This document shows, piece after piece, positions 1-64,000 of a DNA stretch of 64,000 nt (the stretch's first letter is position 1; each line of letters opens with the position of its first letter). A program made the translations under genes and the position numbers. Source of the DNA: a virus. Below the pieces are notes generated by a model. The model did no database searches. It had not been told where the DNA came from and worked only from the letters and a program-made list of their open reading frames with translations. The stretch is from the IMG/VR virus record IMGVR_UViG_3300020448_000003, positions 1-64,000 of that record; one strand, given 5' to 3'.

Positions 1-2276
1 CCAGCAGCAGTTTGAATATCAAACTTTTTATTGTCTGCTTTTATTATTAAGTTATCTGTTATCTCAGTTTCTAACTGAACATCTAATGTACCTTGAATTA
101 CTGTATTACCTGTATCAGTATCAACTGTAAATTTATCTACACCCGCAGCAGTTTGTATCTTGAAGTCTTCGTTATCAGACTTGATGATAACAGTATCATT
201 AATTTCTGTTTGTCCTGCAACAGTAACAGTACCACCAATATGTGCATTCTCAGAAAGTCCAAGACCACCAGTTACAACTAATGTACCAGTTGTAGTTGAT
301 GTAGAACCTGTGTTTGTTGTTAATCTGAGATTACCAGCGATGATAGCAGCGTCTGTACCAGTAAATACTTCATTGGTGTTAGTGGCATTGTAGAGGAACC
401 TAAAGCCACCAGTGCCATTCCAGATATTAGAGTCTGCGTAACTTTCGTCCCATCCATAAAAACCTACCCTTGCTTGTGTGTCGTAATAAGAAAACTCTAC
501 ACCACGATCCTTGTTGTCATCTGCAACAGGAGCAGTGTCACCACCTAGAACGATGATTGGATCATCGACAGTTACCACAGTGGAATTAACAGTAGTGGTT
601 GTACCATCTACTTGTAAGTCACCACGAATCTGAACTTTACCAGTTGCAGCATCGTCGTCACCTGGATCCAAGATCATAGTACCAGCAGTGCTGCTGAGAG
701 TATCGTCTTGGAATTGGAATCCTTCTACATTAACACGATTTGAAACATTTGTCGATGATATTGTTATGTCTTCGTCTGCTGTAATGTTAATACTAGCAGT
801 ACCAGCACCAGCGTTGTTTGAAACAATATCAAGAGTTCTATCAGTTGCGGAAGAGACATTGTGATGAATTTTAAGTGAACCAGCAGTCCTCTCAATAGTT
901 TGTAGAGGAGTGTTACCTGGTCTGTCAAGTTTTATAGAAGCACCGCTTATATTTGTATCAACATTAATATCTACTCCACCAGCATTACTGTTATCGGTGT
1001 TATTAGCACCAAATAAAAGATTTCCAGAAGTGTCATTTACTTTTACATAATTAAGATAATCAAATCCTGTGTGTGCAGTGGAAGTTGTTAGTTCATTATC
1101 TAATTCAAAATCTTGAACTGTATTTCCATCAGTAAATGTAATTTTATTATTCTGCAACTGGTTATTATCAACACCCATTGCAGCAATGGTTACGTGACCA
1201 TTTGAATCTACATCAAAATCTTCTTGTGCAAATGATGCAAGACCTTTCTGTTCAGTACCTTCAGCAGCACAAAATCTCCAACCGTTTGCATCACCAGAAC
1301 TGTGAGTAGGTGCTCCACCACCAGCAGATATAGTTTGAATTGCTTGATATACCTTAGAAGCATTTGCAATTATGTCATAACGATTATATGTTGTTCCTGC
1401 ATCATAAGCAGAATACTTAGATCCTTCTACTGCTGTAGCAATAGGTACGTTCTCTGCTAATGTAATACGACCATATCTATCAACACTAAACTTGGTTGTG
1501 TTAACAGTTTGTGTACCATATGGTTCTGAGTTACTACCAGCAGCGTTAACAGATGTTAATGATTCAGTGTTATAGTTACCAACAACAACTGCTGTATCAG
1601 CAAGATCAATGAATGGGTTTTGTGAACTACCATCAGGTACTGTAAATATAATTCTTCCAGCACCACCAGTTAACTGTCTAGTGGTTATATTTCCTTGAGA
1701 TACTCTAGCAAGTAAACCAACTGTAGATAGTCCTGCTAATGATGTTAAGTCATCATCTAATGGTTGAGCATCAGTAATACCATAGTTTGCAAGTGTAGAT
1801 GCAAGTTCAGCACCAATAACCCTACCTTGTGAGTTAACCCTAACACGAGTGTATAGATCACTAGCATCAGGATCAGCAGGATTATAATGTGGAAGTGTTG
1901 TTATTAATGATAAGTCAGTTGTTAATGTAAGGTTTGATGATCCATCAAAAGAACCTGATCCAGTAACCTGACCAGCAAGTTGAATTTGTCTAGCGTTAGC
2001 AAGACGTGTGGCAGTTGCAGCGTTACCAATAACTGTTGCAGTTATAGCACCAGCTTGGAAGTTACCATCAGCGTCCCTTTTTACAAGTGTATTAGCAGCG
2101 TTTGATTCTGTTTCTAGTGGTCTCTCATATCTTAAACTATTCCACGGAGTTACTCCATCCCCGATTTTAATACGTGATGTATCAATTTCAATACCAAGTT
2201 CACCCTGTGCCAAGATAGGGTTGATGTTTGCCCACTGTTGAGCACCATCACGTCTTAATTGAATTCTATTTGCCAT
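1..2276 (-). CDS. Tail fibre protein, N-terminal 758 residues (3' end outside window)
   Basis: An open minus-strand frame runs from ATG at 2276 to the window edge without a stop. The first 45 residues (MANRIQLRRDGAQQW, then AQGELGIEIDTSRIKIGDG) match the N-terminal head typical of phage tail fibres and hyaluronidase-like fibre proteins, which attaches the fibre to the virion. The rest is low-complexity beta-rich fibre shaft. Near the window edge a motif of about 50 residues repeats: IIKSDNEDFKIQTAAG, then KFTVDTDTGNTVIQGTLDV, then IIKADNKKFDIQTAAG again. It has its own late promoter 42 bp upstream and follows a terminator, so it is a separate late transcription unit. The C-terminus, where a chaperone or receptor-binding tip would be, is not visible. 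Confidence 0.85.
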   Translation of the reverse strand, partial: MANRIQLRRDGAQQWANINPILAQGELGIEIDTSRIKIGDGVTPWNSLRYERPLETESNAANTLVKRDADGNFQAGAITATVIGNAATATRLANARQIQLAGQVTGSGSFDGSSNLTLTTDLSLITTLPHYNPADPDASDLYTRVRVNSQGRVIGAELASTLANYGITDAQPLDDDLTSLAGLSTVGLLARVSQGNITTRQLTGGAGRIIFTVPDGSSQNPFIDLADTAVVVGNYNTESLTSVNAAGSNSEPYGTQTVNTTKFSVDRYGRITLAENVPIATAVEGSKYSAYDAGTTYNRYDIIANASKVYQAIQTISAGGGAPTHSSGDANGWRFCAAEGTEQKGLASFAQEDFDVDSNGHVTIAAMGVDNNQLQNNKITFTDGNTVQDFELDNELTTSTAHTGFDYLNYVKVNDTSGNLLFGANNTDNSNAGGVDINVDTNISGASIKLDRPGNTPLQTIERTAGSLKIHHNVSSATDRTLDIVSNNAGAGTASINITADEDITISSTNVSNRVNVEGFQFQDDTLSSTAGTMILDPGDDDAATGKVQIRGDLQVDGTTTTVNSTVVTVDDPIIVLGGDTAPVADDNKDRGVEFSYYDTQARVGFYGWDESYADSNIWNGTGGFRFLYNATNTNEVFTGTDAAIIAGNLRLTTNTGSTSTTTGTLVVTGGLGLSENAHIGGTVTVAGQTEINDTVIIKSDNEDFKIQTAAGVDKFTVDTDTGNTVIQGTLDVQLETEITDNLIIKADNKKFDIQTAA

Positions 2277-2317
2277 TGGTTATGGTATCCTACATTTCGG
2301 ACAATATGCCTCCAAGA

Positions 2318-2325
2318 TATTTATA
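2318..2325 (-). promoter_or_regulatory. T4-type late promoter for the tail fibre gene
   Basis: The minus strand reads TATAAATA, an exact match to the T4 late -10 consensus, 42 bp before the fibre ATG and just after the upstream terminator. Known T4 late promoters need only this element, recognised by the phage sigma gp55 with the sliding clamp; extending that to this phage is inference. Confidence 0.75.
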
Positions 2326-2331
2326 ACCGTT

Positions 2332-2353
2332 AAAAAGAGACCTCTCGGTCTCT
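2332..2353 (-). terminator. Intrinsic terminator closing the baseplate operon
   Basis: On the minus strand a perfect 7-bp stem (AGAGACC / GGTCTCT) with a 4-nt GAGA loop is followed by TTTTT. It starts 8 bp after the stop of the 73-residue gene and precedes the late promoter of the tail fibre. Confidence 0.8.
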
Positions 2354-2360
2354 CTCTAAA

Positions 2361-2582
2361 TTATTGTGCTCCCCCTGCATCAACATTGTCAACAGTAGGT
2401 TCACCATCTGAGAGGATGTACTCCAGCGTTTCTATAGCACCTTGGAGTTTTAGTGCTTGTTGTTCATTCTGTCGAATCTTTTGAGCCATCTGTTGGTTCT
2501 CATCGACATATGCTTTTAATCTAGTTTTGAAATCAGAAAGTAGTTTTTCCTGATCTACAGTTTCAGGTGCGTCAGCAGTCAT
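2361..2582 (-). CDS. Small coiled-coil protein (73 aa), hypothetical
   Basis: The product is 73 residues and mostly charged and glutamine-rich helix (about residues 10-58) with heptad-like spacing, so probably a coiled coil; the tail is acidic. I do not recognise a family. The ATG overlaps the TGA of the preceding gene (ATGA), which implies translational coupling. As the last gene before the terminator of the baseplate operon, it may be a structural or assembly factor for the adjacent fibres, but nothing in the sequence proves that. Confidence 0.7.
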   Translation of the reverse strand: MTADAPETVDQEKLLSDFKTRLKAYVDENQQMAQKIRQNEQQALKLQGAIETLEYILSDGEPTVDNVDAGGAQ

Positions 2583-2809
2583 TTGTTTAATAAAGATTGT
2601 TTAATTAAGTTTTTCAACTCAGATAATTCTGATTTTAGCACATCCATATCTTTTTGCATAGTTTCGATTTTGAGATCCTTCTCTTGTCGTCTTTTAGCAG
2701 CAGATCCTGGAGGGGTTGCTTTTGTATTTAGTATGGCACCAGACTTGGTATCTCGTACTAATTCAGGTTTACCTTTGACGTGTTGAAATTCAGGTTTCTT
2801 AGAGGTCAC
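2579..2809 (-). CDS. Small basic/coiled-coil protein (76 aa), hypothetical
   Basis: The product is 76 residues: a basic N-terminal half (LVRDTKSGAILNTK, SAAKRRQEKDLK) and a C-terminal helix with heptad spacing (about residues 44-73). It overlaps the end of the 2404-residue structural gene by 11 bp and the next gene by 4 bp, so all three are probably translated from one mRNA. I cannot assign a function. Pairs of small coiled-coil proteins next to fibre genes often act in fibre attachment or assembly, and that is inference here. Confidence 0.7.
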   Translation of the reverse strand: MTSKKPEFQHVKGKPELVRDTKSGAILNTKATPPGSAAKRRQEKDLKIETMQKDMDVLKSELSELKNLIKQSLLNK

Positions 2810-5800
2810 TTAAAGCTAATACACGAAGGTTTTTAATTTCGGGTACGTATGCTTGGTTTCGAGATGTCATAATAATTTTAATCTGAGCAGCAGTGAATTC
2901 AGCACCTGTGTAGGTGTATTCTAAATCCCTGAGAAGATATGCTTCAGTCTTTTGAACTGTCTTATCTTCCAATCCGTTTCCGTTAAAATATATATACCCT
3001 ATTTCATCGAAAGTAATAGACGCACCAACAGGTTGTATACGATACATAACGTGAATTTCAGTATCAGGATGTCTCCATCCTTCAAACTGAACCTTCAAGG
3101 TATTCGCTGGATTCAGTAAGTTCATAGTCTTACTGATGTAAACAGCATCATTTTTATCACCACTTCTTTGCTCTGCGTTAGAATTAGCAGGATCAATCTG
3201 GTTGATTCTATTAGAAGTTGTAATTAATGAACAACGATCTGTATCAACCACAGGTGACAAGTTAGCGTTAGTTGAACTCATTAGCAAGTTCATAGTCAAT
3301 GACTTAGAACCACTTAGTTTTGCATCTTCGTTAACTTTAGAACATACCAATTTAGGGAATGTCATATAGTTATCTTCGTTTGCAATACAGTCTAAGTATA
3401 CACCATCATTAATGAATGATGCTTCACTCACGTTTGCACCATTAAGTATGGATGTAGCAGAGACTGCGTTCAATCTAGGAATAATATCCGTTTCAGGGAA
3501 GTTATTCATTTCAAGTTGTGGATAGAACTGTTCAAACTGAATGTTCTGTGTAGCAGTAACACCTTCACCACCATTCTGAACTCCGTTTGTAGATACAGAT
3601 GTGACTGCAACCTTATACGAGTCAAGAGTTGGTGAACCAATAGCAGTGTGTAACTTGTTAATTTCTGTTAGAGGAATACCATCTAAGTTATAACACTCAA
3701 TAATACTTGTATTACTATGTGCTAAAGCAGCAGTTCCACCTTTACCACGAGAACCAGAAGGTAATGTAATAATCTTACCGTCAGATGATATATTACTGTA
3801 CTCAATAATTTCAAAATGTTTCTGACTGATTTCAGGATCACGAATAATAATGTATCCAACGTTGGATGTTGCAACAGAAGCACCATTGATCGTTGTATGG
3901 AACGCTGAAGCATCTTGAACGTGTAACTGGAAGGTTCCTGAAACCGCATCCGCAGCTGTAATACCATTTGTATGATATGCAGAGTCAATGATTGTAGGAG
4001 CAACTTCTGAAATTACACCCTCTAGTTTTACATTATTAGCAGTATCGTGCATACAATGGTTAGCGTGCATCACTTCGATCTCAGTAGCTTGGTTGAAGTA
4101 TGAGATAGGAGCAGCAGGATAATCATTGATATCATCTCCAGTTGCATTGATACCACCAGCAGCTATAGTTCCTGATCCAGTTGTAGCACCACTTGTTGTT
4201 TGTGTTATAGCATCACCCACAGCAAACGTACCTGTAACAGATTTAATTGAAACAACACCAGTTCCTGAATTAAATGCAGTCACCATACCTGATGCTCCTG
4301 AACCGTTTGTTATTGTATTATTTGAATCGAATGTACCTGTTACACCAGTTAGTGTTATATCAGCAAGTGATCTAGAAGATACAAGTCTATAGATGTAACT
4401 AGCACCAGATGCAACACCTTCTCTGAAAGTTCCTGCAACGTCATCTACAATGATGTAAGCATTAGATGATCCTTGTACACCTTGTACAACTTGTCTGATG
4501 ATAGCAGATGGTACAGGGGATGTATCAGTCTGTGTAATCTCAGCACCAATAGTAAAGTTTGCTTGGTGATCGGAAAGGATAATCTTAATCTCTGGTTTTA
4601 GAGTTCTGATTGGATTTGCTCTTAGTTGAGAAATACCACTGTTACCTATAGCAAGTTCAGCATTATTGAATACAGCAGTACCTGTTGAGTTAGCAGTAAA
4701 TTGTGCTTTATATAATGTGAATTTTAAATCTTCATACTGGTCAGCAGTCCAAGTAGATGCGTTCTGTGATTTGAATAGAACACCAGCATAGGGTTGTTCA
4801 GATATAGTTCTGTCATTAGTAACATCATCCTCACCCATTCTTGATATCCAGAGTTTGAATTCGTTAGAGTCAGAAAGAACAACTAAACAGTATTCTCTAT
4901 TTTCTGTAACGTATACAGGTGAATCAAATGTAAATCTTGTGGCAACTGTACCATTCTCAGATAGATTGATCTGTGAAGGTAAAAGTGTAACGTCAGAGAA
5001 AGCAAGAACCTTAGTAGTTGGATAACCATTTGCCATCTCTCTAACCTGTACTGATACAGGAATTCTCTCATCTCTTGTATTGAAATATAACTCACAACTC
5101 GTTAAGAATGCACCACCTTTAGATTCAACTAAGAATGATTGTGCAAGAGGGTCATACCAACCTGTGTCTCTAGTTACGTTACTTGTAGTGTTATTAACAG
5201 TTCTATCTTGTGTAACTGTATCTCTTACAATATCAGCATTTCTAACAGCAAAGATTGTTGTCTGTTTAGTTTCAATAACACCTGACGCAACATAGTTAGC
5301 AGATGCAGCAGAGTCAACTTGACCTGGTACTCTAGAGTCAGTGTCTGATGTAGTAAGTCTTACAACACGTGTACCTGTAGCAAATCTTGGGTTAGTTGAT
5401 ACACGTGGGTTGGGTATCCACATAATACCTTCCATATCACCGTTAGTGTTTGCAACTAAACGTTTTGTCTTAACAACAGCACGAGCACCAGATGTTTGTC
5501 CTACAAGAATTTCAGTTTCAATAGGATTACCATAATATGCACCAGCAACTGTTTCTGACATTGTTTTAGTATCAATGTTTAAGAAACCTGTTGTAGAAGC
5601 ATAAGATGTTGGGAGATCAGATCCATCATAAGGTGATTTACCATCATCAAATCCTGTTTCAGGACTTACAATTTTTAATCTACATCCAGATGTTTGACCG
5701 ACAACAGTTTCATCAGTAACAAATGGTGTGTTATTTGTACGACTATCATCAACTGGATTTTTAATAACTTCAATTAATCTTGGAGTTGTATAGTAATTTA

Positions 5801-8800
5801 CATCTACGTTATCAATAAAGGCATAGAATCTTGTATTTGGTTTTAGACGCTGGATCTTAAACGCAATGTTTCTTGATCTAATAAAAGGTATTACTGTTTT
5901 TTCTAAAGTACGATCACCCATATTTTGACGATCAATTCTAGGTGTAACTCTACTTCTGATACCAGAACGTGACTGGTTACTTACAGTGTTTGTAGTTGTT
6001 GTAGTAATTCTTCTAATATATGGCCACTGACCTCTTCTCATAGTCTGTGTATCAGATCTACTAGAAGCGGAAGACCAGTTTGTTCTCCAAGAGTTCCACT
6101 GTGTTGGAACAAATCCAGTGTTTACATCACCACCAAGACGTTGGATACTAGCAGTAAAGTCACCTTCAATATTAACAACTCTATCTGGTACTCTACGTGT
6201 ATCAACCCAGTCATCAGAAGATGGATATAAATCTAATCTACCAATATAAGCAAACACGTTGAATGGGTTTACGTTCTCAACTCTAGAAGCATATGGTTGA
6301 ACAATAAATGTACTTTCAACATATGGAAGTGTTAAAGTTCCTGTTGAATGAAGAGTAACATTACTAGATGAAGTACCATTATATTCTAGAGGTACGTTCG
6401 TTGTATAATGGGACGCACGCATAGTACCATCAGCAAAGTCTAGAGCACAAGCAAAGTCTTCGTGTGTTGATTCAGCTGAGTCAAAACTTGTAAAATTATC
6501 TACAAGGAATCCGTTTTTAAATTTATCAAAACCATCACTATCTTTGATAGGTAGAGATGCAGTTTCAAGTTCAAGAAGAGATAGTGAAGTATAATATTCT
6601 AAGTTATCAACTCTTCTTTCAATAAGACCAATATCACGCATAGTAAATCGTCTATTGTTTTCTCTAACAATATGAACTCCTTCAGGACCATATCCATATG
6701 GTTCGTGATATAAAGTAGCAAGTAACATTGCATTATCAATATTAGCTGGTACATCATCTGCCTCACCAGGTATACCCTTTGCAACTTTGAATCCTTGCTG
6801 GTCTGTTAAGAATAACTTATCAATTCTTCCAACATAATAATCATAGTCACAACGGAAATCTGATTCTGGTTTTGGAATATCAATAACCGTGGCGTTATTT
6901 GCAACACCACCTGAAGCAAATCCTCTATCTTTAAAGTCTAACGATGCACAGTTAACATAGTATGGTGAACTAACAGTTCCTGATCCAGATAAAACTGGAG
7001 TAACGGCAGGACGGAAATCAAGAACATCTCTAAGTTCTCTTGTTTCACCAGCAAATTTTATTGCTGGAATATCTTTATAATCAATACCAACGTATGATTG
7101 TGATGCAAAATAGTCACCTGTTGCTTCGTGTGTGAATCTGTCAAAGACTATTGCTAATTTACGAAGAGGTGCACTAGAAGCAGCAAACTTAATTAATTTA
7201 GATATGTCATAAAAATGACCTTGTTGGTTAGGATCTAAGTAGAAGTTATCTGTAATATTACGAGAACCATTATTAATTGATCCATCAGCATCATTAATAA
7301 GACCAGTAATTATATTACCATTAGCATCAAAACCTTGTACAGTTTCACCAAGTGAGAATAGACTTTCATTTTCATATACAAAATGACAAACATATGAAAC
7401 AGAGTTAAAGTTTACAACACGTGCCTTTGCTTTAGATGTCTGTCCTTCAATAATTGTACCTTTGTTAAAGATAGTAGCATCCTGCATTGTCAAATTAGGA
7501 ATCACAGCAGCATTATCATCATTTGATTCATATACAGCGTGTATATTATAAACGTCTGTAGATCCTAAAGATATCTCTTCATCTTCAATACGAGTTCCAT
7601 ACAATGATCCGTATGACAAACCATATTTAACATTATCAGATGAGTTAGCAGTTTTCTCTACTTTCATAACTTCCATCTGAGTTGCGTTTTTAAGTTTCTT
7701 CTCAGCTGAGTTTTTAGAAACTGATGCAACTAAACGTACTGTATTTACACCTGTAAGACCAGATACTGTTAAGGAAGTTCTCGGTGTACCTGTGCTATTA
7801 AATGAGAGGTTGCTTTCGATGTCGATAAGTGTTCCTGCGGTTGGTGCGAGTTCCACCAAGGCATAATGATCTTTATCATATGCCAAAAACTGTTCGTCTG
7901 CTGGTAAGGAAATAGTAAAGTCATTTGCTCCTGTAACTGTAATGTCGTCAAATGAACGTGCAACTATTGCAGATTCATCTGAGATGGACTTGATTGATTC
8001 TTTGGGCATCTCAATCATCAAGTCAGCAGTTTCTCTATCATATATTTGTGGTCTTTGACGAACCATAAATCCATAATCTCCTGCTGGAATATTGTTACCA
8101 CTATAAGTTGCTGTAGTTGCACTTGTTAGATTGTTATCAATATTTGTTCCTGATAAGTTGATAAGATCAATGTATAAAGTATTACTATTGTTAAATGTTA
8201 ATTGATCACCTGGTCTGAGGTCTAAAGTAAAGTTAGACTGTGTACCAGTAATAGTACCAGTACCACCACTAGAACTAACATTAAAGTTAGATCCAAGAAT
8301 GATTGTTTCTTGATCTAATAGGAAATCACCAGCAAAAATAATTGCATTTGTATCAGGATCTTTACCTATCATTCCTTTAGCATCAGTTATTTCGTGTGTA
8401 AATGTTTCAACAACTGTTCCAATTTCTACACCATCTCTCTCAATAACTTCACCAGTTTTAAACTGTCCATATGACTGATACAATTTAATAAGATCAACAC
8501 CATTATAATCTGCCTCTACAAATGCTTTTGCTTTAGAGGTACGTCCTCTAATAACGTGACCTTGTGCTACTGTTACACTTTGACTTAACTTCATCAAAGT
8601 TAGTGGTTGTAGATCAAATACGTATGCTTTGAATACTGTAGAAGCAGATGTTACGTTAGTACCATTATGATATTCATATGCAGCGACACGACCATAACCA
8701 ATGACATTACCAGTTGCAGCTAAAGATCCGTTAGGTTTAACATCTCTAAACTCAACAACTTGATAGTTTTCTGTAATACTGTTTCCATTTACAATAGGAG

Positions 8801-10013
8801 AACCCTTTACATTATTCATCAACATATAATTGCCGAGTTCAAATGGAACGATAGAGTTTTGTAATGCAACAGTAGTTCTTGATTTTTCTAAATCTACAAA
8901 AGTAGGAACTAGAGTTTCAGATTCATAACCTCTTACATATGCCTTTCCAGGTCCAACTTCAATTACATAATATGCTTCTGATGCTGTTATACCACCAGGT
9001 GATGTTGATCCTTGTAAATATACACCGCCATTTGCACCATCATTCTTATGCTCTCTAATACGAACATCAAAGTCACGAATAGTATAATCACCAGACTCAT
9101 CAAATGTTCTTCTTGCAAGTTCTCTTGCTAATTCATTATATGCTGAACGTTCTACAAAAGTTTCAATCTGAGATTGATTGATTCTTAAAAGTTCAATAAA
9201 GTTTTTATCTGTATCATCATCAATAACTTTCTTAACTAAAGAAGTTCTAATTCTAAATCTATGACCACCTGGTGCAGAATAATTAGACGTACCTGTGGCA
9301 TTATCGTTTAGATTTGGATCGTCTTCTGGAGTAACAATAGATTCAAAAATTTCAAGACCAACTCTATACGAAGGATTGTTTGTATATTGATCAAGAATAA
9401 TTGTTTGTTCAGAGACATCAACAAAATATCCACGAATGAAATATACACCACTAGCAATAGTTGCAGTAGAACCTACAGCAGTAGAGTTAGTAGGTAACAA
9501 CTGTGCAAATGGAGTTCCAACTTCAATAAGTGAATTACCATAAGTTATTTCAGTCTCAGATATTAACTGCTCGTTATTTACAAATGTTCTTTCAGTAGAT
9601 TCATCACCACCAGATGTTAGATACTTAACATATAATGTGATATATCCACGAGATGATTCTGTTGCTGGAATTGAAGATATAACTTTTGCTTTTACACCTG
9701 TAGTTAAACCACTTATAATTGTTCCAGTTAAATTAGTTCTATATTGCTCAACATCTGCTCCTAAAAATGATCCTTGAAGTAATACTGCTTTTGCATCTAA
9801 GTCATAACCTATTTGACCAGGAATGACCATCGAGCCATCCTTGAACATATGAGTACCAAAAGATTCAATCTGATTCTGCATCAAAGATTGCAGAGTTGTT
9901 AATTCTCTTGCTTGAATCGGATAACCAGGACGAAATAGAACTCGATAAAAGTTATTTGCTTTATCGAAATCGTCGAAGTATGGCGATATGTTCAGATTGG
10001 TATTCTGTGGCAT
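2799..10013 (-). CDS. Large virion structural protein with DUF4815-type N-terminus (2404 aa)
   Basis: The N-terminus (NISPYFDDFDKANNFYRVLF, then PIQARELTTLQSLMQNQIE) matches the DUF4815 family of phage tail/baseplate proteins. Several short modules recur in which a beta-hairpin carries the motif GQTSKAKARV, GRTSKAKAFV, GQTSGCRLKI or GQTSGARAVV. A middle stretch rich in Arg, Thr and Asn (near residues 1330-1400) leads to a predicted beta-sandwich region that is conserved in such fibre proteins (VQVREMANGYPTTKV). It lies 4 bp downstream of gp8, where T4 carries gp9/gp10, so a baseplate-distal or short-fibre role is likely. The exact T4 equivalent cannot be named. No signal peptide or membrane segment is seen. 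Confidence 0.85.
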   Translation of the reverse strand: MPQNTNLNISPYFDDFDKANNFYRVLFRPGYPIQARELTTLQSLMQNQIESFGTHMFKDGSMVIPGQIGYDLDAKAVLLQGSFLGADVEQYRTNLTGTIISGLTTGVKAKVISSIPATESSRGYITLYVKYLTSGGDESTERTFVNNEQLISETEITYGNSLIEVGTPFAQLLPTNSTAVGSTATIASGVYFIRGYFVDVSEQTIILDQYTNNPSYRVGLEIFESIVTPEDDPNLNDNATGTSNYSAPGGHRFRIRTSLVKKVIDDDTDKNFIELLRINQSQIETFVERSAYNELARELARRTFDESGDYTIRDFDVRIREHKNDGANGGVYLQGSTSPGGITASEAYYVIEVGPGKAYVRGYESETLVPTFVDLEKSRTTVALQNSIVPFELGNYMLMNNVKGSPIVNGNSITENYQVVEFRDVKPNGSLAATGNVIGYGRVAAYEYHNGTNVTSASTVFKAYVFDLQPLTLMKLSQSVTVAQGHVIRGRTSKAKAFVEADYNGVDLIKLYQSYGQFKTGEVIERDGVEIGTVVETFTHEITDAKGMIGKDPDTNAIIFAGDFLLDQETIILGSNFNVSSSGGTGTITGTQSNFTLDLRPGDQLTFNNSNTLYIDLINLSGTNIDNNLTSATTATYSGNNIPAGDYGFMVRQRPQIYDRETADLMIEMPKESIKSISDESAIVARSFDDITVTGANDFTISLPADEQFLAYDKDHYALVELAPTAGTLIDIESNLSFNSTGTPRTSLTVSGLTGVNTVRLVASVSKNSAEKKLKNATQMEVMKVEKTANSSDNVKYGLSYGSLYGTRIEDEEISLGSTDVYNIHAVYESNDDNAAVIPNLTMQDATIFNKGTIIEGQTSKAKARVVNFNSVSYVCHFVYENESLFSLGETVQGFDANGNIITGLINDADGSINNGSRNITDNFYLDPNQQGHFYDISKLIKFAASSAPLRKLAIVFDRFTHEATGDYFASQSYVGIDYKDIPAIKFAGETRELRDVLDFRPAVTPVLSGSGTVSSPYYVNCASLDFKDRGFASGGVANNATVIDIPKPESDFRCDYDYYVGRIDKLFLTDQQGFKVAKGIPGEADDVPANIDNAMLLATLYHEPYGYGPEGVHIVRENNRRFTMRDIGLIERRVDNLEYYTSLSLLELETASLPIKDSDGFDKFKNGFLVDNFTSFDSAESTHEDFACALDFADGTMRASHYTTNVPLEYNGTSSSNVTLHSTGTLTLPYVESTFIVQPYASRVENVNPFNVFAYIGRLDLYPSSDDWVDTRRVPDRVVNIEGDFTASIQRLGGDVNTGFVPTQWNSWRTNWSSASSRSDTQTMRRGQWPYIRRITTTTTNTVSNQSRSGIRSRVTPRIDRQNMGDRTLEKTVIPFIRSRNIAFKIQRLKPNTRFYAFIDNVDVNYYTTPRLIEVIKNPVDDSRTNNTPFVTDETVVGQTSGCRLKIVSPETGFDDGKSPYDGSDLPTSYASTTGFLNIDTKTMSETVAGAYYGNPIETEILVGQTSGARAVVKTKRLVANTNGDMEGIMWIPNPRVSTNPRFATGTRVVRLTTSDTDSRVPGQVDSAASANYVASGVIETKQTTIFAVRNADIVRDTVTQDRTVNNTTSNVTRDTGWYDPLAQSFLVESKGGAFLTSCELYFNTRDERIPVSVQVREMANGYPTTKVLAFSDVTLLPSQINLSENGTVATRFTFDSPVYVTENREYCLVVLSDSNEFKLWISRMGEDDVTNDRTISEQPYAGVLFKSQNASTWTADQYEDLKFTLYKAQFTANSTGTAVFNNAELAIGNSGISQLRANPIRTLKPEIKIILSDHQANFTIGAEITQTDTSPVPSAIIRQVVQGVQGSSNAYIIVDDVAGTFREGVASGASYIYRLVSSRSLADITLTGVTGTFDSNNTITNGSGASGMVTAFNSGTGVVSIKSVTGTFAVGDAITQTTSGATTGSGTIAAGGINATGDDINDYPAAPISYFNQATEIEVMHANHCMHDTANNVKLEGVISEVAPTIIDSAYHTNGITAADAVSGTFQLHVQDASAFHTTINGASVATSNVGYIIIRDPEISQKHFEIIEYSNISSDGKIITLPSGSRGKGGTAALAHSNTSIIECYNLDGIPLTEINKLHTAIGSPTLDSYKVAVTSVSTNGVQNGGEGVTATQNIQFEQFYPQLEMNNFPETDIIPRLNAVSATSILNGANVSEASFINDGVYLDCIANEDNYMTFPKLVCSKVNEDAKLSGSKSLTMNLLMSSTNANLSPVVDTDRCSLITTSNRINQIDPANSNAEQRSGDKNDAVYISKTMNLLNPANTLKVQFEGWRHPDTEIHVMYRIQPVGASITFDEIGYIYFNGNGLEDKTVQKTEAYLLRDLEYTYTGAEFTAAQIKIIMTSRNQAYVPEIKNLRVLALSDL

Positions 10014-10017
10014 TGTT

Positions 10018-11553
10018 TTAGAACTCTACTACGATCTTGATGTCTTCAATTTGGTCTCCAGCACGAGAGATTGCTCTCCTATTGTCTATGTAGATGACTT
10101 TTCCAGAGTCCTTTTTCACTTCTGGTTTTGCATATCCAGATGTGAACGACATACCTAGGTCATATTCCGTGTTGTTTATAACACGTGTTGCCTCACCAGG
10201 AATAATAGGGAAGTTAATATCAGGGTCAGCAGAAGTACCAGATCCTGAACCTACAACTGTATTACCTCCATCAAATACAGTTTTGTTACCAGAAATTTCT
10301 GGGAAGATACCATCAACTCTGTTCTGATAATATTTCAAAACTTTAGTTGTTGAGTTCCAAGAAACAACTCTACCTCTAGCAGTCACCTGTTGACCACCAA
10401 TAGTACGAGTTTGTGTAATAATTTCATCCGTGTTGAATGAACCTGTGAAATCTGGAGAAAATATCACAGCGTTTGTAGATGATAATGTAATAGCATCTGC
10501 AAGTTCTTCAGTACCGTATTTAAGTGGATTCAAATTTAATCCAATACGTCTGTAATCGTTATCAGTTGGGAAGTCACCTGATCCTTCATCGTAAGTAAAC
10601 TTCGTGTTAATCATCACACGATATCCACCAAGTTCGATTGCTGGATTAGATCCGTGTCCACCTTTCGGAGGAATGATTACGTCAATAGCACCACCACTAC
10701 CTGTACCAGCACCAATACCATTAATCTCATCAATAATAACTTTACCAAAGGAATAATTAGATCCTCCAGAGGTTACAGTAGCGTTTACAATACGTCCACC
10801 ATCAACCACAACTGAGATTCTTCCACCAGTACCATCTCCTTTTACAGGGATGTTTTCATATGTACCATTGTTATATCCAGAACCAGATGATTGGATAACA
10901 ACTGTATCAATTTCACCACCAACAGCATCAGATATAACAGCAGTATCAGTCAAAACTGGCATATAATCACCAGAGAAGAATTTCAAAACCTGACCAACAG
11001 GGATAGTAAACATATACTTCCAACGATAACCATCAGCAGTCGTGATAATAGATGTAGATGTACCTGTCGGTTCAACCGTTGATGGTTTACCATTCGGATC
11101 TGAGGGCGACGTTCCATTGTAGATACATTTATATGCTTGATATGAACTGTTTACAACGTAGAAATCTGCGTCATATAATTTAGTAGCACCAGAAGATGCA
11201 GTCTTACTAGATGAGTAATCGTGACGATACATATCGTACACATAACCCAAACCACCAGTAGTTTGTTCTGGAGGTATCCAGTCAATACGACGTATAACCT
11301 GTACAGCGTCATTAGCAAGAACACGCTTCATAGAGATCATATCATCATATGCGTCAGAGAACTCCTGAAATGAATCAACAGGTGTTGGTGGATTGTTTTC
11401 GTTGTCCCATTCTTGGGGTCTACCAATAAAAACATACAAGCGATCTCTGTTTGCACCAGCAGCTATGTCACTCTGGTTCTTGTCAGGACCTTCAAGTGAT
11501 TTGATGAACTTCTCCGCAGTGAATATTCTAAATTGGTCAGTTAGTAGTGCCAT
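10018..11553 (-). CDS. gp8: Baseplate wedge protein gp8 with a GGxGY insertion (511 aa)
   Basis: The N-terminus carries gp8 hallmarks: GPDKN (residues 22-26), YVFIGRPQEWDNENNPPTPVDS (around 40-61), then a DGYRWKYMFTIP strand (174-185). The C-terminus (KVIYIDNRRAI, then IVVEF at the end) matches the closing strands of T4 gp8. The protein is 511 residues against 334 in T4. Much of the extra length is about residues 212-320, a Gly-rich block with GSGYNNG and VTSGGSNYSFG motifs like those in neighbouring structural proteins. It then rejoins gp8-like sequence at RRIGLNLNPLKYG. gp8 forms the arm of the baseplate wedge in T4. A late promoter lies 23 bp upstream. Confidence 0.9.
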   Translation of the reverse strand: MALLTDQFRIFTAEKFIKSLEGPDKNQSDIAAGANRDRLYVFIGRPQEWDNENNPPTPVDSFQEFSDAYDDMISMKRVLANDAVQVIRRIDWIPPEQTTGGLGYVYDMYRHDYSSSKTASSGATKLYDADFYVVNSSYQAYKCIYNGTSPSDPNGKPSTVEPTGTSTSIITTADGYRWKYMFTIPVGQVLKFFSGDYMPVLTDTAVISDAVGGEIDTVVIQSSGSGYNNGTYENIPVKGDGTGGRISVVVDGGRIVNATVTSGGSNYSFGKVIIDEINGIGAGTGSGGAIDVIIPPKGGHGSNPAIELGGYRVMINTKFTYDEGSGDFPTDNDYRRIGLNLNPLKYGTEELADAITLSSTNAVIFSPDFTGSFNTDEIITQTRTIGGQQVTARGRVVSWNSTTKVLKYYQNRVDGIFPEISGNKTVFDGGNTVVGSGSGTSADPDINFPIIPGEATRVINNTEYDLGMSFTSGYAKPEVKKDSGKVIYIDNRRAISRAGDQIEDIKIVVEF

Positions 11554-11575
11554 ATGACTGCTATTGCCTTCCTTT

Positions 11576-11583
11576 TATTTATA
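11576..11583 (-). promoter_or_regulatory. T4-type late promoter upstream of gp8
   Basis: The minus strand reads TATAAATA, an exact late consensus, 23 bp before the gp8 ATG in the 36-bp gap after the 622-residue gene. An AAGGAAGG purine run between it and the start codon is a probable ribosome binding site. Confidence 0.75.
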
Positions 11584-11589
11584 CTAGGT

Positions 11590-13458
11590 TTAATCAGGTT
11601 CATTACGAACTGAGGAAGGATAGAAAATTTGTTGTATCGTTCCCACAATTCCAGACCCATTACCTGTGATTGTTTCATTACTATTCCATAAGAAATTACC
11701 AGCATTTCCTACAGTTGAACCTATTGATAAGGTTTTTGTTGCTGCATCCCAAGCGGTAACTATACCAGTGATACCAGTGATAGATCCTACAACCGTTTCA
11801 CCTACAGTATAGTTACCTGTTGTATGTGAACGGAATAAGAAATCTACTTGTGCAACGTGTACATCTCCATCACCTAATGAACCCGCAACGGATACTGTAG
11901 GTGATAATGGAGGATTTGAACCATCAGACATTTGGTCTCCAACAGCAAACAATGTTGTATTGGTACCACCTAATGTTTCCTCAATACCATATAATGATGA
12001 TGCTACACCACCATCTAGATTTATCTCTCCAGCAAAATCAGTGCCAGTATTGATCAAATCAGGTATACCGTCACCAGCACCATCTAATTCAGCAATATCT
12101 TCAAAGTTTTTATCAGCTATTGAACTAATAGGATCTGTTAATGTGATTATAGTTGATCCTGCTTCATCAATAATATTATGTGGTTCAACACCAGTTTGAG
12201 TAGATGATGCAACACCAGCATAAAAGTCAATAACCTGAGATTTAATTTGAGATGAACCACCATCAATAAATGCTAGTTCGTCAACTTCAAATGTCAGATA
12301 CAATGCTCTTTCAGATGGTATCCAATCATATACCCTAGCAATTTTATTACCAGAACTTTCATTAGTTCTGACAACTCTATCACCAACAAAGAAATTATAT
12401 CCTGATACACCAGCATTAGAATCTGCAAGTGCATCTAATGTTACTTTTTGATCGTATCTAAAGTTTAATGCACGGTCACAACCAGTAAATGATGTACCTG
12501 TCTTACCTGTATATCTTATTACTTCTCTTCCAATTAATATTTTTCCTGAACCTGGATATGGATCAGTTGTTTGAACAAATATCGTTTGATCATTCTCATC
12601 AACATTTGTCAATAGACCAGTAATATCATATAGTGTAGAGTTAAATGCTTGTCTATTTCTTGATGTTTTAGTTAAGTTTGTATTTCTAGTAAAGAGAACT
12701 GAAGGAGCAGTTGAATATCCACCACCAGGATTAGTGACAGAAATATCAATAATAGCACCAAGATCAACAGTTGCTATTGCTTTACCACCAGATCCACCAC
12801 CACCATTCAATAGAATAACAGGAGGTGTCTCATAAAATTCACCTTGATTTGATATATTGATTGATTTAACAATACCAAATTCATTAACTTCAGCAACACC
12901 AGTTGCACCCTGTCCTCCACCACCAGACACAATTAAGTTAACGTCACCTATTTCATAATTAGATCCAGCTTGTTCTAATGATAAACCCGTTACAAGACCC
13001 GTAACAGGACGTAATTCAGCACCAGATCCACCACCACCTTCAACTGTAGCAGTTACAACATCTGAAAAATATTCATCTCCATTAGATAAAACCTGAATAT
13101 ATTGAATTGATCCAGCAGGAGCAAATACATTACCATTAATATCAATTTGATCTGTCTCGTATAATATTGCTTTTGCTGCTGCACCCTTACCATTACCAGC
13201 AGTTTCTATTTTGATCCTAAATGGATCATATCCTTCACCAGGATCTAATACTTTTACAGCAGCGATTTGACCGTTAGTAATTATAGGTTCTAGAACTGCT
13301 TCTCTAATAGGAGTTCCACAGTTACCGATAGTTAACTGAGGTGGGTCAGACTGGTTATAACCACTACCGCCATCCACCACAAAAACATCTCTAACGCCAA
13401 ATATAGAATTAAAGAGTGGTTCAATTACTGCACCTTGTCCTGGGACTGTTCTTGCCAT
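11590..13458 (-). CDS. Virion structural protein with GGxGY/GGGGSGA beta repeats (622 aa)
   Basis: About the first 280 residues are tandem units of roughly 35-40 residues with the pattern GxGY...P..., then a GGGGSGA-type turn, then two beta-strands. The same unit is found in the giant protein, gp8 and the 1136-residue protein. The second half has an RxxxYTGKTGTSFTGCDRAL-like strand motif common in phage baseplate proteins and a GxTGIVTAW module. No enzyme motif is visible. It lies between gp8 and other modular virion proteins and is taken as a baseplate or fibre component; the precise role is unknown. Confidence 0.75.
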   Translation of the reverse strand: MARTVPGQGAVIEPLFNSIFGVRDVFVVDGGSGYNQSDPPQLTIGNCGTPIREAVLEPIITNGQIAAVKVLDPGEGYDPFRIKIETAGNGKGAAAKAILYETDQIDINGNVFAPAGSIQYIQVLSNGDEYFSDVVTATVEGGGGSGAELRPVTGLVTGLSLEQAGSNYEIGDVNLIVSGGGGQGATGVAEVNEFGIVKSINISNQGEFYETPPVILLNGGGGSGGKAIATVDLGAIIDISVTNPGGGYSTAPSVLFTRNTNLTKTSRNRQAFNSTLYDITGLLTNVDENDQTIFVQTTDPYPGSGKILIGREVIRYTGKTGTSFTGCDRALNFRYDQKVTLDALADSNAGVSGYNFFVGDRVVRTNESSGNKIARVYDWIPSERALYLTFEVDELAFIDGGSSQIKSQVIDFYAGVASSTQTGVEPHNIIDEAGSTIITLTDPISSIADKNFEDIAELDGAGDGIPDLINTGTDFAGEINLDGGVASSLYGIEETLGGTNTTLFAVGDQMSDGSNPPLSPTVSVAGSLGDGDVHVAQVDFLFRSHTTGNYTVGETVVGSITGITGIVTAWDAATKTLSIGSTVGNAGNFLWNSNETITGNGSGIVGTIQQIFYPSSVRNEPD

Positions 13459-13462
13459 TTAA

Positions 13463-15112
13463 TCATTTGACTGTGATTGTACCTATCATTGCAGGGTGTG
13501 ATGTGCATTGATAGTAAAGGGTGTTTGGAGCATCGAATGGAACTGTCCAAACTTGAAGTGCTGTTTTACTTCCTGAAATTCCACCTGTATATTCTGAACC
13601 TTGATCAGAAGTTCTAATTTCTAGTGGATGTCCACCAGCATTGTTCTTAAGATCATAAGTAAATCCTCTATGAACTACAAGAGGACCATTAGCAGCATTA
13701 CTTGCAGAGCCAGGTCCATTTACTATGTAATTCGTCATACCATTAGCAGTGAACACATATAAAATTGTTGGAGATGGTTTGTAGATAGTAGAGTTATCGT
13801 GTCCTTTAATAATAGAAGAACCAGCAGGAGCATTGTTCAACTGAGAACCAATACCACCACCAATTTCATTAAATCCACTACCATTATCAACTTCAATATC
13901 ACCGTTAGTACCAATCTTCATTTTCTTGGTACCAATATTAATTGTACCGTTAGAAGGAAGTTCTAAGTTTCCATCAGTATCAATTTTTAATTTACGTGCA
14001 CTTGTACCAAAACGTAATTCACCGTCTGGAACTGTTAAGTTACCAGATGCGTCCATACTAATTTTGTTAGTAGTACCAAACTGAATATCTGTACCAGCAG
14101 CAAGAATCAAGTTGTCACTACCATCGAATGATAGTTTTTTATTTGCACCACTACCAAATTTAAGTTCAGCAGACTCTGGAATCTGTAAGTTACCAGAACT
14201 ATCAAATTCAATAGTATTGCTACTACCAAAATCTAATTTTTGTCCTGTTATTGCAACTGTACCTGTTTCATCTTCACTCAACATCTTATTTACAGATGTT
14301 ATATGAACAGGGTTAGTGGTTGATAATTCTTGAGATTGGTTGTCACCAGCAGCACTAACTGTAATAAAACCACGTGCTGCACCATTCTGAGCAGTAAACG
14401 ATACAAAATCAACCTCTGCTTTTGCACCAGTTGAATCTTCGATATGTAACTTAGTACCAGCTGTCATAGCACTAAAACGAGTTCTGAATTGCTCTTCTTG
14501 TGTTGAGTCTTCAGAAGATAGTTTTGATGATACAGTTCTAGTTGCACCTGTGTTAATACTTTCTACAGTATGTGTTTTCTTCTTCTTTCTTTGTAATTCT
14601 TGTGTAGTTGGATCTGCACTTATAGCGGTATCACCCAAGAAGATAGATGCGTTTGTAAAATAACCATCACGAAATCTTAGAGTTGAAGATCCAAGATCAA
14701 ATGTATTATCACTATTAGGTAAAAAATGAGTATTTACAACAACATTACCAGAACCATTGTTGGTTAGGTTAGTAATAGATGAACCACCGCCACCACCACC
14801 TTGTAGATCGTCGCCTGGCTGCCAGCGAGCATTTGCAGTATTCCACTTAAGAACCTGTCCGTTAGTAACCCCACTAACGTCCACGTCTGTCAGATTAGAT
14901 GCAGCAAGTTGTCCTTCAGTAAATACTGAACCGTTCCATTTTAAAACTTGGTTGGTTGATGGAGATCCAACACTAATTTGTAGATTGGTGTCATCGCCAA
15001 GAAAGGTATATAACTCGTTTATAACATTATTGAGTTTTATAGCACCATCTCTCAGGGTATCACCTGTTCCATCATTGGCACTTACACCAATATTGAGATT
15101 CTGTTTAGCCAT
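13463..15112 (-). CDS. Tail fibre-like protein with C-terminal amicyanin-like cupredoxin domain (549 aa)
   Basis: The N-terminus (MAKQNLNIGVSANDGTGDTL) and the FDLGSSTLRFRDGYF motif are typical of cyanophage fibre proteins. The middle, about residues 290-420, is a run of short beta repeats of the form FGSGANKKLSFDGSDNL and KLKIDTDGNLELPSNG. The last 80 or so residues look like a cupredoxin: GGHPLEIR puts a His at 495, and the C-terminus YYQCTSHPAMIGTI supplies C536, H539 and M542. The Cys-x2-His-x2-Met spacing and the His-to-Cys distance (41) resemble amicyanin (39). Copper binding is inference from these ligands. A near-consensus late promoter lies just upstream. Confidence 0.8.
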   Translation of the reverse strand: MAKQNLNIGVSANDGTGDTLRDGAIKLNNVINELYTFLGDDTNLQISVGSPSTNQVLKWNGSVFTEGQLAASNLTDVDVSGVTNGQVLKWNTANARWQPGDDLQGGGGGGSSITNLTNNGSGNVVVNTHFLPNSDNTFDLGSSTLRFRDGYFTNASIFLGDTAISADPTTQELQRKKKKTHTVESINTGATRTVSSKLSSEDSTQEEQFRTRFSAMTAGTKLHIEDSTGAKAEVDFVSFTAQNGAARGFITVSAAGDNQSQELSTTNPVHITSVNKMLSEDETGTVAITGQKLDFGSSNTIEFDSSGNLQIPESAELKFGSGANKKLSFDGSDNLILAAGTDIQFGTTNKISMDASGNLTVPDGELRFGTSARKLKIDTDGNLELPSNGTINIGTKKMKIGTNGDIEVDNGSGFNEIGGGIGSQLNNAPAGSSIIKGHDNSTIYKPSPTILYVFTANGMTNYIVNGPGSASNAANGPLVVHRGFTYDLKNNAGGHPLEIRTSDQGSEYTGGISGSKTALQVWTVPFDAPNTLYYQCTSHPAMIGTITVK

Positions 15113-15136
15113 AGTAGGGGGGTTATTCTACGTTTT

Positions 15137-15144
15137 TATTTATG
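15137..15144 (-). promoter_or_regulatory. Probable late promoter (CATAAATA)
   Basis: The minus strand reads CATAAATA, one mismatch from TATAAATA, 25 bp before the ATG of the 549-residue fibre-like gene. It overlaps the last codons of the upstream 720-residue gene. Confidence 0.5.
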
Positions 15145-17302
15145 TAAGGTCGAATTCATAATTAGTTGCGTCAAGTCTGATATTATTTCTAGTAAAGTCT
15201 GGGTTATTGTTGTCCCTATCAAAAGGAACTGAAGTCATATCAAATTTACCGACATTACTGTCCCACTTCAAAATACCAGATGTATCTTGTTGACTCGTTC
15301 CACCTGTTACGGTGAGGATTGCTAGGTTACTTGCAAGAGGTGAATTAGATGCTTGTGTCTGTTCTCCAACAGGACCTATACACACACATCTATACCTGTA
15401 ACCTGACATAAACGCTTGTGCTACTACTTGCAAGGAAGAACTATTCTGTCCTGTAAGGTTAGCCCAAGTAAATCCACCATCGGTAGATACTTGCCACTGG
15501 TAAGCGATAGTACCAGCTTCAGGTTCAATTACAGCAATCAAACTAAAAGTTTGTGTACCACCATCAGCAATAGTTGCATTGGTAGGTTGATTTGTAATTA
15601 CCAGACTAGGTGTTTGTGGTGTGCTACTACCTCCTTCACTTTCACCTCCACTAGCAGGAGGTGCACCAACACCTTGGTTGCTAGGTATATTTAGCGTCTG
15701 TTTTGATGAAAGACCAAATATGTATGGAAACTTAGGAGTTAGATAGCGATTTGGAACTACAGTAATAGTACTGGTTCCAGACATACTTGGATGAAATTGA
15801 CAAAAATAATATAAGTGTGATGGTGCAGTTTCGCCAACTGTAATTTCAATATAGGCACCAGCAGTACCAGGTGTGCCCACTTGAGTAACACCTGTTGTGT
15901 ATGTAGTACCAGCACCGTGAAAACCATCAGATGCGTCAGATAATAATAAATTATGATTCAGGTTGGAAGCATCAGAAAGTATGAACTTATATGTACTACC
16001 TTTAATAAATGTTAAGTTTGGATGAAGTGCTCCATCAATTCTATATCTGTTACCATCAGTTTCACTCGTAACTGTTACTGTATACTCTTTAGTCTCAGTT
16101 TGATCTTCCCATACTGTTGTAAAGTATGCAAAGGTTCCACTTGGAAATTCTGGAGTATTACAAAAACGACCATTATAAACATCTAAGTGTCTACCAGATG
16201 TATCAGCATTATATTCATAATCTTCCATTAATGCTCCTATAGGAGGATTAGCAAAAGTTGTACCATATGCAGGACGACCAGTAGCAATACTCATTTTTTG
16301 TTGATATCCAGTTTTCATAAGAACAACTGCTGATGTATTATCAGTCGGATTATTATATCCGTAAGGTCCATATACAGGATAACCATCAAATGCAAATCCT
16401 AAAATTTTAGAATGTCCATCAGGGTGACGCATATTATCCTGTCCAAACTGACTTTGACCATAGTAATCGTTATAACCAGACATTACTTGGTTTGTTTTCC
16501 AACAAGTCAACATATCAGCATCGTGATAATGATACTGTCCAGATGCTTCAGGATGTCCACCACAACCATCCTCACCAAATGTCACCATTGCCTCGTCACC
16601 AGCAGAAACCCAATGGAATCCTGAAGGAGGATCACCAACAGTGCTGCTCAGATTTAATTGATTACCCTGTCCTGTGTGATAATGACACCAATAGTGAAGC
16701 GTTGATGGTGCATTACTGGGTACTACCCAAGTTATTGTACGTGTGGTAGCAGAAGTAAACTGCATAACGTACTCCATCATAGTTTTAGTGACACCATCTA
16801 ATTTGTAAGTGACACCCATCATATAATGATCTCCACCAGCTAATTCTCCATCACTAGATGTACTGAACATCATTGGGTGGTGCATAGCATTGTAATTAGC
16901 ATTAGATGTTGCTGATTGATCAAAAGTATATGTTGCTCCAATCTTAATATCAAATGCTGGTTTTTCTATACCATTAAAATAAAATACACCTGTAGATTGT
17001 CCACTAACACTATCTACACCTACTGTAACTGACACATTATATGCGTCAGGACCATTGGCAGCACTAGCATTGTATATTGCAACTCCATTAGCACTCATAC
17101 CAATGATACCCACTGGTGTTGAACCAGAAGCAGTTGTATTTTCTCCACCCCTATACAAGAAAGAATGGTTAAAAGTATATGCTGTTGGTGTATATGGATT
17201 ACTTACATTAGGAAATGTGCCATAAGACACAGGAGTTGGCATCCCATCACCTGTTATGGTTAATATCTTCGTCGCTGGATTGTAAGTACCTTCTGCTGCC
17301 AT
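15140..17302 (-). CDS. Virion protein with YHYH domain, two cupredoxin-like domains and an Ig-like domain (720 aa)
   Basis: The domains in order are as follows. (1) A cupredoxin-like domain (about 90-220) has H141/H142 and LHYWCHYHTGQ, giving C206 and H209 but no Met, with Gln212 at the Met position. (2) A YHYH domain (about 235-400) has QYHYH at 256-260, DGYPVYGPYG at 306-315 and NGRFCNTPEFPSGTFAYF ending at 394. (3) A second cupredoxin (about 405-515) has H450, C501, H504 and M507 in YYFCQFHPSMSG. (4) After a Ser/Gly/Pro linker, an Ig-like domain spans about 566-665 (AYQWQVSTDGG). The start codon overlaps the stop of the giant gene (TAATG). An exposed, possibly metal-binding adhesin or fibre is the likeliest role. 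The domain calls are by motif; the function is inferred. Confidence 0.8.
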   Translation of the reverse strand: MAAEGTYNPATKILTITGDGMPTPVSYGTFPNVSNPYTPTAYTFNHSFLYRGGENTTASGSTPVGIIGMSANGVAIYNASAANGPDAYNVSVTVGVDSVSGQSTGVFYFNGIEKPAFDIKIGATYTFDQSATSNANYNAMHHPMMFSTSSDGELAGGDHYMMGVTYKLDGVTKTMMEYVMQFTSATTRTITWVVPSNAPSTLHYWCHYHTGQGNQLNLSSTVGDPPSGFHWVSAGDEAMVTFGEDGCGGHPEASGQYHYHDADMLTCWKTNQVMSGYNDYYGQSQFGQDNMRHPDGHSKILGFAFDGYPVYGPYGYNNPTDNTSAVVLMKTGYQQKMSIATGRPAYGTTFANPPIGALMEDYEYNADTSGRHLDVYNGRFCNTPEFPSGTFAYFTTVWEDQTETKEYTVTVTSETDGNRYRIDGALHPNLTFIKGSTYKFILSDASNLNHNLLLSDASDGFHGAGTTYTTGVTQVGTPGTAGAYIEITVGETAPSHLYYFCQFHPSMSGTSTITVVPNRYLTPKFPYIFGLSSKQTLNIPSNQGVGAPPASGGESEGGSSTPQTPSLVITNQPTNATIADGGTQTFSLIAVIEPEAGTIAYQWQVSTDGGFTWANLTGQNSSSLQVVAQAFMSGYRYRCVCIGPVGEQTQASNSPLASNLAILTVTGGTSQQDTSGILKWDSNVGKFDMTSVPFDRDNNNPDFTRNNIRLDATNYEFDLT

Positions 17303-20300
17303 TAGTTGTCATCGAATATTTGATCAGGTGTGAAGTTATCAACAGTTGTTGCACCGATGTTGATTGTCAATGTAGCAGCGTTAGAGAGTGTAGGTGTAGC
17401 ACCTGTGGAAGTTAATCCAACTCTAAATTCATCGCCACCATCACCCTGAGTTGTGACAGGAGTAGTGTAAACACTTGATGTAGCACCGTCAATATTTATC
17501 CAAGTATCAGTTCCGTAATCCTTCTTCTGCCACTGATAATTGATTGTATTTCCACTAGGTGTTGTAGTTGCAACCACAGTAAACGAAGCAGTCTGACCTT
17601 GGTTAACAGTTACGTTAACTGGTTGAGAAGCAACTGTTATAAGAACTTCACCTTGTGCTTGAGATTCACCTGTTGGAATGTAATTAGGATCGTAGATATC
17701 AATACCACCGTTAACACCTTCACCTGTAGGTCCTAAGAAATCATCTGCAACCGTAGTAGAAACAGTAACTGTAGGTTGTACATAACCTTGACCAGCATTC
17801 TTAACATCAATACGTGCAAGACCAACAAGTGCTTTGATCTTACCACCGAAACCAGAGGAGGAAATCACATCAACGTTTGGACGAGTTGTATAACCATCAC
17901 CTGAGTTTGTAAGTATTGCTTCAGTAATACGTCCTTTCTCAATAGTTGCAAGGGCATCTGCATTACGTCCACGTACAGATCCTGTATACTCAAATGTAAT
18001 TAGTGAGTTAGAAGATTCAATAAGAGCAACTTCTCTTTCAAATTCTTCACCTTCAATGAATAAGTTATCTCCAGATTCAATAGGAGGTACGACTGTTGCA
18101 GCGATAACGTCAACATCAGAACCAACATAAGAGAATGCAACGAATGTAGAACCAGCACGAGGAACTTCAGAGAAGATAATACGTGAACCAACAAGTTCAA
18201 AACCGATACCTGGTTCCTGTATAACACCATTTAACTGACATATAATATTGTTCTCAGGTAAGATTGTATTTGACTGTACACCATCAGTTAGAGTCAATGA
18301 GTAGAACACTCCATTTAACTTCAAGTTGAATGAGTTACGTAATGAGTCAAAGTCGAATGAGATATCATCTAACTGTCTTAACTTACCTACGTACACACCG
18401 TGGAAACTAGATCCAGCAGCAGGAGCTTCAGTAAACTGTATATTATCTGAGAATGCAGTGAATGCGTTATTACCGCCTGGTGGTTGTAGAATACCATTCA
18501 CAAATATCATCATATGACCAGCTGGATCTGGGAAGTATGCAGTACCGTTTTCTTGAGTTAATTTAAAGTTTTTCTGTACTCCGTCAAACCCTCTAAAGAA
18601 CCTTCTAACACGACCACGTAAAGTCTTAGCAACAGAACAAGCACCTCTGAATCCATAATCACCGATGATCTGAGCATTTTTGACGAATGTTCCAGAAGTA
18701 TCACCCAAATGAATGATCGCACGAATACCAATTTGTTCAATTTTTTCGATTCTTCCATATGCACTCGTATTTGTAATAGTTACCGCAGCGATTCCTTGTG
18801 TATAAACACTTGGGAAGTTTGAACCAGCAGGAATCTTAGAAAGTGTATATGCAGCGTCACCAGCAACAACTGTTAAGTCATCACCAATAGCAGAGAATCT
18901 ACCTGTTTCATTTGCAAGGTATACGTGATTGTTATCAGCATCGTGCTCAGTAACAACAAATGTATGTCCTACAGACTGTCCAGCATTTTGTAATTGTAAA
19001 GTATCACCAACTTGGAAAGTATCAGTAACTCCAGTATCAGTAATTAACGCAGAATATGTAAATCTGGTAATTGTTGTTGTATGGAGATACTCACCAAAAT
19101 TAGGTAATTGATTAAATCCTTCAATTTCAATAATCTGATCAGTAACAGAACCGTAGATAACATCACCAGGTTCAAAGGAACCTACTACAGTAGATACATC
19201 ATATGTTACTCGACCTGATTGGTTATCAAGCAATGAACCATCATTATTTCTAACAATAAGAGCATTTGCTTTTCCAGAGTCTTGCTTACTGTATATTATA
19301 TCGGTAGCGATAAATTCACCCTGTTTAAAGTTGACGAGGATACGTTTATGTGGAGATGCTGATGCAGTAGCAGTTGCACCTGATGTAATACCCTCAAGAT
19401 TATCTGAATTTGCAAATGTTCCACCAGACATTATAACTTTAATATAAGTTGAATTATCAGTTGCAAGGACTGTACCAGTATTTCCTGTAGCACCTACCTT
19501 AACAATCTGCTCACCATTTTCAAACTTAACAGATCCACTTGTATGTGTTACTGGAACATATTCTACCTTGTATAAAACTTGTGCAAGGTTATCTTGTATT
19601 CTGATTACTTCAGCATATGCACCACTTGTACCACCGAAGAATATATCAGCAGTATTAATTCCACCTTGTATAGGTGTAGGAATATCTCTAGTACCATATG
19701 TGGTCTCAACACGATGTATACCGTTGTTAACACCAACAGAGAATGTATGAATTTGACCAGGTGTGCCAGGTGTAAGACTTGTTATTACATCTCCGTCAAT
19801 ATATTCTGTTAGGTATATTTTGTTTGTAGTTGTATTTGGGTGAATATAATATTGTGCTCTATCAAGTTCTGTAACAGCAGTACCAAGAACAATATAATTG
19901 ACCACATCGTATGCTTCAAATTTATGTCCAACAGAATCTATAGAACCATCAGTATTAACAGCAACACCAACGTCAATAGATTCAGTTAGATATACAGTAG
20001 GAAGTGAAGATCTCTCAAGACCTACCATTACTAAGTGGAATAATTGATGAATCTTATGTACAGCAGTTGCAGTAGGACGTAGTTCTCTATTAGTATAAGG
20101 AATCTCAGAGTTATTAGGACCTGGGTTGAGACAATCTTGCTCTACGGTATTAACCATATATTCTTTCACCGCTTCAGCGTGATATATCAAATATGTCCTA
20201 AAGACACCAGGATAAGCAACAAAGTTACCATTACTATCAAACCAACTATTAACTAATTGGATAGTTGCTATATTACCACCAGTAATGATGTCATATATCA

Positions 20301-23300
20301 TTGCCTTACGGATATTTGTACCAAACTCTATCTCAGCAGAATATCCTGAGTAATTATTGACTGACTTATAATATGCTTCTTTATCAATATACTCGTTGTT
20401 AAACATCAATAATTTTGCTGCCTGTCGATACATCTCAGGTGCACCACCCAATGTATCTTCAATTAAGTCTGCTAATGTTGCAGCAGCAGATGTTACGTTA
20501 TAACAAATACCTCCACCACTTAGAAGTGTATTACCAGATTGATACCCTACAGGTGTGACTGTCTTAGTAATACTTTGATTTACAAGGTAACTACCATTAC
20601 CAGCAGCAGCAGTTTGGATAACACCGATTGGTATAGAGAATAGTGTATTGATTGAAGACGCTACAACAGCACATTCACCATTACCAGCAGTGTCATATGT
20701 TATTGTTGTATCTCTTACAGAAGCACGTTCACCTGTTAGTGGCCATTCACCTGGTAGTGTTCTTGTAATATTATCTAAGTATGATCTTGGATTACTTGTA
20801 TTACTTGAATCAAATAGATTGACAGTAATATTCATCAACGTTGTAATTGCAGATGCTTGGTTAGAACAACGAGATGCTCCACCACCACCTTGTACCCAGT
20901 TGACTGCATTAGAACTAGCACTTACAAACGTATGTGTATAATTTCCACCATACTCTACAGCACCAGTAATAGCACTTATGAATGTATGTGGATACTGATA
21001 GATTGTTGGAGATGGGTTTACATTAACCTTAATACGTCCATTTCTAAATCTGATACCGTGTTCTTTAGCAGATACAAATTGATGTGTATAGTTTCCACCA
21101 ACACTAACTGAATTAGCAGCAGCACTAATGAATGTGTGAGTAGTTGTGTTTGTAGAAGGAGTTCTACCAGATGCTAGAACATTAACTGTAATAGTTGTGT
21201 CTGTAGCACTCTTGACTGTTAAAGGAACATCATATGCTCTATCTTTTTTCCAAGTAATGTTGGAAGCAGTAGAAGATTGATATGCGTGTGTAGTTGTGTT
21301 TGTGGAAGGTATCTCAGTAGATAATAGAACCTGTACATCAAATGTGTTTGTAGTTATATTTGATATCTCTAACCAAGATCCAGATGCAGGGTCAGTTGAT
21401 CTTGGATAACTATGATTTGTAGAATAATCATCAGCAGCACATTTGAATATTAATGAATTATCAGCAATTTTGATTTGATCACCATTTACAAATCCGTGTT
21501 GAGGAACACGAAGAGTCATTATACCTGTTGTTGGATTGTATGTTGCGTCAGTTGAGGTATGTGTTGTAGTTGTTGTTCTAGGATATGAATGAGTTGTTGC
21601 GTTATTATCTTCTAAACAAGTGAATGTGAAAGCGTTATCAGAAAGTTTAACGTGTGCACCAGCAACTAAACTATGACTACCGATTGTGATAACCATATCA
21701 CCTGTTGTTGGGTTATATACAACATTAGATGGACTGTATAGTTGTGTTGGAGATGTACCTACATTAACTTCAAATGTATCATTAGTTTTATTCTGAACAG
21801 GAAGATATATGTTATGAGCAGGGTCAGTTAAACGAGGATATGAATGAACACTACCATAATTATCCATTGAACAAGTAAAGTTCAATGAGTTAGTGTCAAA
21901 CATTACCTGATCACCATTATTAAATCCGTGAGCAACAGAAGTGATCACCATAATACCAGTTGTGGGATTATATGTTGCGTTTGTCGCAGTAAATGTAGAA
22001 TCTCCAACTTCTAAGACTTCTAATGACTTACCACTAGCATAATCTGTTGAACGAGGATATGACTTGGTGCTATTAGAACCAGTTGATACACCAACATTAA
22101 CTGTTATTGTAGATCCAGATCTTGCTTGTACAGCAACGTTAGTTCCAGATACAGGGTCAGTTGATCTTGGATATGAGTGATTAGAACCGTGATTATCAGC
22201 ATCACAAGTAAATGTTACAGCACCGTCAGCGATAGTAACTGTAGAAGTAGCATAACTAATTCCATTTGTTTTAGCCCATACAAAACTATGTGTAGTCTGG
22301 TTTGTAGAAGGTGTGTTTTCTAGAACCTGTACATCAAAGTTATCACCACTAACATTTGATATTGTTAACCATTTACCACTAGCAGGATCAGATGGTCTTG
22401 GATAGTAATGATTTGTTGCGTTACTATCTTCACCACAAGTAAATGATAGAGAGTTATCTGCTATTAATATCTGATCTCCATTACTAAATGGATGACTTGT
22501 AACGGTTATTGTCATCACACCTGATGTTGGATTGTAAGCAACATTAGATGCAGTATGAGTTGTAGGAGCAGTGAGGGTATTAGACCCAATATTTAATACA
22601 AGATTTCCTGTGATAGGATCGTATGTTGTTCCTGAACCAGCAGTATGACTTCCACCAGTTGATGCAACAATAGCGTTATTTACACCACTTACATACGTAT
22701 GAACTCCATTACCATAAGGGCATAAGAATGATACAGCATTATCAGGCATTCTGATATGTCTACCAGGAGTAAGATTGTGATTACCAATATCTAAGAATAG
22801 ATTACCAGTATCTTCTTCGTAAATAGCAAAACTTACATCGTGAGTTCCATTAGATGTTGTACCAACGTTTACAGTGAATGTATCATTTGTTCTTGCAGTA
22901 ATTGGTAGAGTTGCACCAGAGGCTGGATCCCAAGGTCTTGGATATGATTTATTAGATTGATTACCATCAAATGTACAATTAAATACTAATGAATTTGGAT
23001 CAAGAGTAATACTATCACCTACCTGAAGATTATGTCCTGCTTTTGTAATAACTAGATTACCGTTTGTTGGAGTATATGCTGCATCTGTAGGAGTTAACTG
23101 TCCAGTTGTTGCACCGTTATTATCAATAGTAATAGTATTATCGTAGACAGCATATCCTTCGGTATATCCATTAACAGTAACCAACTGTTGTCTCATTACC
23201 TGAATAGCAATGTCTCTTGCTTGTTCAAAGATATATTTAACTTGTGCTGCTTGTGAGTTGATGTGTTGTACAGCATTACTAATAGTGATATAGAAATCAC

Positions 23301-26300
23301 TAGCATACCAAACAATGTTATTACCACCGTGTGCTAAGTTAAATGTAACTGCTTCTAGAACATCAATTACATCATCAACACAAGATTGATAACCATATCC
23401 ACCAAATGTAAGACTAGAATATTGTGCCAAACCACGACCTACAGCAGTAGTGGCGATAAATCTTAAATTATTTTTAATTTCATTAGAAGCATCATAATAT
23501 TTGTTACCAGCTTCAGTTGATGTTGCAAATCCACCACCAGCGTTATAATCGTAATCAGGACGTGATTCTATACCACCTCCACCACCACCAAGTGCTCCAC
23601 CTGTTTCATACTCAGATTCATAGGGATTAAACCCAAGTTTGTTCTGGATGGCGAGGATTGCCATATCACGTGCCATTCTCATAGCATAGATGGTTTCATC
23701 TGCTTGATCTGTTACGTGCTTCAGACCCATATCACTATTCAAATATAATTCAGATGCTTCGTATACTTTTTCATTAACACTAAATCTTAAATCGTGAATA
23801 ACACCATCTAAAATATCAACAATATCATCTTCACAATGAACCTTACCACCAGGTACTCTGAAATTATAATGTTTGAATGCACTTTGTTTAACTGTCAGAT
23901 CAACTGCTTCTTCAGCAATAGTACGTTTGTTAGCATTGATGAGATCAGCAGCATCTAAAGCACGATGTGATCCTGTGTAGATCTTTGGATCTGGAGGATT
24001 GAATGTACTTTCTGTTATTACGTTACCTGTTAAGTCGTAGTTAACTGCTGCATCATATGCTTTTCTAAATGCTGGTAAGTCAGTGTATTGGAACTGGAAG
24101 AAGTCATCAATAGTATCTGCATTTGTAGAACCAGCAGGAAGATTAGCAATATTCTCATTACGAGATATTAATAAGTTTTGTAGTGCTTTTTCCATCAACC
24201 ACTTAGCATATCCAATCGCTTCTAACATTGGAAGTAACTCGTGTTCTACATCACCTATAAATCCAGCACTATTCAAGTATGAATCAATAATTCCTTGAGC
24301 ATTAGAGTTACCACCAGTGATTAAATCTGTAGCAATAGCAGGAATAATATGATCCCTAATATCTCTTACACACTTCTCACGACCAGGTGAACCACCAGGT
24401 ATATAAAGTTGGTTTACATCTACGTTATTGATAGTAACTGTATATCTTTCTTCTAACCAGTAAACAACCTCATCAGCAATACATTTACGGTTGAAGTATA
24501 GTAAATCAGCACCATCTCTAAATCTATGTCCTGTAGGACCTAATACATCAAGAAGGTCATCCATCAATGACATAATGTAAGTTGTGATGTTACTACCAGG
24601 TGTAGCACTGAAGTAATTTGGAACACGAATACGTGTTGTGTACTCACCAGTTAAATCAGCTTGATCTTTTGTAATTACATCAATACAAAGTTTAGCAACT
24701 TCTCTCCAAACATACATTGATTGAAGTAGTTCTTCATTAACGTGTGCTAATTCACCTTGTTGGTTAGCAAGATATCCTCTACCAATAATAATACTATTGT
24801 AATTACCACCATATCTAAGATCTTTATAGATCGCAGGAATGATATACTCATAAGTATCTCTTAAACACTTATCTGTACCCTGTGTTGATGTACCAGTATC
24901 ACCAGGTATCACAAAGTCTGGATACTTAGCTTTCATTCTACCTACTGCTTCTTCAGCAATCCAGAATTTATTTGTTTCAATAATATCTGCACAATCTCTT
25001 TCTACCTGACGACTAAGATCAACCTCTTCAGTCATTATTTCACTTCTCCACAATTCTATACTATCAGCAGATGCAGTAGAAGTTATGGTTTGCTGGAATG
25101 TAGCATATATTTCACCTTTAATAATAGGAATAGGTGCCTCACCATCAAATCCAAATGATAGATTTAGATCAGAAGAATCATATACTGCTGATGGTATAAA
25201 GGATGCTGTATATTCAGCAATTCCCTTCTTGACCATAAAGTTTTCCATATGACCAGTGAATCCTGTAGAGTTAGAAGCATTTGCACCGATCTTAATTGGT
25301 AAGTTACCATAATTTGTATTATCTGTATAACTTCCTGCTAATGTTCCACCAACAAATAATCTTGTAACACCAGTAGAACGAGTTACAGCAATATGTGTCC
25401 AAGTATTTGCAACTACTCCTGTAGATGTAATTCTATCAGTATTACCTACATTCCAACGAATTTGATTATTATTAAGAAGTAGATAGAATGCACCTGTATC
25501 AGATGTACTACTACGGAAGTCTAGTAACATCTGTACTCCACTAACAGAAGTTGCTTTTATCCATAGTTCTATAGTAAAGTCACCAGCAGCAACACTACCA
25601 TCACCTAGAGCAAGTTTTTCAGTTGCAGGATGTGTTAGATGTGCACTACCATTGAAATCTAATGATCCAGTACCAACAGCATAATCTAGATTATCTACAG
25701 TAACACCAACATTAGTTAATAGACTGTTAGTAATGTATTCTCCAACAGTAAATGCTCCACTAGGATCTTTACTGTAAATCCATTTACTACCACCATTAGA
25801 ACCAATAACCGATGCAGTATTTCCAGATGTTATACCTTTAACAGTATCACCAAATACGAAGAATCCACCTGTTGACTTATTCTTATAACTGTGTTTAACA
25901 CACTTAATAGTCTCAGCATCTTGGAAAGCATATGCTGGTTCAACTCTTTGTAAGTTAAAGATAGACCATTGATATGTTGTTTTATCTGCACCAGTAGGAT
26001 CTTGAAGAGTATCAGTAATAATCCTAAAGAAGTTAGTTACAGCAGATGTTTGGTTTACACAAGCGTTATCACCTACTGGATATGAAAGTCTACCTTGTGA
26101 GTAATCTGCTTGAGGTGCAGTCTGAGTTACTGCTGCTTGGAATGCTTCTCTTGTACCAGGTGAAGCGGTTGTACCAAGAGCATTGATAAGAATGTCCATC
26201 AATGTAGTGATGGTTGATTGTACAGCAGCACAATTACCAGGATCATTAGTAATTGTATTATCAATAAACTGAACCCAACCGTGTGAAGTATCTACTTTAG

Positions 26301-29300
26301 CAACAGCATTATTTTGTATAATCTGAACTGCCATTGTTTTTGCTTTTGTGAAAGCATTAACAATAGTGTTTCTATCACCTGAAGTAACACCATAGTGAAG
26401 AATACGATCAGTTGCTTCCCATATGAAGTCATTACCACCGTGTGCAGTGTTATAACCTAATGCTTCAATAACATCAACAATATCAGATAGACAATGCTCA
26501 TCTCCACCTGAAACTGTATAGCCAGGATTCTGTAACTTAGCATAATGTAATGACTCGTGAGCAATATACCATTTGTTAGCAAGTAATAGTGTTCTAGCAT
26601 CACCGTGACTATTATCAGTAACCACATACTCAGGAGTTACAGTTGTATCTCTCCACTGTTGTTTTGTAGTGTGAGCTGGAACTATAATTTCCATATTAAT
26701 ACACTTAAGAGCAAGATCTCTTGCTTTCTCCATTGCATATACAGTCTGTGCTACTTGCCCATCAACGTGATATATTGAGTTTCCTTGAACGTAAGTATTA
26801 GCAATATCCCAAACTTCAGAGTTACCATCAAACTTAACTTGCCAAGCAATCATATTAAGAACATCAACTATATCATCAATACAATTTTGATTACCTGTTG
26901 GAATAGTAAAGGAGGGGTAGAAAGCCAACATTAATCCCACGGCTTCTTCAGCAATAAACTCAGCGTTCTTTTCCAATGCCTCTGCTGCGTTAAATGCACG
27001 AGTGTCAGGTTGGATTCTCATCGATGAGTTAGTGAAGTATAATTTCTTCAAACGAATATCTGTGCCAGCAGCAAAATCAGTACCAGTTAAATTGTCATAA
27101 CGTATTTCTTGGTTACGTACGTTTTCAAAGTCTAAGAAGTCTTGGTTATTTGCAGCATCTGTATAAAGTTCAGTTGGGTTAATAACTGTTTCTGATATGT
27201 TATCAAGAATAACATTAGGATATGTAATAGAAGGAACTCTCTGGAATACAAGACCAAAGAAAGTAGATGAAGGGGATAGATCAACAGTATCAATAATCTG
27301 ATTAGATACTGCATCTTGGTAAGGAGAAATACTAATAACTGTTGCTGCAATCTTAGAACGTGCAGAATAAATTATATCATTGAACTTAATTTCAAATTCA
27401 CCAGTTTCATATGCAGCAGTACCAGATGTACGAGAAACAACTAAGTCATCAGATATAACACCATCTAATAAGTTATTCTCTTCAATAATAGCAAACTTAC
27501 CAGACAAGTTAGTAATTCTTTCACCTTGTTCGTAGATAGTCTTAGAAGTAAGATTGGTTTTAGCAGAGAGTACGGCATTAAACCCAGTTGAACTGGCGAG
27601 GACGTTATCGTTAATTTGGAAACTACCAACTACACTGATAACATCAATATAGTCAACACCAGAATCAATTACTACAGCAGTACCTTCATTTTGTAGAGAA
27701 CGAACTGTATTACCTAATAATGGGAAGATACCACCAATAGTACTAAATGTCATTCTAGTAATGACAAGTTGAGAGAACTGTATAGATCTGAATTTAATTC
27801 TAGAAGGTGCTTTAGGTGCTTCTGAGAATACTATAGAAGGTCCTGTTGTAGAGAATGAAGTACCTGGTGACTGTGCAACACCATTTAACAGAATGAACAT
27901 CTGGTCTTCTGTTGCAGTTACTGATGAACCTTCAACATTGAGAGGGAACTGGGTTTTAATCCCATCAAATTGGTCAGAAATATTATCTACCTTTTTAACA
28001 ATAGAAGTTAGAATTTCCTCAGAGTTAGTAAGTCTCTTCTGTCTGAATAATACTTCAGTATTATTAAACTCAGTGTATATTGGTTGTGCGTTAGCAAATG
28101 ATGTAATCTGGTTAATATTAGTGAAACTATTGATATTAACTTCTTTAACAAGGTCAGATACAACTTTTCTTCCAGAAATATCCTTACCACCAGTAATTGC
28201 TAGTTCACCAAATAAGTTGAATCCAACAGGGTGATTAGTTTCAAGAACTGGTTTTCTCCACTGGTTAATAGGTGTTTGAGACTTAATAACGTAAGAGAAG
28301 TTCTGATAGAAGTAACTATCTTGAATTTTTTGAACAATTTCTGATGGTTTACCAACGTCATCAATAAACTGACCTGGTGTAGTGGTTAGAGATGCAATCT
28401 CAAGTGTACCTCTCGCAATAGAAAGGTTATCAATCAAACCAGAAGCACGAGATACTTGACCTGTTACACGTTCACCAGCTAACCATACACCATCATAGTT
28501 CTCAAGTTTAAGGATTCTAGGTCCGATCTGCCAACCTTCGTTAGTAGAAACATAACCAGTAGCAGATGCAAGTTCAAGAGATGAACCCTGATAAACAAGT
28601 TCACCCTCTAAGAAACGAGATGTTTCAACGATAGCAGTTGCTTGACCACCAAATACCTCAGTAAGAAGTACCTGTCTACCTTCACCTTGTGTCAAGAATG
28701 TGATGTAGGAACCAGATTCAGCATCTAACTGTGTTAGAGAGATACGTAACTGGTCAGATTCAAGACCATTTGCCTCTCCAGCAATAGCATAGTATGTTTG
28801 AGTAGAAGATAAACTGACCAAACCAGCAGAACTTGGTTTTGGAAGAATACCGATTGTAGATCCAAGATCCTCTGCTCTTAACTGTACTTGTGCTCCGTTT
28901 GTTATACCGTGTGGGAAGTTAAACTGTAGATATCCCAAATCAACGTTAACAACGTAGTTAAATTCTGATTTAAGTGTAACTGAAGGTTCAGAACTGTATC
29001 CTGAGCCAGGATCCTTGATAATAATCTCAGAAAGTCTATTATTTTTAACTATTGCATCAGCAGCAGCACCTTGTCCTCCACCACCTTCGATTACAACAGC
29101 AGGAGTTGAGGTATATCCAGAACCTGGATCAGTTATCTTAATTTGTGCTAGTAAAGCGGTATTAAACAGTTGAAGGTTTACGGGGAATGTTATCTCAGGT
29201 TTTAGTGTATAATCGTGAGAGTAACCGAAACCAAATTCATTGTTCTTAAGTTTCTTGATCTTACCGATTGATCTACCTTGTAAGAACACAGATGCACCTG

Positions 29301-32300
29301 AACCCTCAGAAGGTATAACAACATCAAGAATACCACCAGAACCAGCAAGTAGAGGTCCTAAGATGCCAGGTATAGCATCGATGTCAATAGATGCAGTGGT
29401 ATATCCTTTTCCAGCAGATGTTAGTTCAACAGCAGTGATAACACCTTCAAAGTCTCCATCATCAGTAACTGTAATGTTACAAGTAGCACCTTCACCATCT
29501 CCACCGATGGGAACGTTATAATAGATGCCATTTACGTATTCTGTACCACCATTAGTGATACGAACCTTTTCAATTTCTCTGTTAGATGAAATATCACTAA
29601 CAATAGGTAATTTTTGGTAGAATCCACCTGGATTTACCAGCTTGATGCTCGCAATAGGTCCAATTGCTTTTGGAGATGTTGTACTGTAAGAACTACGAGG
29701 TAGACCGAATTCATCGTCCCCCACAGCAGCAGTAGTTTTTTCTGGTTCATTTAATAAAGCGAAGTCGAATGTTTTTCCAGCATTGCTGGTTCCTGTAACA
29801 GTAAATGTTCCTGCATAAGGTGATGGTATAACGTCAATAAACGATCCTTCACCAACAGGGGAATTAGATGGAAGAGTTCTTGACGGATCAAAATAGTATG
29901 AGATGTTAGTAACATCCTCATTAATTATAAATTTAACCAACGGAGTTGGTGAATCATCATCAGTGAAACCTGGTGTACCCTCTCTAATGATGTTAATGAA
30001 AGGATATTCCAATTTAAACTGGTTATCCTTAGAGAAAGATAAGTAATATCCTAAGTTTGAATTGTCATCAAGGTCAAATATGTACTGATGACCTCTAACA
30101 AATAAGAATTTAGGATGTTTAGCGTATATATTAACATTAGATACTGAAGATCCACTTCCAGAGAAGGTTGGATCTTGTACAGCAGTGCTTCTTAAATTAT
30201 ATGTAAAGTCTCTTGATGTAAATACCTCTTTAATAAAGAATGATCCGTTATATTCGTTTGAAGAGAAGTTTTCAGTGAATATAATGTCATTAACCTCAAA
30301 ATTATGTCTGCTAGTAGCAGAACAATAAACAATATCTGTATTTGCAAGTGATCCTGTGGGTATAACGTCCTTACTAAGTGTTGCAGCGATACTAATTTTC
30401 TTAACACCAAGCAATCCACCAAATGTTGCAACCTTTCCAGTAGCATCAACAGAGAAAGTTAAGTTAACAGCATCAGCATCAATGGTATCTCCTTTAATAA
30501 ATGATGAATCAGCATAGATTTCTTCAATTTTAATAGTGTAATCAGATGCTGAGAATGGTTTCCAAGAAGCAAATTGATTTAAAGTACCACCACTGTAAGA
30601 AGTATTGGCAAGATCTATTATGAAAATACCTGAAGCAGATGTATATGCCCAGTTTACGTTACCATCAGTTGTTGTACCACCAGTATGAACAGGTGCAATA
30701 GTGCCAGATGTAGCAGTAGATGATGCAGTGTACCACTTTTTATCGTTATAAACGATGTCACCAGTAGTATATGGTGTGTTAGTTACCCATTGTGGGTATG
30801 TACTTTCTTCTACAAAACTCTGACTTAACTCGTTTACATCATTAACAGTAGATTTTAGTAGTTTTGTGTTATCAAATGTACCAATAATCTTACCAATCTT
30901 AACAAAGTTTGCTCCAGTATCAACAATTACACCATATGCACTGACTACATCAGCACCACCAATAACAGAATACTGTTGTAATGTAGAACCTTTAGTAAAT
31001 GTTGCATTTTGATTGAATGTAAGTGTTTTTACAAGGTCAATACTAGAGTATCTTGCATCTCTAAAGTAGAATTTAGGTATAACAGTAGTTGTTAGAAGTA
31101 GTTTCTTACCACCAGGTGTTGGAATAGTTGCAGTTCTACTTGCAAATGTTTCATCAGTAGATGTAAATACCAGTGAACCTGGTACGTGGTTTGCAACAAC
31201 ATCACCATAGTCAAGGATTTGAATACCAGCAGGACCTATAGTCCAAGGACTAACAGTAGTAGATTGGGTATTAAACGTATAATTGCTGTTGGAGGCGGTT
31301 GTTAAGGTATGTCCTGTCTCTACATTGTTTAGAGTGAATGAACCAAGTTTTGTTTTATCTTTATCAAGTTTGTATATGAATGCTTGAGTTGTAGTATTTG
31401 TACCAGTTACTAGAGCTGGTGTATATGCTTCAGTTCTTGTAGCACTTTGTGATACAGCAACGTTATCGATCCATCCTATCCAACTATCAGAGGAACTTGG
31501 AGTACCTTTAGGTCCTATAGTTACATCTTTTAAATTAACATCAGCTGTTGTACTTGTATTGTTTATTGCTTCAACACCATTAACATAAACTCTATAAACA
31601 TAATTACCAACACCTACACGTTCTTTACTAAGTGCAACGTGTACAAATGCTTCAGCATTAAAAGGTGTTAAGTAAGTAGTAGCAGTTGAGTATATTGTTG
31701 ATCCACCAAGAACTAAGAATACTTTACCAGCATTAGCACCAGAAGAAGCATCAAGACCAACCTTAACTTCATTAGCAACGTTGTCTGTTACAGTGTAGAA
31801 ATGAGGTGTTGTATTGTTTGCTGCATACTGTGTGGAACCTAATGCCCAGAAACCTTCAACAGTCCAAGATGTCGCAACATCAGCACCATATAGTAATGCC
31901 AAGGAGTTTGGAGCATCTAATTTAACAGCAGATGTACCAGCATACTTTTTAGTTTGATCTATTACAGCATTACCAGTTGCATACCACGCTTTATTAGAAC
32001 CAGTGGCAAGAGTGTCATTATATGTGTCTTCTAAAAGATTATCAGCAGTATCCCAGTTTAATATTGCTAGTTGTACAGATTCTACTTTATTACCAGCAAC
32101 AATAGTATCACCTGAGTTATCGCTAGAAACTACAGTTGCTGCATATCCAATACCATTTGTTTCAGATACAGAAGCAGAGTTAATAATATTTCCAGTATTC
32201 CAAGAAATCTTACTGGTTACAGATTCTACATTGTTGAAATCTCTTTCAACGTTACAAGAAAGGTCAATATTACCAAATACATCAAATTTAACACCACCAT

Positions 32301-35300
32301 TCTTACAACTTGCATAAGTTCCAGTAGGAACAAACATCTTACTTACAACAGTAGAAGTATATACGTCATTATCAAATTTTGTATATAAAACACCGTAGTT
32401 TTTACCATCAGTATTAACAGCAGTGGCAGTTACATAAACTGATCCATATTCGTCAATAGACATTGTTGGATCTGTAAACTTGTAACTACTATTGGTTATA
32501 ATTTTAGACCACTGAACTTCAATAGTAACTCCATCATAGAATGTCTCACCAAGAATAATATCACTAGAACCAGCAGGATCACTGATACCACAGAATAAGA
32601 ATGTATCATTTGCTTTCCAAAGTAACTGATGTAGATGTTCGTTACCAGAAGCAGAAGCAATTTTACGTTTTTCCATTACTGATCCATCAAGATCAAGTAA
32701 TGCAACCCACATATCATCAGGACTGAGTGAGTTTGAATCAGTGTAACCACCAATCATAACTCTACCAAGTTGATCTAAATGTATACTTGTAGCATAATCT
32801 CTACGTGTAGTACCAGATATACCAGCAATATCACGTTGCCATTGAACAATACCATCAGGATTGTTAGCATTATCAAAACCTGACTGATATTTGATAACAA
32901 CTATATCAGGGTTGTATACAATACTTGTTGTATTTGGAGATAGTTCACCAATAACGTAAATATTGTGTGGATTTGAGTTTTCAACATATAATGACTTAAA
33001 ACTAAGGTTTTTAGTTCCCGACGCTGGTAATGATGGAACTAAAGCACGTTTCCAAAGAAGACGACCATCACTATTAAACTTAGCGAGCATACCAGATGTA
33101 TCACCATTAGGTACAGAACTATGTCCACAAACATAGAATGTACGATCATCTGCTACTTGAATATCATTAATAGAAACGATTCCAGACTGCTCTTTTAAAA
33201 ATGCTAGGAAATATGATGCTTTTTTAAATCTTTGTGGATGTGATACTCTAATCTGTGGAGGATTTGTAGGACTATATCCAGAACCAGAGTTAACAATATT
33301 AGCACTATTAACAGCACCAGCCTCTGTTCTATTCAAAGTAAGTTGAAAATCTTGACCTTGAGAGGATATTAGTTCATATGTTGGAGGAATATCATCAGAG
33401 TAACCTAAACCTGTCTGAGTTATAGTAACATTTTCAACACCAGGTATAACTTTAACTTTGAATGTCTTATTGGTAGAATCTAGTATTGGACTCTCTTGAA
33501 CAATAATTTCATCACCAACACGCAATTCGTGTTCTGTTGGAGTTGTAATACGTCCATATGGCATATCTCCTGACATATAAGAACTGTATCCCTGTATGGA
33601 AAGACCAGCAACAGCACTTACCTTTGCAGAAGCACCAAATCCTTGTGTATCATCATTATTAAAGAATAATTTATCACTAACTTTATAAGAAATACCTGGA
33701 TTTTCAATAACAAATCCGTCTATCTGAGCATCTTCAAATTTAGTAGTGGTTTCAATATCGATATCAACTTCAGATCTTGTAGATACTTTAGGGTAGTAAT
33801 CAAATAATTGTAATACAGGTTCTTCTGCAATAGTATAAGGTGTAGTATCTTCTAAGTTATTGATAACACCATCACGGTTTGTATCTTCAATTTCAAAGAT
33901 TAACTCAAGACCATCTTCAGTTACAAGAATATCAGTGTCTTGGTTTGGTTGACGATCAATATCTATGTCAACATTTTCATAAGGATCTCTAAATCTAACA
34001 ACATCAGCAGGAATATTTGTTTGAACAGCGTTTTGACTGTAGTTCCAAGAATCAGGTTGTGAGTATAATTGAGGACCGCATATGTATGGGAATACTGGAT
34101 TACCAGCGTCTGATGCGTCAATAGAGATAAAGTATGCGTATACACCTTCAGGATATTCAGGAGTCTTACAAAAACGACCATTGTATTGATCTAAGTCACC
34201 TTCTTGGAAAGCATACTCATAATCTTCGATAAATGATCCTGCTGGATAATCTGATAGTAGCGGACCATCTACTCTAACTGGATTTGGGTTGGTTGCAGTA
34301 TCAAAAACAAGTATTGATTTAACTCTATATGAAGATCTAATACGACGTACACCAGATGATTGGTTTGTAGCGTCAATGTATCCATAAGGACCGTATATTG
34401 GGTTTCCATCAAATGCCCATCCTAAAATAGGAGAATGTAAAAATCCTGTTGATAATTCTTGTAATTGCTGAGTTGACTGATTTTTAAATACGTTATCACC
34501 TAAAACATATCTTAATTGCTTTGGATCTGATACGTGTGCATATTCACCACCATACTGTGTGTTATATCCTGCAAACACATAACCACGTGCTCCATCAAAG
34601 TTTGATCCAAGTTCTTGCTGGAGGTTACGAGTCCACTCAAATACATTAGCAGTGAATGTTCCTTGAGAACCAACTGCTTCAAGACGAATAGTAGTGCTAC
34701 CTGTAGTATATCCAATACCTCTGTTTACAACACTAACACCAATAACTTTACCTCTATCTTCTCCAACACTACCTATTGATGCTTTTGCAACAGCACCATA
34801 TCCATCTCCACTAATGATAATCTCTGGAGCAGTCGTATATCCATTACCAGCAGCAATAATAGCGATAGATACGATTCTACCGTTAATAATAATTGGTTGT
34901 GCTACAGCACCTTCACCTGAGTTTAACTTAATTGTAGGAGATGATGTATATGAAGATCCTGCTGATGTTATTGCTACAGATTGAATCGGACCTCTAACAC
35001 TTGCAGTAGCAGTTGCACCACTACCTCCACCACCTGATATAGAAACGTCAGGTTGTGATGTATATCCTTGACCTGGTGATTCAACAAGAACTCTTGATAC
35101 AACACCATTTGTTATAACAGCAGTCGCAGTAGCACCAAATCCACCTCCACCAACAATAGAAACTAGAGGAGATGATGTATAACCAGTACCACCAGTGTCT
35201 ACTTCAATTTCACTTAAAGCACCGTTAACAGTAACACTAGCAGCAGCACCTGTACCGCCACCACCAGTAATCTCAATAACAGGAGGATTTGCAGCGTCAT

Positions 35301-38300
35301 ATCCTTCACCAGCAGAACCAATTTCGACTGATGTTATACCACCAAACTTAATTTTACTTTCTGACTTATATGACCACGCAGATACACCGTTTACCCAAGC
35401 ACCAATCGGACCGAATGATGTATCATCACGTTTTGATACAGTTTCTATGATACGTGGTATACGTACAAGTTTACGTTGGTTTCCTGGTAATAGTGCTGAT
35501 CCAACAAACGGACCTACCTCATAGTTTGGTATACCAGATGATGCGATGTAAGAATACTGTGAATTGAAGAATGTATTCTGTACGTTTGTTGTAAAGTCTT
35601 TGATAGCAACACTTATACCCTCTTCTGAAGATTTTCCTTTATTCAAGTCAACAGATAATAGAATATTACCTTGAGGAGAAGCATCAGATGGAGCTGGTAT
35701 ATTGTATTCAAATATAGTCTGACTGATACGTGATGTAACGGTGAATGTACCATTATACACAGTTGGGTTTGCACCATAGATCGTTACAGAGTCACCAACC
35801 AATAGACCGTGATTATTTGAACAAGTAACAGTAGCAGTCTGATTATTAAGACCACCTGGTACAATTCCAGTAACACTAATGAGTTTTTTAACGTTATACA
35901 ACCAAGAAGTAATTCTTTGGTCTATAGATGTAGATCCTAATGATGCAACATTTAGTTTGTCACCTGGTAAGTAATATGAACCAGTGTCATTCAATACCGT
36001 AGATTTTGCATCTGCAATACCTAAAACACGTAATTTGATCTCATTTGACGCACCCTGATTAACATATACGAAGATATCTGAGTAAATTGTTGTACCAGCA
36101 TCCCAATCTTCCACCACTCCGTTCTTAGAACGTGTACATTCTATGAACTGGTTGAGTGTTTTTTCCTTATATTGCACTACCTCTTGATCATTGATGCGGA
36201 TTGTACCGTTTCTTTCTGGCCAACCAATCGTAGAATCGACTGTAATAATCGATTCAGTTGTAGATAATGGTTCAACAAGCGTAGTTTTATACGGTATTGT
36301 AAACTGTCCTAATAGTGTTTCTTCAGATATTGCCAATTCATATACTGTACCTACACCAGTGTTGATGGCTATTACGTTTTCAATCAATGCTGACGCTGCT
36401 TGAACTGATGAATCAACAGGGTCAATATACTGCATAAGTTGAGAATCTTGTAGATCAGCAGCAGAACCAGATATCAAATCAGCACGAAGTACGGTGTCTA
36501 CGTTCCAAGTAGCCGCAGATGGTTTGATAACCTCATCTTTTGGATACGAAACATCAACATTTTCCGAGTACAGCATCTTGAAAAGATACTGAGTTGATAT
36601 CTTCGTACCTTTAGATGCGTAAAAATCACTAATAGTTTTTATTATCTGCGGAGCATTGACTGTTTCATAGTCGATCTCAGCGTTTGGTAGATATTGATTT
36701 ACATAACGATTGTATAATTCTTTAGCAAATAAAGTATCTAAGTTCTTAATTTCAGCAGATACATTATGTGAAGACTGTATAGTATCTGACTCTTTAGAGT
36801 ATACTTGATTTCCTTTTTGATCAAAACTGGTTACAGCAGAAACACCACGCTTACAATTAACAAAAGCAGATGGTTGATATCCACTTCCCTTACTATGAAT
36901 AGTAAAACCTGTAATTTCTCCAAAACCAACATCACAAGATGCTTCTGGAGCAGGAGGAGCAGCAATATAGACTTGAGGAGGTTCAGTATCTGAATATCCA
37001 GATCCAAAACTGGTTATATTGATATCAGTGATCTCACCATTGAAGATGGTTGCAACAGCAGTAGCACCAGTTCCACCAATAGGTTGATCAGCAACATCTT
37101 TTCTATTATCAACGATATACACAGATGGAGCATCAGTATATCCCTTACCACCTGTTAATAGTTCAATATTAGTAACTCTACCACCAGTTACACTAACATC
37201 AAGAATTTGTGCACCCACAGGATCGATGACACGTGCCCTTGGAACGGTCATATAACCTTGACCACCTGATACTACAGTAACACCATTTACTTGACCGTCA
37301 GAGTCGATTGTAGCGACTACATTGGCAACAATAGCATTATCACCAGTAGGAGGATCCAAATAAATTAATGGAGGAGATGTATATCCTGAACCTTTAGCAG
37401 TAACAGTAAATGAATCTGCTTTGATGCTAGTATCGTTTAACAATGGAGAACTTACCTGTGCACCACCTGGATTGATAAATTTGATCGATGGAATACGATC
37501 ATATCCACTTCCTGAACTGTCAACTATAAGTTGTGATACACCTTCAAGTTCATCGTCAACGACTGCTCTAATTTGAGCAGTTTTACCTTCTGCATCAGCA
37601 GGAGGGTCTACAACAACTGTAGGAGGGTTATTTGCAGAGTAACCTTGTCCAGAAAATAGTAATCTAGTGTCCTTAATACCATTTACGAGTGCTTCCGCAG
37701 TTGCATTGCTTCCAGTTCCTAAAGTTGATGTAATACTGACTCTAGGAGAGAAACCTAACCTATATCCAGTACCACCATTTTTTACAAGGACTGCATTTAC
37801 CTCATTATCAACAATTTGTGATATAGCAGACGCACCAGAACCAAATTGAGGTGCAATTAACTCTACAGAACGTACAACTATCTCAGTTCCTTGTGCAATA
37901 TCTTCTTTAAATATTAACTTGTCTTCAAATATTGTATATTCTTCAAATGGTCGTTTTTCAACTCTATTGACAACTACAACTGTAGAAACAGTAGATAGAG
38001 GTGAATAACTGTTGCCAGCTTCAAAAAGATGGAACTCTTTACTATTACTTGCTGCTGTAATCGTATCTAGTGTCTTAACTGGTATACTTGTGTAACCAAT
38101 TAGGTATCTAACAGTATTAATAGCACCTGTAAGTTCTCCTGTAGGGGCAAGAGGAGGCGTTACAAGACGTAGTTTATCTCCTTCTACAAAATAGTCTATA
38201 TTAGGGAATTTGAACTCGTTATTGACGATTACAAGCAAATGTTGTGCACTTGAAGGTGAAACTGGATCTCCAAGTAACTTTAATTCAAATTCTGTCTTTA

Positions 38301-38727
38301 CTCCATCAAATTGGTTTGATATAGGTTCAAATTCTTGTATCTTTCTATCAAATTCCTGTTTATTAACACCTGGCGTAAAAATAATGTCTGGTGAGTGAGT
38401 TACACTCTCATAATATATGACTTCATTGTCAATTTGGATAGTTCCGTCTTTTTCTAAGAAATAATTGACATTTTCTGCTATAATTTCTTTCTGAGTAGGA
38501 TTAACTGCCTCTAAAACAGCAGATTTTGATGAAAGGAAGTTTGGATCAAACTCTCCAGACCCAATATCAGCATAACGCAAAATATTCCCAAGAATATCAT
38601 AGGGTTTACCTGATTTTTCTTGAGATTTGTAGTATTGCTCTAAAAAAGCAACAAACTGTGTGTTATCATCTTTTATAAACTCAGGAATCTGATCCTGAAT
38701 TCTATGTGAGACCGTTACTGCCTTCAT
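17302..38727 (-). CDS. Giant modular virion/baseplate protein (7141 aa) at the gp7 position
   Basis: This one uninterrupted frame takes a third of the window. It sits 12 bp after gp6 in the slot T4 uses for gp7, and the N-terminus (IPEFIKDDNTQFVAFLEQYY) resembles marine T4-like baseplate proteins. Modules in approximate order: GGxGY repeats at residues 290-610 and 1130-1310; a YHYH-like segment at 1430-1545 (DGNPIYGPYGY); a beta-propeller-like stretch at 1846-2190 (FYVCGHSS, GRVMIGGYTD); a LamG-like domain at 2245-2425; a ligand-free cupredoxin-like segment near 2870-2955; seven helical repeats between 3910 and 6210; a second LamG-like domain at 4350-4526 (FTIELWIKA, WTHIAVTRSTG); seven SYPR beta repeats at 5210-5940; a C-terminal Ig-like domain at 7027-7123. 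A module NGVxQxPG...FSExPxAG recurs several times. It probably forms baseplate plus long host-contact structures. Confidence 0.85.
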   Translation of the reverse strand: MKAVTVSHRIQDQIPEFIKDDNTQFVAFLEQYYKSQEKSGKPYDILGNILRYADIGSGEFDPNFLSSKSAVLEAVNPTQKEIIAENVNYFLEKDGTIQIDNEVIYYESVTHSPDIIFTPGVNKQEFDRKIQEFEPISNQFDGVKTEFELKLLGDPVSPSSAQHLLVIVNNEFKFPNIDYFVEGDKLRLVTPPLAPTGELTGAINTVRYLIGYTSIPVKTLDTITAASNSKEFHLFEAGNSYSPLSTVSTVVVVNRVEKRPFEEYTIFEDKLIFKEDIAQGTEIVVRSVELIAPQFGSGASAISQIVDNEVNAVLVKNGGTGYRLGFSPRVSITSTLGTGSNATAEALVNGIKDTRLLFSGQGYSANNPPTVVVDPPADAEGKTAQIRAVVDDELEGVSQLIVDSSGSGYDRIPSIKFINPGGAQVSSPLLNDTSIKADSFTVTAKGSGYTSPPLIYLDPPTGDNAIVANVVATIDSDGQVNGVTVVSGGQGYMTVPRARVIDPVGAQILDVSVTGGRVTNIELLTGGKGYTDAPSVYIVDNRKDVADQPIGGTGATAVATIFNGEITDINITSFGSGYSDTEPPQVYIAAPPAPEASCDVGFGEITGFTIHSKGSGYQPSAFVNCKRGVSAVTSFDQKGNQVYSKESDTIQSSHNVSAEIKNLDTLFAKELYNRYVNQYLPNAEIDYETVNAPQIIKTISDFYASKGTKISTQYLFKMLYSENVDVSYPKDEVIKPSAATWNVDTVLRADLISGSAADLQDSQLMQYIDPVDSSVQAASALIENVIAINTGVGTVYELAISEETLLGQFTIPYKTTLVEPLSTTESIITVDSTIGWPERNGTIRINDQEVVQYKEKTLNQFIECTRSKNGVVEDWDAGTTIYSDIFVYVNQGASNEIKLRVLGIADAKSTVLNDTGSYYLPGDKLNVASLGSTSIDQRITSWLYNVKKLISVTGIVPGGLNNQTATVTCSNNHGLLVGDSVTIYGANPTVYNGTFTVTSRISQTIFEYNIPAPSDASPQGNILLSVDLNKGKSSEEGISVAIKDFTTNVQNTFFNSQYSYIASSGIPNYEVGPFVGSALLPGNQRKLVRIPRIIETVSKRDDTSFGPIGAWVNGVSAWSYKSESKIKFGGITSVEIGSAGEGYDAANPPVIEITGGGGTGAAASVTVNGALSEIEVDTGGTGYTSSPLVSIVGGGGFGATATAVITNGVVSRVLVESPGQGYTSQPDVSISGGGGSGATATASVRGPIQSVAITSAGSSYTSSPTIKLNSGEGAVAQPIIINGRIVSIAIIAAGNGYTTAPEIIISGDGYGAVAKASIGSVGEDRGKVIGVSVVNRGIGYTTGSTTIRLEAVGSQGTFTANVFEWTRNLQQELGSNFDGARGYVFAGYNTQYGGEYAHVSDPKQLRYVLGDNVFKNQSTQQLQELSTGFLHSPILGWAFDGNPIYGPYGYIDATNQSSGVRRIRSSYRVKSILVFDTATNPNPVRVDGPLLSDYPAGSFIEDYEYAFQEGDLDQYNGRFCKTPEYPEGVYAYFISIDASDAGNPVFPYICGPQLYSQPDSWNYSQNAVQTNIPADVVRFRDPYENVDIDIDRQPNQDTDILVTEDGLELIFEIEDTNRDGVINNLEDTTPYTIAEEPVLQLFDYYPKVSTRSEVDIDIETTTKFEDAQIDGFVIENPGISYKVSDKLFFNNDDTQGFGASAKVSAVAGLSIQGYSSYMSGDMPYGRITTPTEHELRVGDEIIVQESPILDSTNKTFKVKVIPGVENVTITQTGLGYSDDIPPTYELISSQGQDFQLTLNRTEAGAVNSANIVNSGSGYSPTNPPQIRVSHPQRFKKASYFLAFLKEQSGIVSINDIQVADDRTFYVCGHSSVPNGDTSGMLAKFNSDGRLLWKRALVPSLPASGTKNLSFKSLYVENSNPHNIYVIGELSPNTTSIVYNPDIVVIKYQSGFDNANNPDGIVQWQRDIAGISGTTRRDYATSIHLDQLGRVMIGGYTDSNSLSPDDMWVALLDLDGSVMEKRKIASASGNEHLHQLLWKANDTFLFCGISDPAGSSDIILGETFYDGVTIEVQWSKIITNSSYKFTDPTMSIDEYGSVYVTATAVNTDGKNYGVLYTKFDNDVYTSTVVSKMFVPTGTYASCKNGGVKFDVFGNIDLSCNVERDFNNVESVTSKISWNTGNIINSASVSETNGIGYAATVVSSDNSGDTIVAGNKVESVQLAILNWDTADNLLEDTYNDTLATGSNKAWYATGNAVIDQTKKYAGTSAVKLDAPNSLALLYGADVATSWTVEGFWALGSTQYAANNTTPHFYTVTDNVANEVKVGLDASSGANAGKVFLVLGGSTIYSTATTYLTPFNAEAFVHVALSKERVGVGNYVYRVYVNGVEAINNTSTTADVNLKDVTIGPKGTPSSSDSWIGWIDNVAVSQSATRTEAYTPALVTGTNTTTQAFIYKLDKDKTKLGSFTLNNVETGHTLTTASNSNYTFNTQSTTVSPWTIGPAGIQILDYGDVVANHVPGSLVFTSTDETFASRTATIPTPGGKKLLLTTTVIPKFYFRDARYSSIDLVKTLTFNQNATFTKGSTLQQYSVIGGADVVSAYGVIVDTGANFVKIGKIIGTFDNTKLLKSTVNDVNELSQSFVEESTYPQWVTNTPYTTGDIVYNDKKWYTASSTATSGTIAPVHTGGTTTDGNVNWAYTSASGIFIIDLANTSYSGGTLNQFASWKPFSASDYTIKIEEIYADSSFIKGDTIDADAVNLTFSVDATGKVATFGGLLGVKKISIAATLSKDVIPTGSLANTDIVYCSATSRHNFEVNDIIFTENFSSNEYNGSFFIKEVFTSRDFTYNLRSTAVQDPTFSGSGSSVSNVNIYAKHPKFLFVRGHQYIFDLDDNSNLGYYLSFSKDNQFKLEYPFINIIREGTPGFTDDDSPTPLVKFIINEDVTNISYYFDPSRTLPSNSPVGEGSFIDVIPSPYAGTFTVTGTSNAGKTFDFALLNEPEKTTAAVGDDEFGLPRSSYSTTSPKAIGPIASIKLVNPGGFYQKLPIVSDISSNREIEKVRITNGGTEYVNGIYYNVPIGGDGEGATCNITVTDDGDFEGVITAVELTSAGKGYTTASIDIDAIPGILGPLLAGSGGILDVVIPSEGSGASVFLQGRSIGKIKKLKNNEFGFGYSHDYTLKPEITFPVNLQLFNTALLAQIKITDPGSGYTSTPAVVIEGGGGQGAAADAIVKNNRLSEIIIKDPGSGYSSEPSVTLKSEFNYVVNVDLGYLQFNFPHGITNGAQVQLRAEDLGSTIGILPKPSSAGLVSLSSTQTYYAIAGEANGLESDQLRISLTQLDAESGSYITFLTQGEGRQVLLTEVFGGQATAIVETSRFLEGELVYQGSSLELASATGYVSTNEGWQIGPRILKLENYDGVWLAGERVTGQVSRASGLIDNLSIARGTLEIASLTTTPGQFIDDVGKPSEIVQKIQDSYFYQNFSYVIKSQTPINQWRKPVLETNHPVGFNLFGELAITGGKDISGRKVVSDLVKEVNINSFTNINQITSFANAQPIYTEFNNTEVLFRQKRLTNSEEILTSIVKKVDNISDQFDGIKTQFPLNVEGSSVTATEDQMFILLNGVAQSPGTSFSTTGPSIVFSEAPKAPSRIKFRSIQFSQLVITRMTFSTIGGIFPLLGNTVRSLQNEGTAVVIDSGVDYIDVISVVGSFQINDNVLASSTGFNAVLSAKTNLTSKTIYEQGERITNLSGKFAIIEENNLLDGVISDDLVVSRTSGTAAYETGEFEIKFNDIIYSARSKIAATVISISPYQDAVSNQIIDTVDLSPSSTFFGLVFQRVPSITYPNVILDNISETVINPTELYTDAANNQDFLDFENVRNQEIRYDNLTGTDFAAGTDIRLKKLYFTNSSMRIQPDTRAFNAAEALEKNAEFIAEEAVGLMLAFYPSFTIPTGNQNCIDDIVDVLNMIAWQVKFDGNSEVWDIANTYVQGNSIYHVDGQVAQTVYAMEKARDLALKCINMEIIVPAHTTKQQWRDTTVTPEYVVTDNSHGDARTLLLANKWYIAHESLHYAKLQNPGYTVSGGDEHCLSDIVDVIEALGYNTAHGGNDFIWEATDRILHYGVTSGDRNTIVNAFTKAKTMAVQIIQNNAVAKVDTSHGWVQFIDNTITNDPGNCAAVQSTITTLMDILINALGTTASPGTREAFQAAVTQTAPQADYSQGRLSYPVGDNACVNQTSAVTNFFRIITDTLQDPTGADKTTYQWSIFNLQRVEPAYAFQDAETIKCVKHSYKNKSTGGFFVFGDTVKGITSGNTASVIGSNGGSKWIYSKDPSGAFTVGEYITNSLLTNVGVTVDNLDYAVGTGSLDFNGSAHLTHPATEKLALGDGSVAAGDFTIELWIKATSVSGVQMLLDFRSSTSDTGAFYLLLNNNQIRWNVGNTDRITSTGVVANTWTHIAVTRSTGVTRLFVGGTLAGSYTDNTNYGNLPIKIGANASNSTGFTGHMENFMVKKGIAEYTASFIPSAVYDSSDLNLSFGFDGEAPIPIIKGEIYATFQQTITSTASADSIELWRSEIMTEEVDLSRQVERDCADIIETNKFWIAEEAVGRMKAKYPDFVIPGDTGTSTQGTDKCLRDTYEYIIPAIYKDLRYGGNYNSIIIGRGYLANQQGELAHVNEELLQSMYVWREVAKLCIDVITKDQADLTGEYTTRIRVPNYFSATPGSNITTYIMSLMDDLLDVLGPTGHRFRDGADLLYFNRKCIADEVVYWLEERYTVTINNVDVNQLYIPGGSPGREKCVRDIRDHIIPAIATDLITGGNSNAQGIIDSYLNSAGFIGDVEHELLPMLEAIGYAKWLMEKALQNLLISRNENIANLPAGSTNADTIDDFFQFQYTDLPAFRKAYDAAVNYDLTGNVITESTFNPPDPKIYTGSHRALDAADLINANKRTIAEEAVDLTVKQSAFKHYNFRVPGGKVHCEDDIVDILDGVIHDLRFSVNEKVYEASELYLNSDMGLKHVTDQADETIYAMRMARDMAILAIQNKLGFNPYESEYETGGALGGGGGGIESRPDYDYNAGGGFATSTEAGNKYYDASNEIKNNLRFIATTAVGRGLAQYSSLTFGGYGYQSCVDDVIDVLEAVTFNLAHGGNNIVWYASDFYITISNAVQHINSQAAQVKYIFEQARDIAIQVMRQQLVTVNGYTEGYAVYDNTITIDNNGATTGQLTPTDAAYTPTNGNLVITKAGHNLQVGDSITLDPNSLVFNCTFDGNQSNKSYPRPWDPASGATLPITARTNDTFTVNVGTTSNGTHDVSFAIYEEDTGNLFLDIGNHNLTPGRHIRMPDNAVSFLCPYGNGVHTYVSGVNNAIVASTGGSHTAGSGTTYDPITGNLVLNIGSNTLTAPTTHTASNVAYNPTSGVMTITVTSHPFSNGDQILIADNSLSFTCGEDSNATNHYYPRPSDPASGKWLTISNVSGDNFDVQVLENTPSTNQTTHSFVWAKTNGISYATSTVTIADGAVTFTCDADNHGSNHSYPRSTDPVSGTNVAVQARSGSTITVNVGVSTGSNSTKSYPRSTDYASGKSLEVLEVGDSTFTATNATYNPTTGIMVITSVAHGFNNGDQVMFDTNSLNFTCSMDNYGSVHSYPRLTDPAHNIYLPVQNKTNDTFEVNVGTSPTQLYSPSNVVYNPTTGDMVITIGSHSLVAGAHVKLSDNAFTFTCLEDNNATTHSYPRTTTTTHTSTDATYNPTTGIMTLRVPQHGFVNGDQIKIADNSLIFKCAADDYSTNHSYPRSTDPASGSWLEISNITTNTFDVQVLLSTEIPSTNTTTHAYQSSTASNITWKKDRAYDVPLTVKSATDTTITVNVLASGRTPSTNTTTHTFISAAANSVSVGGNYTHQFVSAKEHGIRFRNGRIKVNVNPSPTIYQYPHTFISAITGAVEYGGNYTHTFVSASSNAVNWVQGGGGASRCSNQASAITTLMNITVNLFDSSNTSNPRSYLDNITRTLPGEWPLTGERASVRDTTITYDTAGNGECAVVASSINTLFSIPIGVIQTAAAGNGSYLVNQSITKTVTPVGYQSGNTLLSGGGICYNVTSAAATLADLIEDTLGGAPEMYRQAAKLLMFNNEYIDKEAYYKSVNNYSGYSAEIEFGTNIRKAMIYDIITGGNIATIQLVNSWFDSNGNFVAYPGVFRTYLIYHAEAVKEYMVNTVEQDCLNPGPNNSEIPYTNRELRPTATAVHKIHQLFHLVMVGLERSSLPTVYLTESIDVGVAVNTDGSIDSVGHKFEAYDVVNYIVLGTAVTELDRAQYYIHPNTTTNKIYLTEYIDGDVITSLTPGTPGQIHTFSVGVNNGIHRVETTYGTRDIPTPIQGGINTADIFFGGTSGAYAEVIRIQDNLAQVLYKVEYVPVTHTSGSVKFENGEQIVKVGATGNTGTVLATDNSTYIKVIMSGGTFANSDNLEGITSGATATASASPHKRILVNFKQGEFIATDIIYSKQDSGKANALIVRNNDGSLLDNQSGRVTYDVSTVVGSFEPGDVIYGSVTDQIIEIEGFNQLPNFGEYLHTTTITRFTYSALITDTGVTDTFQVGDTLQLQNAGQSVGHTFVVTEHDADNNHVYLANETGRFSAIGDDLTVVAGDAAYTLSKIPAGSNFPSVYTQGIAAVTITNTSAYGRIEKIEQIGIRAIIHLGDTSGTFVKNAQIIGDYGFRGACSVAKTLRGRVRRFFRGFDGVQKNFKLTQENGTAYFPDPAGHMMIFVNGILQPPGGNNAFTAFSDNIQFTEAPAAGSSFHGVYVGKLRQLDDISFDFDSLRNSFNLKLNGVFYSLTLTDGVQSNTILPENNIICQLNGVIQEPGIGFELVGSRIIFSEVPRAGSTFVAFSYVGSDVDVIAATVVPPIESGDNLFIEGEEFEREVALIESSNSLITFEYTGSVRGRNADALATIEKGRITEAILTNSGDGYTTRPNVDVISSSGFGGKIKALVGLARIDVKNAGQGYVQPTVTVSTTVADDFLGPTGEGVNGGIDIYDPNYIPTGESQAQGEVLITVASQPVNVTVNQGQTASFTVVATTTPSGNTINYQWQKKDYGTDTWINIDGATSSVYTTPVTTQGDGGDEFRVGLTSTGATPTLSNAATLTINIGATTVDNFTPDQIFDDN
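20100..26990 (-). repeat. Seven-copy helical repeat family inside the giant gene
   Basis: Diverged copies of about 95-115 residues lie at roughly 26990-26680, 26595-26310, 24990-24660, 24510-24160, 23945-23640, 23480-23170 and 20415-20100. The consensus is LI..NK.fIAEEAV (helix), a short loop with IPGG or TGG, CxxDIxDVixAi..DL..GGN (helix), ...Y, then H...Q......a...Ai..i (helix). Between copies there are shorter helices that begin with a conserved Cys: CSNQASAITTLMN, CAVVASSINTLFS, CAAVQSTITTLMD. Helical segments are unusual in an otherwise beta-rich fibre protein. The boundaries are estimates. Confidence 0.7.
20900..23100 (-). repeat. Seven-copy SYPR beta-repeat array inside the giant gene
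   Basis: The unit is about 70-95 residues: YNPTTGxMxI, xHxxxxGDQIxIADNSLxFTC, then NHSYPRSTDPASG, then LxIxNxTxxTFxVxV. The SYPR-type core is visible seven times, near 22940, 22393, 22155, 22050, 21835, 21575 and 21400, read downstream along the minus strand. Some units are shortened or fused. The array is flanked by shorter THTFVSA strands near 21280-20950. The conserved Cys and His in each unit are notable but the fold is not recognised. Confidence 0.75.
34800..37860 (-). repeat. GGxGY / GGGGxGA tandem beta modules in the N-terminal part of the giant gene
   Basis: Units of 35-40 residues of the form V.SGGxGYTSxPxVxIxGGGGxGAxAxAxV lie in two clusters, 37860-36900 and 35330-34800. In the second cluster four units follow almost without spacers. 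The same module occurs in the 622-residue protein, in gp8 and in the 1136-residue protein. Confidence 0.75.
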
Positions 38728-38739
38728 CTACCTTATTAC

Positions 38740-40809
38740 CTAGAAGCAAGAGTTAAACTCTGGGAGTTCGTATACTGTAGTTGGATAATCAATGATATTT
38801 ATCGGTGTTCCATCGAAGTTAATTGCAGTAAAGTCGAATGGATCAAAAGTAGGAACGTTTGTTCCGTCTATAGTGTAATCGATAGTTTGTACTGTAGGAT
38901 TGAAAATGGTTGGATCCAAACCAGTTCCAATATTGATATTTCCAGAAGCAGGAATGATAGTAACTGGTATTCTAGTAGTACCATCAGGGGTGCTTGCAAC
39001 GTCAACAGGTCCTACACATACCTGTCCAGTTTTATAATCGACAGTTCCGACATTTTTCATCAATGTGACTTCAGTTTCATCAACTTTAGTCACCATAATA
39101 AGTTTTCCGTAACCATCGTCACGAATATTTACTGGAAGTAGTGCAGATGTATCATTTTGTATCAAAGATGCTGATGAAATTTGACTTGCATTGACACCAC
39201 CCGCTATCGCTAATAATGCTTCTGTATAACCAGTAGCATAGAATGTACCTGTCTTTACAGTAGAATATCTAGGAGTACAAGTGCCACTAGGATCACTACC
39301 ACCAGACAAATCATTAGGATTTGCAATTTCATTATTGAAATTGACACATTTGGAGAACATTGATCCAAATGTAAATCCTTCTATGTTCATACCAAGTGAC
39401 ATATGTGTCACGTTACCACTGATCGAAGGATCAGAGGAATCTATCATCGATTGATACGCAGATTGGTCAATACGTCCGTTAAACCTTGTTGATTCCGCTT
39501 GACTATTGTATTGATCGATAGACCCCAAAACTCTAGACGCAACTTCATTATTAGATAATGCAGTTTTATTACCATCAAAGAACGCCCAAGTTTTAGGTCT
39601 AATGTAGAGTGTAATGGGATCGACAATAACAGGTTCGATTGCTGCAATGGAATATTTAAGTAAATCAGTCTTGATTCTTTTTTTCGTTGTTGTGTTAAGT
39701 AATGCTCCACTTTGTGTACGAATTGATATGTATACTTTACCATAAACAGGTGGTTGTAACCTCTCTCCACCATATACAGTAACAGATCTAGCAGCAGGGT
39801 AGACTTTTTTAGTAATGTATTCGTAGTCTGACTCTGTAACTGCTCTGTTTTGACTGTTAAATGCCCTTGGAGCATTGAATTTAATACTCAAGGTAGATTC
39901 TATGTCCTCACCATCTTGAGCACCGTCTACAGTCACTAAAGATATGTTTGCTGCTGGTACAAATCTTTGCTCAGAGTCTTGAACTTTACCTATAAATGTA
40001 AATTTCTTACAACCATTAGCAGCAGTACCTTCAGTTTTAACATACTCTAGTTTAATAACCTCACCAGATATTAGTTGACGACAGATAACACCATCACCAA
40101 ATACAACACTATAACGCATATCATCTCCTTCCTCAAGGAAAAATCCACGAGTTGTACCATCAACATCCACAATGTTCTGTACAAGGTTGTATGTGTCAAT
40201 CTCTTCTGACTGTGTATTGGGTGAAATTGATACTTTTAATAGATCAGTGTCAACTTGATCAGCAGGAATTAGATAACTTCTCTTTTTAACGTCATCAACA
40301 ATGTATTGATATGAGATTAAGTTACCTTGATATATCACAACTTTGCTAAAAGTAGCAACACCTGTAGACTGATCTACAGTTGCAACCAAATCAGATGGTA
40401 ATGTAAATGTATATCCTGCACCATTAGTACTAGAAATGAATACATCACCCTTTTTCAAGGTTACAGATGAAGGATATGTTGTCCCAGAACCAACAGTACC
40501 AGTTTGAACACTAAATGCAATACACGCTTTTGGTGCTTTTATTGATCTTGGCGTATAATTTAACTGTTTTGCTATCTTAACTACGTTATCTCTTATTGTT
40601 GCTGACTCTAAAAACGCCTCATTCATTGCCATATTAGCATTGAAAGACGCATAGTATGTGTTATATGATAAAACGTCGAGTAAGTATGATGCAGCTGAGC
40701 CATCAAAATCGTAGTCTGTAAACTCATCTCTTGTACGCAGGTACGATCTTATAGACTCACGGATCTCTGTAAAGTCTAATGATGTTAAATTTGACGGAAT
40801 TGCTGCCAT
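38740..40809 (-). CDS. gp6: Baseplate wedge subunit gp6 (689 aa)
   Basis: The N-terminus (DFTEIRESIRSYLRTRDEFT, then YDFDGSAASYLLDVLSYNTY, then NEAFLESATIRDNVVKIAKQ) is diagnostic for T4 gp6 and the wider Baseplate_J group. The length, 689, is close to T4 gp6 (660). gp6 forms the inner ring of the T4 baseplate and bridges the wedges. The middle has FNAPRAFNSQNRAVTESDYE, also a family hallmark. It starts 1 bp after gp25, and the giant gene follows 12 bp downstream, so gp25-gp6-giant are one operon in T4-like order. Confidence 0.95.
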   Translation of the reverse strand: MAAIPSNLTSLDFTEIRESIRSYLRTRDEFTDYDFDGSAASYLLDVLSYNTYYASFNANMAMNEAFLESATIRDNVVKIAKQLNYTPRSIKAPKACIAFSVQTGTVGSGTTYPSSVTLKKGDVFISSTNGAGYTFTLPSDLVATVDQSTGVATFSKVVIYQGNLISYQYIVDDVKKRSYLIPADQVDTDLLKVSISPNTQSEEIDTYNLVQNIVDVDGTTRGFFLEEGDDMRYSVVFGDGVICRQLISGEVIKLEYVKTEGTAANGCKKFTFIGKVQDSEQRFVPAANISLVTVDGAQDGEDIESTLSIKFNAPRAFNSQNRAVTESDYEYITKKVYPAARSVTVYGGERLQPPVYGKVYISIRTQSGALLNTTTKKRIKTDLLKYSIAAIEPVIVDPITLYIRPKTWAFFDGNKTALSNNEVASRVLGSIDQYNSQAESTRFNGRIDQSAYQSMIDSSDPSISGNVTHMSLGMNIEGFTFGSMFSKCVNFNNEIANPNDLSGGSDPSGTCTPRYSTVKTGTFYATGYTEALLAIAGGVNASQISSASLIQNDTSALLPVNIRDDGYGKLIMVTKVDETEVTLMKNVGTVDYKTGQVCVGPVDVASTPDGTTRIPVTIIPASGNINIGTGLDPTIFNPTVQTIDYTIDGTNVPTFDPFDFTAINFDGTPINIIDYPTTVYELPEFNSCF

Positions 40810-40810
40810 T

Positions 40811-41218
40811 TTAAGTACGTTCCAATAGGAAATCTACAGTTTGAGTTATTCTCTCACCAATAATTACATACTCAACTTCAACTTCTAAATTATTATCATC
40901 ATCAATGTTAACATTTACCTGAGATACGGTAATGCGTGGTTCAAGTCTGCCAAGTGTATTGACAATTTCTTCTTTAAGTTCTTCTAGCATAAAAATGTCA
41001 AAGTTTTCAAATAACATTTGACGTAATCTAGATCCTTTTTCTGGTTGAAAGGGTCTCTCTCCAAACCCTGTCATAACAAGGTTTTTCATCGATTGTTTAA
41101 TAGCGTTTTCGTTTTTAACTACAGAGAAATCTTCAGTATTAGGATTTGCCTTCATAGACATACTGAAATCACGAAATTGACGTGATAAATTTCTTTCTGC
41201 TTTAAAACGATATGCCAT
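40811..41218 (-). CDS. gp25: Baseplate wedge subunit gp25 (135 aa)
   Basis: The product is 135 residues (T4 gp25 is 132). The motif KNLVMTGFGERPFQPEKGSR is characteristic of the GPW/gp25 family, followed by LRQMLFENFD and the EEIVNTLGRLEPRI helix. The protein forms part of the wedge core contacting gp6 and the sheath in T4. Its ATG overlaps the stop of the 37-residue ORF upstream, and gp6 follows after 1 bp. Confidence 0.95.
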   Translation of the reverse strand: MAYRFKAERNLSRQFRDFSMSMKANPNTEDFSVVKNENAIKQSMKNLVMTGFGERPFQPEKGSRLRQMLFENFDIFMLEELKEEIVNTLGRLEPRITVSQVNVNIDDDNNLEVEVEYVIIGERITQTVDFLLERT

Positions 41219-41331
41219 TATTTTTTAGAGTCTTCCTTTTTAGACCTTTTCTTAAGGTATTTATCATACCTAGGGTCGGTTATCAGAACATTTTTCCTGA
41301 GAAATTCTTCTGAACAATCAGCTGTCAACAT
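41218..41331 (-). CDS. Small basic protein upstream of gp25 (37 aa)
   Basis: This short ORF encodes 37 residues, with a Lys/Arg-rich C-terminus (YDKYLKKRSKKEDSKK). A good Shine-Dalgarno (AGGGAG) lies 8 nt before its ATG, and its TAA overlaps the gp25 ATG (TAATG). Both facts favour a translated leader-type gene coupled to gp25. I do not recognise it. It may simply feed ribosomes to gp25. Confidence 0.55.
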   Translation of the reverse strand: MLTADCSEEFLRKNVLITDPRYDKYLKKRSKKEDSKK

Positions 41332-41352
41332 AAAATATACTCCCTGTAGTTA

Positions 41353-41360
41353 TATTTAGA
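41353..41360 (-). promoter_or_regulatory. Candidate late promoter for the gp25-gp6-giant operon
   Basis: The minus strand reads TCTAAATA, one mismatch from TATAAATA, 22 bp before the 37-residue ORF and in the only gap upstream of gp25. A second one-mismatch site, GATAAATA, lies inside the 37-residue ORF at 41258-41265, 40 bp before gp25. Which one, if either, is used cannot be told. Confidence 0.4.
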
Positions 41361-41369
41361 CACAAAATG

Positions 41370-41903
41370 TTACCCTGACAATACAGTGGGAGATCCATAC
41401 GTTACTCTACTACTACAAGGGTATCCAGAATATCCTCCTGATGGTGCACCAAGTCTATCAGTTACTCTTCCAATCGGAAGTTTAAAAGCTAATACAGTTT
41501 TAGTTGTTGCAAATAATATACGTGGATGTCCGACACCACCACAATCTTCTACAGTTAATAGACTACAGACTATTGGTGTAGGTATAATACACATTGCTTT
41601 TCCGCACGGGCACAAATAATTGATTATATTTGTCGTGGGTGACATATGGGGTGTGAACGTATCACCCATAATCATAATAGGCAATCTATTTACCTGTACC
41701 AATGCTCTAGCAGGATTCAACGCACTCAAAGGCACCAAAGGAGTGGGTGGCCATAAGCAAGTTTTATTCTTTACTTTGATTGACAGTAATATAGGTGGTG
41801 AGTTACACGCTTGTGTACTATGAATGGTACTAGGAATCGGGAATCCGTGTCCTGAGTCAGGGAGTCCGTTATGATTCGCTACTGGTAGTACCTTAAATCC
41901 CAT
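41370..41903 (-). CDS. PAAR-like baseplate spike-tip protein (177 aa)
   Basis: The product is 177 residues, rich in Gly, Pro, Thr, Cys and His, in short strands. Segments such as IMIMGDTFTPHMSPTTN, CPCGKAMCIIPTP and GHPRILFATTKTVLAF, with the closing YGSPTVLSG, resemble PAAR-repeat proteins that cap the central spike (gp5.4 in T4). The Cys/His residues could hold the metal that PAAR tips bind. It sits between the structural 1136-residue gene and gp25/gp6, as expected for a central baseplate component. The call rests on composition and context, since no full PAAR consensus is certain by eye. Confidence 0.6.
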   Translation of the reverse strand: MGFKVLPVANHNGLPDSGHGFPIPSTIHSTQACNSPPILLSIKVKNKTCLWPPTPLVPLSALNPARALVQVNRLPIMIMGDTFTPHMSPTTNIINYLCPCGKAMCIIPTPIVCSLLTVEDCGGVGHPRILFATTKTVLAFKLPIGRVTDRLGAPSGGYSGYPCSSRVTYGSPTVLSG

Positions 41904-42134
41904 TTAATCGTCGTGTTCGTCCCAAGGATCTGCCAATCCTTTGTTTGCAAAAAATCCTCTGTAAACTCCAAACCCTGCCAATATCACAGTAATAACTGCT
42001 ACTGCTATTGGGAAAGTGAAGTTAGGATCAAAGTCATAGTGAGGAATAATAGTGTGAGGGCACTCTGTCCAAGTACCAGGTAAGTGATATACTGGAGGAC
42101 AGGATAAAAATAAATTAGTAACCATTGATTTCAT
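41904..42134 (-). CDS. Small single-pass membrane protein (76 aa), hypothetical
   Basis: The product is 76 residues with one clear hydrophobic segment, about residues 41-62 (FPIAVAVITVILAGFGVYRG), and an acidic C-terminus (ADPWDEHDD). The start overlaps the 1136-residue gene by 20 bp and the stop abuts the PAAR-like gene. A role in lysis, tail-membrane contact or DNA ejection is possible, but the sequence gives no decisive motif. Confidence 0.65.
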   Translation of the reverse strand: MKSMVTNLFLSCPPVYHLPGTWTECPHTIIPHYDFDPNFTFPIAVAVITVILAGFGVYRGFFANKGLADPWDEHDD

Positions 42135-45100
42135 CAGTTAAGTCGCATTCTTCAAAATAAGGATTCCCATATCGGTTCAATGAATCATCCAAGAGTTTAG
42201 CGGATCCACTTAGGTTATTAACCCAGTGCATCCTTCCAGTAATTGGTCCTAACTCTATGTATGGATCGAACTCAGATGTCTTTCCTGTATCGAACGCTAC
42301 GGTGGAGTGAATAATACTTTTTAAAGCAGAACATCCTGATGCTCCTCTTGACCACGAAGTAGTAAACAGTTGACCAGAACATATATCATCAGATGTTAAC
42401 CCAGTACCATTATTGTCATAGCCAGAATAAACATCCAATACACCATCAGTAACGAAATTGTGCCAACAAGGATTCGGGAATTTGCCATTAGAACAACTCG
42501 ACATCTGTATTGTATTATAACCATAGTTATTGTTTTGACCCGAAACTGTAACAGAACTTGACCCATATGCTGAATAGTTACCAGATCCTAACCAAGTATC
42601 AAGTTTTTGTAACTCTGTTCCATAAAAATCAAAGGTATTTTCATCTCCCGCATCAGGTACAAAGGTGTATCCACCACTACCAGCAGAGAAACAACGTCCT
42701 TTTACGTTACTTCCACGTGTACAAGAGTGTGATCTGTCATTAGGACCTGCTGGTCTTGGTCTTGTAAGTGACGGTTTTGGTAATGATTCTAACCAATCAA
42801 TGAATTTTTGGTTAATTACTTCACCTTTTTGCGATACATCACCTTCAATAGTCATTGAAACAGTCACTAGAGCAGTCTCTTGCTGACTTGCACAGTATTT
42901 GTGTGGCAAATAACCATATGTTTTTAACACACCTTTCTGATCATATGCAACATAAGGACAAGGTATGTCAAAAAATCTACGAGTATGGTACATATTTGCT
43001 TGCATAACCTCTACACAGTCACCACCAAGTATTCCATACATCCCATTATTGAATCTACTCTCTAATTCATCAGAACTATCGGCACTATGTACAGCAGTTT
43101 CCGATATAAAACTGTCATTTTGCTCCCATCTAGGGTCTCCATAACGTTTAATATTGGTTCCAAACTCAGATGGGTCAATATATGTACCTAAATTCATCCA
43201 ATCTTCACCAACTTCGGGTTGGAAACAGTTAATTGGCAGTTGATCACCACAAAATTTAGTTTTTTCTTCGGCATTTATATCATTCATCATAATATAACCA
43301 TAATATCCTTCATCTTCACTAGCAGTATCGTAACCTGATATCGCTTCTCCAAGTGTTACACTTGCTTCTCCCATCACATCTGACACTTCTGTGTTACCAA
43401 TACTGGTATTATCAGAAGATTCCTCTGATTTTCTTGCTACTTCATTAACACTATCATCTCCACCAAATAAAATTACCTCATCTTTTTGTAAATTACGTTG
43501 TACAACATCTATTTGTGGTTTCTCACCTGGTCTATATCCTGCACCTGGATCAATAATTGTTACTGCTGATACACTTCCCTGTGCATCTAATACTACACTT
43601 GCTCTTGCTTGCCTGATTGTCCCAGAATATCCAGCATCACTTTCAAATCTTTCCTTCTCAGCTGCTTTAAATGCCTTGTGAGTTGCTTGTCCTGCACCTG
43701 GTAATCCTTCTTCTGACTGATTATTGATTTGATTATTCGTGGTATAGTTATCAGCAAAGGTCTCGTTAGTTAAACTACCTGTATTTAGGAAACCTTCTTG
43801 ACGCATTATCTCTGGAATTGATATGTTTATGATAGGATCTACGTAATCTTTACCAGAATTGATGATTTCTATAGAACCAATCTCTCCTTTAGCGTTAACA
43901 GTTGCCTCTAAAATAGCAAGATCTATGTTTCTACCTGGTATAAGTGCTCCATTATCTACTTCTACCTTCACATATGCCACTTTTTTAGGAAATTCATAGA
44001 CACCAAAGAACGCTGCTTTGTCTTCAATACCAAATCCTGCCAATATTTCTGCTACTCCACCATTATCAGAGGTATATGTGCTCTGATATGTGAACGCATT
44101 ACCCTTTACACCATTAACTGTCTGTAATCTGATGTAACCACACTTCAATTCATCACCAAAATACCTTACAGCTTGACATTTCCACCCATTTATTGTCTCT
44201 CCTATTGAAAAGAACCCAGTATTAGAGGTATATCTAAAGAATACCATAAGGTCATCTGTACCTACTGCCCAAAATGACTCTGCCATACCTGATCCAGGTG
44301 GTGCATCTACTTTAAGATGTGTTTTTTTAGTTTTCCACGCATCTTGACGCATTTCATAGTAATAACTATGGTAAGTTATGGTCTCTTGCCAACTATTTGA
44401 GTTATTTGGAGCACAAGGAGCATCTGTAGTCAATAAATTGATGCCATATATCGGTCCTGAGAACGGAAATGACGTATCATAGAGATAATAGACGAATTGA
44501 CCCTCAAAAGCGTCGTGAAAACCCAAAAATTTAGGTAAACTTGCCTTTACAGCACCATTTTTACCATAAAACCACTCAAAATTAGCTTGATCGGACAAAA
44601 TATCGACATTATCGGGATTACCCCACCCATTTATTGCTGCTGTGTTCGCTGTTTCTGACTCATAACTCTTTTTAGAGAAAGGACCTGTCGAATCAAAGGC
44701 ATACCAACCAGATCTATCTACCTCTCCAGTGTTAGTAGGTCTACCAGTTTCTACAACTTGCTTCTTTCTTCTAGGTGCTTTTGATCCAAATACGTATCCG
44801 TATATACCAATATAAGTATATGCTTGCTCCAAGGGATTTGTAGAGTCAGGCACGCCCGCCACCCCTATTTGCAAATTAGACTCATTAGCAGGATCTATAG
44901 TATAAAAATCATCTGTACCTCTTGGATCACCTGTAACTCTATAGTGATAAAGAGGAATCATATTCTCACCAGGATTCAAAACACTACCATTTGAGTGATT
45001 AGCAGGGTCTGTGGTATTTGACCAGATATATCCTAATAGTGCTATAGAACCACTAGAACTAGAAGACAGATAAGAATTAAAGTTTGAAGAATCATAATGT

Positions 45101-45525
45101 AAGTATACTGGTGTTGTGTTTGCTAAGTTTTCTTTTTGTAGGTAGAATACCTGTCTACCACTACGAGGTTCTTTATTATATCTTCTTGGGTTAAGGGGAA
45201 GGTTATCAGGTAGTTCTGAATCATAGTGATATACGTGATCCAGTCTTCTCCCAGAATAAAATCTATATACTTCTCTTCTTTCTGAATCACAGTTTGCTAC
45301 ACACGTTTCCTGTTGCGTTCCAATATAATAGACTTCATCTTTACCAAACGCTAGTGACCCAGGTCCAGAACCATCCACCCTGATCTGATATGCGTTATTC
45401 GTCATATTAGGATCAGTGATATTCCCGAAAGAGGGATGATCATCAGATGTATATGTTCTTTGGTAGTCGTGAGTATCTACAGGGTTCTCATAACTACGAC
45501 CAGACTCAATCAGGTACGCTGGCAC
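42115..45525 (-). CDS. Virion structural protein with lectin-like N-terminal repeats (1136 aa)
   Basis: Residues about 85-250 contain repeated Tyr-rich strands such as VYRFYSGRRLDHVYHYDSE, PLYHYRVTGDPRGTDDFYT and YIGIYGYVF. These resemble the DUF5648-type repeat found in secreted and carbohydrate-associated proteins. The middle has two GGxGY-like units (IEIINSGKDYVDP; VTIIDPGAGYRPGEKP), the same module as in the giant protein. The C-terminal 350 residues are Cys-containing and Ser/Asn/Gly-rich. It overlaps its neighbours by 20 bp on each side and precedes the PAAR-like and baseplate genes, so a tail-tip or adhesin role is likely. Confidence 0.7.
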   Translation of the reverse strand: MPAYLIESGRSYENPVDTHDYQRTYTSDDHPSFGNITDPNMTNNAYQIRVDGSGPGSLAFGKDEVYYIGTQQETCVANCDSERREVYRFYSGRRLDHVYHYDSELPDNLPLNPRRYNKEPRSGRQVFYLQKENLANTTPVYLHYDSSNFNSYLSSSSSGSIALLGYIWSNTTDPANHSNGSVLNPGENMIPLYHYRVTGDPRGTDDFYTIDPANESNLQIGVAGVPDSTNPLEQAYTYIGIYGYVFGSKAPRRKKQVVETGRPTNTGEVDRSGWYAFDSTGPFSKKSYESETANTAAINGWGNPDNVDILSDQANFEWFYGKNGAVKASLPKFLGFHDAFEGQFVYYLYDTSFPFSGPIYGINLLTTDAPCAPNNSNSWQETITYHSYYYEMRQDAWKTKKTHLKVDAPPGSGMAESFWAVGTDDLMVFFRYTSNTGFFSIGETINGWKCQAVRYFGDELKCGYIRLQTVNGVKGNAFTYQSTYTSDNGGVAEILAGFGIEDKAAFFGVYEFPKKVAYVKVEVDNGALIPGRNIDLAILEATVNAKGEIGSIEIINSGKDYVDPIINISIPEIMRQEGFLNTGSLTNETFADNYTTNNQINNQSEEGLPGAGQATHKAFKAAEKERFESDAGYSGTIRQARASVVLDAQGSVSAVTIIDPGAGYRPGEKPQIDVVQRNLQKDEVILFGGDDSVNEVARKSEESSDNTSIGNTEVSDVMGEASVTLGEAISGYDTASEDEGYYGYIMMNDINAEEKTKFCGDQLPINCFQPEVGEDWMNLGTYIDPSEFGTNIKRYGDPRWEQNDSFISETAVHSADSSDELESRFNNGMYGILGGDCVEVMQANMYHTRRFFDIPCPYVAYDQKGVLKTYGYLPHKYCASQQETALVTVSMTIEGDVSQKGEVINQKFIDWLESLPKPSLTRPRPAGPNDRSHSCTRGSNVKGRCFSAGSGGYTFVPDAGDENTFDFYGTELQKLDTWLGSGNYSAYGSSSVTVSGQNNNYGYNTIQMSSCSNGKFPNPCWHNFVTDGVLDVYSGYDNNGTGLTSDDICSGQLFTTSWSRGASGCSALKSIIHSTVAFDTGKTSEFDPYIELGPITGRMHWVNNLSGSAKLLDDSLNRYGNPYFEECDLTDEINGY

Positions 45526-45781
45526 TATTTTTTACAATCTCTTCAAGTTTATTTAGTCTGTAAAACAAAGCGTCAAAGACTTCTACCAGATTACTATAAG
45601 CTGATTCACCAGGTATCTTATACTTGTACATATTGGCACCACGTGCTAGTAGGTTCTCGTGATTCTTCACTTGTGTGGCAAGATTCTTTATACTCTCAGC
45701 AATAATTAACTTTTGCCACTCATCTTCTTCCTCCTTAGTCTTAAACTCAGGTATTGCGTTATAGTTGATGTTAGGATCCAT
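45506..45781 (-). CDS. Small helical protein (91 aa), hypothetical
   Basis: The product is 91 residues, mostly helix, with a long heptad-like region (about 20-85, ending in LFYRLNKLEEIVKNS). It overlaps the 1136-residue gene by 20 bp and abuts the 2OG oxygenase gene (TAATG). It probably forms a coiled coil that attaches or trimerises a neighbouring structural protein, but that is inference from position only. Confidence 0.65.
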   Translation of the reverse strand: MDPNINYNAIPEFKTKEEEDEWQKLIIAESIKNLATQVKNHENLLARGANMYKYKIPGESAYSNLVEVFDALFYRLNKLEEIVKNSASVPD

Positions 45782-46335
45782 TAGAAGTAATTTAGATTTA
45801 GAACGACTCTATTTTGTGTATTCGTACAGGATGTACCGCTATGAGGTGTATTGACAGGAAAGGTAACTAAACGGTTCGCCTTTGATTCCACCTCTTCACC
45901 TGTACCAAAAAAGGTATAACCATCATTATCATTTAGATAGAATATACCAGTAGTAGCACCAGCAAATTCATTTTCTCCATAGTTACCGACATCAGTATGC
46001 AGTTCATACCTTACCAGTTCCTTCGTACGAAAGTTTAGGTTTGCTTTAACTCTTATTATAGCACGAGGTTTAATAGTATTCAATAAAGGCAATACAGCAT
46101 CGTATGCACTACTCGTAGGTACACCATTCTCATATAACGTGTTAGTTAGTTGCCAGTTATCTAATTCATTCTCCTTTAGTTCTTCATATACAATACTCGC
46201 CACGTGAAACACTTTAGTCGAGACATACCAAGGAATATCCCCAGATAACATATATTCACGTAGGTTACAGAACTCCTGCTCCTTCATAAAGTTATCGTAT
46301 ATTTGTACTTTAGGTGTAAATTTCAGTAATTCCAT
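45781..46335 (-). CDS. 2OG-Fe(II) oxygenase family protein (184 aa)
   Basis: The double-stranded beta-helix signature is intact: H113-T-D115 in ELHTDVG, the distal His165 in NTPHSGTS, and Arg176 in NRVVLNLNY for 2-oxoglutarate binding. The length fits the compact prolyl-4-hydroxylase-like phage family. Such enzymes hydroxylate proteins or small substrates in the cytoplasm; the substrate here is unknown. It lies directly upstream of the tail block, within an operon reaching back to the NlpC/P60 gene. Confidence 0.85.
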   Translation of the reverse strand: MELLKFTPKVQIYDNFMKEQEFCNLREYMLSGDIPWYVSTKVFHVASIVYEELKENELDNWQLTNTLYENGVPTSSAYDAVLPLLNTIKPRAIIRVKANLNFRTKELVRYELHTDVGNYGENEFAGATTGIFYLNDNDGYTFFGTGEEVESKANRLVTFPVNTPHSGTSCTNTQNRVVLNLNYF

Positions 46336-46383
46336 TGAGTCGGGACGACGTTCGGGGGCACACGGTTATATAGGGTTTAATAC

Positions 46384-46581
46384 CTATTCTATAAAACCAT
46401 CAGCATCTAGTTTATCACAGATACCCTGCCATATCTTTTGTACACGTGCCAGTGGAGCACCTCCACAGACCTCTGATTTGTAGATAAGGCACCATCTAGC
46501 ACTGTTGCATATAAGTTGCCTCTCTTCTGCTGTGAGAGTGATATTAAATGTCTGAGGAGTATTCTCTTTCGGTTCTGGCAT
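46384..46581 (-). CDS. Small protein of the LTxEE type (65 aa), hypothetical
   Basis: The product is 65 residues: a strand (FNITLTAEERQLICNSARWC) followed by two helices ending in IWQGICDKLDADG. The layout (strand, LTxEE, helix, KL helix) is shared with several small early-region proteins, such as those at 51741 and 53404. It overlaps the upstream 54-residue gene by 38 bp in another frame. Confidence 0.6.
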   Translation of the reverse strand: MPEPKENTPQTFNITLTAEERQLICNSARWCLIYKSEVCGGAPLARVQKIWQGICDKLDADGFIE

Positions 46582-46708
46582 AAAAGTCTACTGCCCCTTG
46601 GAAGTAACCAAGAACTCGTTCAATCTCCTTACTGTTTCCATTACTGTCACGATAACTCATAAGTGCATCATAGCACAATTTTTGCTCTGATAGGGTTAAT
46701 TTGTTCAT
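46544..46708 (-). CDS. Small helical protein (54 aa), hypothetical
   Basis: This short ORF begins with MNKLTLSEQKLCYDALMSYR and ends with FYARTEREYSSDI. Its ATG overlaps the TGA of the AbrB-like gene, and its end overlaps the next gene. The chain of overlaps and the LTxxE start, also seen in its neighbour, support translation. The function is unknown. Confidence 0.55.
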   Translation of the reverse strand: MNKLTLSEQKLCYDALMSYRDSNGNSKEIERVLGYFQGAVDFYARTEREYSSDI

Positions 46709-46863
46709 CTTGCTCTGTCTATTGTTATAGTATCCCCATCGATACCAAATTCGATCTCATCGCCTTCCATAAGGTCTGCCTCAGAGATTAACCAGTCTGG
46801 AATCTTTACATATATCTCGCCAGTTTCTTCGTCCTCTAGGATTGTGGCGATGTTTCTACGCAT
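46705..46863 (-). CDS. AbrB/MazE-like small DNA-binding protein (52 aa)
   Basis: This 52-residue ORF has the swapped-hairpin pattern of AbrB/MazE/SpoVT proteins: ILEDEETGEIYVKIPDWLIS, then LMEGDEIEFGIDGDTITI. It overlaps the NlpC/P60 gene by 8 bp and the next gene by 4 bp. AbrB-like proteins dimerise and bind DNA as repressors or antitoxins, and no toxin partner is evident here. A transcriptional regulator of phage or host is a reasonable guess. Confidence 0.6.
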   Translation of the reverse strand: MRRNIATILEDEETGEIYVKIPDWLISEADLMEGDEIEFGIDGDTITIDRAR

Positions 46864-47272
46864 TCTTTCTGATAACATATAGTGTCGAAGGTATATAGGA
46901 TTCTACAGCTTCTATACGTGATATGTCAAATGCTTTATGATGTAATAAGTAACCATCGCCAATATAAGCAGCACAGTGATTCATACGTTTATCAAATTTC
47001 ATCAGTAGAAGGTCGTAAATCTGTAAATCGTCTATATCGAACACTTCGCCCATAGTGGATGTTTTTATCACAGACCATCCTTCATCCTCCCATAAGTCCT
47101 TTAAGAACTCTTTTGCGGTAAATGAGTAATCTTCTTTACAGGTATGAATTCCTTTAGCAATTCCAAACTCATATAGAAGGGTAAAGCATCCCCCTCCACG
47201 TGTCTGCGACCACTCTTTCCCAAGGAAATCAGAGTATTCCGCTTCTTTTTGTAATCGAACCTTTTTTGTCAT
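46856..47272 (-). CDS. NlpC/P60-type cell-wall peptidase (138 aa)
   Basis: The catalytic layout of phage tail NlpC/P60 proteins (as in the C-terminal half of lambda gpK) is visible: Cys29 in GGGCFTLLYEF, His99 in MNHCAAYIGDGYLLHH, and His111/112 at the end of that motif. The family cleaves peptidoglycan stem peptides during tail penetration or lysis. The protein is one bare domain of 138 residues without signal peptide. Its place just before the tail block suggests a tail-associated lysin, but an endolysin role cannot be excluded. Confidence 0.8.
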   Translation of the reverse strand: MTKKVRLQKEAEYSDFLGKEWSQTRGGGCFTLLYEFGIAKGIHTCKEDYSFTAKEFLKDLWEDEGWSVIKTSTMGEVFDIDDLQIYDLLLMKFDKRMNHCAAYIGDGYLLHHKAFDISRIEAVESYIPSTLYVIRKNA

Positions 47273-47392
47273 TTTTTTCTGGGACCTTTTTTTTCTATAT
47301 GGGGTACCTTAAAAGTCTTTTTCGATAATATATGTCGTCCTATACTTTTGTAGGTTACACTAAAAACAAAAATTATATGTTGAAAAATGTTA

Positions 47393-47632
47393 CTAACTGT
47401 CCGCTATTCCTACCTCATAAAGTAATCCTTCGAGAACATAATAATCTGCTAGTTGTTTATACTTAGTCAGGTTAATCTGTCCAGTATCTAACAAGAACTG
47501 TAGCAACTCTATTTGTTCATTAGGGGGTAAGGATTGCTCTTCTATAAGTGTATAGAATCCTCGCAACTTCTCAGTTAGGGTAATACTTTTGTCTGTGTAA
47601 TCCTCCTGGAATTGTTTACTATTAGTAGGCAT
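47393..47632 (-). CDS. Small helical protein (79 aa), hypothetical
   Basis: The product is 79 residues with three or four predicted helices (TEKLRGFYTLIEE, NEQIELLQFLLDTG, TKYKQLADYYVLEG). It is the first gene after a perfect sigma70-type promoter. I do not recognise it; similar small helical proteins are common near tail genes of T4-like marine phages. Confidence 0.6.
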   Translation of the reverse strand: MPTNSKQFQEDYTDKSITLTEKLRGFYTLIEEQSLPPNEQIELLQFLLDTGQINLTKYKQLADYYVLEGLLYEVGIADS

Positions 47633-47674
47633 AAGTTAGTGGGTAATTGTTATTACTTAGTGTCTACATTTAGT

Positions 47675-47703
47675 ATTATAGAGTATAAACAAATAAATGT
47701 CAA
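47675..47703 (-). promoter_or_regulatory. Perfect consensus sigma70-type promoter
   Basis: The minus strand reads TTGACA (47698-47703), a 17-bp spacer, then TATAAT (47675-47680). The expected start is near 47668, about 36 nt before the 79-residue gene. Unlike the early-region cassettes it has no adjoining inverted repeat. Confidence 0.7.
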
Positions 47704-47885
47704 ATATGCCCCTGAGATATGTGGGAATCCTCGGATATACTTGCAAAGGTCTCTGTTCTGTGCTAATCTGCTAAGACTGCTATACCTCTGCATATTTCTG
47801 ATTGTTATACAGATAAACAAAATACTTACCTATATTTATTTGTATATTTCCGATATGCTCCCATTTCTCTCTTATTGGTCTTATT

Positions 47886-48215
47886 TCATTCCCATTTAAG
47901 ATTAGTTGAAACATCGTTTAATTTATTTTTGTCTATATGGATAACGTTTAAATCTGGGTTATCCGTAAAAATAAATGCAAGTGCGGTAAGTCTAGCAGCA
48001 CGTCTAACAACTGTTTTATTTTGTTGTCTTAATGTGACCCTCCTGTATCCGTTTTCATTTAGATGGATTTTTAATTTCTTCCATTTCCCCCATTTAGTGC
48101 TGTAAATGTCCCCAAGGTTAGAAACATAATAATCTTCATAGTTCGGGATAGGTTTATACAAAATACCTTCCTCATCCTGATAGGTATTTTCATCGATCTT
48201 TTTAAATGGGTTCAT
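47886..48215 (-). CDS. NUMOD4/HNH homing-endonuclease-like protein, short (109 aa)
   Basis: The N-terminal part matches NUMOD4 (YKPIPNYEDYYVSNLGDIYS). The second part matches the start of HNH_3: RLTALAFIFTDNPDLNVIHI, then NKLNDVSTNLKW. The usual Asn before the catalytic His (NHIDGNK) is Ile here, and the protein stops right after NLKWE, without the C-terminal helix that completes the fold. It is probably a remnant or minimal homing endonuclease. About 250 bp of non-coding sequence follow, as expected for an insertion. Confidence 0.7.
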   Translation of the reverse strand: MNPFKKIDENTYQDEEGILYKPIPNYEDYYVSNLGDIYSTKWGKWKKLKIHLNENGYRRVTLRQQNKTVVRRAARLTALAFIFTDNPDLNVIHIDKNKLNDVSTNLKWE

Positions 48216-48243
48216 AGTCTTTTAACAAATAGGCGGGCGAAAT

Positions 48244-48894
48244 TCAAAAACAGTTAAACGTCAAGGTTAATCGGTTCGGTGTACTGTTTAATTCAAAACC
48301 TCGTGATAGGTTACTAGGGAATATTAATATATCGCCTTCCGATGTTGGTATGTCCTGAGTAAGGTTATTAAAAGGCGTTATTTTTTCGTGTTTTCCCTGC
48401 ATAATGGGATAATGTGGGGAACCGATTGCCCGATTGAATTTAAGAGGACTATGTTTATCTGGTAAGAAATTTATAAAATAACAACCTGAGTATAAAACAT
48501 TGCTCTGTTCGTGGGGTGCATACATCGATTCTGCTCCAGCAACCTCAATAATGCTATCCGCAAATTGGATTTCCTGGAAGTTTTTCCACTCATAGCAATA
48601 TGATTGAGAATTAACCTCAAATACTGCTTTTTGTATGGTCTCCTTAATGGTAGCAAGTGCCTGATGTTCTAATATGGCATTATCCCCTAATTGCGTTATA
48701 TTGTAGCATATAGACGTTTTTGGGGATGGGATGCAAGTTTTAGGATCAATTTGATCCAAAAAGTCAACTAGGATTGCTTTATGTTCATTATGTTTTTTGT
48801 TTGTATATTTTCCTATAGGAACCATAAACAACCCATAAACCGATGTATCCGTTACTGATTGCGTTAGATTATCCGATAGAATAGACTCATCCAT
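48244..48894 (-). CDS. Degenerate 2OG-Fe(II) oxygenase-like protein (216 aa)
   Basis: The second half follows the phage 2OG oxygenase pattern: APHEQSNVLYSGCYFINF, then EGDILIFPSNLSRGF, then NRLTLTFN. The iron ligands are not intact. The HxH/HxD motif is H128-E-Q130, and the distal His (normally in a PSxLxH motif) is Arg198. The 2OG Arg208 remains. It therefore seems unlikely to bind Fe(II) in the usual way and may act as a binding protein or have lost activity. It has its own consensus promoter upstream and the HNH gene downstream. Confidence 0.7.
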   Translation of the reverse strand: MDESILSDNLTQSVTDTSVYGLFMVPIGKYTNKKHNEHKAILVDFLDQIDPKTCIPSPKTSICYNITQLGDNAILEHQALATIKETIQKAVFEVNSQSYCYEWKNFQEIQFADSIIEVAGAESMYAPHEQSNVLYSGCYFINFLPDKHSPLKFNRAIGSPHYPIMQGKHEKITPFNNLTQDIPTSEGDILIFPSNLSRGFELNSTPNRLTLTFNCF

Positions 48895-48904
48895 AAATTA
48901 AACC

Positions 48905-48937
48905 ATAAAAAAATAGAGGTAAATTAATACCTCTATT
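48905..48937 (-). terminator. Intrinsic terminator-like hairpin abutting a promoter
   Basis: The minus strand has a 10-bp stem (AATAGAGGTA / TACCTCTATT), a 6-nt loop and a run of seven T. It follows the 111-residue gene and ends the early cluster. Its upstream arm touches the TATAAT of the promoter at 48938-48966. Confidence 0.75.
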
Positions 48938-48966
48938 ATTATATAGGTAGTTTTAAACCCTGTCAA
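48938..48966 (-). promoter_or_regulatory. Perfect consensus sigma70-type promoter upstream of the degenerate oxygenase
   Basis: The minus strand reads TTGACA (48961-48966), a 17-bp spacer, then TATAAT (48938-48943). The -35 begins 1 bp after the stop of the 111-residue gene and the -10 abuts the hairpin, so the transcript would begin inside or at the stem. Confidence 0.65.
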
Positions 48967-48967
48967 A

Positions 48968-49303
48968 TTACCAAGTGGTCATAATGTGCATACCATTGTC
49001 AAAATCCCTTACGAGACCTCTACCACTCTGTAAAAACCAATTCCAGTTTTTCTGAAACACTCTAGCACCATTTAGAAATTCTGAGCATATTGCGTTAAGT
49101 CTGGATTTAGTTGTATTAGATTGCCAACCTCCATCGAATAGTGTAACCTCAACAACGTTGCCATCCCTGTAGATAGTTGCTATTAAATTGCTATGTAAGT
49201 AAACTCTGCTCTCGTTACCAGTAGTGAAAATTGCTGTATTACCTGATGTGAAATTTGTTTGATTGCGAAGTGCATTGTTCATTCTCATTTCAATTTTTCT
49301 CAT
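48968..49303 (-). CDS. Conserved-type early protein (111 aa), hypothetical
   Basis: The product is 111 residues, a strand-rich protein with VYLHSNLIATIYRDG, VTLFDGGWQSNTTKSRLN and a C-terminal FDNGMHIMTTW. The W.s.TTkSRLNai core looks like a family of small T4-like cyanophage proteins of unknown function. It has its own promoter-operator cassette and an ACAAAGGAG ribosome binding site, and is followed by a terminator-like hairpin. Confidence 0.75.
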   Translation of the reverse strand: MRKIEMRMNNALRNQTNFTSGNTAIFTTGNESRVYLHSNLIATIYRDGNVVEVTLFDGGWQSNTTKSRLNAICSEFLNGARVFQKNWNWFLQSGRGLVRDFDNGMHIMTTW

Positions 49304-49334
49304 TTGGATTTTCTCCTTTGTTGCTTATAGTACT

Positions 49335-49393
49335 ATTATAGAGGATTGACACCTGTATTCAATACAGAATGTGACACTAATAAAAGTGTCACA
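49335..49393 (-). promoter_or_regulatory. Early promoter-operator cassette 1
   Basis: TATAAT is at 49335-49340 and TTGAAT at 49357-49362 (16-bp spacer). A perfect inverted repeat TGTGACA-N10-TGTCACA spans 49370-49393, ahead of the -35 in the direction of transcription. It serves the 111-residue gene. Confidence 0.7.
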
Positions 49394-49408
49394 AGATCGA
49401 TTGACTTT

Positions 49409-49801
49409 TTAGTATTTTATCATCTTATTATCCATTAAGATAACAGTATAGAATTTCTGTAAAAGATTTCTGTACTTTATAGTTTGCATATCGTAATTTG
49501 CATCTTTAACAAATGCAATATAGGATACTTTAGAGAATTTTGTTTTATCAATATGGATTGCTCTGTAATCGTCTGCTGATATGTCATCCTGTGCAATGTC
49601 ATATACAACTTTTCCTACTACAGTACCGCCAATAAGGATATTTGCAAATGCTCCTCTCTGGTGATAGAGGTGATGTAATGATACATTATTTTTCCAACTT
49701 CCGTTACCATATGAATCGATTGCTGTTAAAAGTAACCTCTGGTAGGTGTCTAACCTTACTGTCTTGTTAGAGTGCTTTGCAAGTACTTTTGTGAAACCCA
49801 T
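49409..49801 (-). CDS. Early protein (130 aa), hypothetical
   Basis: The product is 130 residues, mixed alpha/beta, with LDTYQRLLLTAIDSYGNGSW, a His-rich stretch SLHHLYHQRGAFANILIGG and a C-terminal FYTVILMDNKM. I do not recognise a family. It is a single-gene unit behind its own promoter-operator cassette, and the next cassette lies just after its stop. Confidence 0.7.
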   Translation of the reverse strand: MGFTKVLAKHSNKTVRLDTYQRLLLTAIDSYGNGSWKNNVSLHHLYHQRGAFANILIGGTVVGKVVYDIAQDDISADDYRAIHIDKTKFSKVSYIAFVKDANYDMQTIKYRNLLQKFYTVILMDNKMIKY

Positions 49802-49829
49802 AAATTTTTCCTTTGTTTGCTATACCTCT

Positions 49830-49888
49830 ATTATAGTGGGTTGACACCTGTATTCAACATTGAGTATGACACTAATTAAACTGTCATA
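49830..49888 (-). promoter_or_regulatory. Early promoter-operator cassette 2 (co-varied inverted repeat)
   Basis: TATAAT is at 49830-49835 and TTGAAT at 49852-49857. The inverted repeat at 49865-49888 is TATGACA-N10-TGTCATA: both arms differ from the standard TGTGACA/TGTCACA by the matching change, so symmetry is kept. It overlaps the last codons of the upstream 84-residue gene. Confidence 0.7.
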
Positions 49889-50130
49889 GGGGTCATTGAC
49901 TCTATTAAATCTATCTGCTTATAGTCGTAAACAGGCATTTTATAATGTATATTATTTGTTAAATGTAACTGTGGACTTGTTTCCTCGTCATATCTAACAA
50001 ATACCTGATAATTGGAACCTCGAAATCTCACATAATCCCCAACTCCAATATCCTGGAATTTCTTATACTTTTGTAATTTAAGTTCACTCATAACGATTTG
50101 ATTGTAAAGATTTTCTGATAATGGTTGCAT
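49876..50130 (-). CDS. Small early protein (84 aa), hypothetical
   Basis: The product is 84 residues. An N-terminal helix is followed by IGVDYVRFRGSNYQVFVRYD-like strands (seen as VGDYVRFRGSNYQVFVRYDE), which suggests a small beta-barrel. The function is unknown. Its start abuts the 66-residue gene (1-bp overlap) and its end overlaps the next operator. Confidence 0.65.
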   Translation of the reverse strand: MQPLSENLYNQIVMSELKLQKYKKFQDIGVGDYVRFRGSNYQVFVRYDEETSPQLHLTNNIHYKMPVYDYKQIDLIESMTPMTV

Positions 50131-50330
50131 TATTCAATACCGCCATTTATGTAAGGTAAAAGCATCCATTGATATTTGTTGATTGCTTCATTCGGGTCGA
50201 TGCCATCAACAATATACTCATTAAAAACTGCTTTACTGTCTTCAATACGATTGTCTTCTACCAACTTACCTAGACGTTGAAAATAATGCTCTGTAAGTTG
50301 GTCGATGATCTGCTCTCTGTCAATTTCCAT
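50130..50330 (-). CDS. Small acidic helical early protein (66 aa), hypothetical
   Basis: The product is 66 residues, helical (IDQLTEHYFQRLGKLVEDNR, DPNEAINKYQWMLLPYI). It ends with a 1-bp overlap onto the 84-residue gene, so the two are co-translated. No family is recognised. Confidence 0.6.
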   Translation of the reverse strand: MEIDREQIIDQLTEHYFQRLGKLVEDNRIEDSKAVFNEYIVDGIDPNEAINKYQWMLLPYINGGIE

Positions 50331-50348
50331 AATAATAAAATGAATGAA

Positions 50349-50867
50349 TTAAATAATTTGTAACCCAACTGAATAGATATACTTTTCAGATAGGGTATAT
50401 CCTAATCTAGGGTCTTTTTTTACCTTTTTACTGTGAAATTGCCTTTCAAGGTTAGGTAATAGTTTATCATAGACTTGTTTCGCTGTGAGTCTCCACACTT
50501 CTACAATTTTACCATCCTCATATCTTGCGAAATAATGATGATGGTATTTTCCTATCTTTTCATTAAGGATATAATCAACTTGCTTTTCCCAAGTGTCTTG
50601 AACTGATATACCATTGTAAGTTGCTGTTAATTTCTTACCAATAGTTGATTTATATTCTACTGGTAGGTCATACTTATCGTAAGCATCCGCACCAGAATAG
50701 TCATCCGCAACCCTATGACCTAATATCCCTGCCATATGAATTTCTCTTGATCTGGCATATGAAAATGGGTCTCCCCATCCTTCAGTATTACAGATTTCAT
50801 ACATTTCTTCAAAGAGTCTTGTATATCTCTGTTCTGCTGTTTCTTTTATCATCGGTAGCGAAATCAT
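50349..50867 (-). CDS. Possible PD-(D/E)xK nuclease-fold protein (172 aa)
   Basis: The ORF is open from 50912, but the cassette -10 box lies at 50890-50895, so that start would be upstream of transcription; the Met at 50867 is chosen. The motif GHRVADDYSGADAYDKYDLP then VEYKST places acidic residues ahead of a Val-Glu-x-Lys core, as in restriction-endonuclease-fold nucleases, and a DTWEKQVDYIL helix follows. Host DNA degradation or phage-phage exclusion would be typical roles. The fold assignment is tentative because only one motif is visible. Confidence 0.65.
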   Translation of the reverse strand: MISLPMIKETAEQRYTRLFEEMYEICNTEGWGDPFSYARSREIHMAGILGHRVADDYSGADAYDKYDLPVEYKSTIGKKLTATYNGISVQDTWEKQVDYILNEKIGKYHHHYFARYEDGKIVEVWRLTAKQVYDKLLPNLERQFHSKKVKKDPRLGYTLSEKYIYSVGLQII

Positions 50868-50889
50868 TTTTTTTGTTTGAATTACTTTT

Positions 50890-50948
50890 ATTATAAGGGA
50901 TTTTATACCCAATTCTAGGTAGAGTGTGACACATAATTAACTGTCCTT
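50890..50948 (-). promoter_or_regulatory. Early promoter-operator cassette 3
   Basis: TATAAT is at 50890-50895 and TAGAAT at 50912-50917 (16 bp). The operator half TGTCACA at 50925-50931 is intact, but the far half (50942-50948) is degenerate. The far half overlaps the stop of the upstream 62-residue gene. Confidence 0.6.
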
Positions 50949-51125
50949 CCAGAAGTTATAAAGTACATCATTTGTGTTAATGTCCTCAACATAACTAAAT
51001 CCGTGGTCAAGTGCCATTTCTTCACAATATCTTTTAGCACTCTCGAAACAACCTGTTAAAACTTCAGATTGTCCGAGTGGTGTATCAGGTGTTACAATTT
51101 TGAACTCTAGGTCTCCGTATCTCAT
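50937..51125 (-). CDS. Small early protein (62 aa), hypothetical
   Basis: The product is 62 residues, alpha/beta (MRYGDLEFKIVTPDT, then FESAKRYCEEMALDHGFSYV). It follows the 62-residue gene at 51128 after 2 bp. Not recognised. Confidence 0.6.
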   Translation of the reverse strand: MRYGDLEFKIVTPDTPLGQSEVLTGCFESAKRYCEEMALDHGFSYVEDINTNDVLYNFWKDS

Positions 51126-51127
51126 TT

Positions 51128-51316
51128 TTAAATTCCTCTTACATTATTTGAAAGATTTGTTTCTGTCGCTTGACATACATTATCAACGAGATTGTCGAAA
51201 GTCTGCATATCCCAACCTTTTTGTGATGGAATATCTAACTCATATGCCATCATTACTAGGTCATATAAGAAATCATACTGTGATGATGTGACTTCGATGT
51301 TTAAACCTTTTTTCAT
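51128..51316 (-). CDS. Small early protein of the strand-helix-helix type (62 aa)
   Basis: The product is 62 residues: a strand (GLNIEVTSSQYDFLYDLVMM) and a second helix (MQTFDNLVDNVCQAT). The layout resembles the other small LTxEE-type proteins of this region. It is first in a two-gene unit behind cassette 4, with AAAGGAG before its start. Confidence 0.6.
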   Translation of the reverse strand: MKKGLNIEVTSSQYDFLYDLVMMAYELDIPSQKGWDMQTFDNLVDNVCQATETNLSNNVRGI

Positions 51317-51341
51317 AAATCTCCTTTGTTTCTATAGTTCT

Positions 51342-51400
51342 ATTATAAAGGATTGAATCCTGTATTCAACATTTAATGTGACACTAATATAACTGTCACA
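51342..51400 (-). promoter_or_regulatory. Early promoter-operator cassette 4
   Basis: TATAAT is at 51342-51347, TTGAAT at 51364-51369 (16 bp), and a perfect TGTGACA-N10-TGTCACA at 51377-51400. It lies 2 bp after the stop of the upstream 53-residue gene. Confidence 0.7.
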
Positions 51401-51402
51401 CA

Positions 51403-51564
51403 TCAACTTGACTTATGGTAAAATCGCTGATCTAATTCTAAGTCTCGGATGACATATTTACAGGCAACTCTTAAATCCTCGTCATCTATCTCATAATCAG
51501 CAAATTCAACAAGTTCAAAAATCTTGTTATATAAATCGTACATCTGATTGTCGTTAGTTCTCAT
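51403..51564 (-). CDS. Small acidic early protein (53 aa), hypothetical
   Basis: A short ORF, ATG at 51564, of 53 residues (MRTNDNQMYDLYNKIFELVE, then DDEDLRVACKYVIRDL). Its ATG overlaps the preceding stop (TAATG), consistent with the tightly packed operon. Not recognised. Confidence 0.55.
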   Translation of the reverse strand: MRTNDNQMYDLYNKIFELVEFADYEIDDEDLRVACKYVIRDLELDQRFYHKSS

Positions 51565-51740
51565 TAATCTATCCTCTCGTCATAAATGCGAATTGATAAC
51601 TCTGCATCCTGAGTTAATGTGATGCCTTCCTTATCAAGTGCTTCCCATATCAGGTTAGCAAGTTTTGAGTGCTTATCCTCTGGGATAACTTCCCATAAAT
51701 TGATGTATCCATCAAGTTCTAACGATTGTTTGTAGTTCAT
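51564..51740 (-). CDS. Small acidic early protein (58 aa), hypothetical
   Basis: A short ORF of 58 residues (LDGYINLWEVIPEDKHSKLA, then LIWEALDKEGITLTQDAELS). It starts directly after the 69-residue gene and overlaps the next by 1 bp. Not recognised. Confidence 0.55.
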   Translation of the reverse strand: MNYKQSLELDGYINLWEVIPEDKHSKLANLIWEALDKEGITLTQDAELSIRIYDERID

Positions 51741-51950
51741 TTAAAAATCCTCAACTGTAAGATTGTTTACTGCATCAAAACATTTTTCTTGCATAGAGTC
51801 AAATGTTGATTTATCATTAGTGATAACGTCTAACGTATCTTTAAAAATAGATGTAGAATTATTATCAAAGTCTTTTTTGTTTTTTAAAGTAGCACTTAAT
51901 AAACGTGTTAATGATTGATGCTCCTCTAGTGTTAATTTAATTATTGGCAT
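51741..51950 (-). CDS. Small LTxEE-type early protein (69 aa)
   Basis: The product is 69 residues: a strand plus LTLEEHQSLTRLLSATL, then a second acidic helical half. It shares the strand-LTxEE-helix layout with proteins at 46384, 53404 and 52358. TAATG overlap with the gene before it; the next gene begins at once after its stop. Confidence 0.6.
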   Translation of the reverse strand: MPIIKLTLEEHQSLTRLLSATLKNKKDFDNNSTSIFKDTLDVITNDKSTFDSMQEKCFDAVNNLTVEDF

Positions 51951-52105
51951 TATCCCATATCCTCAAATCTTTTGTAAGCAAGTGCGGATGCTTCCTCTTC
52001 AATTTGTAATCTTGAAATTACATCCCACTTATACTTTTCAAATAATTCTGCTAAACACTCCTCATAGAGTGATTCAAGTAACTGGTCATTTACTGGATGT
52101 GACAT
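51950..52105 (-). CDS. Small acidic early protein (51 aa), hypothetical
   Basis: A short ORF of 51 residues, almost all helix (LLESLYEECLAELFEKYKWD, then LQIEEEASALAYKRFEDM). It starts 2 bp after the 51-residue GTG-start gene and overlaps the next by 1 bp. Not recognised. Confidence 0.55.
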   Translation of the reverse strand: MSHPVNDQLLESLYEECLAELFEKYKWDVISRLQIEEEASALAYKRFEDMG

Positions 52106-52107
52106 TT

Positions 52108-52263
52108 TTAACCCTCCACAACTATAAAGTGGTCATCGAAAAATGTGTTTTGAGTTGACTTTTTGTATAGGTCTTCAACTGTGCAACCCTTACGTCTAGC
52201 AACTTGTCTTGCTATCATTTTTTCCCATCTTAGGAATGATTCATAACGTTGTTTGTTAGTCAC
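52108..52263 (-). CDS. Small basic early protein with GTG start (51 aa), hypothetical
   Basis: A short ORF that starts with GTG at 52263, preceded by AAAGGAG with a 6-nt gap, so this start is well supported although not ATG. The product (QRYESFLRWEKMIARQVARR, then GCTVEDLYKKSTQ) is basic in the middle. It is first in the unit behind cassette 5. Not recognised. Confidence 0.55.
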   Translation of the reverse strand: MTNKQRYESFLRWEKMIARQVARRKGCTVEDLYKKSTQNTFFDDHFIVVEG

Positions 52264-52290
52264 GTTTTTCTCCTTTGTTTCTATACTATT

Positions 52291-52349
52291 ATTATAAGGG
52301 ATGGATACCAGTATTCAACATTTGATGTGACACTAATATAACTGTCACA
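52291..52349 (-). promoter_or_regulatory. Early promoter-operator cassette 5
   Basis: TATAAT is at 52291-52296, TTGAAT at 52313-52318 (16 bp), and a perfect TGTGACA-N10-TGTCACA at 52326-52349. It is almost identical in sequence to cassette 4. Confidence 0.7.
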
Positions 52350-52357
52350 CATATTGT

Positions 52358-52525
52358 TTACTTATCATACAATGGATAATAAACTTCTTTATCAACTGCA
52401 TCCTTCATAACCTCATACATTGAAAATGCAGGGTCAGATAAGTCATCACAATATTTAAGTGTGTCAATAACCATATCCATAAGTTTAATAATGGTCTTTT
52501 CTCTTGTAGTTAATGTTTTTGGCAT
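52358..52525 (-). CDS. Small early protein (55 aa), hypothetical
   Basis: A short ORF of 55 residues (PKTLTTREKTIIKLMDMVID, then FSMYEVMKDAVDKEVYYPLY). It starts 1 bp after the previous gene's stop and ends 8 bp before the operator of cassette 5. Layout as in the LTxEE group. Confidence 0.55.
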   Translation of the reverse strand: MPKTLTTREKTIIKLMDMVIDTLKYCDDLSDPAFSMYEVMKDAVDKEVYYPLYDK

Positions 52526-52526
52526 T

Positions 52527-52736
52527 TTAATTAGTGTAGAATTGTGAAGTTGTATCTGTGTAAGAATCTCTTAATTGTTTAGAAATTCCTGGAACTTTTA
52601 CTCTAAATTCCCAATATTTTGTTTTTGGGTTATAATCAAGTTTATTGGTTATATAATTCCCATAAGGGCAAGAATCTAACCACTCATTAAATTTTACAAA
52701 ATTGTCCTGACTCATTTTAAATACCTCTGTTTGCAA
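52527..52736 (-). CDS. Small early protein (69 aa), hypothetical
   Basis: The product is 69 residues, alpha/beta (DNFVKFNEWLDSCPYGNYIT, then YWEFRVKVPG). It overlaps the upstream gene by 20 bp. Not recognised. Confidence 0.6.
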   Translation of the reverse strand: MQTEVFKMSQDNFVKFNEWLDSCPYGNYITNKLDYNPKTKYWEFRVKVPGISKQLRDSYTDTTSQFYTN

Positions 52737-52929
52737 TTTTTAATACTGTGGACTCTATTTCCTGTAATTTGATGTGGTCTTGAATCCTACTATTCTCATT
52801 ACTTAGTAAGGGAATATAGTCCTCTAAAATATCATCTAAAAGTTGCTCTCTTAGTGATAGAGGGTAATCTGATAGAAGTATATCTTTAATATCTTCTATT
52901 AACAACTTATCGTAGTTTTTAGTTGTCAT
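52717..52929 (-). CDS. Small acidic early protein (70 aa), paralogue of its neighbour
   Basis: The product is 70 residues. The core SLREQLLDDILEDYIPLL lines up with HRENILNDILEDYFEGL in the next upstream gene, and the flanking IKDILLSD and IANFILND also match. This is a tandem duplication that has diverged. Helical and acidic; function unknown. Confidence 0.6.
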   Translation of the reverse strand: MTTKNYDKLLIEDIKDILLSDYPLSLREQLLDDILEDYIPLLSNENSRIQDHIKLQEIESTVLKIANRGI

Positions 52930-53116
52930 TGTTCAATTTCTCCATAATAGGGAACATAAAATCATCGATTGCTTCGATCATATCATCATCTAGACCTTCA
53001 AAGTAATCCTCTAAAATATCATTTAAGATATTTTCTCTATGAACTCTAGTGATCTTATCATTCAGAATGAAATTTGCTATATCATTCTGTAGTTTTTCTT
53101 TTTCTTTAGTCATCAT
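52919..53116 (-). CDS. Small acidic early protein (65 aa), paralogue of its neighbour
   Basis: The product is 65 residues with HRENILNDILEDYFEGLDDD as its centre, paralogous to the 70-residue protein just downstream. Two in-frame Met codons open the frame (MMTKEKEK); either may be the start. It overlaps genes on both sides by about 11 bp. Confidence 0.6.
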   Translation of the reverse strand: MMTKEKEKLQNDIANFILNDKITRVHRENILNDILEDYFEGLDDDMIEAIDDFMFPIMEKLNNDN

Positions 53117-53276
53117 CGTGATCTATCTCCAAAGAATCAATAAAAGAAACACAATATTGAGTAAATTTCTTAACATCAATAGGTGCAACTTTATCGTTTT
53201 CTTCTCCAATATAATAAAATTGCTTATTGATACTAGAGATCAAATTAAGAAGTGCTGTTTCGTTTTTTGTGTACAT
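53106..53276 (-). CDS. Small early protein (56 aa), hypothetical
   Basis: A short ORF of 56 residues (NETALLNLISSINKQFYYIG, acidic tail EIDHDDD). It overlaps the previous gene by 1 bp and the next by 11 bp. Not recognised. Confidence 0.55.
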   Translation of the reverse strand: MYTKNETALLNLISSINKQFYYIGEENDKVAPIDVKKFTQYCVSFIDSLEIDHDDD

Positions 53277-53404
53277 TATTCAGAATCCTCCTCAACTGTG
53301 AAGCGTACATATGTTAATCCTTCAGTTTGTTGTACAAATGAAGCATCGAGATTATGTTCAATAACAAAATCTGTAATTAATTTTTCGAGTTCTGATCGGG
53401 TCAT
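53276..53404 (-). CDS. Very small early protein (42 aa), hypothetical
   Basis: A short ORF of 42 residues (MTRSELEKLITDFVIEHNLD, then GLTYVRFTVEEDSE). It overlaps both neighbours by 1 bp (ATG/stop), the same coupling seen along the whole cluster, which supports translation. Confidence 0.5.
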   Translation of the reverse strand: MTRSELEKLITDFVIEHNLDASFVQQTEGLTYVRFTVEEDSE

Positions 53405-53595
53405 TACTTCTCCTCAACTGAATATTCAAAAGGTGTTGGTTCGCAAAGTTTTTCAACAACTGCATCGAGATCATTTTTTGATACATCGTTGCAATCTGTT
53501 GTTCTAACATAATGCAATGCCATTTTTACGAGAACTGACTCTTCTGCTTCGGTCAATTCAAGGTGGCGAGTCCAAATTGTTGTTTTTTGGGTCAT
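53404..53595 (-). CDS. Small LTxEE-type early protein (63 aa)
   Basis: The product is 63 residues: a strand with LELTEAEESVLVKMALHYVR, then NDLDAVVEKLCEP. It is the clearest member of the LTxEE group. First gene behind cassette 6. Confidence 0.6.
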   Translation of the reverse strand: MTQKTTIWTRHLELTEAEESVLVKMALHYVRTTDCNDVSKNDLDAVVEKLCEPTPFEYSVEEK

Positions 53596-53616
53596 TTTTT
53601 TTGTTTCGATACCTCT

Positions 53617-53675
53617 ATTATAAGGTAGTATAGGTCGTTTTCAATATAGAATGTGCCACTATCTTAACTGTCTCA
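53617..53675 (-). promoter_or_regulatory. Early promoter-operator cassette 6
   Basis: TATAAT is at 53617-53622 and TTGAAA at 53639-53644 (16 bp). The inverted repeat at 53652-53675 is imperfect (arms TGAGACA and TGGCACA). Confidence 0.6.
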
Positions 53676-53711
53676 TATTGCAATACAAACAGGGCAATGT
53701 ATGATAATGAT

Positions 53712-54014
53712 TTAATATACATCAGGCACTTCCCTATCGTGTACAATTTCCATAAAGTGCTGTGCCTTCACAACTTCATCATCAATTAATGAATTTTCAA
53801 CTAACTCATCATACAAATTTTCATCCTGAGAAGTTTCGATTTCCTCTTTTAATTCTGCTTCGGTCATTTTTTCGATGTCTTGCCATAAATGTTCCCTAGC
53901 GAAATCCACTAAATCATCCAAAGTCATTTGCTCTAACTGAATCTCAACATAAGACGCTTTAATCTCATTAAATTGATTCATTTGTTTGATGTACTCATCA
54001 GTAGTTTTTGACAT
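53712..54014 (-). CDS. Acidic early protein (100 aa), paralogue of its neighbour
   Basis: The product is 100 residues, helical and strongly acidic. The middle (EQMTLDDLVDFAREHLW, then EKMTEAELKEEIE) lines up with DNMSTKDLVAYVMDDLDRYY and EKMSDTQFIDEAQ in the next gene, so the two are tandem paralogues. This looks like a protein family common in T4-like cyanophages, of unknown function. Confidence 0.65.
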   Translation of the reverse strand: MSKTTDEYIKQMNQFNEIKASYVEIQLEQMTLDDLVDFAREHLWQDIEKMTEAELKEEIETSQDENLYDELVENSLIDDEVVKAQHFMEIVHDREVPDVY

Positions 54015-54310
54015 TAATCTGTCCTCCTATCATTTTTGAAATCGCAATTAGCATACTCTTCAACTTCCTCGACTACTTCGTCAAAATGGTCTTCCCAATA
54101 GTTTTGTGCTTCATCAATAAATTGAGTATCTGACATTTTTTCATAATATCTGTCAAGATCATCCATAACATATGCAACTAAATCTTTAGTTGACATATTA
54201 TCAACGTATCTTTCAACTAAAAATGATTTTAATTCACTAATAAGTTCGGGTGTAAAATCTTTTTTTACTTGACTCATTTTATTATGAGAGTAATATTCAA
54301 ATTGTGTCAT
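54014..54310 (-). CDS. Acidic early protein (98 aa), paralogue of its neighbour
   Basis: The product is 98 residues with the motif NMSTKDLVAYVMDDLDRYYE and a highly acidic C-terminal helix (EDHFDEVVEEVEEYAN). Paralogous to the 100-residue protein that follows. Each overlaps the next by 1 bp. Acidic helical phage proteins often mimic DNA or bind host proteins; that is speculation here. Confidence 0.65.
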   Translation of the reverse strand: MTQFEYYSHNKMSQVKKDFTPELISELKSFLVERYVDNMSTKDLVAYVMDDLDRYYEKMSDTQFIDEAQNYWEDHFDEVVEEVEEYANCDFKNDRRTD

Positions 54311-54465
54311 TAGATTGAATCCTCTAGTAATTGAATTGCATTTTCTAGGACTTCATCAATAGTAAATGATGTTCCATCGTTGTCTTTAGGTAAACTACCA
54401 AAACCGCATAGTTTACCCATTTCTCTAATATCGTAGAGATCACATAATAAATCTGAAGTGTTCAT
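54310..54465 (-). CDS. Small early protein (51 aa), hypothetical
   Basis: A short ORF of 51 residues (LLCDLYDIREMGKLCGFGSL, then FTIDEVLENAIQLLED). Overlaps both neighbours by 1 bp. Not recognised. Confidence 0.55.
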   Translation of the reverse strand: MNTSDLLCDLYDIREMGKLCGFGSLPKDNDGTSFTIDEVLENAIQLLEDSI

Positions 54466-54725
54466 TAGATTGTTAACCCCTCTTTTCTAATAAGATCTTC
54501 AAAAACTTGATTGTGAGATCTTGTTTCGATAAGAATGTCTCTAACTCTTTCCCTATCAAGTGAATCGCCATCGCCCCACTCAATATCAGTACACGCTACT
54601 AGGTCAAGATAGTTGAGTGTTGCAAGTGCAACTTCTGCTCTAGTTAATCCGTCTATTGGATATAAACCACTTGTAGGATTGTAGAAATCCATACAGTAGT
54701 CAAGAAATTCTTTAAAGTTGGTCAT
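54465..54725 (-). CDS. Small early protein (86 aa), hypothetical
   Basis: The product is 86 residues (FKEFLDYCMDFYNPTSGLYP, then RVRDILIETRSHNQVFEDL). It is first behind cassette 7 and heads the chain of overlapping genes down to 53712. Not recognised. Confidence 0.65.
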   Translation of the reverse strand: MTNFKEFLDYCMDFYNPTSGLYPIDGLTRAEVALATLNYLDLVACTDIEWGDGDSLDRERVRDILIETRSHNQVFEDLIRKEGLTI

Positions 54726-54747
54726 AATCTTTGTTTGCTATACATCT

Positions 54748-54806
54748 ATTATAAAGGATGGGATGCTGTATTCAATACTTGATGTGACACTAATCTAAGT
54801 GGCACT
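54748..54806 (-). promoter_or_regulatory. Early promoter-operator cassette 7
   Basis: TATAAT is at 54748-54753, TTGAAT at 54770-54775 (16 bp), the TGTCACA arm at 54783-54789, and a changed far arm (AGTGCCA) at 54800-54806 that lies inside the stop region of the 52-residue gene. Confidence 0.6.
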
Positions 54807-54953
54807 CAACTCATCTATAAGACTCATTATTATGTTAGTTCTATTGATAAGTGCTTGTCTGCACTCTACTAACTCAAAATCAGTTAGTTCTCTTAAACTT
54901 GTGTTTAACTCTTCGGTCTCATCAAAGAGTTCAGCAATAACAACTTTTTTCAT
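54795..54953 (-). CDS. Small acidic early protein (52 aa), hypothetical
   Basis: A short ORF of 52 residues (KKVVIAELFDETEELNTSLR, then LVECRQALINRTNIIMSLID). Its ATG overlaps the stop of the 80-residue gene. Its final codons run into the operator of cassette 7. Not recognised. Confidence 0.55.
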   Translation of the reverse strand: MKKVVIAELFDETEELNTSLRELTDFELVECRQALINRTNIIMSLIDELSAT

Positions 54954-55195
54954 TATGCTAACACCCTATCATAGTTTTTCATCATATCATAATCGTTATT
55001 CTTGTCTTTATCTGCTTTATAGCAAGTATCAAAGACTTTACAATAAACTAGATTAAGTAAAACTTCTCTTCTATCTGGGTTAACATTGCCAGTAGTATTG
55101 AGTCTAGACTCTACCATTATCTCACTTTCCCCTTCTAATAGGATATTGAGTGCTGTTAGTTCTAAATCGTCAAGTGTGATTGTGTGAAGTGCCAT
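54953..55195 (-). CDS. Small early protein (80 aa), hypothetical
   Basis: The product is 80 residues, with LDDLELTALNILLEGESEIM near the start and an Asp/Asn-rich tail. The start is placed by its 1-bp gap from the preceding gene. Not recognised. Confidence 0.6.
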   Translation of the reverse strand: MALHTITLDDLELTALNILLEGESEIMVESRLNTTGNVNPDRREVLLNLVYCKVFDTCYKADKDKNNDYDMMKNYDRVLA

Positions 55196-55196
55196 T

Positions 55197-55391
55197 TTAG
55201 TCTTGTCCTCTAAGGTGTTGATTTGCTTGAAAAATTTTAGTTGTCCAGTATTCTATCTGATAATTAAATACATCATCATCAAGAAACTTTCTTTTATGCT
55301 CCATCATACGATATGCTTGATCGGTGCATAATTCCCATAAACCCTCTTCATATTGAATAGGTGTATCAGGTGGTAATCTTAACTCATTCAT
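55197..55391 (-). CDS. Small early protein (64 aa), hypothetical
   Basis: The product is 64 residues, helical and aromatic-rich (LWELCTDQAYRMMEHKRKFL, YQIEYWTTKIFQANQ). It overlaps the 77-residue gene by 4 bp. Not recognised. Confidence 0.6.
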   Translation of the reverse strand: MNELRLPPDTPIQYEEGLWELCTDQAYRMMEHKRKFLDDDVFNYQIEYWTTKIFQANQHLRGQD

Positions 55392-55621
55392 TTTAATTGA
55401 ATCTCGTAATTAATTGATTTGATGCACCAACCACTTGATGCTGTAATTTCTTCGATGAGATCATCCTCGTCATCCGCTTCCCACACACCTAAGTGTTCAT
55501 CAATTACTTCTTTTCTTGATGTGTTTGAAGCAATGAAAAATGTATCTAAATCTGAATTACATACTGTGTTTGCTTCATCATCATCAAAATCAAATTCGAT
55601 GTCACTAACGTAGAATTGCAT
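55388..55621 (-). CDS. Small very acidic early protein (77 aa), hypothetical
   Basis: The product is 77 residues with two runs of acid (IEFDFDDDEANTV and WEADDEDDLIEEI). It overlaps both neighbours by 1-4 bp. The charge pattern could mimic nucleic acid, but no family is recognised. Confidence 0.6.
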   Translation of the reverse strand: MQFYVSDIEFDFDDDEANTVCNSDLDTFFIASNTSRKEVIDEHLGVWEADDEDDLIEEITASSGWCIKSINYEIQLK

Positions 55622-55881
55622 TATGCCCCCTGATAGTAATGTGAGTTTTCAATAGCATTGTCCTCGACAAGACGCTTATGGATTTTAAAAAGTGAATCTA
55701 AGTTGACACCTTCTAAATCTGTCCACTCACTAACATAATCTGCTTGAGACCAATCGGTGTCTCCATTTTTGAATGTTGGTGCTGAACAGAAGTTACCATC
55801 CTCATCTAACCAAAAGGTTCTGCCAAAGTTTAGTGATAAGATAGTTTTGAACATTTGTTCATAAAGATTTGGTGTTGACAT
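55621..55881 (-). CDS. Small early protein (86 aa), hypothetical
   Basis: The product is 86 residues (MFKTILSLNFGRTFWLDEDG, then LFKIHKRLVEDNA). It is first behind cassette 8 and starts a run of five touching genes. Not recognised. Confidence 0.65.
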   Translation of the reverse strand: MSTPNLYEQMFKTILSLNFGRTFWLDEDGNFCSAPTFKNGDTDWSQADYVSEWTDLEGVNLDSLFKIHKRLVEDNAIENSHYYQGA

Positions 55882-55905
55882 AATCTCTTAGTTGCTTATA
55901 GTATC

Positions 55906-55964
55906 ATTATAAAGCATAGTTTATTGTATTCTATGCTTTATGTGACACTTTCTCAACTGGTTAT
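55906..55964 (-). promoter_or_regulatory. Early promoter-operator cassette 8
   Basis: TATAAT is at 55906-55911 and TAGAAT at 55928-55933 (16 bp). The TGTCACA arm is at 55941-55947; the far arm is degenerate and overlaps the end of the 135-residue gene. Confidence 0.55.
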
Positions 55965-56368
55965 CTCTTGTATAGATAACCACCCGCCCAACTTGCCCTG
56001 TTTAAACAGTATGCTTTATTGATCTCATCGCTAAGATCATATCTCACACCTTTAGCAGGACTTTTCCAAGATGCAGGTTTGTACACCTTACCAGATTTTT
56101 TATCAACAAATGCGTTTACTGATTGATCTTGATAACCTTTTCCGTTATCTTCGCATTGAACTATTTTGTAATACTTTCTACCTTCTCTGATTTCAAATTT
56201 CATAAGGTTTGCTGTTCCATCTTCAATAGATGCTAGTCTATCCTTAGAGTAGTCTGAAGTTAGATGTGTGAGTGATCTGATTGTATAAGTTCTATAGTCT
56301 TCAGTTAATGCTTCACATAAATCTTGAGTTGACTCTTTGATTGTATGTAAGTAATGAGGTTTGTTCAT
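55961..56368 (-). CDS. Early protein (135 aa), hypothetical
   Basis: The product is 135 residues: a helical N-terminal half and a Lys/Tyr-rich C-terminal half (GRKYYKIVQCEDNGKGY, FVDKKSGKVYKPASWKSPAK). Proteins with this C-terminal pattern occur widely in T4-like cyanophages, but the function is unknown. A hairpin abutting its promoter precedes the start codon. Confidence 0.75.
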   Translation of the reverse strand: MNKPHYLHTIKESTQDLCEALTEDYRTYTIRSLTHLTSDYSKDRLASIEDGTANLMKFEIREGRKYYKIVQCEDNGKGYQDQSVNAFVDKKSGKVYKPASWKSPAKGVRYDLSDEINKAYCLNRASWAGGYLYKR

Positions 56369-56374
56369 TATAAT

Positions 56375-56407
56375 AAAAAAAGGGTGGTATTTCTACCTGA
56401 CCCTTTT
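56375..56407 (-). terminator. Strong hairpin with GAAA loop and T-run, between promoter and 135-aa gene
   Basis: The minus strand folds as AAAAGGGT + GGTA / TACC + ACCCTTTT (12 bp with a 2-nt bulge) closed by a GAAA tetraloop, then three more T. It lies after the 137-residue gene and its operator region, so it can end that transcript. It begins immediately after the TATAAT at 56408-56413. Confidence 0.7.
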
Positions 56408-56466
56408 ATTATAATTGTATTAGTTTTAAATTCTATAAGTTGTGTGACACTATTCTAACTGTACCC
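56408..56466 (-). promoter_or_regulatory. Early promoter-operator cassette 9
   Basis: TATAAT is at 56408-56413 and TAGAAT at 56430-56435 (16 bp). The TGTCACA arm is at 56443-56449, with a poor far arm. The -10 is directly followed by the hairpin at 56375-56407, so the predicted transcript starts in the stem. Confidence 0.55.
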
Positions 56467-56868
56467 GAACTGGTTGCATTTTGCGATAAATGCTGTTCTA
56501 TGGTCATCATCGAGTGCATTATTAATGTTATCGTATGAATCGGTTGCTGACTTCTTAACTTTACCAGAAGTACCCTCAACATATCCCCATATTTTAGTAT
56601 GACCACCTCGATCAGCAGGGGCGGTTGCTTCGATAACCAGATCATCAGTATTTACTGTATCTGCTTTTTTACTAAAAGACCAAGTGACGCTAGAATCGTC
56701 AGCATCTATTTTTGCTTTCTTTCTTGCAATTCTATCATCAGCGATTGCTGTTGATTGCTTCATTTCTGATTGTCTTTTAGTTATGTTGGCAAGTCTATAT
56801 GCCTTTGCGTTGGTTGTTAAACCACTCAAAAGTTCATCTGCCCATCCATTTACTTGACTTGTTGCCAT
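56455..56868 (-). CDS. Protein with its own late promoter (137 aa), hypothetical
   Basis: The product is 137 residues. The N-terminus is helical and basic (ITKRQSEMKQSTAIADDRIA, RKKAKI) and the rest is strand-rich (VTWSFSKKADTVNTDDLVIE). A TATAAATA late promoter lies 25 bp upstream and a hairpin terminator downstream, so it is probably a single-gene late unit inside an otherwise early region. A virion or packaging-related protein is plausible but not shown. Confidence 0.7.
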   Translation of the reverse strand: MATSQVNGWADELLSGLTTNAKAYRLANITKRQSEMKQSTAIADDRIARKKAKIDADDSSVTWSFSKKADTVNTDDLVIEATAPADRGGHTKIWGYVEGTSGKVKKSATDSYDNINNALDDDHRTAFIAKCNQFGYS

Positions 56869-56892
56869 CTTTTTAATATACTAATACTTCAT

Positions 56893-56900
56893 TATTTATA
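56893..56900 (-). promoter_or_regulatory. T4-type late promoter for the 137-aa gene
   Basis: The minus strand reads TATAAATA exactly, 25 bp before the ATG, in the short gap after the helicase stop. Confidence 0.7.
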
Positions 56901-58154
56901 CTAGAAAATTGGTTGACCTTCAACAAATACAGTATGAACTACCTTTTCTAATCTCCTTCTTATCTCTTTACGAGTAGTCGGAACTGTAACATAACCAGTT
57001 GACTTTCTATAGAAATTTAACTGACCTGACTTGATAGTCTTATTCTTTAGTTTAACTTTATCATCGTTATGTAATCTAATTACTCTACCGATTGTTTGAG
57101 TCATTTCGATATAGTTTAGATTTCTTAATAGTATGCAATGAGTTAAACCTGATATGTTGATACCTTCAGATAATATAGAGTAATGAAACACTATAAACTT
57201 CTTAGCGTCATCGTTGCCCCACTCTGAAAGTGTAGTCATAAACTCTTGTCTTGATACTTTCTTGTTATTAACATAGGCACCAAATTTGCTAGTAACGTGT
57301 AAAACATCATAACCTAATTCTTTACACCTTGATAGCATATCTGTCTGACCTAACATATTACCAAGAATACGAGAACTACCAACTGCAACTAACACTTTTC
57401 TTTGAATACAGTAGTCACTTGATCTTTTTTCAATATGCTCTAGTGATTTAATAACAGCGTGAGCATCAGCGTTATGTTCATCCCTTTTTGTTCTCTTGAT
57501 TGTATCGTCAACGTGAAATGGTACTATTGTAGGTGGTATGATAGAACCATTATCAATTAAGTCAGGTGCAGGGATGTTGCATATTATGTTACCATAAGTA
57601 TCTGACCAGTTCATACCTACCTTACCTCGATAGTTATGTTTAGGTGTTGCTGTAAAGAAATAACACTTAGATGCGTTGCGAGAGAAGTGATCTGTAGCAG
57701 GGAAAAAACTTTTTGTAGTGCTATTGTGTGCTTCATCGAAATATATTGTATCAACTTCTATCTCACTATCCATCAATTTATGTAAACTATGATAGGTTGT
57801 AAATATAACTTGATGCTTGATACTATTGTGATACCAGTTGTTTATCTCGTTTATCTTAGTTGTATTAAGGTGCTTACCCTTACCACTATGAACGTGTAAC
57901 ACATCGATGCCAACATTATAGTTACCATCTAGGTTTTGACCTAAAAAGTCATCACATAACTGTTGAGCAAGTAGTATTCTAGGTGCAACTACAACCATAG
58001 TCTTTGCTACGCTATTAACATTGAATCTCTGAATAGCGTGACGTATCATAATAAATGTCTTACCACCACCAGTAGGAACTACAACCTGACCCTTATCAAA
58101 TTGGGTCATAGTCTGCAATGCTTCAACTTGATGTGGTCTCAAAATAACTGTCAT
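56901..58154 (-). CDS. SF2 DEAH-box helicase (417 aa)
   Basis: A two-RecA-domain helicase. Residues 25-33 form Walker A (VVPTGGGKT); DEAH is at 140-143; FTATP (motif III) at 167-171; and in the second domain FHYSILSEGINISG and QTIGRVIRL (motif VI). It resembles the UvsW/RecG/type III restriction-subunit (SSL2-like) branch. T4 UvsW is 503 residues with an N-terminal DNA-binding domain, and here helicase motifs begin at once, so UvsW itself is not claimed. It probably unwinds branched DNA in recombination-dependent replication or repair. Confidence 0.85.
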   Translation of the reverse strand: MTVILRPHQVEALQTMTQFDKGQVVVPTGGGKTFIMIRHAIQRFNVNSVAKTMVVVAPRILLAQQLCDDFLGQNLDGNYNVGIDVLHVHSGKGKHLNTTKINEINNWYHNSIKHQVIFTTYHSLHKLMDSEIEVDTIYFDEAHNSTTKSFFPATDHFSRNASKCYFFTATPKHNYRGKVGMNWSDTYGNIICNIPAPDLIDNGSIIPPTIVPFHVDDTIKRTKRDEHNADAHAVIKSLEHIEKRSSDYCIQRKVLVAVGSSRILGNMLGQTDMLSRCKELGYDVLHVTSKFGAYVNNKKVSRQEFMTTLSEWGNDDAKKFIVFHYSILSEGINISGLTHCILLRNLNYIEMTQTIGRVIRLHNDDKVKLKNKTIKSGQLNFYRKSTGYVTVPTTRKEIRRRLEKVVHTVFVEGQPIF

Positions 58155-58170
58155 TTAGATAGTATAACAT

Positions 58171-58196
58171 AATAAAAATGGTGATGTGTAATCACC
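58171..58196 (-). terminator. Intrinsic terminator after the methyltransferase operon
   Basis: The minus strand has a 6-bp stem GGTGAT / ATCACC with a 5-nt loop, then ATTTTTATT. It lies between the methyltransferase stop (58233) and the helicase ATG (58154), and also downstream of a weak copy of the early cassette, so it could attenuate helicase transcription. Confidence 0.65.
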
Positions 58197-58206
58197 TGAT
58201 AGAATC

Positions 58207-58266
58207 AATATAATCGAGTTTGCCTCGTAACGCTAGTTACTTTGTGACACTTTCAGAATTGGTTTG
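58207..58266 (-). promoter_or_regulatory. Degenerate early promoter-operator cassette 10
   Basis: The AGTGTCACA operator half (58243-58249) and the adjoining 10-bp spacing are conserved. The -10 is a poor TATATT at 58207-58212 and the -35 is not recognisable. It overlaps the end of the methyltransferase gene. It may be a relic, or a weak promoter for the helicase. Confidence 0.35.
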
Positions 58267-59066
58267 TAGTCAACGTTGAGTTCACATCCTATGTAATGTC
58301 TATTAAGTTTCTTAGCAACTCTTCCAGTAGTTCCTGATCCTATAAATGGATCGAGGATTATATCATTCTCTTTACTACCAGATAATATACAGGGTTGTAT
58401 CAACTCATCAGGAAATACTGCACTATGTCCAGATTTATTTTTCTGTAGTTTTATATCCCATACGCTTTTCCTTCTCTTGAGACTTTTACCATCTACAGTT
58501 GGTACTTTAATAGACTCAACATCAAAATAATAATTCTGTTTTTTTGAAAATAAAAAAATGTACTCGTGAGACCTTGAACACCTATCTTTTACACTTTCTG
58601 GCATCGGGTTAGGTTTATTCCATATAATATCTTGCCTTAAATACCATCCATCCTGACGTAATGCAAATGCTAACATCCAAGGGATGCCGATTAAATCTTT
58701 TTCTTTATATCCTTCTAACTTGTTACCTCTACGAGGGCAATCGTCAGGTAAATCTTGTTTGCTTGATGATAATGTTTGTTTAACTAATGCCTGACCTTTT
58801 CCTGGTCTATAGTTATAGTAACTATCCCCTATATTTACAAACAATACACCATCATCCGTCAGGGTATCTCTAACTAATCTGAATACCTCTACCAGTTCCT
58901 TAATGTAATCATCAGGTGTCTGTTCTAATCCTATTTGTTTATCATTGTTTGTATAATCCCTGAGTCCATAATAGGGTGGGGATGTTACACACATTTGACA
59001 AGTTTGTTCATCAATTTGGGATAATGTTTCTCTGCAATCCCCGAATAATATAATATCTTTCATCAC
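58233..59066 (-). CDS. DNA methyltransferase, beta class (277 aa)
   Basis: The catalytic motif TSPPYYGLRDY is at residues 28-38, the SAM-binding motif DPFIGSGTTG at 239-248, and between them IIWNKPNPMPESVKDRCSRS with HEYIFLFSKK. Catalytic motif first and FxGxG last is the beta-class order of N4-cytosine or N6-adenine methyltransferases. The reaction is methyl transfer from SAM to a base in a short DNA site; the site cannot be predicted. No cognate endonuclease lies next to it, so it is probably an orphan enzyme protecting phage DNA. It is the last gene of the operon that contains the 2OG oxygenase array. Confidence 0.9.
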   Translation of the reverse strand: MMKDIILFGDCRETLSQIDEQTCQMCVTSPPYYGLRDYTNNDKQIGLEQTPDDYIKELVEVFRLVRDTLTDDGVLFVNIGDSYYNYRPGKGQALVKQTLSSSKQDLPDDCPRRGNKLEGYKEKDLIGIPWMLAFALRQDGWYLRQDIIWNKPNPMPESVKDRCSRSHEYIFLFSKKQNYYFDVESIKVPTVDGKSLKRRKSVWDIKLQKNKSGHSAVFPDELIQPCILSGSKENDIILDPFIGSGTTGRVAKKLNRHYIGCELNVDYKPILKVSQSN

Positions 59067-59069
59067 ATA

Positions 59070-59291
59070 TTATAGTGAATCCAAATCTTTACCTACTCTA
59101 TTTCTAAACTTATCTCTTTGGTCTCCTGACTCACTAGCAATGGCAAGTGTAATGAACTCTTGTAACTCTTCATCACTACACTTTGCTAACCATCCCCAAT
59201 GTGGGTCGTTTTTATCATAAGACAATTCAATTTTGCCTTCATCAGATACTAATACTTGTAGGGAATCCCCCGCTTTTGCTTCTACTGTCAT
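59070..59291 (-). CDS. Small protein (73 aa), hypothetical
   Basis: The product is 73 residues: a short strand-rich N-terminus (AGDSLQVLVSDEGKIELSYD), then a helix (CSDEELQEFITLAIASES). It starts 27 bp after the previous gene and ends 3 bp before the methyltransferase. Not recognised. Confidence 0.65.
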   Translation of the reverse strand: MTVEAKAGDSLQVLVSDEGKIELSYDKNDPHWGWLAKCSDEELQEFITLAIASESGDQRDKFRNRVGKDLDSL

Positions 59292-59318
59292 TTTGATAAA
59301 AATTTGATACGTTAATAG

Positions 59319-59528
59319 TTATATAATTTCCTCATATCTCCAATGCGGGTCGTCAGCACCATCTGACCAAAACCAGAAGTCAGGATTATTTTTGGAACTG
59401 AAAAACCATCTTCCATCTGATCTCTTGTCTTCAATATATGCGATAGGGTCATTGTTCATACATTCTGCGAATTGTAATCTTGCCTTATCACTTATAGGTC
59501 TGACCTTATAGATGTTTCGCAATGCCAT
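59319..59528 (-). CDS. Small Trp/Phe-rich protein (69 aa), hypothetical
   Basis: The frame is open from 59597, but MALRNIYKVRPISDKARLQF at 59528 is the better start because it reduces the overlap with the preceding gene to 23 bp. The C-terminal half is aromatic and acidic (GRWFFSSKNNPDFWFWSDG). It may bind a protein or nucleic-acid surface; not recognised. Confidence 0.6.
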   Translation of the reverse strand: MALRNIYKVRPISDKARLQFAECMNNDPIAYIEDKRSDGRWFFSSKNNPDFWFWSDGADDPHWRYEEII

Positions 59529-59724
59529 TTTCAAGTCTGTTGTAAATGTCTGAGTATGAGATTTTGTACTGTTGTTCAAATGCCAACTGTTCCTCAAGTG
59601 GTAGATGTTGCATTGAGTTCATCAACGCAAATACCTCCAAATTAGTAAAATTATACTCTCCCATATTATCTTTTGTCAATGGGTGGGAGTAAGTCATTTC
59701 CTGGATGGTCGTCTGCTCTGCCAT
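59506..59724 (-). CDS. Small protein (72 aa), hypothetical
   Basis: The frame is open from 59775. The Met at 59724 (MAEQTTIQEMTYSHPLTKDN) is preferred since the region before it codes for another gene in a different frame. The C-terminal half is helical (LEEQLAFEQQYKISYSDIYN). Overlaps of 59 bp and 23 bp with its neighbours remain, which is long for this cluster. Confidence 0.5.
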   Translation of the reverse strand: MAEQTTIQEMTYSHPLTKDNMGEYNFTNLEVFALMNSMQHLPLEEQLAFEQQYKISYSDIYNRLENGIAKHL

Positions 59725-59971
59725 TTTTGTACCTGTAGTTACGTTTACTTTGAAATACAGATGGGTCAATCTCAAGATTATCCCAATCCTTTTGATATAC
59801 TAACACATTTACAAATCTTTTGCCATACATTGCTTCTTTCTCTTCTATCTCTCTAACACAAATAGTAATGTAGTCATCACAAATATATGTGATGAAACCT
59901 TCATCATTTTTGTGTTTAACTGGCATCCCAATTTCGAGTGCCTTAAGTATGTTTCTTAATTCTAATCGCAC
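59666..59971 (-). CDS. Small beta-rich protein (101 aa), hypothetical
   Basis: The product is 101 residues. GMPVKHKNDEGFITYICDDY and ITICVREIEEKE suggest a small SH3-like or Tudor-like barrel; the C-terminus is polar (KNGRADDHPGNDLLPP). This looks like a conserved cyanophage protein of unknown function. Confidence 0.65.
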   Translation of the reverse strand: MRLELRNILKALEIGMPVKHKNDEGFITYICDDYITICVREIEEKEAMYGKRFVNVLVYQKDWDNLEIDPSVFQSKRNYRYKNGRADDHPGNDLLPPIDKR

Positions 59972-60004
59972 TGCGTTTGAGAGTAAGATAGGTGTTGTAA
60001 TGAG

Positions 60005-60202
60005 TTATTCCTCAACGTGTTTTAAGTATAACAGATCACACATATTATTGATAATCTCCATTGAGTGATTAAACTTATCATCATCAATAATATTATTGTG
60101 ATGTTTCTCGTGAAGTTTACCTATAAACATCCCAAGTGATTTCTTGAGTATCTGTTTACCTTCTTCATCTATTATTTGTGTCTTTAGTCCTATCATTGTC
60201 AT
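60005..60202 (-). CDS. Small helical protein (65 aa), hypothetical
   Basis: The product is 65 residues, helical (LKKSLGMFIGKLHEKHHNNI, then SMEIINNMCDLLYLKHV). It overlaps the preceding oxygenase gene by 4 bp, so it belongs to the same operon. Not recognised. Confidence 0.6.
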   Translation of the reverse strand: MTMIGLKTQIIDEEGKQILKKSLGMFIGKLHEKHHNNIIDDDKFNHSMEIINNMCDLLYLKHVEE

Positions 60203-60873
60203 AATAGAGGTATGAGAGAAAACTGATCGTCAGGTAGATCAGGTTGCGTATGTATATCATAACCTAAAGTAATTCGATTTCCAGAATAGTTTTCATTTAC
60301 ACATACTTTATGTTTCCTATCCCAACCAGGTCCAAAATAGATGTTACCTACCTCGTTCTTGATTTCATATCTTACATTTGTATTAGGGTCGTGAAACTTA
60401 GTAATTGAATCTTTTGGGTCAATACTTACATATCCGTGGTAATCAAATTTATGATCGTGCCAGTTCAATACTTGATCTGGTTTGTGCATATTCATCCAAC
60501 ATTGAAACCATAATGGTTCATCAGTATTTAGAGTTGTCCTTACTACTGTCCGAATATCACGATACAATAACCAAAATAGTGGGGATGGACTTGTTAATGC
60601 AAATAGATTATAGAACCGATAACCACTAAATCCTTCACTCATATTATTTAAAAACTCTTTATCCTTCTCGTGCTGTTCTTCTACATTGAATATGTCAGGT
60701 AGAGAACCAACTGTTAACTCTCTACTTGTTAGTGATGAATCAAAACCTGTAAATGTCTGTTTAAATTGTCTATATGATCTACCTAGTTGGGCGATCATCT
60801 CTTGACTCTCGTGTTCGACTGCTGGTGATCTGTAGAGAACCCAATCATCACCTTCGGTTACTTTGTATGTCAT
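60199..60873 (-). CDS. 2OG-Fe(II) oxygenase-like protein (224 aa), array member 6
   Basis: The candidate metal triad is complete: H139-D-H141 in NWHDHKFDYHG, distal His188 in WDRKHKVCV and Arg200 in NRITLGYDI for 2-oxoglutarate. HxH in place of HxD occurs in some phage members. An N-terminal region of about 130 residues has no clear motif. It overlaps the next upstream oxygenase by 4 bp. The substrate is unknown. Confidence 0.75.
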   Translation of the reverse strand: MTYKVTEGDDWVLYRSPAVEHESQEMIAQLGRSYRQFKQTFTGFDSSLTSRELTVGSLPDIFNVEEQHEKDKEFLNNMSEGFSGYRFYNLFALTSPSPLFWLLYRDIRTVVRTTLNTDEPLWFQCWMNMHKPDQVLNWHDHKFDYHGYVSIDPKDSITKFHDPNTNVRYEIKNEVGNIYFGPGWDRKHKVCVNENYSGNRITLGYDIHTQPDLPDDQFSLIPLL

Positions 60874-61526
60874 TGTGGTTTGTATGCTGTAGAGGGGTCG
60901 TCAGGTCGCTTTGAAGCGATGTTTAAATTTACTACTGGTCGGTAGGTTCCAACTGGTAGCGTGGAACTGTGAAACAGGTCGCCCTTAAAGGCAACTGCTC
61001 TGCCTTTCTTGGGTGGTATCTGCATCTTTACTGACCACTTATCATCCTTAACTTGTTTTATATAATCATCAGGGTCTTGTGTCCTCTGATTGTAGATAAC
61101 TGTGTCGCCATTTGAGTCATCCATATAATATATGACATTCCAACTGTCATCAACATAACTGTCAACGTGTGGTAATTGTACTTGATTTTTATACCAAGCG
61201 GGAGTGCAATTCACTCTCATTCTTAACAAACATTCTGCTTTTAATTTTTCTCTAAATTGTAATGCAAGTGGCATAAAAGCGTTACATAAGGTTGATAATT
61301 CTCCCTGTTCTATTTCATACAAATAATGGAAATTACAAAATCCATTGCGAGGGTCATTTTCAAATAAATCTGATATTGCTCTATCTTTTCTATGCCATCT
61401 TAAATCTGGATTATTGATGCAATCTAACAACCAGTTTTGATATACTTCTGGTATTACATCTTCAAAAATAATAACATCCTGATCTAGTGAATGTTGTTTA
61501 AAAGGATTGTTAACTGTTAGTTTCAT
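60870..61526 (-). CDS. 2OG-Fe(II) oxygenase (218 aa), array member 5
   Basis: The core is intact: H120-V-D122 in LPHVDSY, then WNVIYYMDDSNGDTVIYNQ, distal His186 in DLFHSSTLP and Arg196 in YRPVVNLNI. This is a typical prolyl-4-hydroxylase-like phage oxygenase. The start codon overlaps the previous stop (TAATG). Confidence 0.85.
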   Translation of the reverse strand: MKLTVNNPFKQHSLDQDVIIFEDVIPEVYQNWLLDCINNPDLRWHRKDRAISDLFENDPRNGFCNFHYLYEIEQGELSTLCNAFMPLALQFREKLKAECLLRMRVNCTPAWYKNQVQLPHVDSYVDDSWNVIYYMDDSNGDTVIYNQRTQDPDDYIKQVKDDKWSVKMQIPPKKGRAVAFKGDLFHSSTLPVGTYRPVVNLNIASKRPDDPSTAYKPQ

Positions 61527-62155
61527 TATGTATAGTAAGGGGATGAGTTTATCATTGATTGTTCATATTGTATTTCTTTAGATGCTGCTTCCCAAGGTGC
61601 TGCTAACATCGGTCTTCCATCCCATTTGTTTTGTTTATATTTTCCTTCTTGATCTACATAAGAAACAAATGCTTGGATCTGTAGATCCCCTGTATATTTG
61701 GGTCTCCAATGAAAATCTTTATGTCCCCTAAAGATAATCATATCGCCCTGTTCCAACAATATTTGATGTGATTTACCTTCTAGTTCGATATAAAATGGCC
61801 AATCAACATTGTCTCTGGTGATACACACATTTGCAACCCATTCACCGCTTGTTCTGTCTCTGTGTCGTACTAAATTTGTTCCCTTAACATATACTCTAGC
61901 GTAACTAAATGTCTGCCATAATTTACATTTAACAGTATCCTCTACCATCGGTTTGATTGTTTGACCCATTGCTTCAAAACATACTGGCGAATACATTGCA
62001 AAGGCACCTGGCATTATAGGGTCGCTAGTAGGTCCTTGTGATGAGTATTCAACAACATCTTTAATCATCATATATTCTATTTTAAGTTGTTCACAAGTCT
62101 CTTGTGAGAGTGCATTGCGAATAACATATAATTTATTTTCAGATAATACTTCCAT
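61526..62155 (-). CDS. 2OG-Fe(II) oxygenase (209 aa), array member 4
   Basis: H98-R-D100 (VRHRDRTSGEW), then GDMIIFRGHKDFHWRPKYTG with the distal His149. This RHxD...HWR pattern is a distinct, widely spread 2OG subfamily; the usual 2OG-binding Arg after the distal His is not evident in QAFVSYVDQEG. Overlaps the previous gene by 1 bp. Confidence 0.8.
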   Translation of the reverse strand: MEVLSENKLYVIRNALSQETCEQLKIEYMMIKDVVEYSSQGPTSDPIMPGAFAMYSPVCFEAMGQTIKPMVEDTVKCKLWQTFSYARVYVKGTNLVRHRDRTSGEWVANVCITRDNVDWPFYIELEGKSHQILLEQGDMIIFRGHKDFHWRPKYTGDLQIQAFVSYVDQEGKYKQNKWDGRPMLAAPWEAASKEIQYEQSMINSSPYYT

Positions 62156-62784
62156 TAATGTCCTTGACCAAAGAATACTATAGTTAATCGTGCATCAGAT
62201 GAGTTTGTACCATAGAAGTTTTGACCTCCGTGATATTTTCTACCATCAAATATGATACACCTATTATAGCGTGCCTGTACCTTAATTGATTCATTAAAGT
62301 AACTGTTGCACTGCTCTTTATATTTATCAAATACTCTAATACCCTCTGTACCTTGTGCTTCCATTGCCTTATGGAACTCTTCTTCATAATCTTCCATTTG
62401 AGGACCTTTAGGTACATCATATATTGTTGTTCCTGTGTCTTGTTTGTATTCTTTATTCAAGTAAATAACTGCACCTATTCCTAGGTGGTCGTCATCAGTA
62501 TGAATCCATCCACTATTACATTCTCCTGTACTAATATGAAAAGCTGCGTCTGCTATATGTAAATGAGTAAATGCTGGAATATACTTAATAATTTTACTAC
62601 ATATTATTTCGTGAAATATAGGGTCAGTATCATTAATTAATCTACTGCGTTTACCTGGCCAGTACCCTCTGTTAGGGTGTTCAGTACAAGTAAAATATTC
62701 CTGTTGCTGTGCGTTAGCATACACAAGACTAGGTGTCTCAAAGAAATTATCTACTACTATAGTTGGTACTATTTCTTCAAACAT
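62155..62784 (-). CDS. 2OG-Fe(II) oxygenase-like, DUF6445-type (209 aa), array member 3
   Basis: H95-T-D97 in GWIHTDDDHLG, followed by a hydrophobic strand (IGAVIYLNKEY), distal His185 in GRKYHGGQNF and Arg199 in ARLTIVFF. The layout fits the DUF6445 group of 2OG-like phage proteins. Overlaps the preceding gene by 8 bp. Confidence 0.75.
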   Translation of the reverse strand: MFEEIVPTIVVDNFFETPSLVYANAQQQEYFTCTEHPNRGYWPGKRSRLINDTDPIFHEIICSKIIKYIPAFTHLHIADAAFHISTGECNSGWIHTDDDHLGIGAVIYLNKEYKQDTGTTIYDVPKGPQMEDYEEEFHKAMEAQGTEGIRVFDKYKEQCNSYFNESIKVQARYNRCIIFDGRKYHGGQNFYGTNSSDARLTIVFFGQGH

Positions 62785-63325
62785 AATTAAAATTAATTAC
62801 CACTCTCTTGTTATGGTATAAAGGGCAAGAACTAGCGTGATAGGTAGAACCATCAAAGATAACAACACTACCTTTCTTTGGTTGTACTCTCTTCTCGACC
62901 TGATTATTCTTGTTAAAGAATACAGTATCGCCATCAGATTCATTGACATAATATAATCCTACTTTATGTGGTACATCTGCATCGATATGTGGTTGATTAT
63001 AACCTATACCAGTAGGTAAAAGCAACCCACCCTTAATCCTCAGTAACTCAAAATTATCTTCCTCTACAAATGATAATAGCAATGGTAATATAAACAAATA
63101 ATGCTTTGACATTATGTCCACACCATCAGGTTTATGATAAAACATATGAGCAAATCCTGGTGATCCTTTGGCATCAGGGAACTCTACTCTTTTTGGATCG
63201 TCATTCTCTCCATTGAGAGCATAAGTTATGTCATCAAGAAAATGCCAATCAAATTCAAGAGATAGCATCATCTTCTCTATTTGATCTTGATACTTTTTAG
63301 GAATAACGTTGTTAATGACTTTCAT
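62777..63325 (-). CDS. 2OG-Fe(II) oxygenase (182 aa), array member 2
   Basis: Compact and complete: H113-I-D115 in QPHIDADVP, strand LYYVNESDGDTVFFNKN, GSVVIFDGSTYHASS with the distal His163, and Arg174 in KRVVINFNYV. Overlaps the previous gene by 14 bp. Confidence 0.88.
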   Translation of the reverse strand: MKVINNVIPKKYQDQIEKMMLSLEFDWHFLDDITYALNGENDDPKRVEFPDAKGSPGFAHMFYHKPDGVDIMSKHYLFILPLLLSFVEEDNFELLRIKGGLLLPTGIGYNQPHIDADVPHKVGLYYVNESDGDTVFFNKNNQVEKRVQPKKGSVVIFDGSTYHASSCPLYHNKRVVINFNYV

Positions 63326-63929
63326 AATTAACCGATAGAACTATTCTATCCTCGTTGGTTTTGTTAGGTTGAGTTTTATGTTTTAACCAACCAGGAAATA
63401 CCAATACATCATTTGTTTGTACTGGTATCTCTTTCCAAATATTCTGTGCTGGTTCTTGGGGTGTACCAAACCTGTGGTATTCAAGTGGGTCTCTAACTAA
63501 GAAATTACCTGACCCCTTCGGTGCTTTCAAGTAACAAGAAATTACCAAGGGTGATGGTGAATGTAAATGTTCACCTGTGTAACCACCACGTTTGTGTATA
63601 TTTACCCAACTCTCACGTGGATATATTCTCATATTATCGAAGTATCCCCAAGATGTCCAGATGGGTACAATTTGTTGATGAATAATATAAAAAAACTTCT
63701 CTAAACATTCCCAGTTATGTGGTGCATAACTCTCTAATGAATGTGATGCTGTAGAGAAAGCATTACCATTTTCTATTCTTGAGTTTGTCCCTGCCTTATC
63801 TAATATAGAACCCACATCAAACTGTAGCGAACCCTCACTCTCATATTCAAAATTATAATTTAATTTATAGAGATAATTAGGTGTAATCGCTAATGGTTTT
63901 GGTGGGTCAGGAGTGACAACAACTTTCAT
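63312..63929 (-). CDS. 2OG-Fe(II) oxygenase-like (205 aa), array member 1
   Basis: H121-L-H123 in YTGEHLHSPSPLVISCYL, distal His184 in PGWLKHKTQP and Arg195 in DRIVLSVNY. An HxH variant of the phage family, with the WLxH pattern that is lost in the degenerate protein at 48244. Overlaps the gene entering from the window edge by 1 bp. Confidence 0.85.
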   Translation of the reverse strand: MKVVVTPDPPKPLAITPNYLYKLNYNFEYESEGSLQFDVGSILDKAGTNSRIENGNAFSTASHSLESYAPHNWECLEKFFYIIHQQIVPIWTSWGYFDNMRIYPRESWVNIHKRGGYTGEHLHSPSPLVISCYLKAPKGSGNFLVRDPLEYHRFGTPQEPAQNIWKEIPVQTNDVLVFPGWLKHKTQPNKTNEDRIVLSVNYESH

Positions 63930-64000
63930 CAGTTATCAAATCGTTTCTTATACTCTTTAGTTAGTTTCTCTTCAATACGTTTCATATATTTCTTCATCTT
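63929..64000 (-). CDS. Partial gene entering the window, basic C-terminus (23 aa seen)
   Basis: Only the last 23 codons lie inside the window, ending in RIEEKLTKEYKKRFDN and stop. The TGA overlaps the next ATG (TGATG), so it belongs to the same operon. Function unknown. Confidence 0.5.
   Translation of the reverse strand, partial: KMKKYMKRIEEKLTKEYKKRFDN

Follow-up and report, generated by a model that had tools for sequence, protein, structure and literature searches.

The window analyzed here, the 64,000-nt stretch formed by positions 1 to 64,000 of IMGVR_UViG_3300020448_000003, carries at 60199-63929 an array of six adjacent, intact minus-strand ORFs, all of which encode 2OG-Fe(II) oxygenase-type proteins. 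The first, oxygenase A (63312..63929; 205 aa), is of the PF13759/phrog_81 type (Pfam E 3.6e-15). It is followed by oxygenase B (62777..63325; 182 aa) of the PF13640/phrog_274 type (Pfam E 2.5e-6; phrog_274 E 3e-41); oxygenase C (62155..62784; 209 aa) of the DUF6445 family (Pfam DUF6445 E 1.6e-14); oxygenase D (61526..62155; 209 aa), a phrog_2954 protein with RHxD and HWR motifs and a predicted PHD2/P4H-like fold; oxygenase E (60870..61526; 218 aa) of the phrog_274 type (E 1.1e-29); and oxygenase F (60199..60873; 224 aa), which matches phrog_2696 (E 3.3e-41) and phrog_81 (E 4e-8). Successive ORFs overlap by 14, 8, 1, 1, and 4 bp, reproducing the six neighboring genes with overlaps of 1 to 14 bp that the first-pass annotation had described. 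Three further oxygenase genes lie on the contig beyond the array: two within the window, both on the minus strand (45781..46335, 184 aa, phrog_274 type, E 6e-44; and the oxygenase-like 48244..48894, 216 aa, phrog_81 type, E 2.3e-17), and one past it at contig positions 81145-81708.

The double-stranded beta-helix fold was assigned to A, B, and C from Pfam matches over the cut-off, to D from AF2 modeling and Foldseek, and to E and F solely from sequence profiles. E falls slightly under the Pfam cut-off, and PF13640 is matched by 15 of 19 members of its family; Pfam support for F is weak, with PF13759 matched by 3 of 20 family members. Oxygenase D has no Pfam match, and sequence-only searches of the PDB with profiles of D, E, and F gave no hits. 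The AlphaFold model of D (pLDDT 94, pTM 0.90) gave 711 PDB matches at E ≤ 1e-3, topped by 2OG oxygenases including PHD2/P4H, and on this model D is confidently predicted to fold as a PHD2/P4H-like oxygenase. It resembles the prolyl hydroxylases PHD2 and Pseudomonas P4H in fold and in its HxD-H metal site, but shares only 10 to 19% identity with them in fold alignments and lacks the canonical 2OG Arg. Conservation of the active-site residues was scored in 41 to 74 nonredundant homologs per gene. The residues H113xD115/H163/R174 of B (59 homologs), H98xD100/H149 of D (66), H120xD122/H186/R196 of E (61), and H139xH141/H188/R200 of F (41) are invariant, and H121xH123/H184/R195 of A (71) and H95xD97/H185/R199 of C (74) are near-invariant. 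The HxD/E...H metal triad is near-invariant in all six families, with HxH in place of HxD in A and F. A 2OG-binding Arg/Lys about 10 residues past the distal His is present in A, B, C, E, and F; D has no Arg at this place and carries invariant R87 and R151 instead. The HxD or HxH, the distal His, and "mostly the 2OG Arg" read at first pass are thus near-invariant among homologs, with D as the member without the usual Arg. Several PHROG labels, "ferrochelatase," "DNA endonuclease V," and "minor coat protein," disagree with the motifs, Pfam matches, and fold and were considered erroneous; the first of these is attached to phrog_2954, the family of D.

Each array oxygenase clusters in the phylogenetic tree with its orthologs from other phages. 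A corresponds to Syn9 gp45 and S-CREM1_72, and the Syn9 orthologs of B, C, D, E, and F are gp51, gp52, gp54, gp53, and gp47, respectively. The most similar pair within the array, B and E, shares 30% identity; these two are old paralogs and the array's sole paralog pair. Recent tandem duplication of a single gene is ruled out by the tree and the identities, in line with the initial view that the six are not recent copies.

The array is the downstream end of a conserved block in marine T4-like phages that runs on past the window edge, upstream of oxygenase A. The block follows the order tail fibers, Gly-rich, tail-tip-like tail protein (Gly), U1787, VirX1-type halogenase, U7084, small protein, (heme oxygenase), and 3 to 12 divergent oxygenases. 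In contig numbering, which continues that of the window, the tail fibers lie at 68791-69648 and 69676-73251, Gly at 67943-68743, U1787 at 67415-67933, the halogenase at 65712-67364, U7084, a putative dUTPase-fold protein, at 64919-65755, the small protein sm44 at 64614-64922, and heme oxygenase at 64069-64614. The first-pass annotation was right about the six genes and missed the main clue, which lies just beyond the window edge at the head of the block: a tail-fiber protein and a halogenase. This module is well supported, and its substrate is what we infer below.

The halogenase is similar over its full length to VirX1 (PDB: 6qgm; E 1e-141), a cyanophage flavin-dependent halogenase, and its FAD motif GxGxxG, WxWxIP, and catalytic Lys are invariant. 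VirX1 was reportedly described by Gkotsi in 2019 as a broad-substrate biocatalyst, and its natural substrate is, to our knowledge, not known; in contrast to VirX1 as published, the relative found here is placed in a tail-linked module. Gly consists of 31% Gly and 2% Pro, with at most six GXY in a row among the sequences listed. Although the S-CREM1 copy is named collagen-like, a collagen-like substrate was rejected on this composition, which leaves no place for prolyl hydroxylation of the collagen type.

Many U1787 members end in a C-terminal tail of the form PxWxRYxGWxGY. It is quite improbable, in our view, that U1787 is a RiPP-like precursor whose tail is the substrate of the halogenase and oxygenases. 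Such a role would fit the position of U1787 between Gly and the halogenase in the loci checked, as well as the distribution of the Trp-containing C-terminus, which most U1787 proteins from complete modules carry and several distant U1787-like proteins, encoded in loci without U7084, lack. However, the tail motif differs between clades (WxRYxGW, AWDPWVDNW, PAWNHLPE), the N-terminal part comes from a broad phage family (phrog_1787 and others), and no protease, exporter, or leader-binding domain was recognized. Separately, the papers searched yielded no bacterial counterpart in which SapC, TonB, or DUF6065 accompanies a halogenase.

The model of U7084 gave 28 PDB matches at E ≤ 1e-3, to trimeric dUTPases, although the match is partial (target TM ~0.65, query TM ~0.3) and the sequence profile found no dUTPase in the PDB. 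The kinship of the 229-aa gap proteins with U7084 is weak (hhalign probability 41). A cellular origin of U7084 was discarded, since a genome scan gave only one Prochlorococcus and one Nonlabens contig: the former is a 3.6-kb single-cell contig that carries the module, and the latter includes a 20.8-kb stretch that is 98% cyanophage P-TIM40. The dUTPase-like fold hints at a nucleotide, which speaks against tailoring of a tail protein. With U7084 as a nucleotide-binding dUTPase relative, the enzymes might carry out AlkB/TET-like modification or repair of phage nucleic acid or nucleotides, and some cyanophage oxygenases do adjoin uvsY and uvsW, the source of the DNA-repair proposal. We nevertheless regard this as very improbable: the dUTPase match is only partial, replication or repair genes are not near the module, and the protein hydroxylases PHD2 and P4H are among the top fold matches of D.

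The gene order is kept in IMG/VR loci. Among Gly-centered locus clusters, Gly is followed by U1787 in 43/43, by the halogenase in 40/40, and by U7084 in 39/40, and all 27 clusters with enough DNA contain at least three oxygenases; the halogenase precedes U7084 in 39/40 clusters. A search of 50,697 phage records placed Gly and U1787 in one identical set of 20, and these very records give the 20 best halogenase matches. Screening of other marine phages recovered orthologous arrays with 10 oxygenases in a row in Syn9, nine in S-CREM1, six in S-RIM44, and up to 12 among many metagenomic phages, and cyanophage genomes with 10, 9, and 24 such genes have been described (PMC9964418, PMC9146016, PMC9602691). 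The first-pass contrast between six in a row and phage oxygenases known singly or in pairs had therefore understated their occurrence; such arrays exist elsewhere, and the new point is the context with the tail and halogenase block. Syn9/Syn10 (gp38-gp54) and S-CREM1 (ORFs 67-80) show the identical order Gly, U1787, halogenase(s), U7084, sm44, oxygenases, and their arrays include orthologs of all six window oxygenases. The window array has six members against ten in Syn9 and nine in S-CREM1, lacks their G46, H48, and JmjC-type members, ends in D-E-F, and, unlike theirs, has heme oxygenase inserted before A. In Sf-CH11, which has no Gly, the halogenase and oxygenases are still flanked by a structural protein on one side and a LamG-fold protein on the other. 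The distant halogenases of Syn1, S-MbCM6, and S-H35 sit away from tail genes, an observation that counts against tailoring of a tail protein.

The late-promoter motif [AC]TAAATA, sought within 70 bp upstream of each gene, precedes 87% of TF285, 75% of TF1191, 61% of Gly, 60% of U1787, and 30% of halogenase genes, but only 0 to 7% of the genes in the array oxygenase families. T4 late-promoter motifs thus stand before the tail and first module genes and almost never before oxygenases, a pattern that suggests late co-transcription of the block. A sigma-70 promoter scan gave counts not above those of shuffled sequences, and a terminator scan was likewise uninformative. All genes with finite dS are under purifying selection (dN/dS 0.07-0.40). 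Gly and its nearest relative share 97% identity, against 54 to 84% for the oxygenases; the divergence of the enzymes is thus out of step with that of their putative substrate, which also weighs against tailoring of a tail protein. An auxiliary metabolic role, in which the enzymes act on proteins or metabolites of the host and might, for instance, draw down 2-oxoglutarate and so tune NtcA and nitrogen or energy metabolism, follows a published proposal (Sullivan et al. 2010; PMC3037559) and would accord with the frequency of 2OG oxygenases in cyanophages. We consider it improbable, as burning 2-oxoglutarate does not call for up to 12 divergent, separately conserved families, and strict tail-gene linkage and late-type promoters are unsuited to an early metabolic role.

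The S-SSM6a/S-SSM7 cluster likewise combines a halogenase with several 2OG oxygenases, and with JmjC-like proteins, in a host-recognition region, and a small-molecule or host-glycan role has been predicted for it (Iyer et al. 2021; PMC7824862). By analogy, the halogenase and oxygenases here might produce a small molecule that bears halogen and hydroxyl groups, or modify glycans on the host surface, yielding a toxin, a signal, or a superinfection barrier. Glycan genes do occur in the host-recognition cluster of such phages, and in S-SSM7 the halogenase is adjoined by carbamoyltransferases and sugar enzymes. The window block differs in this respect, as it has no recognizable carbamoyltransferase, sugar enzyme, or core synthase; the S-SSM6a-type association of carbamoyltransferases and a HemK-like methylase with the halogenase was not found among its genes, nor was an NRPS, PKS, or other core biosynthetic enzyme recognized among the module genes viewed. 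Conversely, S-SSM6a/S-SSM7 has only a distant halogenase (28%), and the Gly-U1787 pair is not detectable there. The strict linkage of this locus and 20 close named records to the tail protein and U1787, together with a late-promoter pattern that points to assembly time, makes this explanation rather unlikely.

Because the block is headed by a tail-fiber protein and a halogenase, the oxygenases may well decorate the phage's own tail. The neighborhood alone does not fix the substrate, since genes for modifying the host surface are present too in the host-recognition cluster in which the block sits (PMC7029224). A multi-step or multi-target modification system, as first proposed, is still the best reading of six divergent 2OG-Fe(II) oxygenase-type genes that are not recent duplicates. 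That the block is a late tailoring module halogenating and hydroxylating a tail-fiber protein, most likely Gly, has in our estimation nearly an even chance. The operon would be transcribed late from T4-type late promoters before the tail genes, and during tail-fiber assembly the halogenase and oxygenases would halogenate and hydroxylate different side chains, with each oxygenase family presumably dedicated to one site or one kind of residue. A chaperone, docking site, or alternative substrate may be provided by U1787 or by the conserved C-terminal tail with Trp that it carries, and the heme oxygenase of this lineage may release Fe(II) for the oxygenases. No modified tail protein is reported in the published virion proteomes examined. 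More tentatively, we suggest that marine T4-like phages may possess a dedicated post-translational tailoring system, counting one or two VirX1-type halogenases and 3 to 12 oxygenases, that halogenates and multiply hydroxylates their own Gly tail-fiber protein or its U1787 partner.

The many 2OG oxygenases of cyanophage genomes are commonly listed among auxiliary metabolic genes. The strictness of their co-occurrence, the fixed gene order, and the promoter pattern tie them and the VirX1-type halogenase to one tail-fiber protein. If the tailoring of the tail protein holds true, it would be what VirX1 does in nature and would provide a case of a virion protein halogenated by an enzyme, and phages would chemically diversify their receptor-binding parts after translation.

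The source contig is viral and 99,008 bp long, its bases 1-64000 forming the window, and its structural genes match those of marine T4-like cyanophages (the P-RSM6, S-SZBM1, P-TIM40, and S-WAM1 group). Amid the baseplate genes, one ORF fills 17302-38727 and encodes 7141 amino acids, presumably as a giant protein of the virion structure. As the first-pass annotation had proposed, six neighboring, overlapping ORFs lie at 60199-63929; all are on the minus strand, and they are designated in transcription order A (63312-63929), B (62777-63325), C (62155-62784), D (61526-62155), E (60870-61526), and F (60199-60873), with overlaps of 14, 8, 1, 1, and 4 bp. The Pfam cut-offs were passed by A (PF13759), B (PF13640), and C (DUF6445); E and F gave weak matches and D gave none. 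Family-wide scans supported E, with PF13640 matched by 15 of 19 members, and F less strongly (PF13759 in 3 of 20), and F also matched phrog_81 (4e-8). The predicted-structure check was run on D alone: its model, computed from 61 aligned sequences (pLDDT 94, pTM 0.90), was placed by Foldseek among 2OG oxygenases such as PHD2 and P4H. The metal residues that had been noted, HxH (A and F) or HxD (B, C, D, and E) plus a distal His, are near-invariant in each family (41-74 non-redundant homologs each). The 2OG-binding Arg had been reported for most of the six, and D indeed lacks the usual residue. PHROG families 274, 2954, and 1644 correspond to B, E, D, and C of the window; their labels "DNA endonuclease V," "ferrochelatase," and "minor coat protein" look wrong and are now widespread in phage records.

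In a tree built from 73 oxygenases, each of the six grouped with its orthologs in Syn9, S-CREM1, and metagenomic phages, and most families were highly supported; this bears out the earlier view that the genes are not recent copies. The sole clear pair within the array is B and E, at 30% identity. The genes of the block are under purifying selection, with dN/dS of 0.07-0.40 where dS could be estimated; these values are rough, several dS values exceeding 1 and that of A being saturated.

Directly upstream of A, on the same strand and past the window edge, lie a heme oxygenase at the array head (contig 64069-64614; 4070-4615 of L004, the fetched locus of this contig), a small protein (64614-64922), a protein termed U7084 (64919-65755), a halogenase that is a full-length VirX1 relative (65712-67364), a phrog_1787-type protein (U1787, 67415-67933), a Gly-rich tail protein (67943-68743), and the tail fibers TF285 (68791-69648) and TF1191 (69676-73251). 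A further small ORF is readable in the 139-bp gap between A and the heme oxygenase, which only some loci have. The U7084 model, computed on a 71%-identical relative (pLDDT 89), resembles dUTPases in part. In relatives of the window, one or two additional proteins of 229-239 amino acids, weakly similar to U7084, lie between B and C (L108 7986-9355; L111 7425-8144 and 8692-9393; L091 8669-9358). Some phages (loci L113, L115, L121, L127, and others) have, after D, a second set on the opposite strand that comprises oxygenases, a further U7084, and as many as three additional halogenase ORFs. The Gly-rich protein (L004 7944-8744) shares 97% identity with its nearest relative, against 54-84% for the neighboring enzymes, reflecting either recent exchange or strong constraint.

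Loci were fetched from IMG/VR with four queries (halogenase, D, Gly-rich protein, and U7084; best 80 per query), annotated with our own family HMMs seeded from this block, and reduced by shared 31-mers to 132 clusters; some paired halogenases may be split ORFs. Among these best-80 loci, in Gly-centered clusters with enough downstream DNA, U1787 came next in 43/43, followed by the halogenase (40/40) and U7084 (39/40); one or more oxygenases followed in 35/36, and three or more in 27/27. The halogenase was the upstream neighbor of U7084 in 39 of 40 clusters, and runs of six or more oxygenases, the longest being 12, occurred in 48 of the 132. Across 50,697 named phage records, the Gly-rich protein and U1787 each matched 20, with identical accessions; the same records give the 20 best halogenase matches, at adjacent positions, and represent about ten distinct phages, many being duplicates. 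U7084 was found in 14 of them. Within the same block Syn9 has ten oxygenases in a row, S-CREM1 nine, S-RIM44 six, and Sf-FR1 three, and the window array is a reduced relative of the Syn9 one, which was deposited long ago. Halogenases that are more distant also exist where the Gly-rich protein is absent: in S-SSM7 within the host-recognition region with carbamoyltransferases, in Sf-CH11 between a structural protein and a LamG-fold protein, and in Syn1, S-MbCM6, and S-H35 away from tail genes. NZ_RMVE01000006.1 (L315), labeled Nonlabens xiamenensis, is a 188-kb contig of a bacterial assembly, 98.3% identical to cyanophage P-TIM40 over the 20.8 kb checked, and probably represents phage contamination.

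In 87% of clusters, the 70 bp upstream of TF285 contain the T4-type late motif [AC]TAAATA; the share is 75% for TF1191, 61% for the Gly-rich protein, 60% for U1787, 30% for the halogenase, and 28% for the small protein, and just 0-7% for the array oxygenase families. In this genome, an exact TATAAATA stands in the 47-bp gap before the Gly-rich gene (contig 68780-68787). With one mismatch allowed, the motif was overall no commoner than in shuffled sequence, the signal being its position. Given the overlap of the genes on one strand, late transcription of the array from the tail-gene promoters would be the most straightforward interpretation.

We tentatively propose that a tail protein could be the substrate of the halogenase and oxygenases. 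The reasons are that the non-enzyme partner that stays constant is a tail protein, that core biosynthetic enzymes were not recognized in the block, that expression appears to fall late, and that a halogenase together with several distinct oxygenases would fit multiple sites on a single protein or a few. Gly makes up 31% of the Gly-rich protein, in which His, Asn, Ser, and aromatic residues are conserved; the protein is not collagen-like. U1787, most members of which in the full block have a Trp-containing C-terminal tail, could be a substrate, chaperone, or docking factor, and the heme oxygenase could possibly supply Fe(II) to the oxygenases.

Ten 2OG oxygenases have been described in S-CREM1 (PMC9964418), nine in S-SZBM1 (PMC9146016), and 24 in S-SCSM1 (PMC9602691). 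Those of cyanophages have been proposed to repair DNA, to modulate 2OG/NtcA, to modify proteins or lipids, or to reprogram the host in general. From a related S-SSM6a cluster, Iyer et al. (2021, PMC7824862) predicted either a halogenated metabolite or the decoration of glycans, and pelagimyophage work refers to the region around the block as a "host-recognition cluster" (PMC7029224). Among the open-access papers searched, none tied the array and the halogenase to the Gly-rich protein of the tail. The array is of value as part of a conserved, tail-linked block, which makes it directly testable what viral 2OG oxygenases and VirX1 do.
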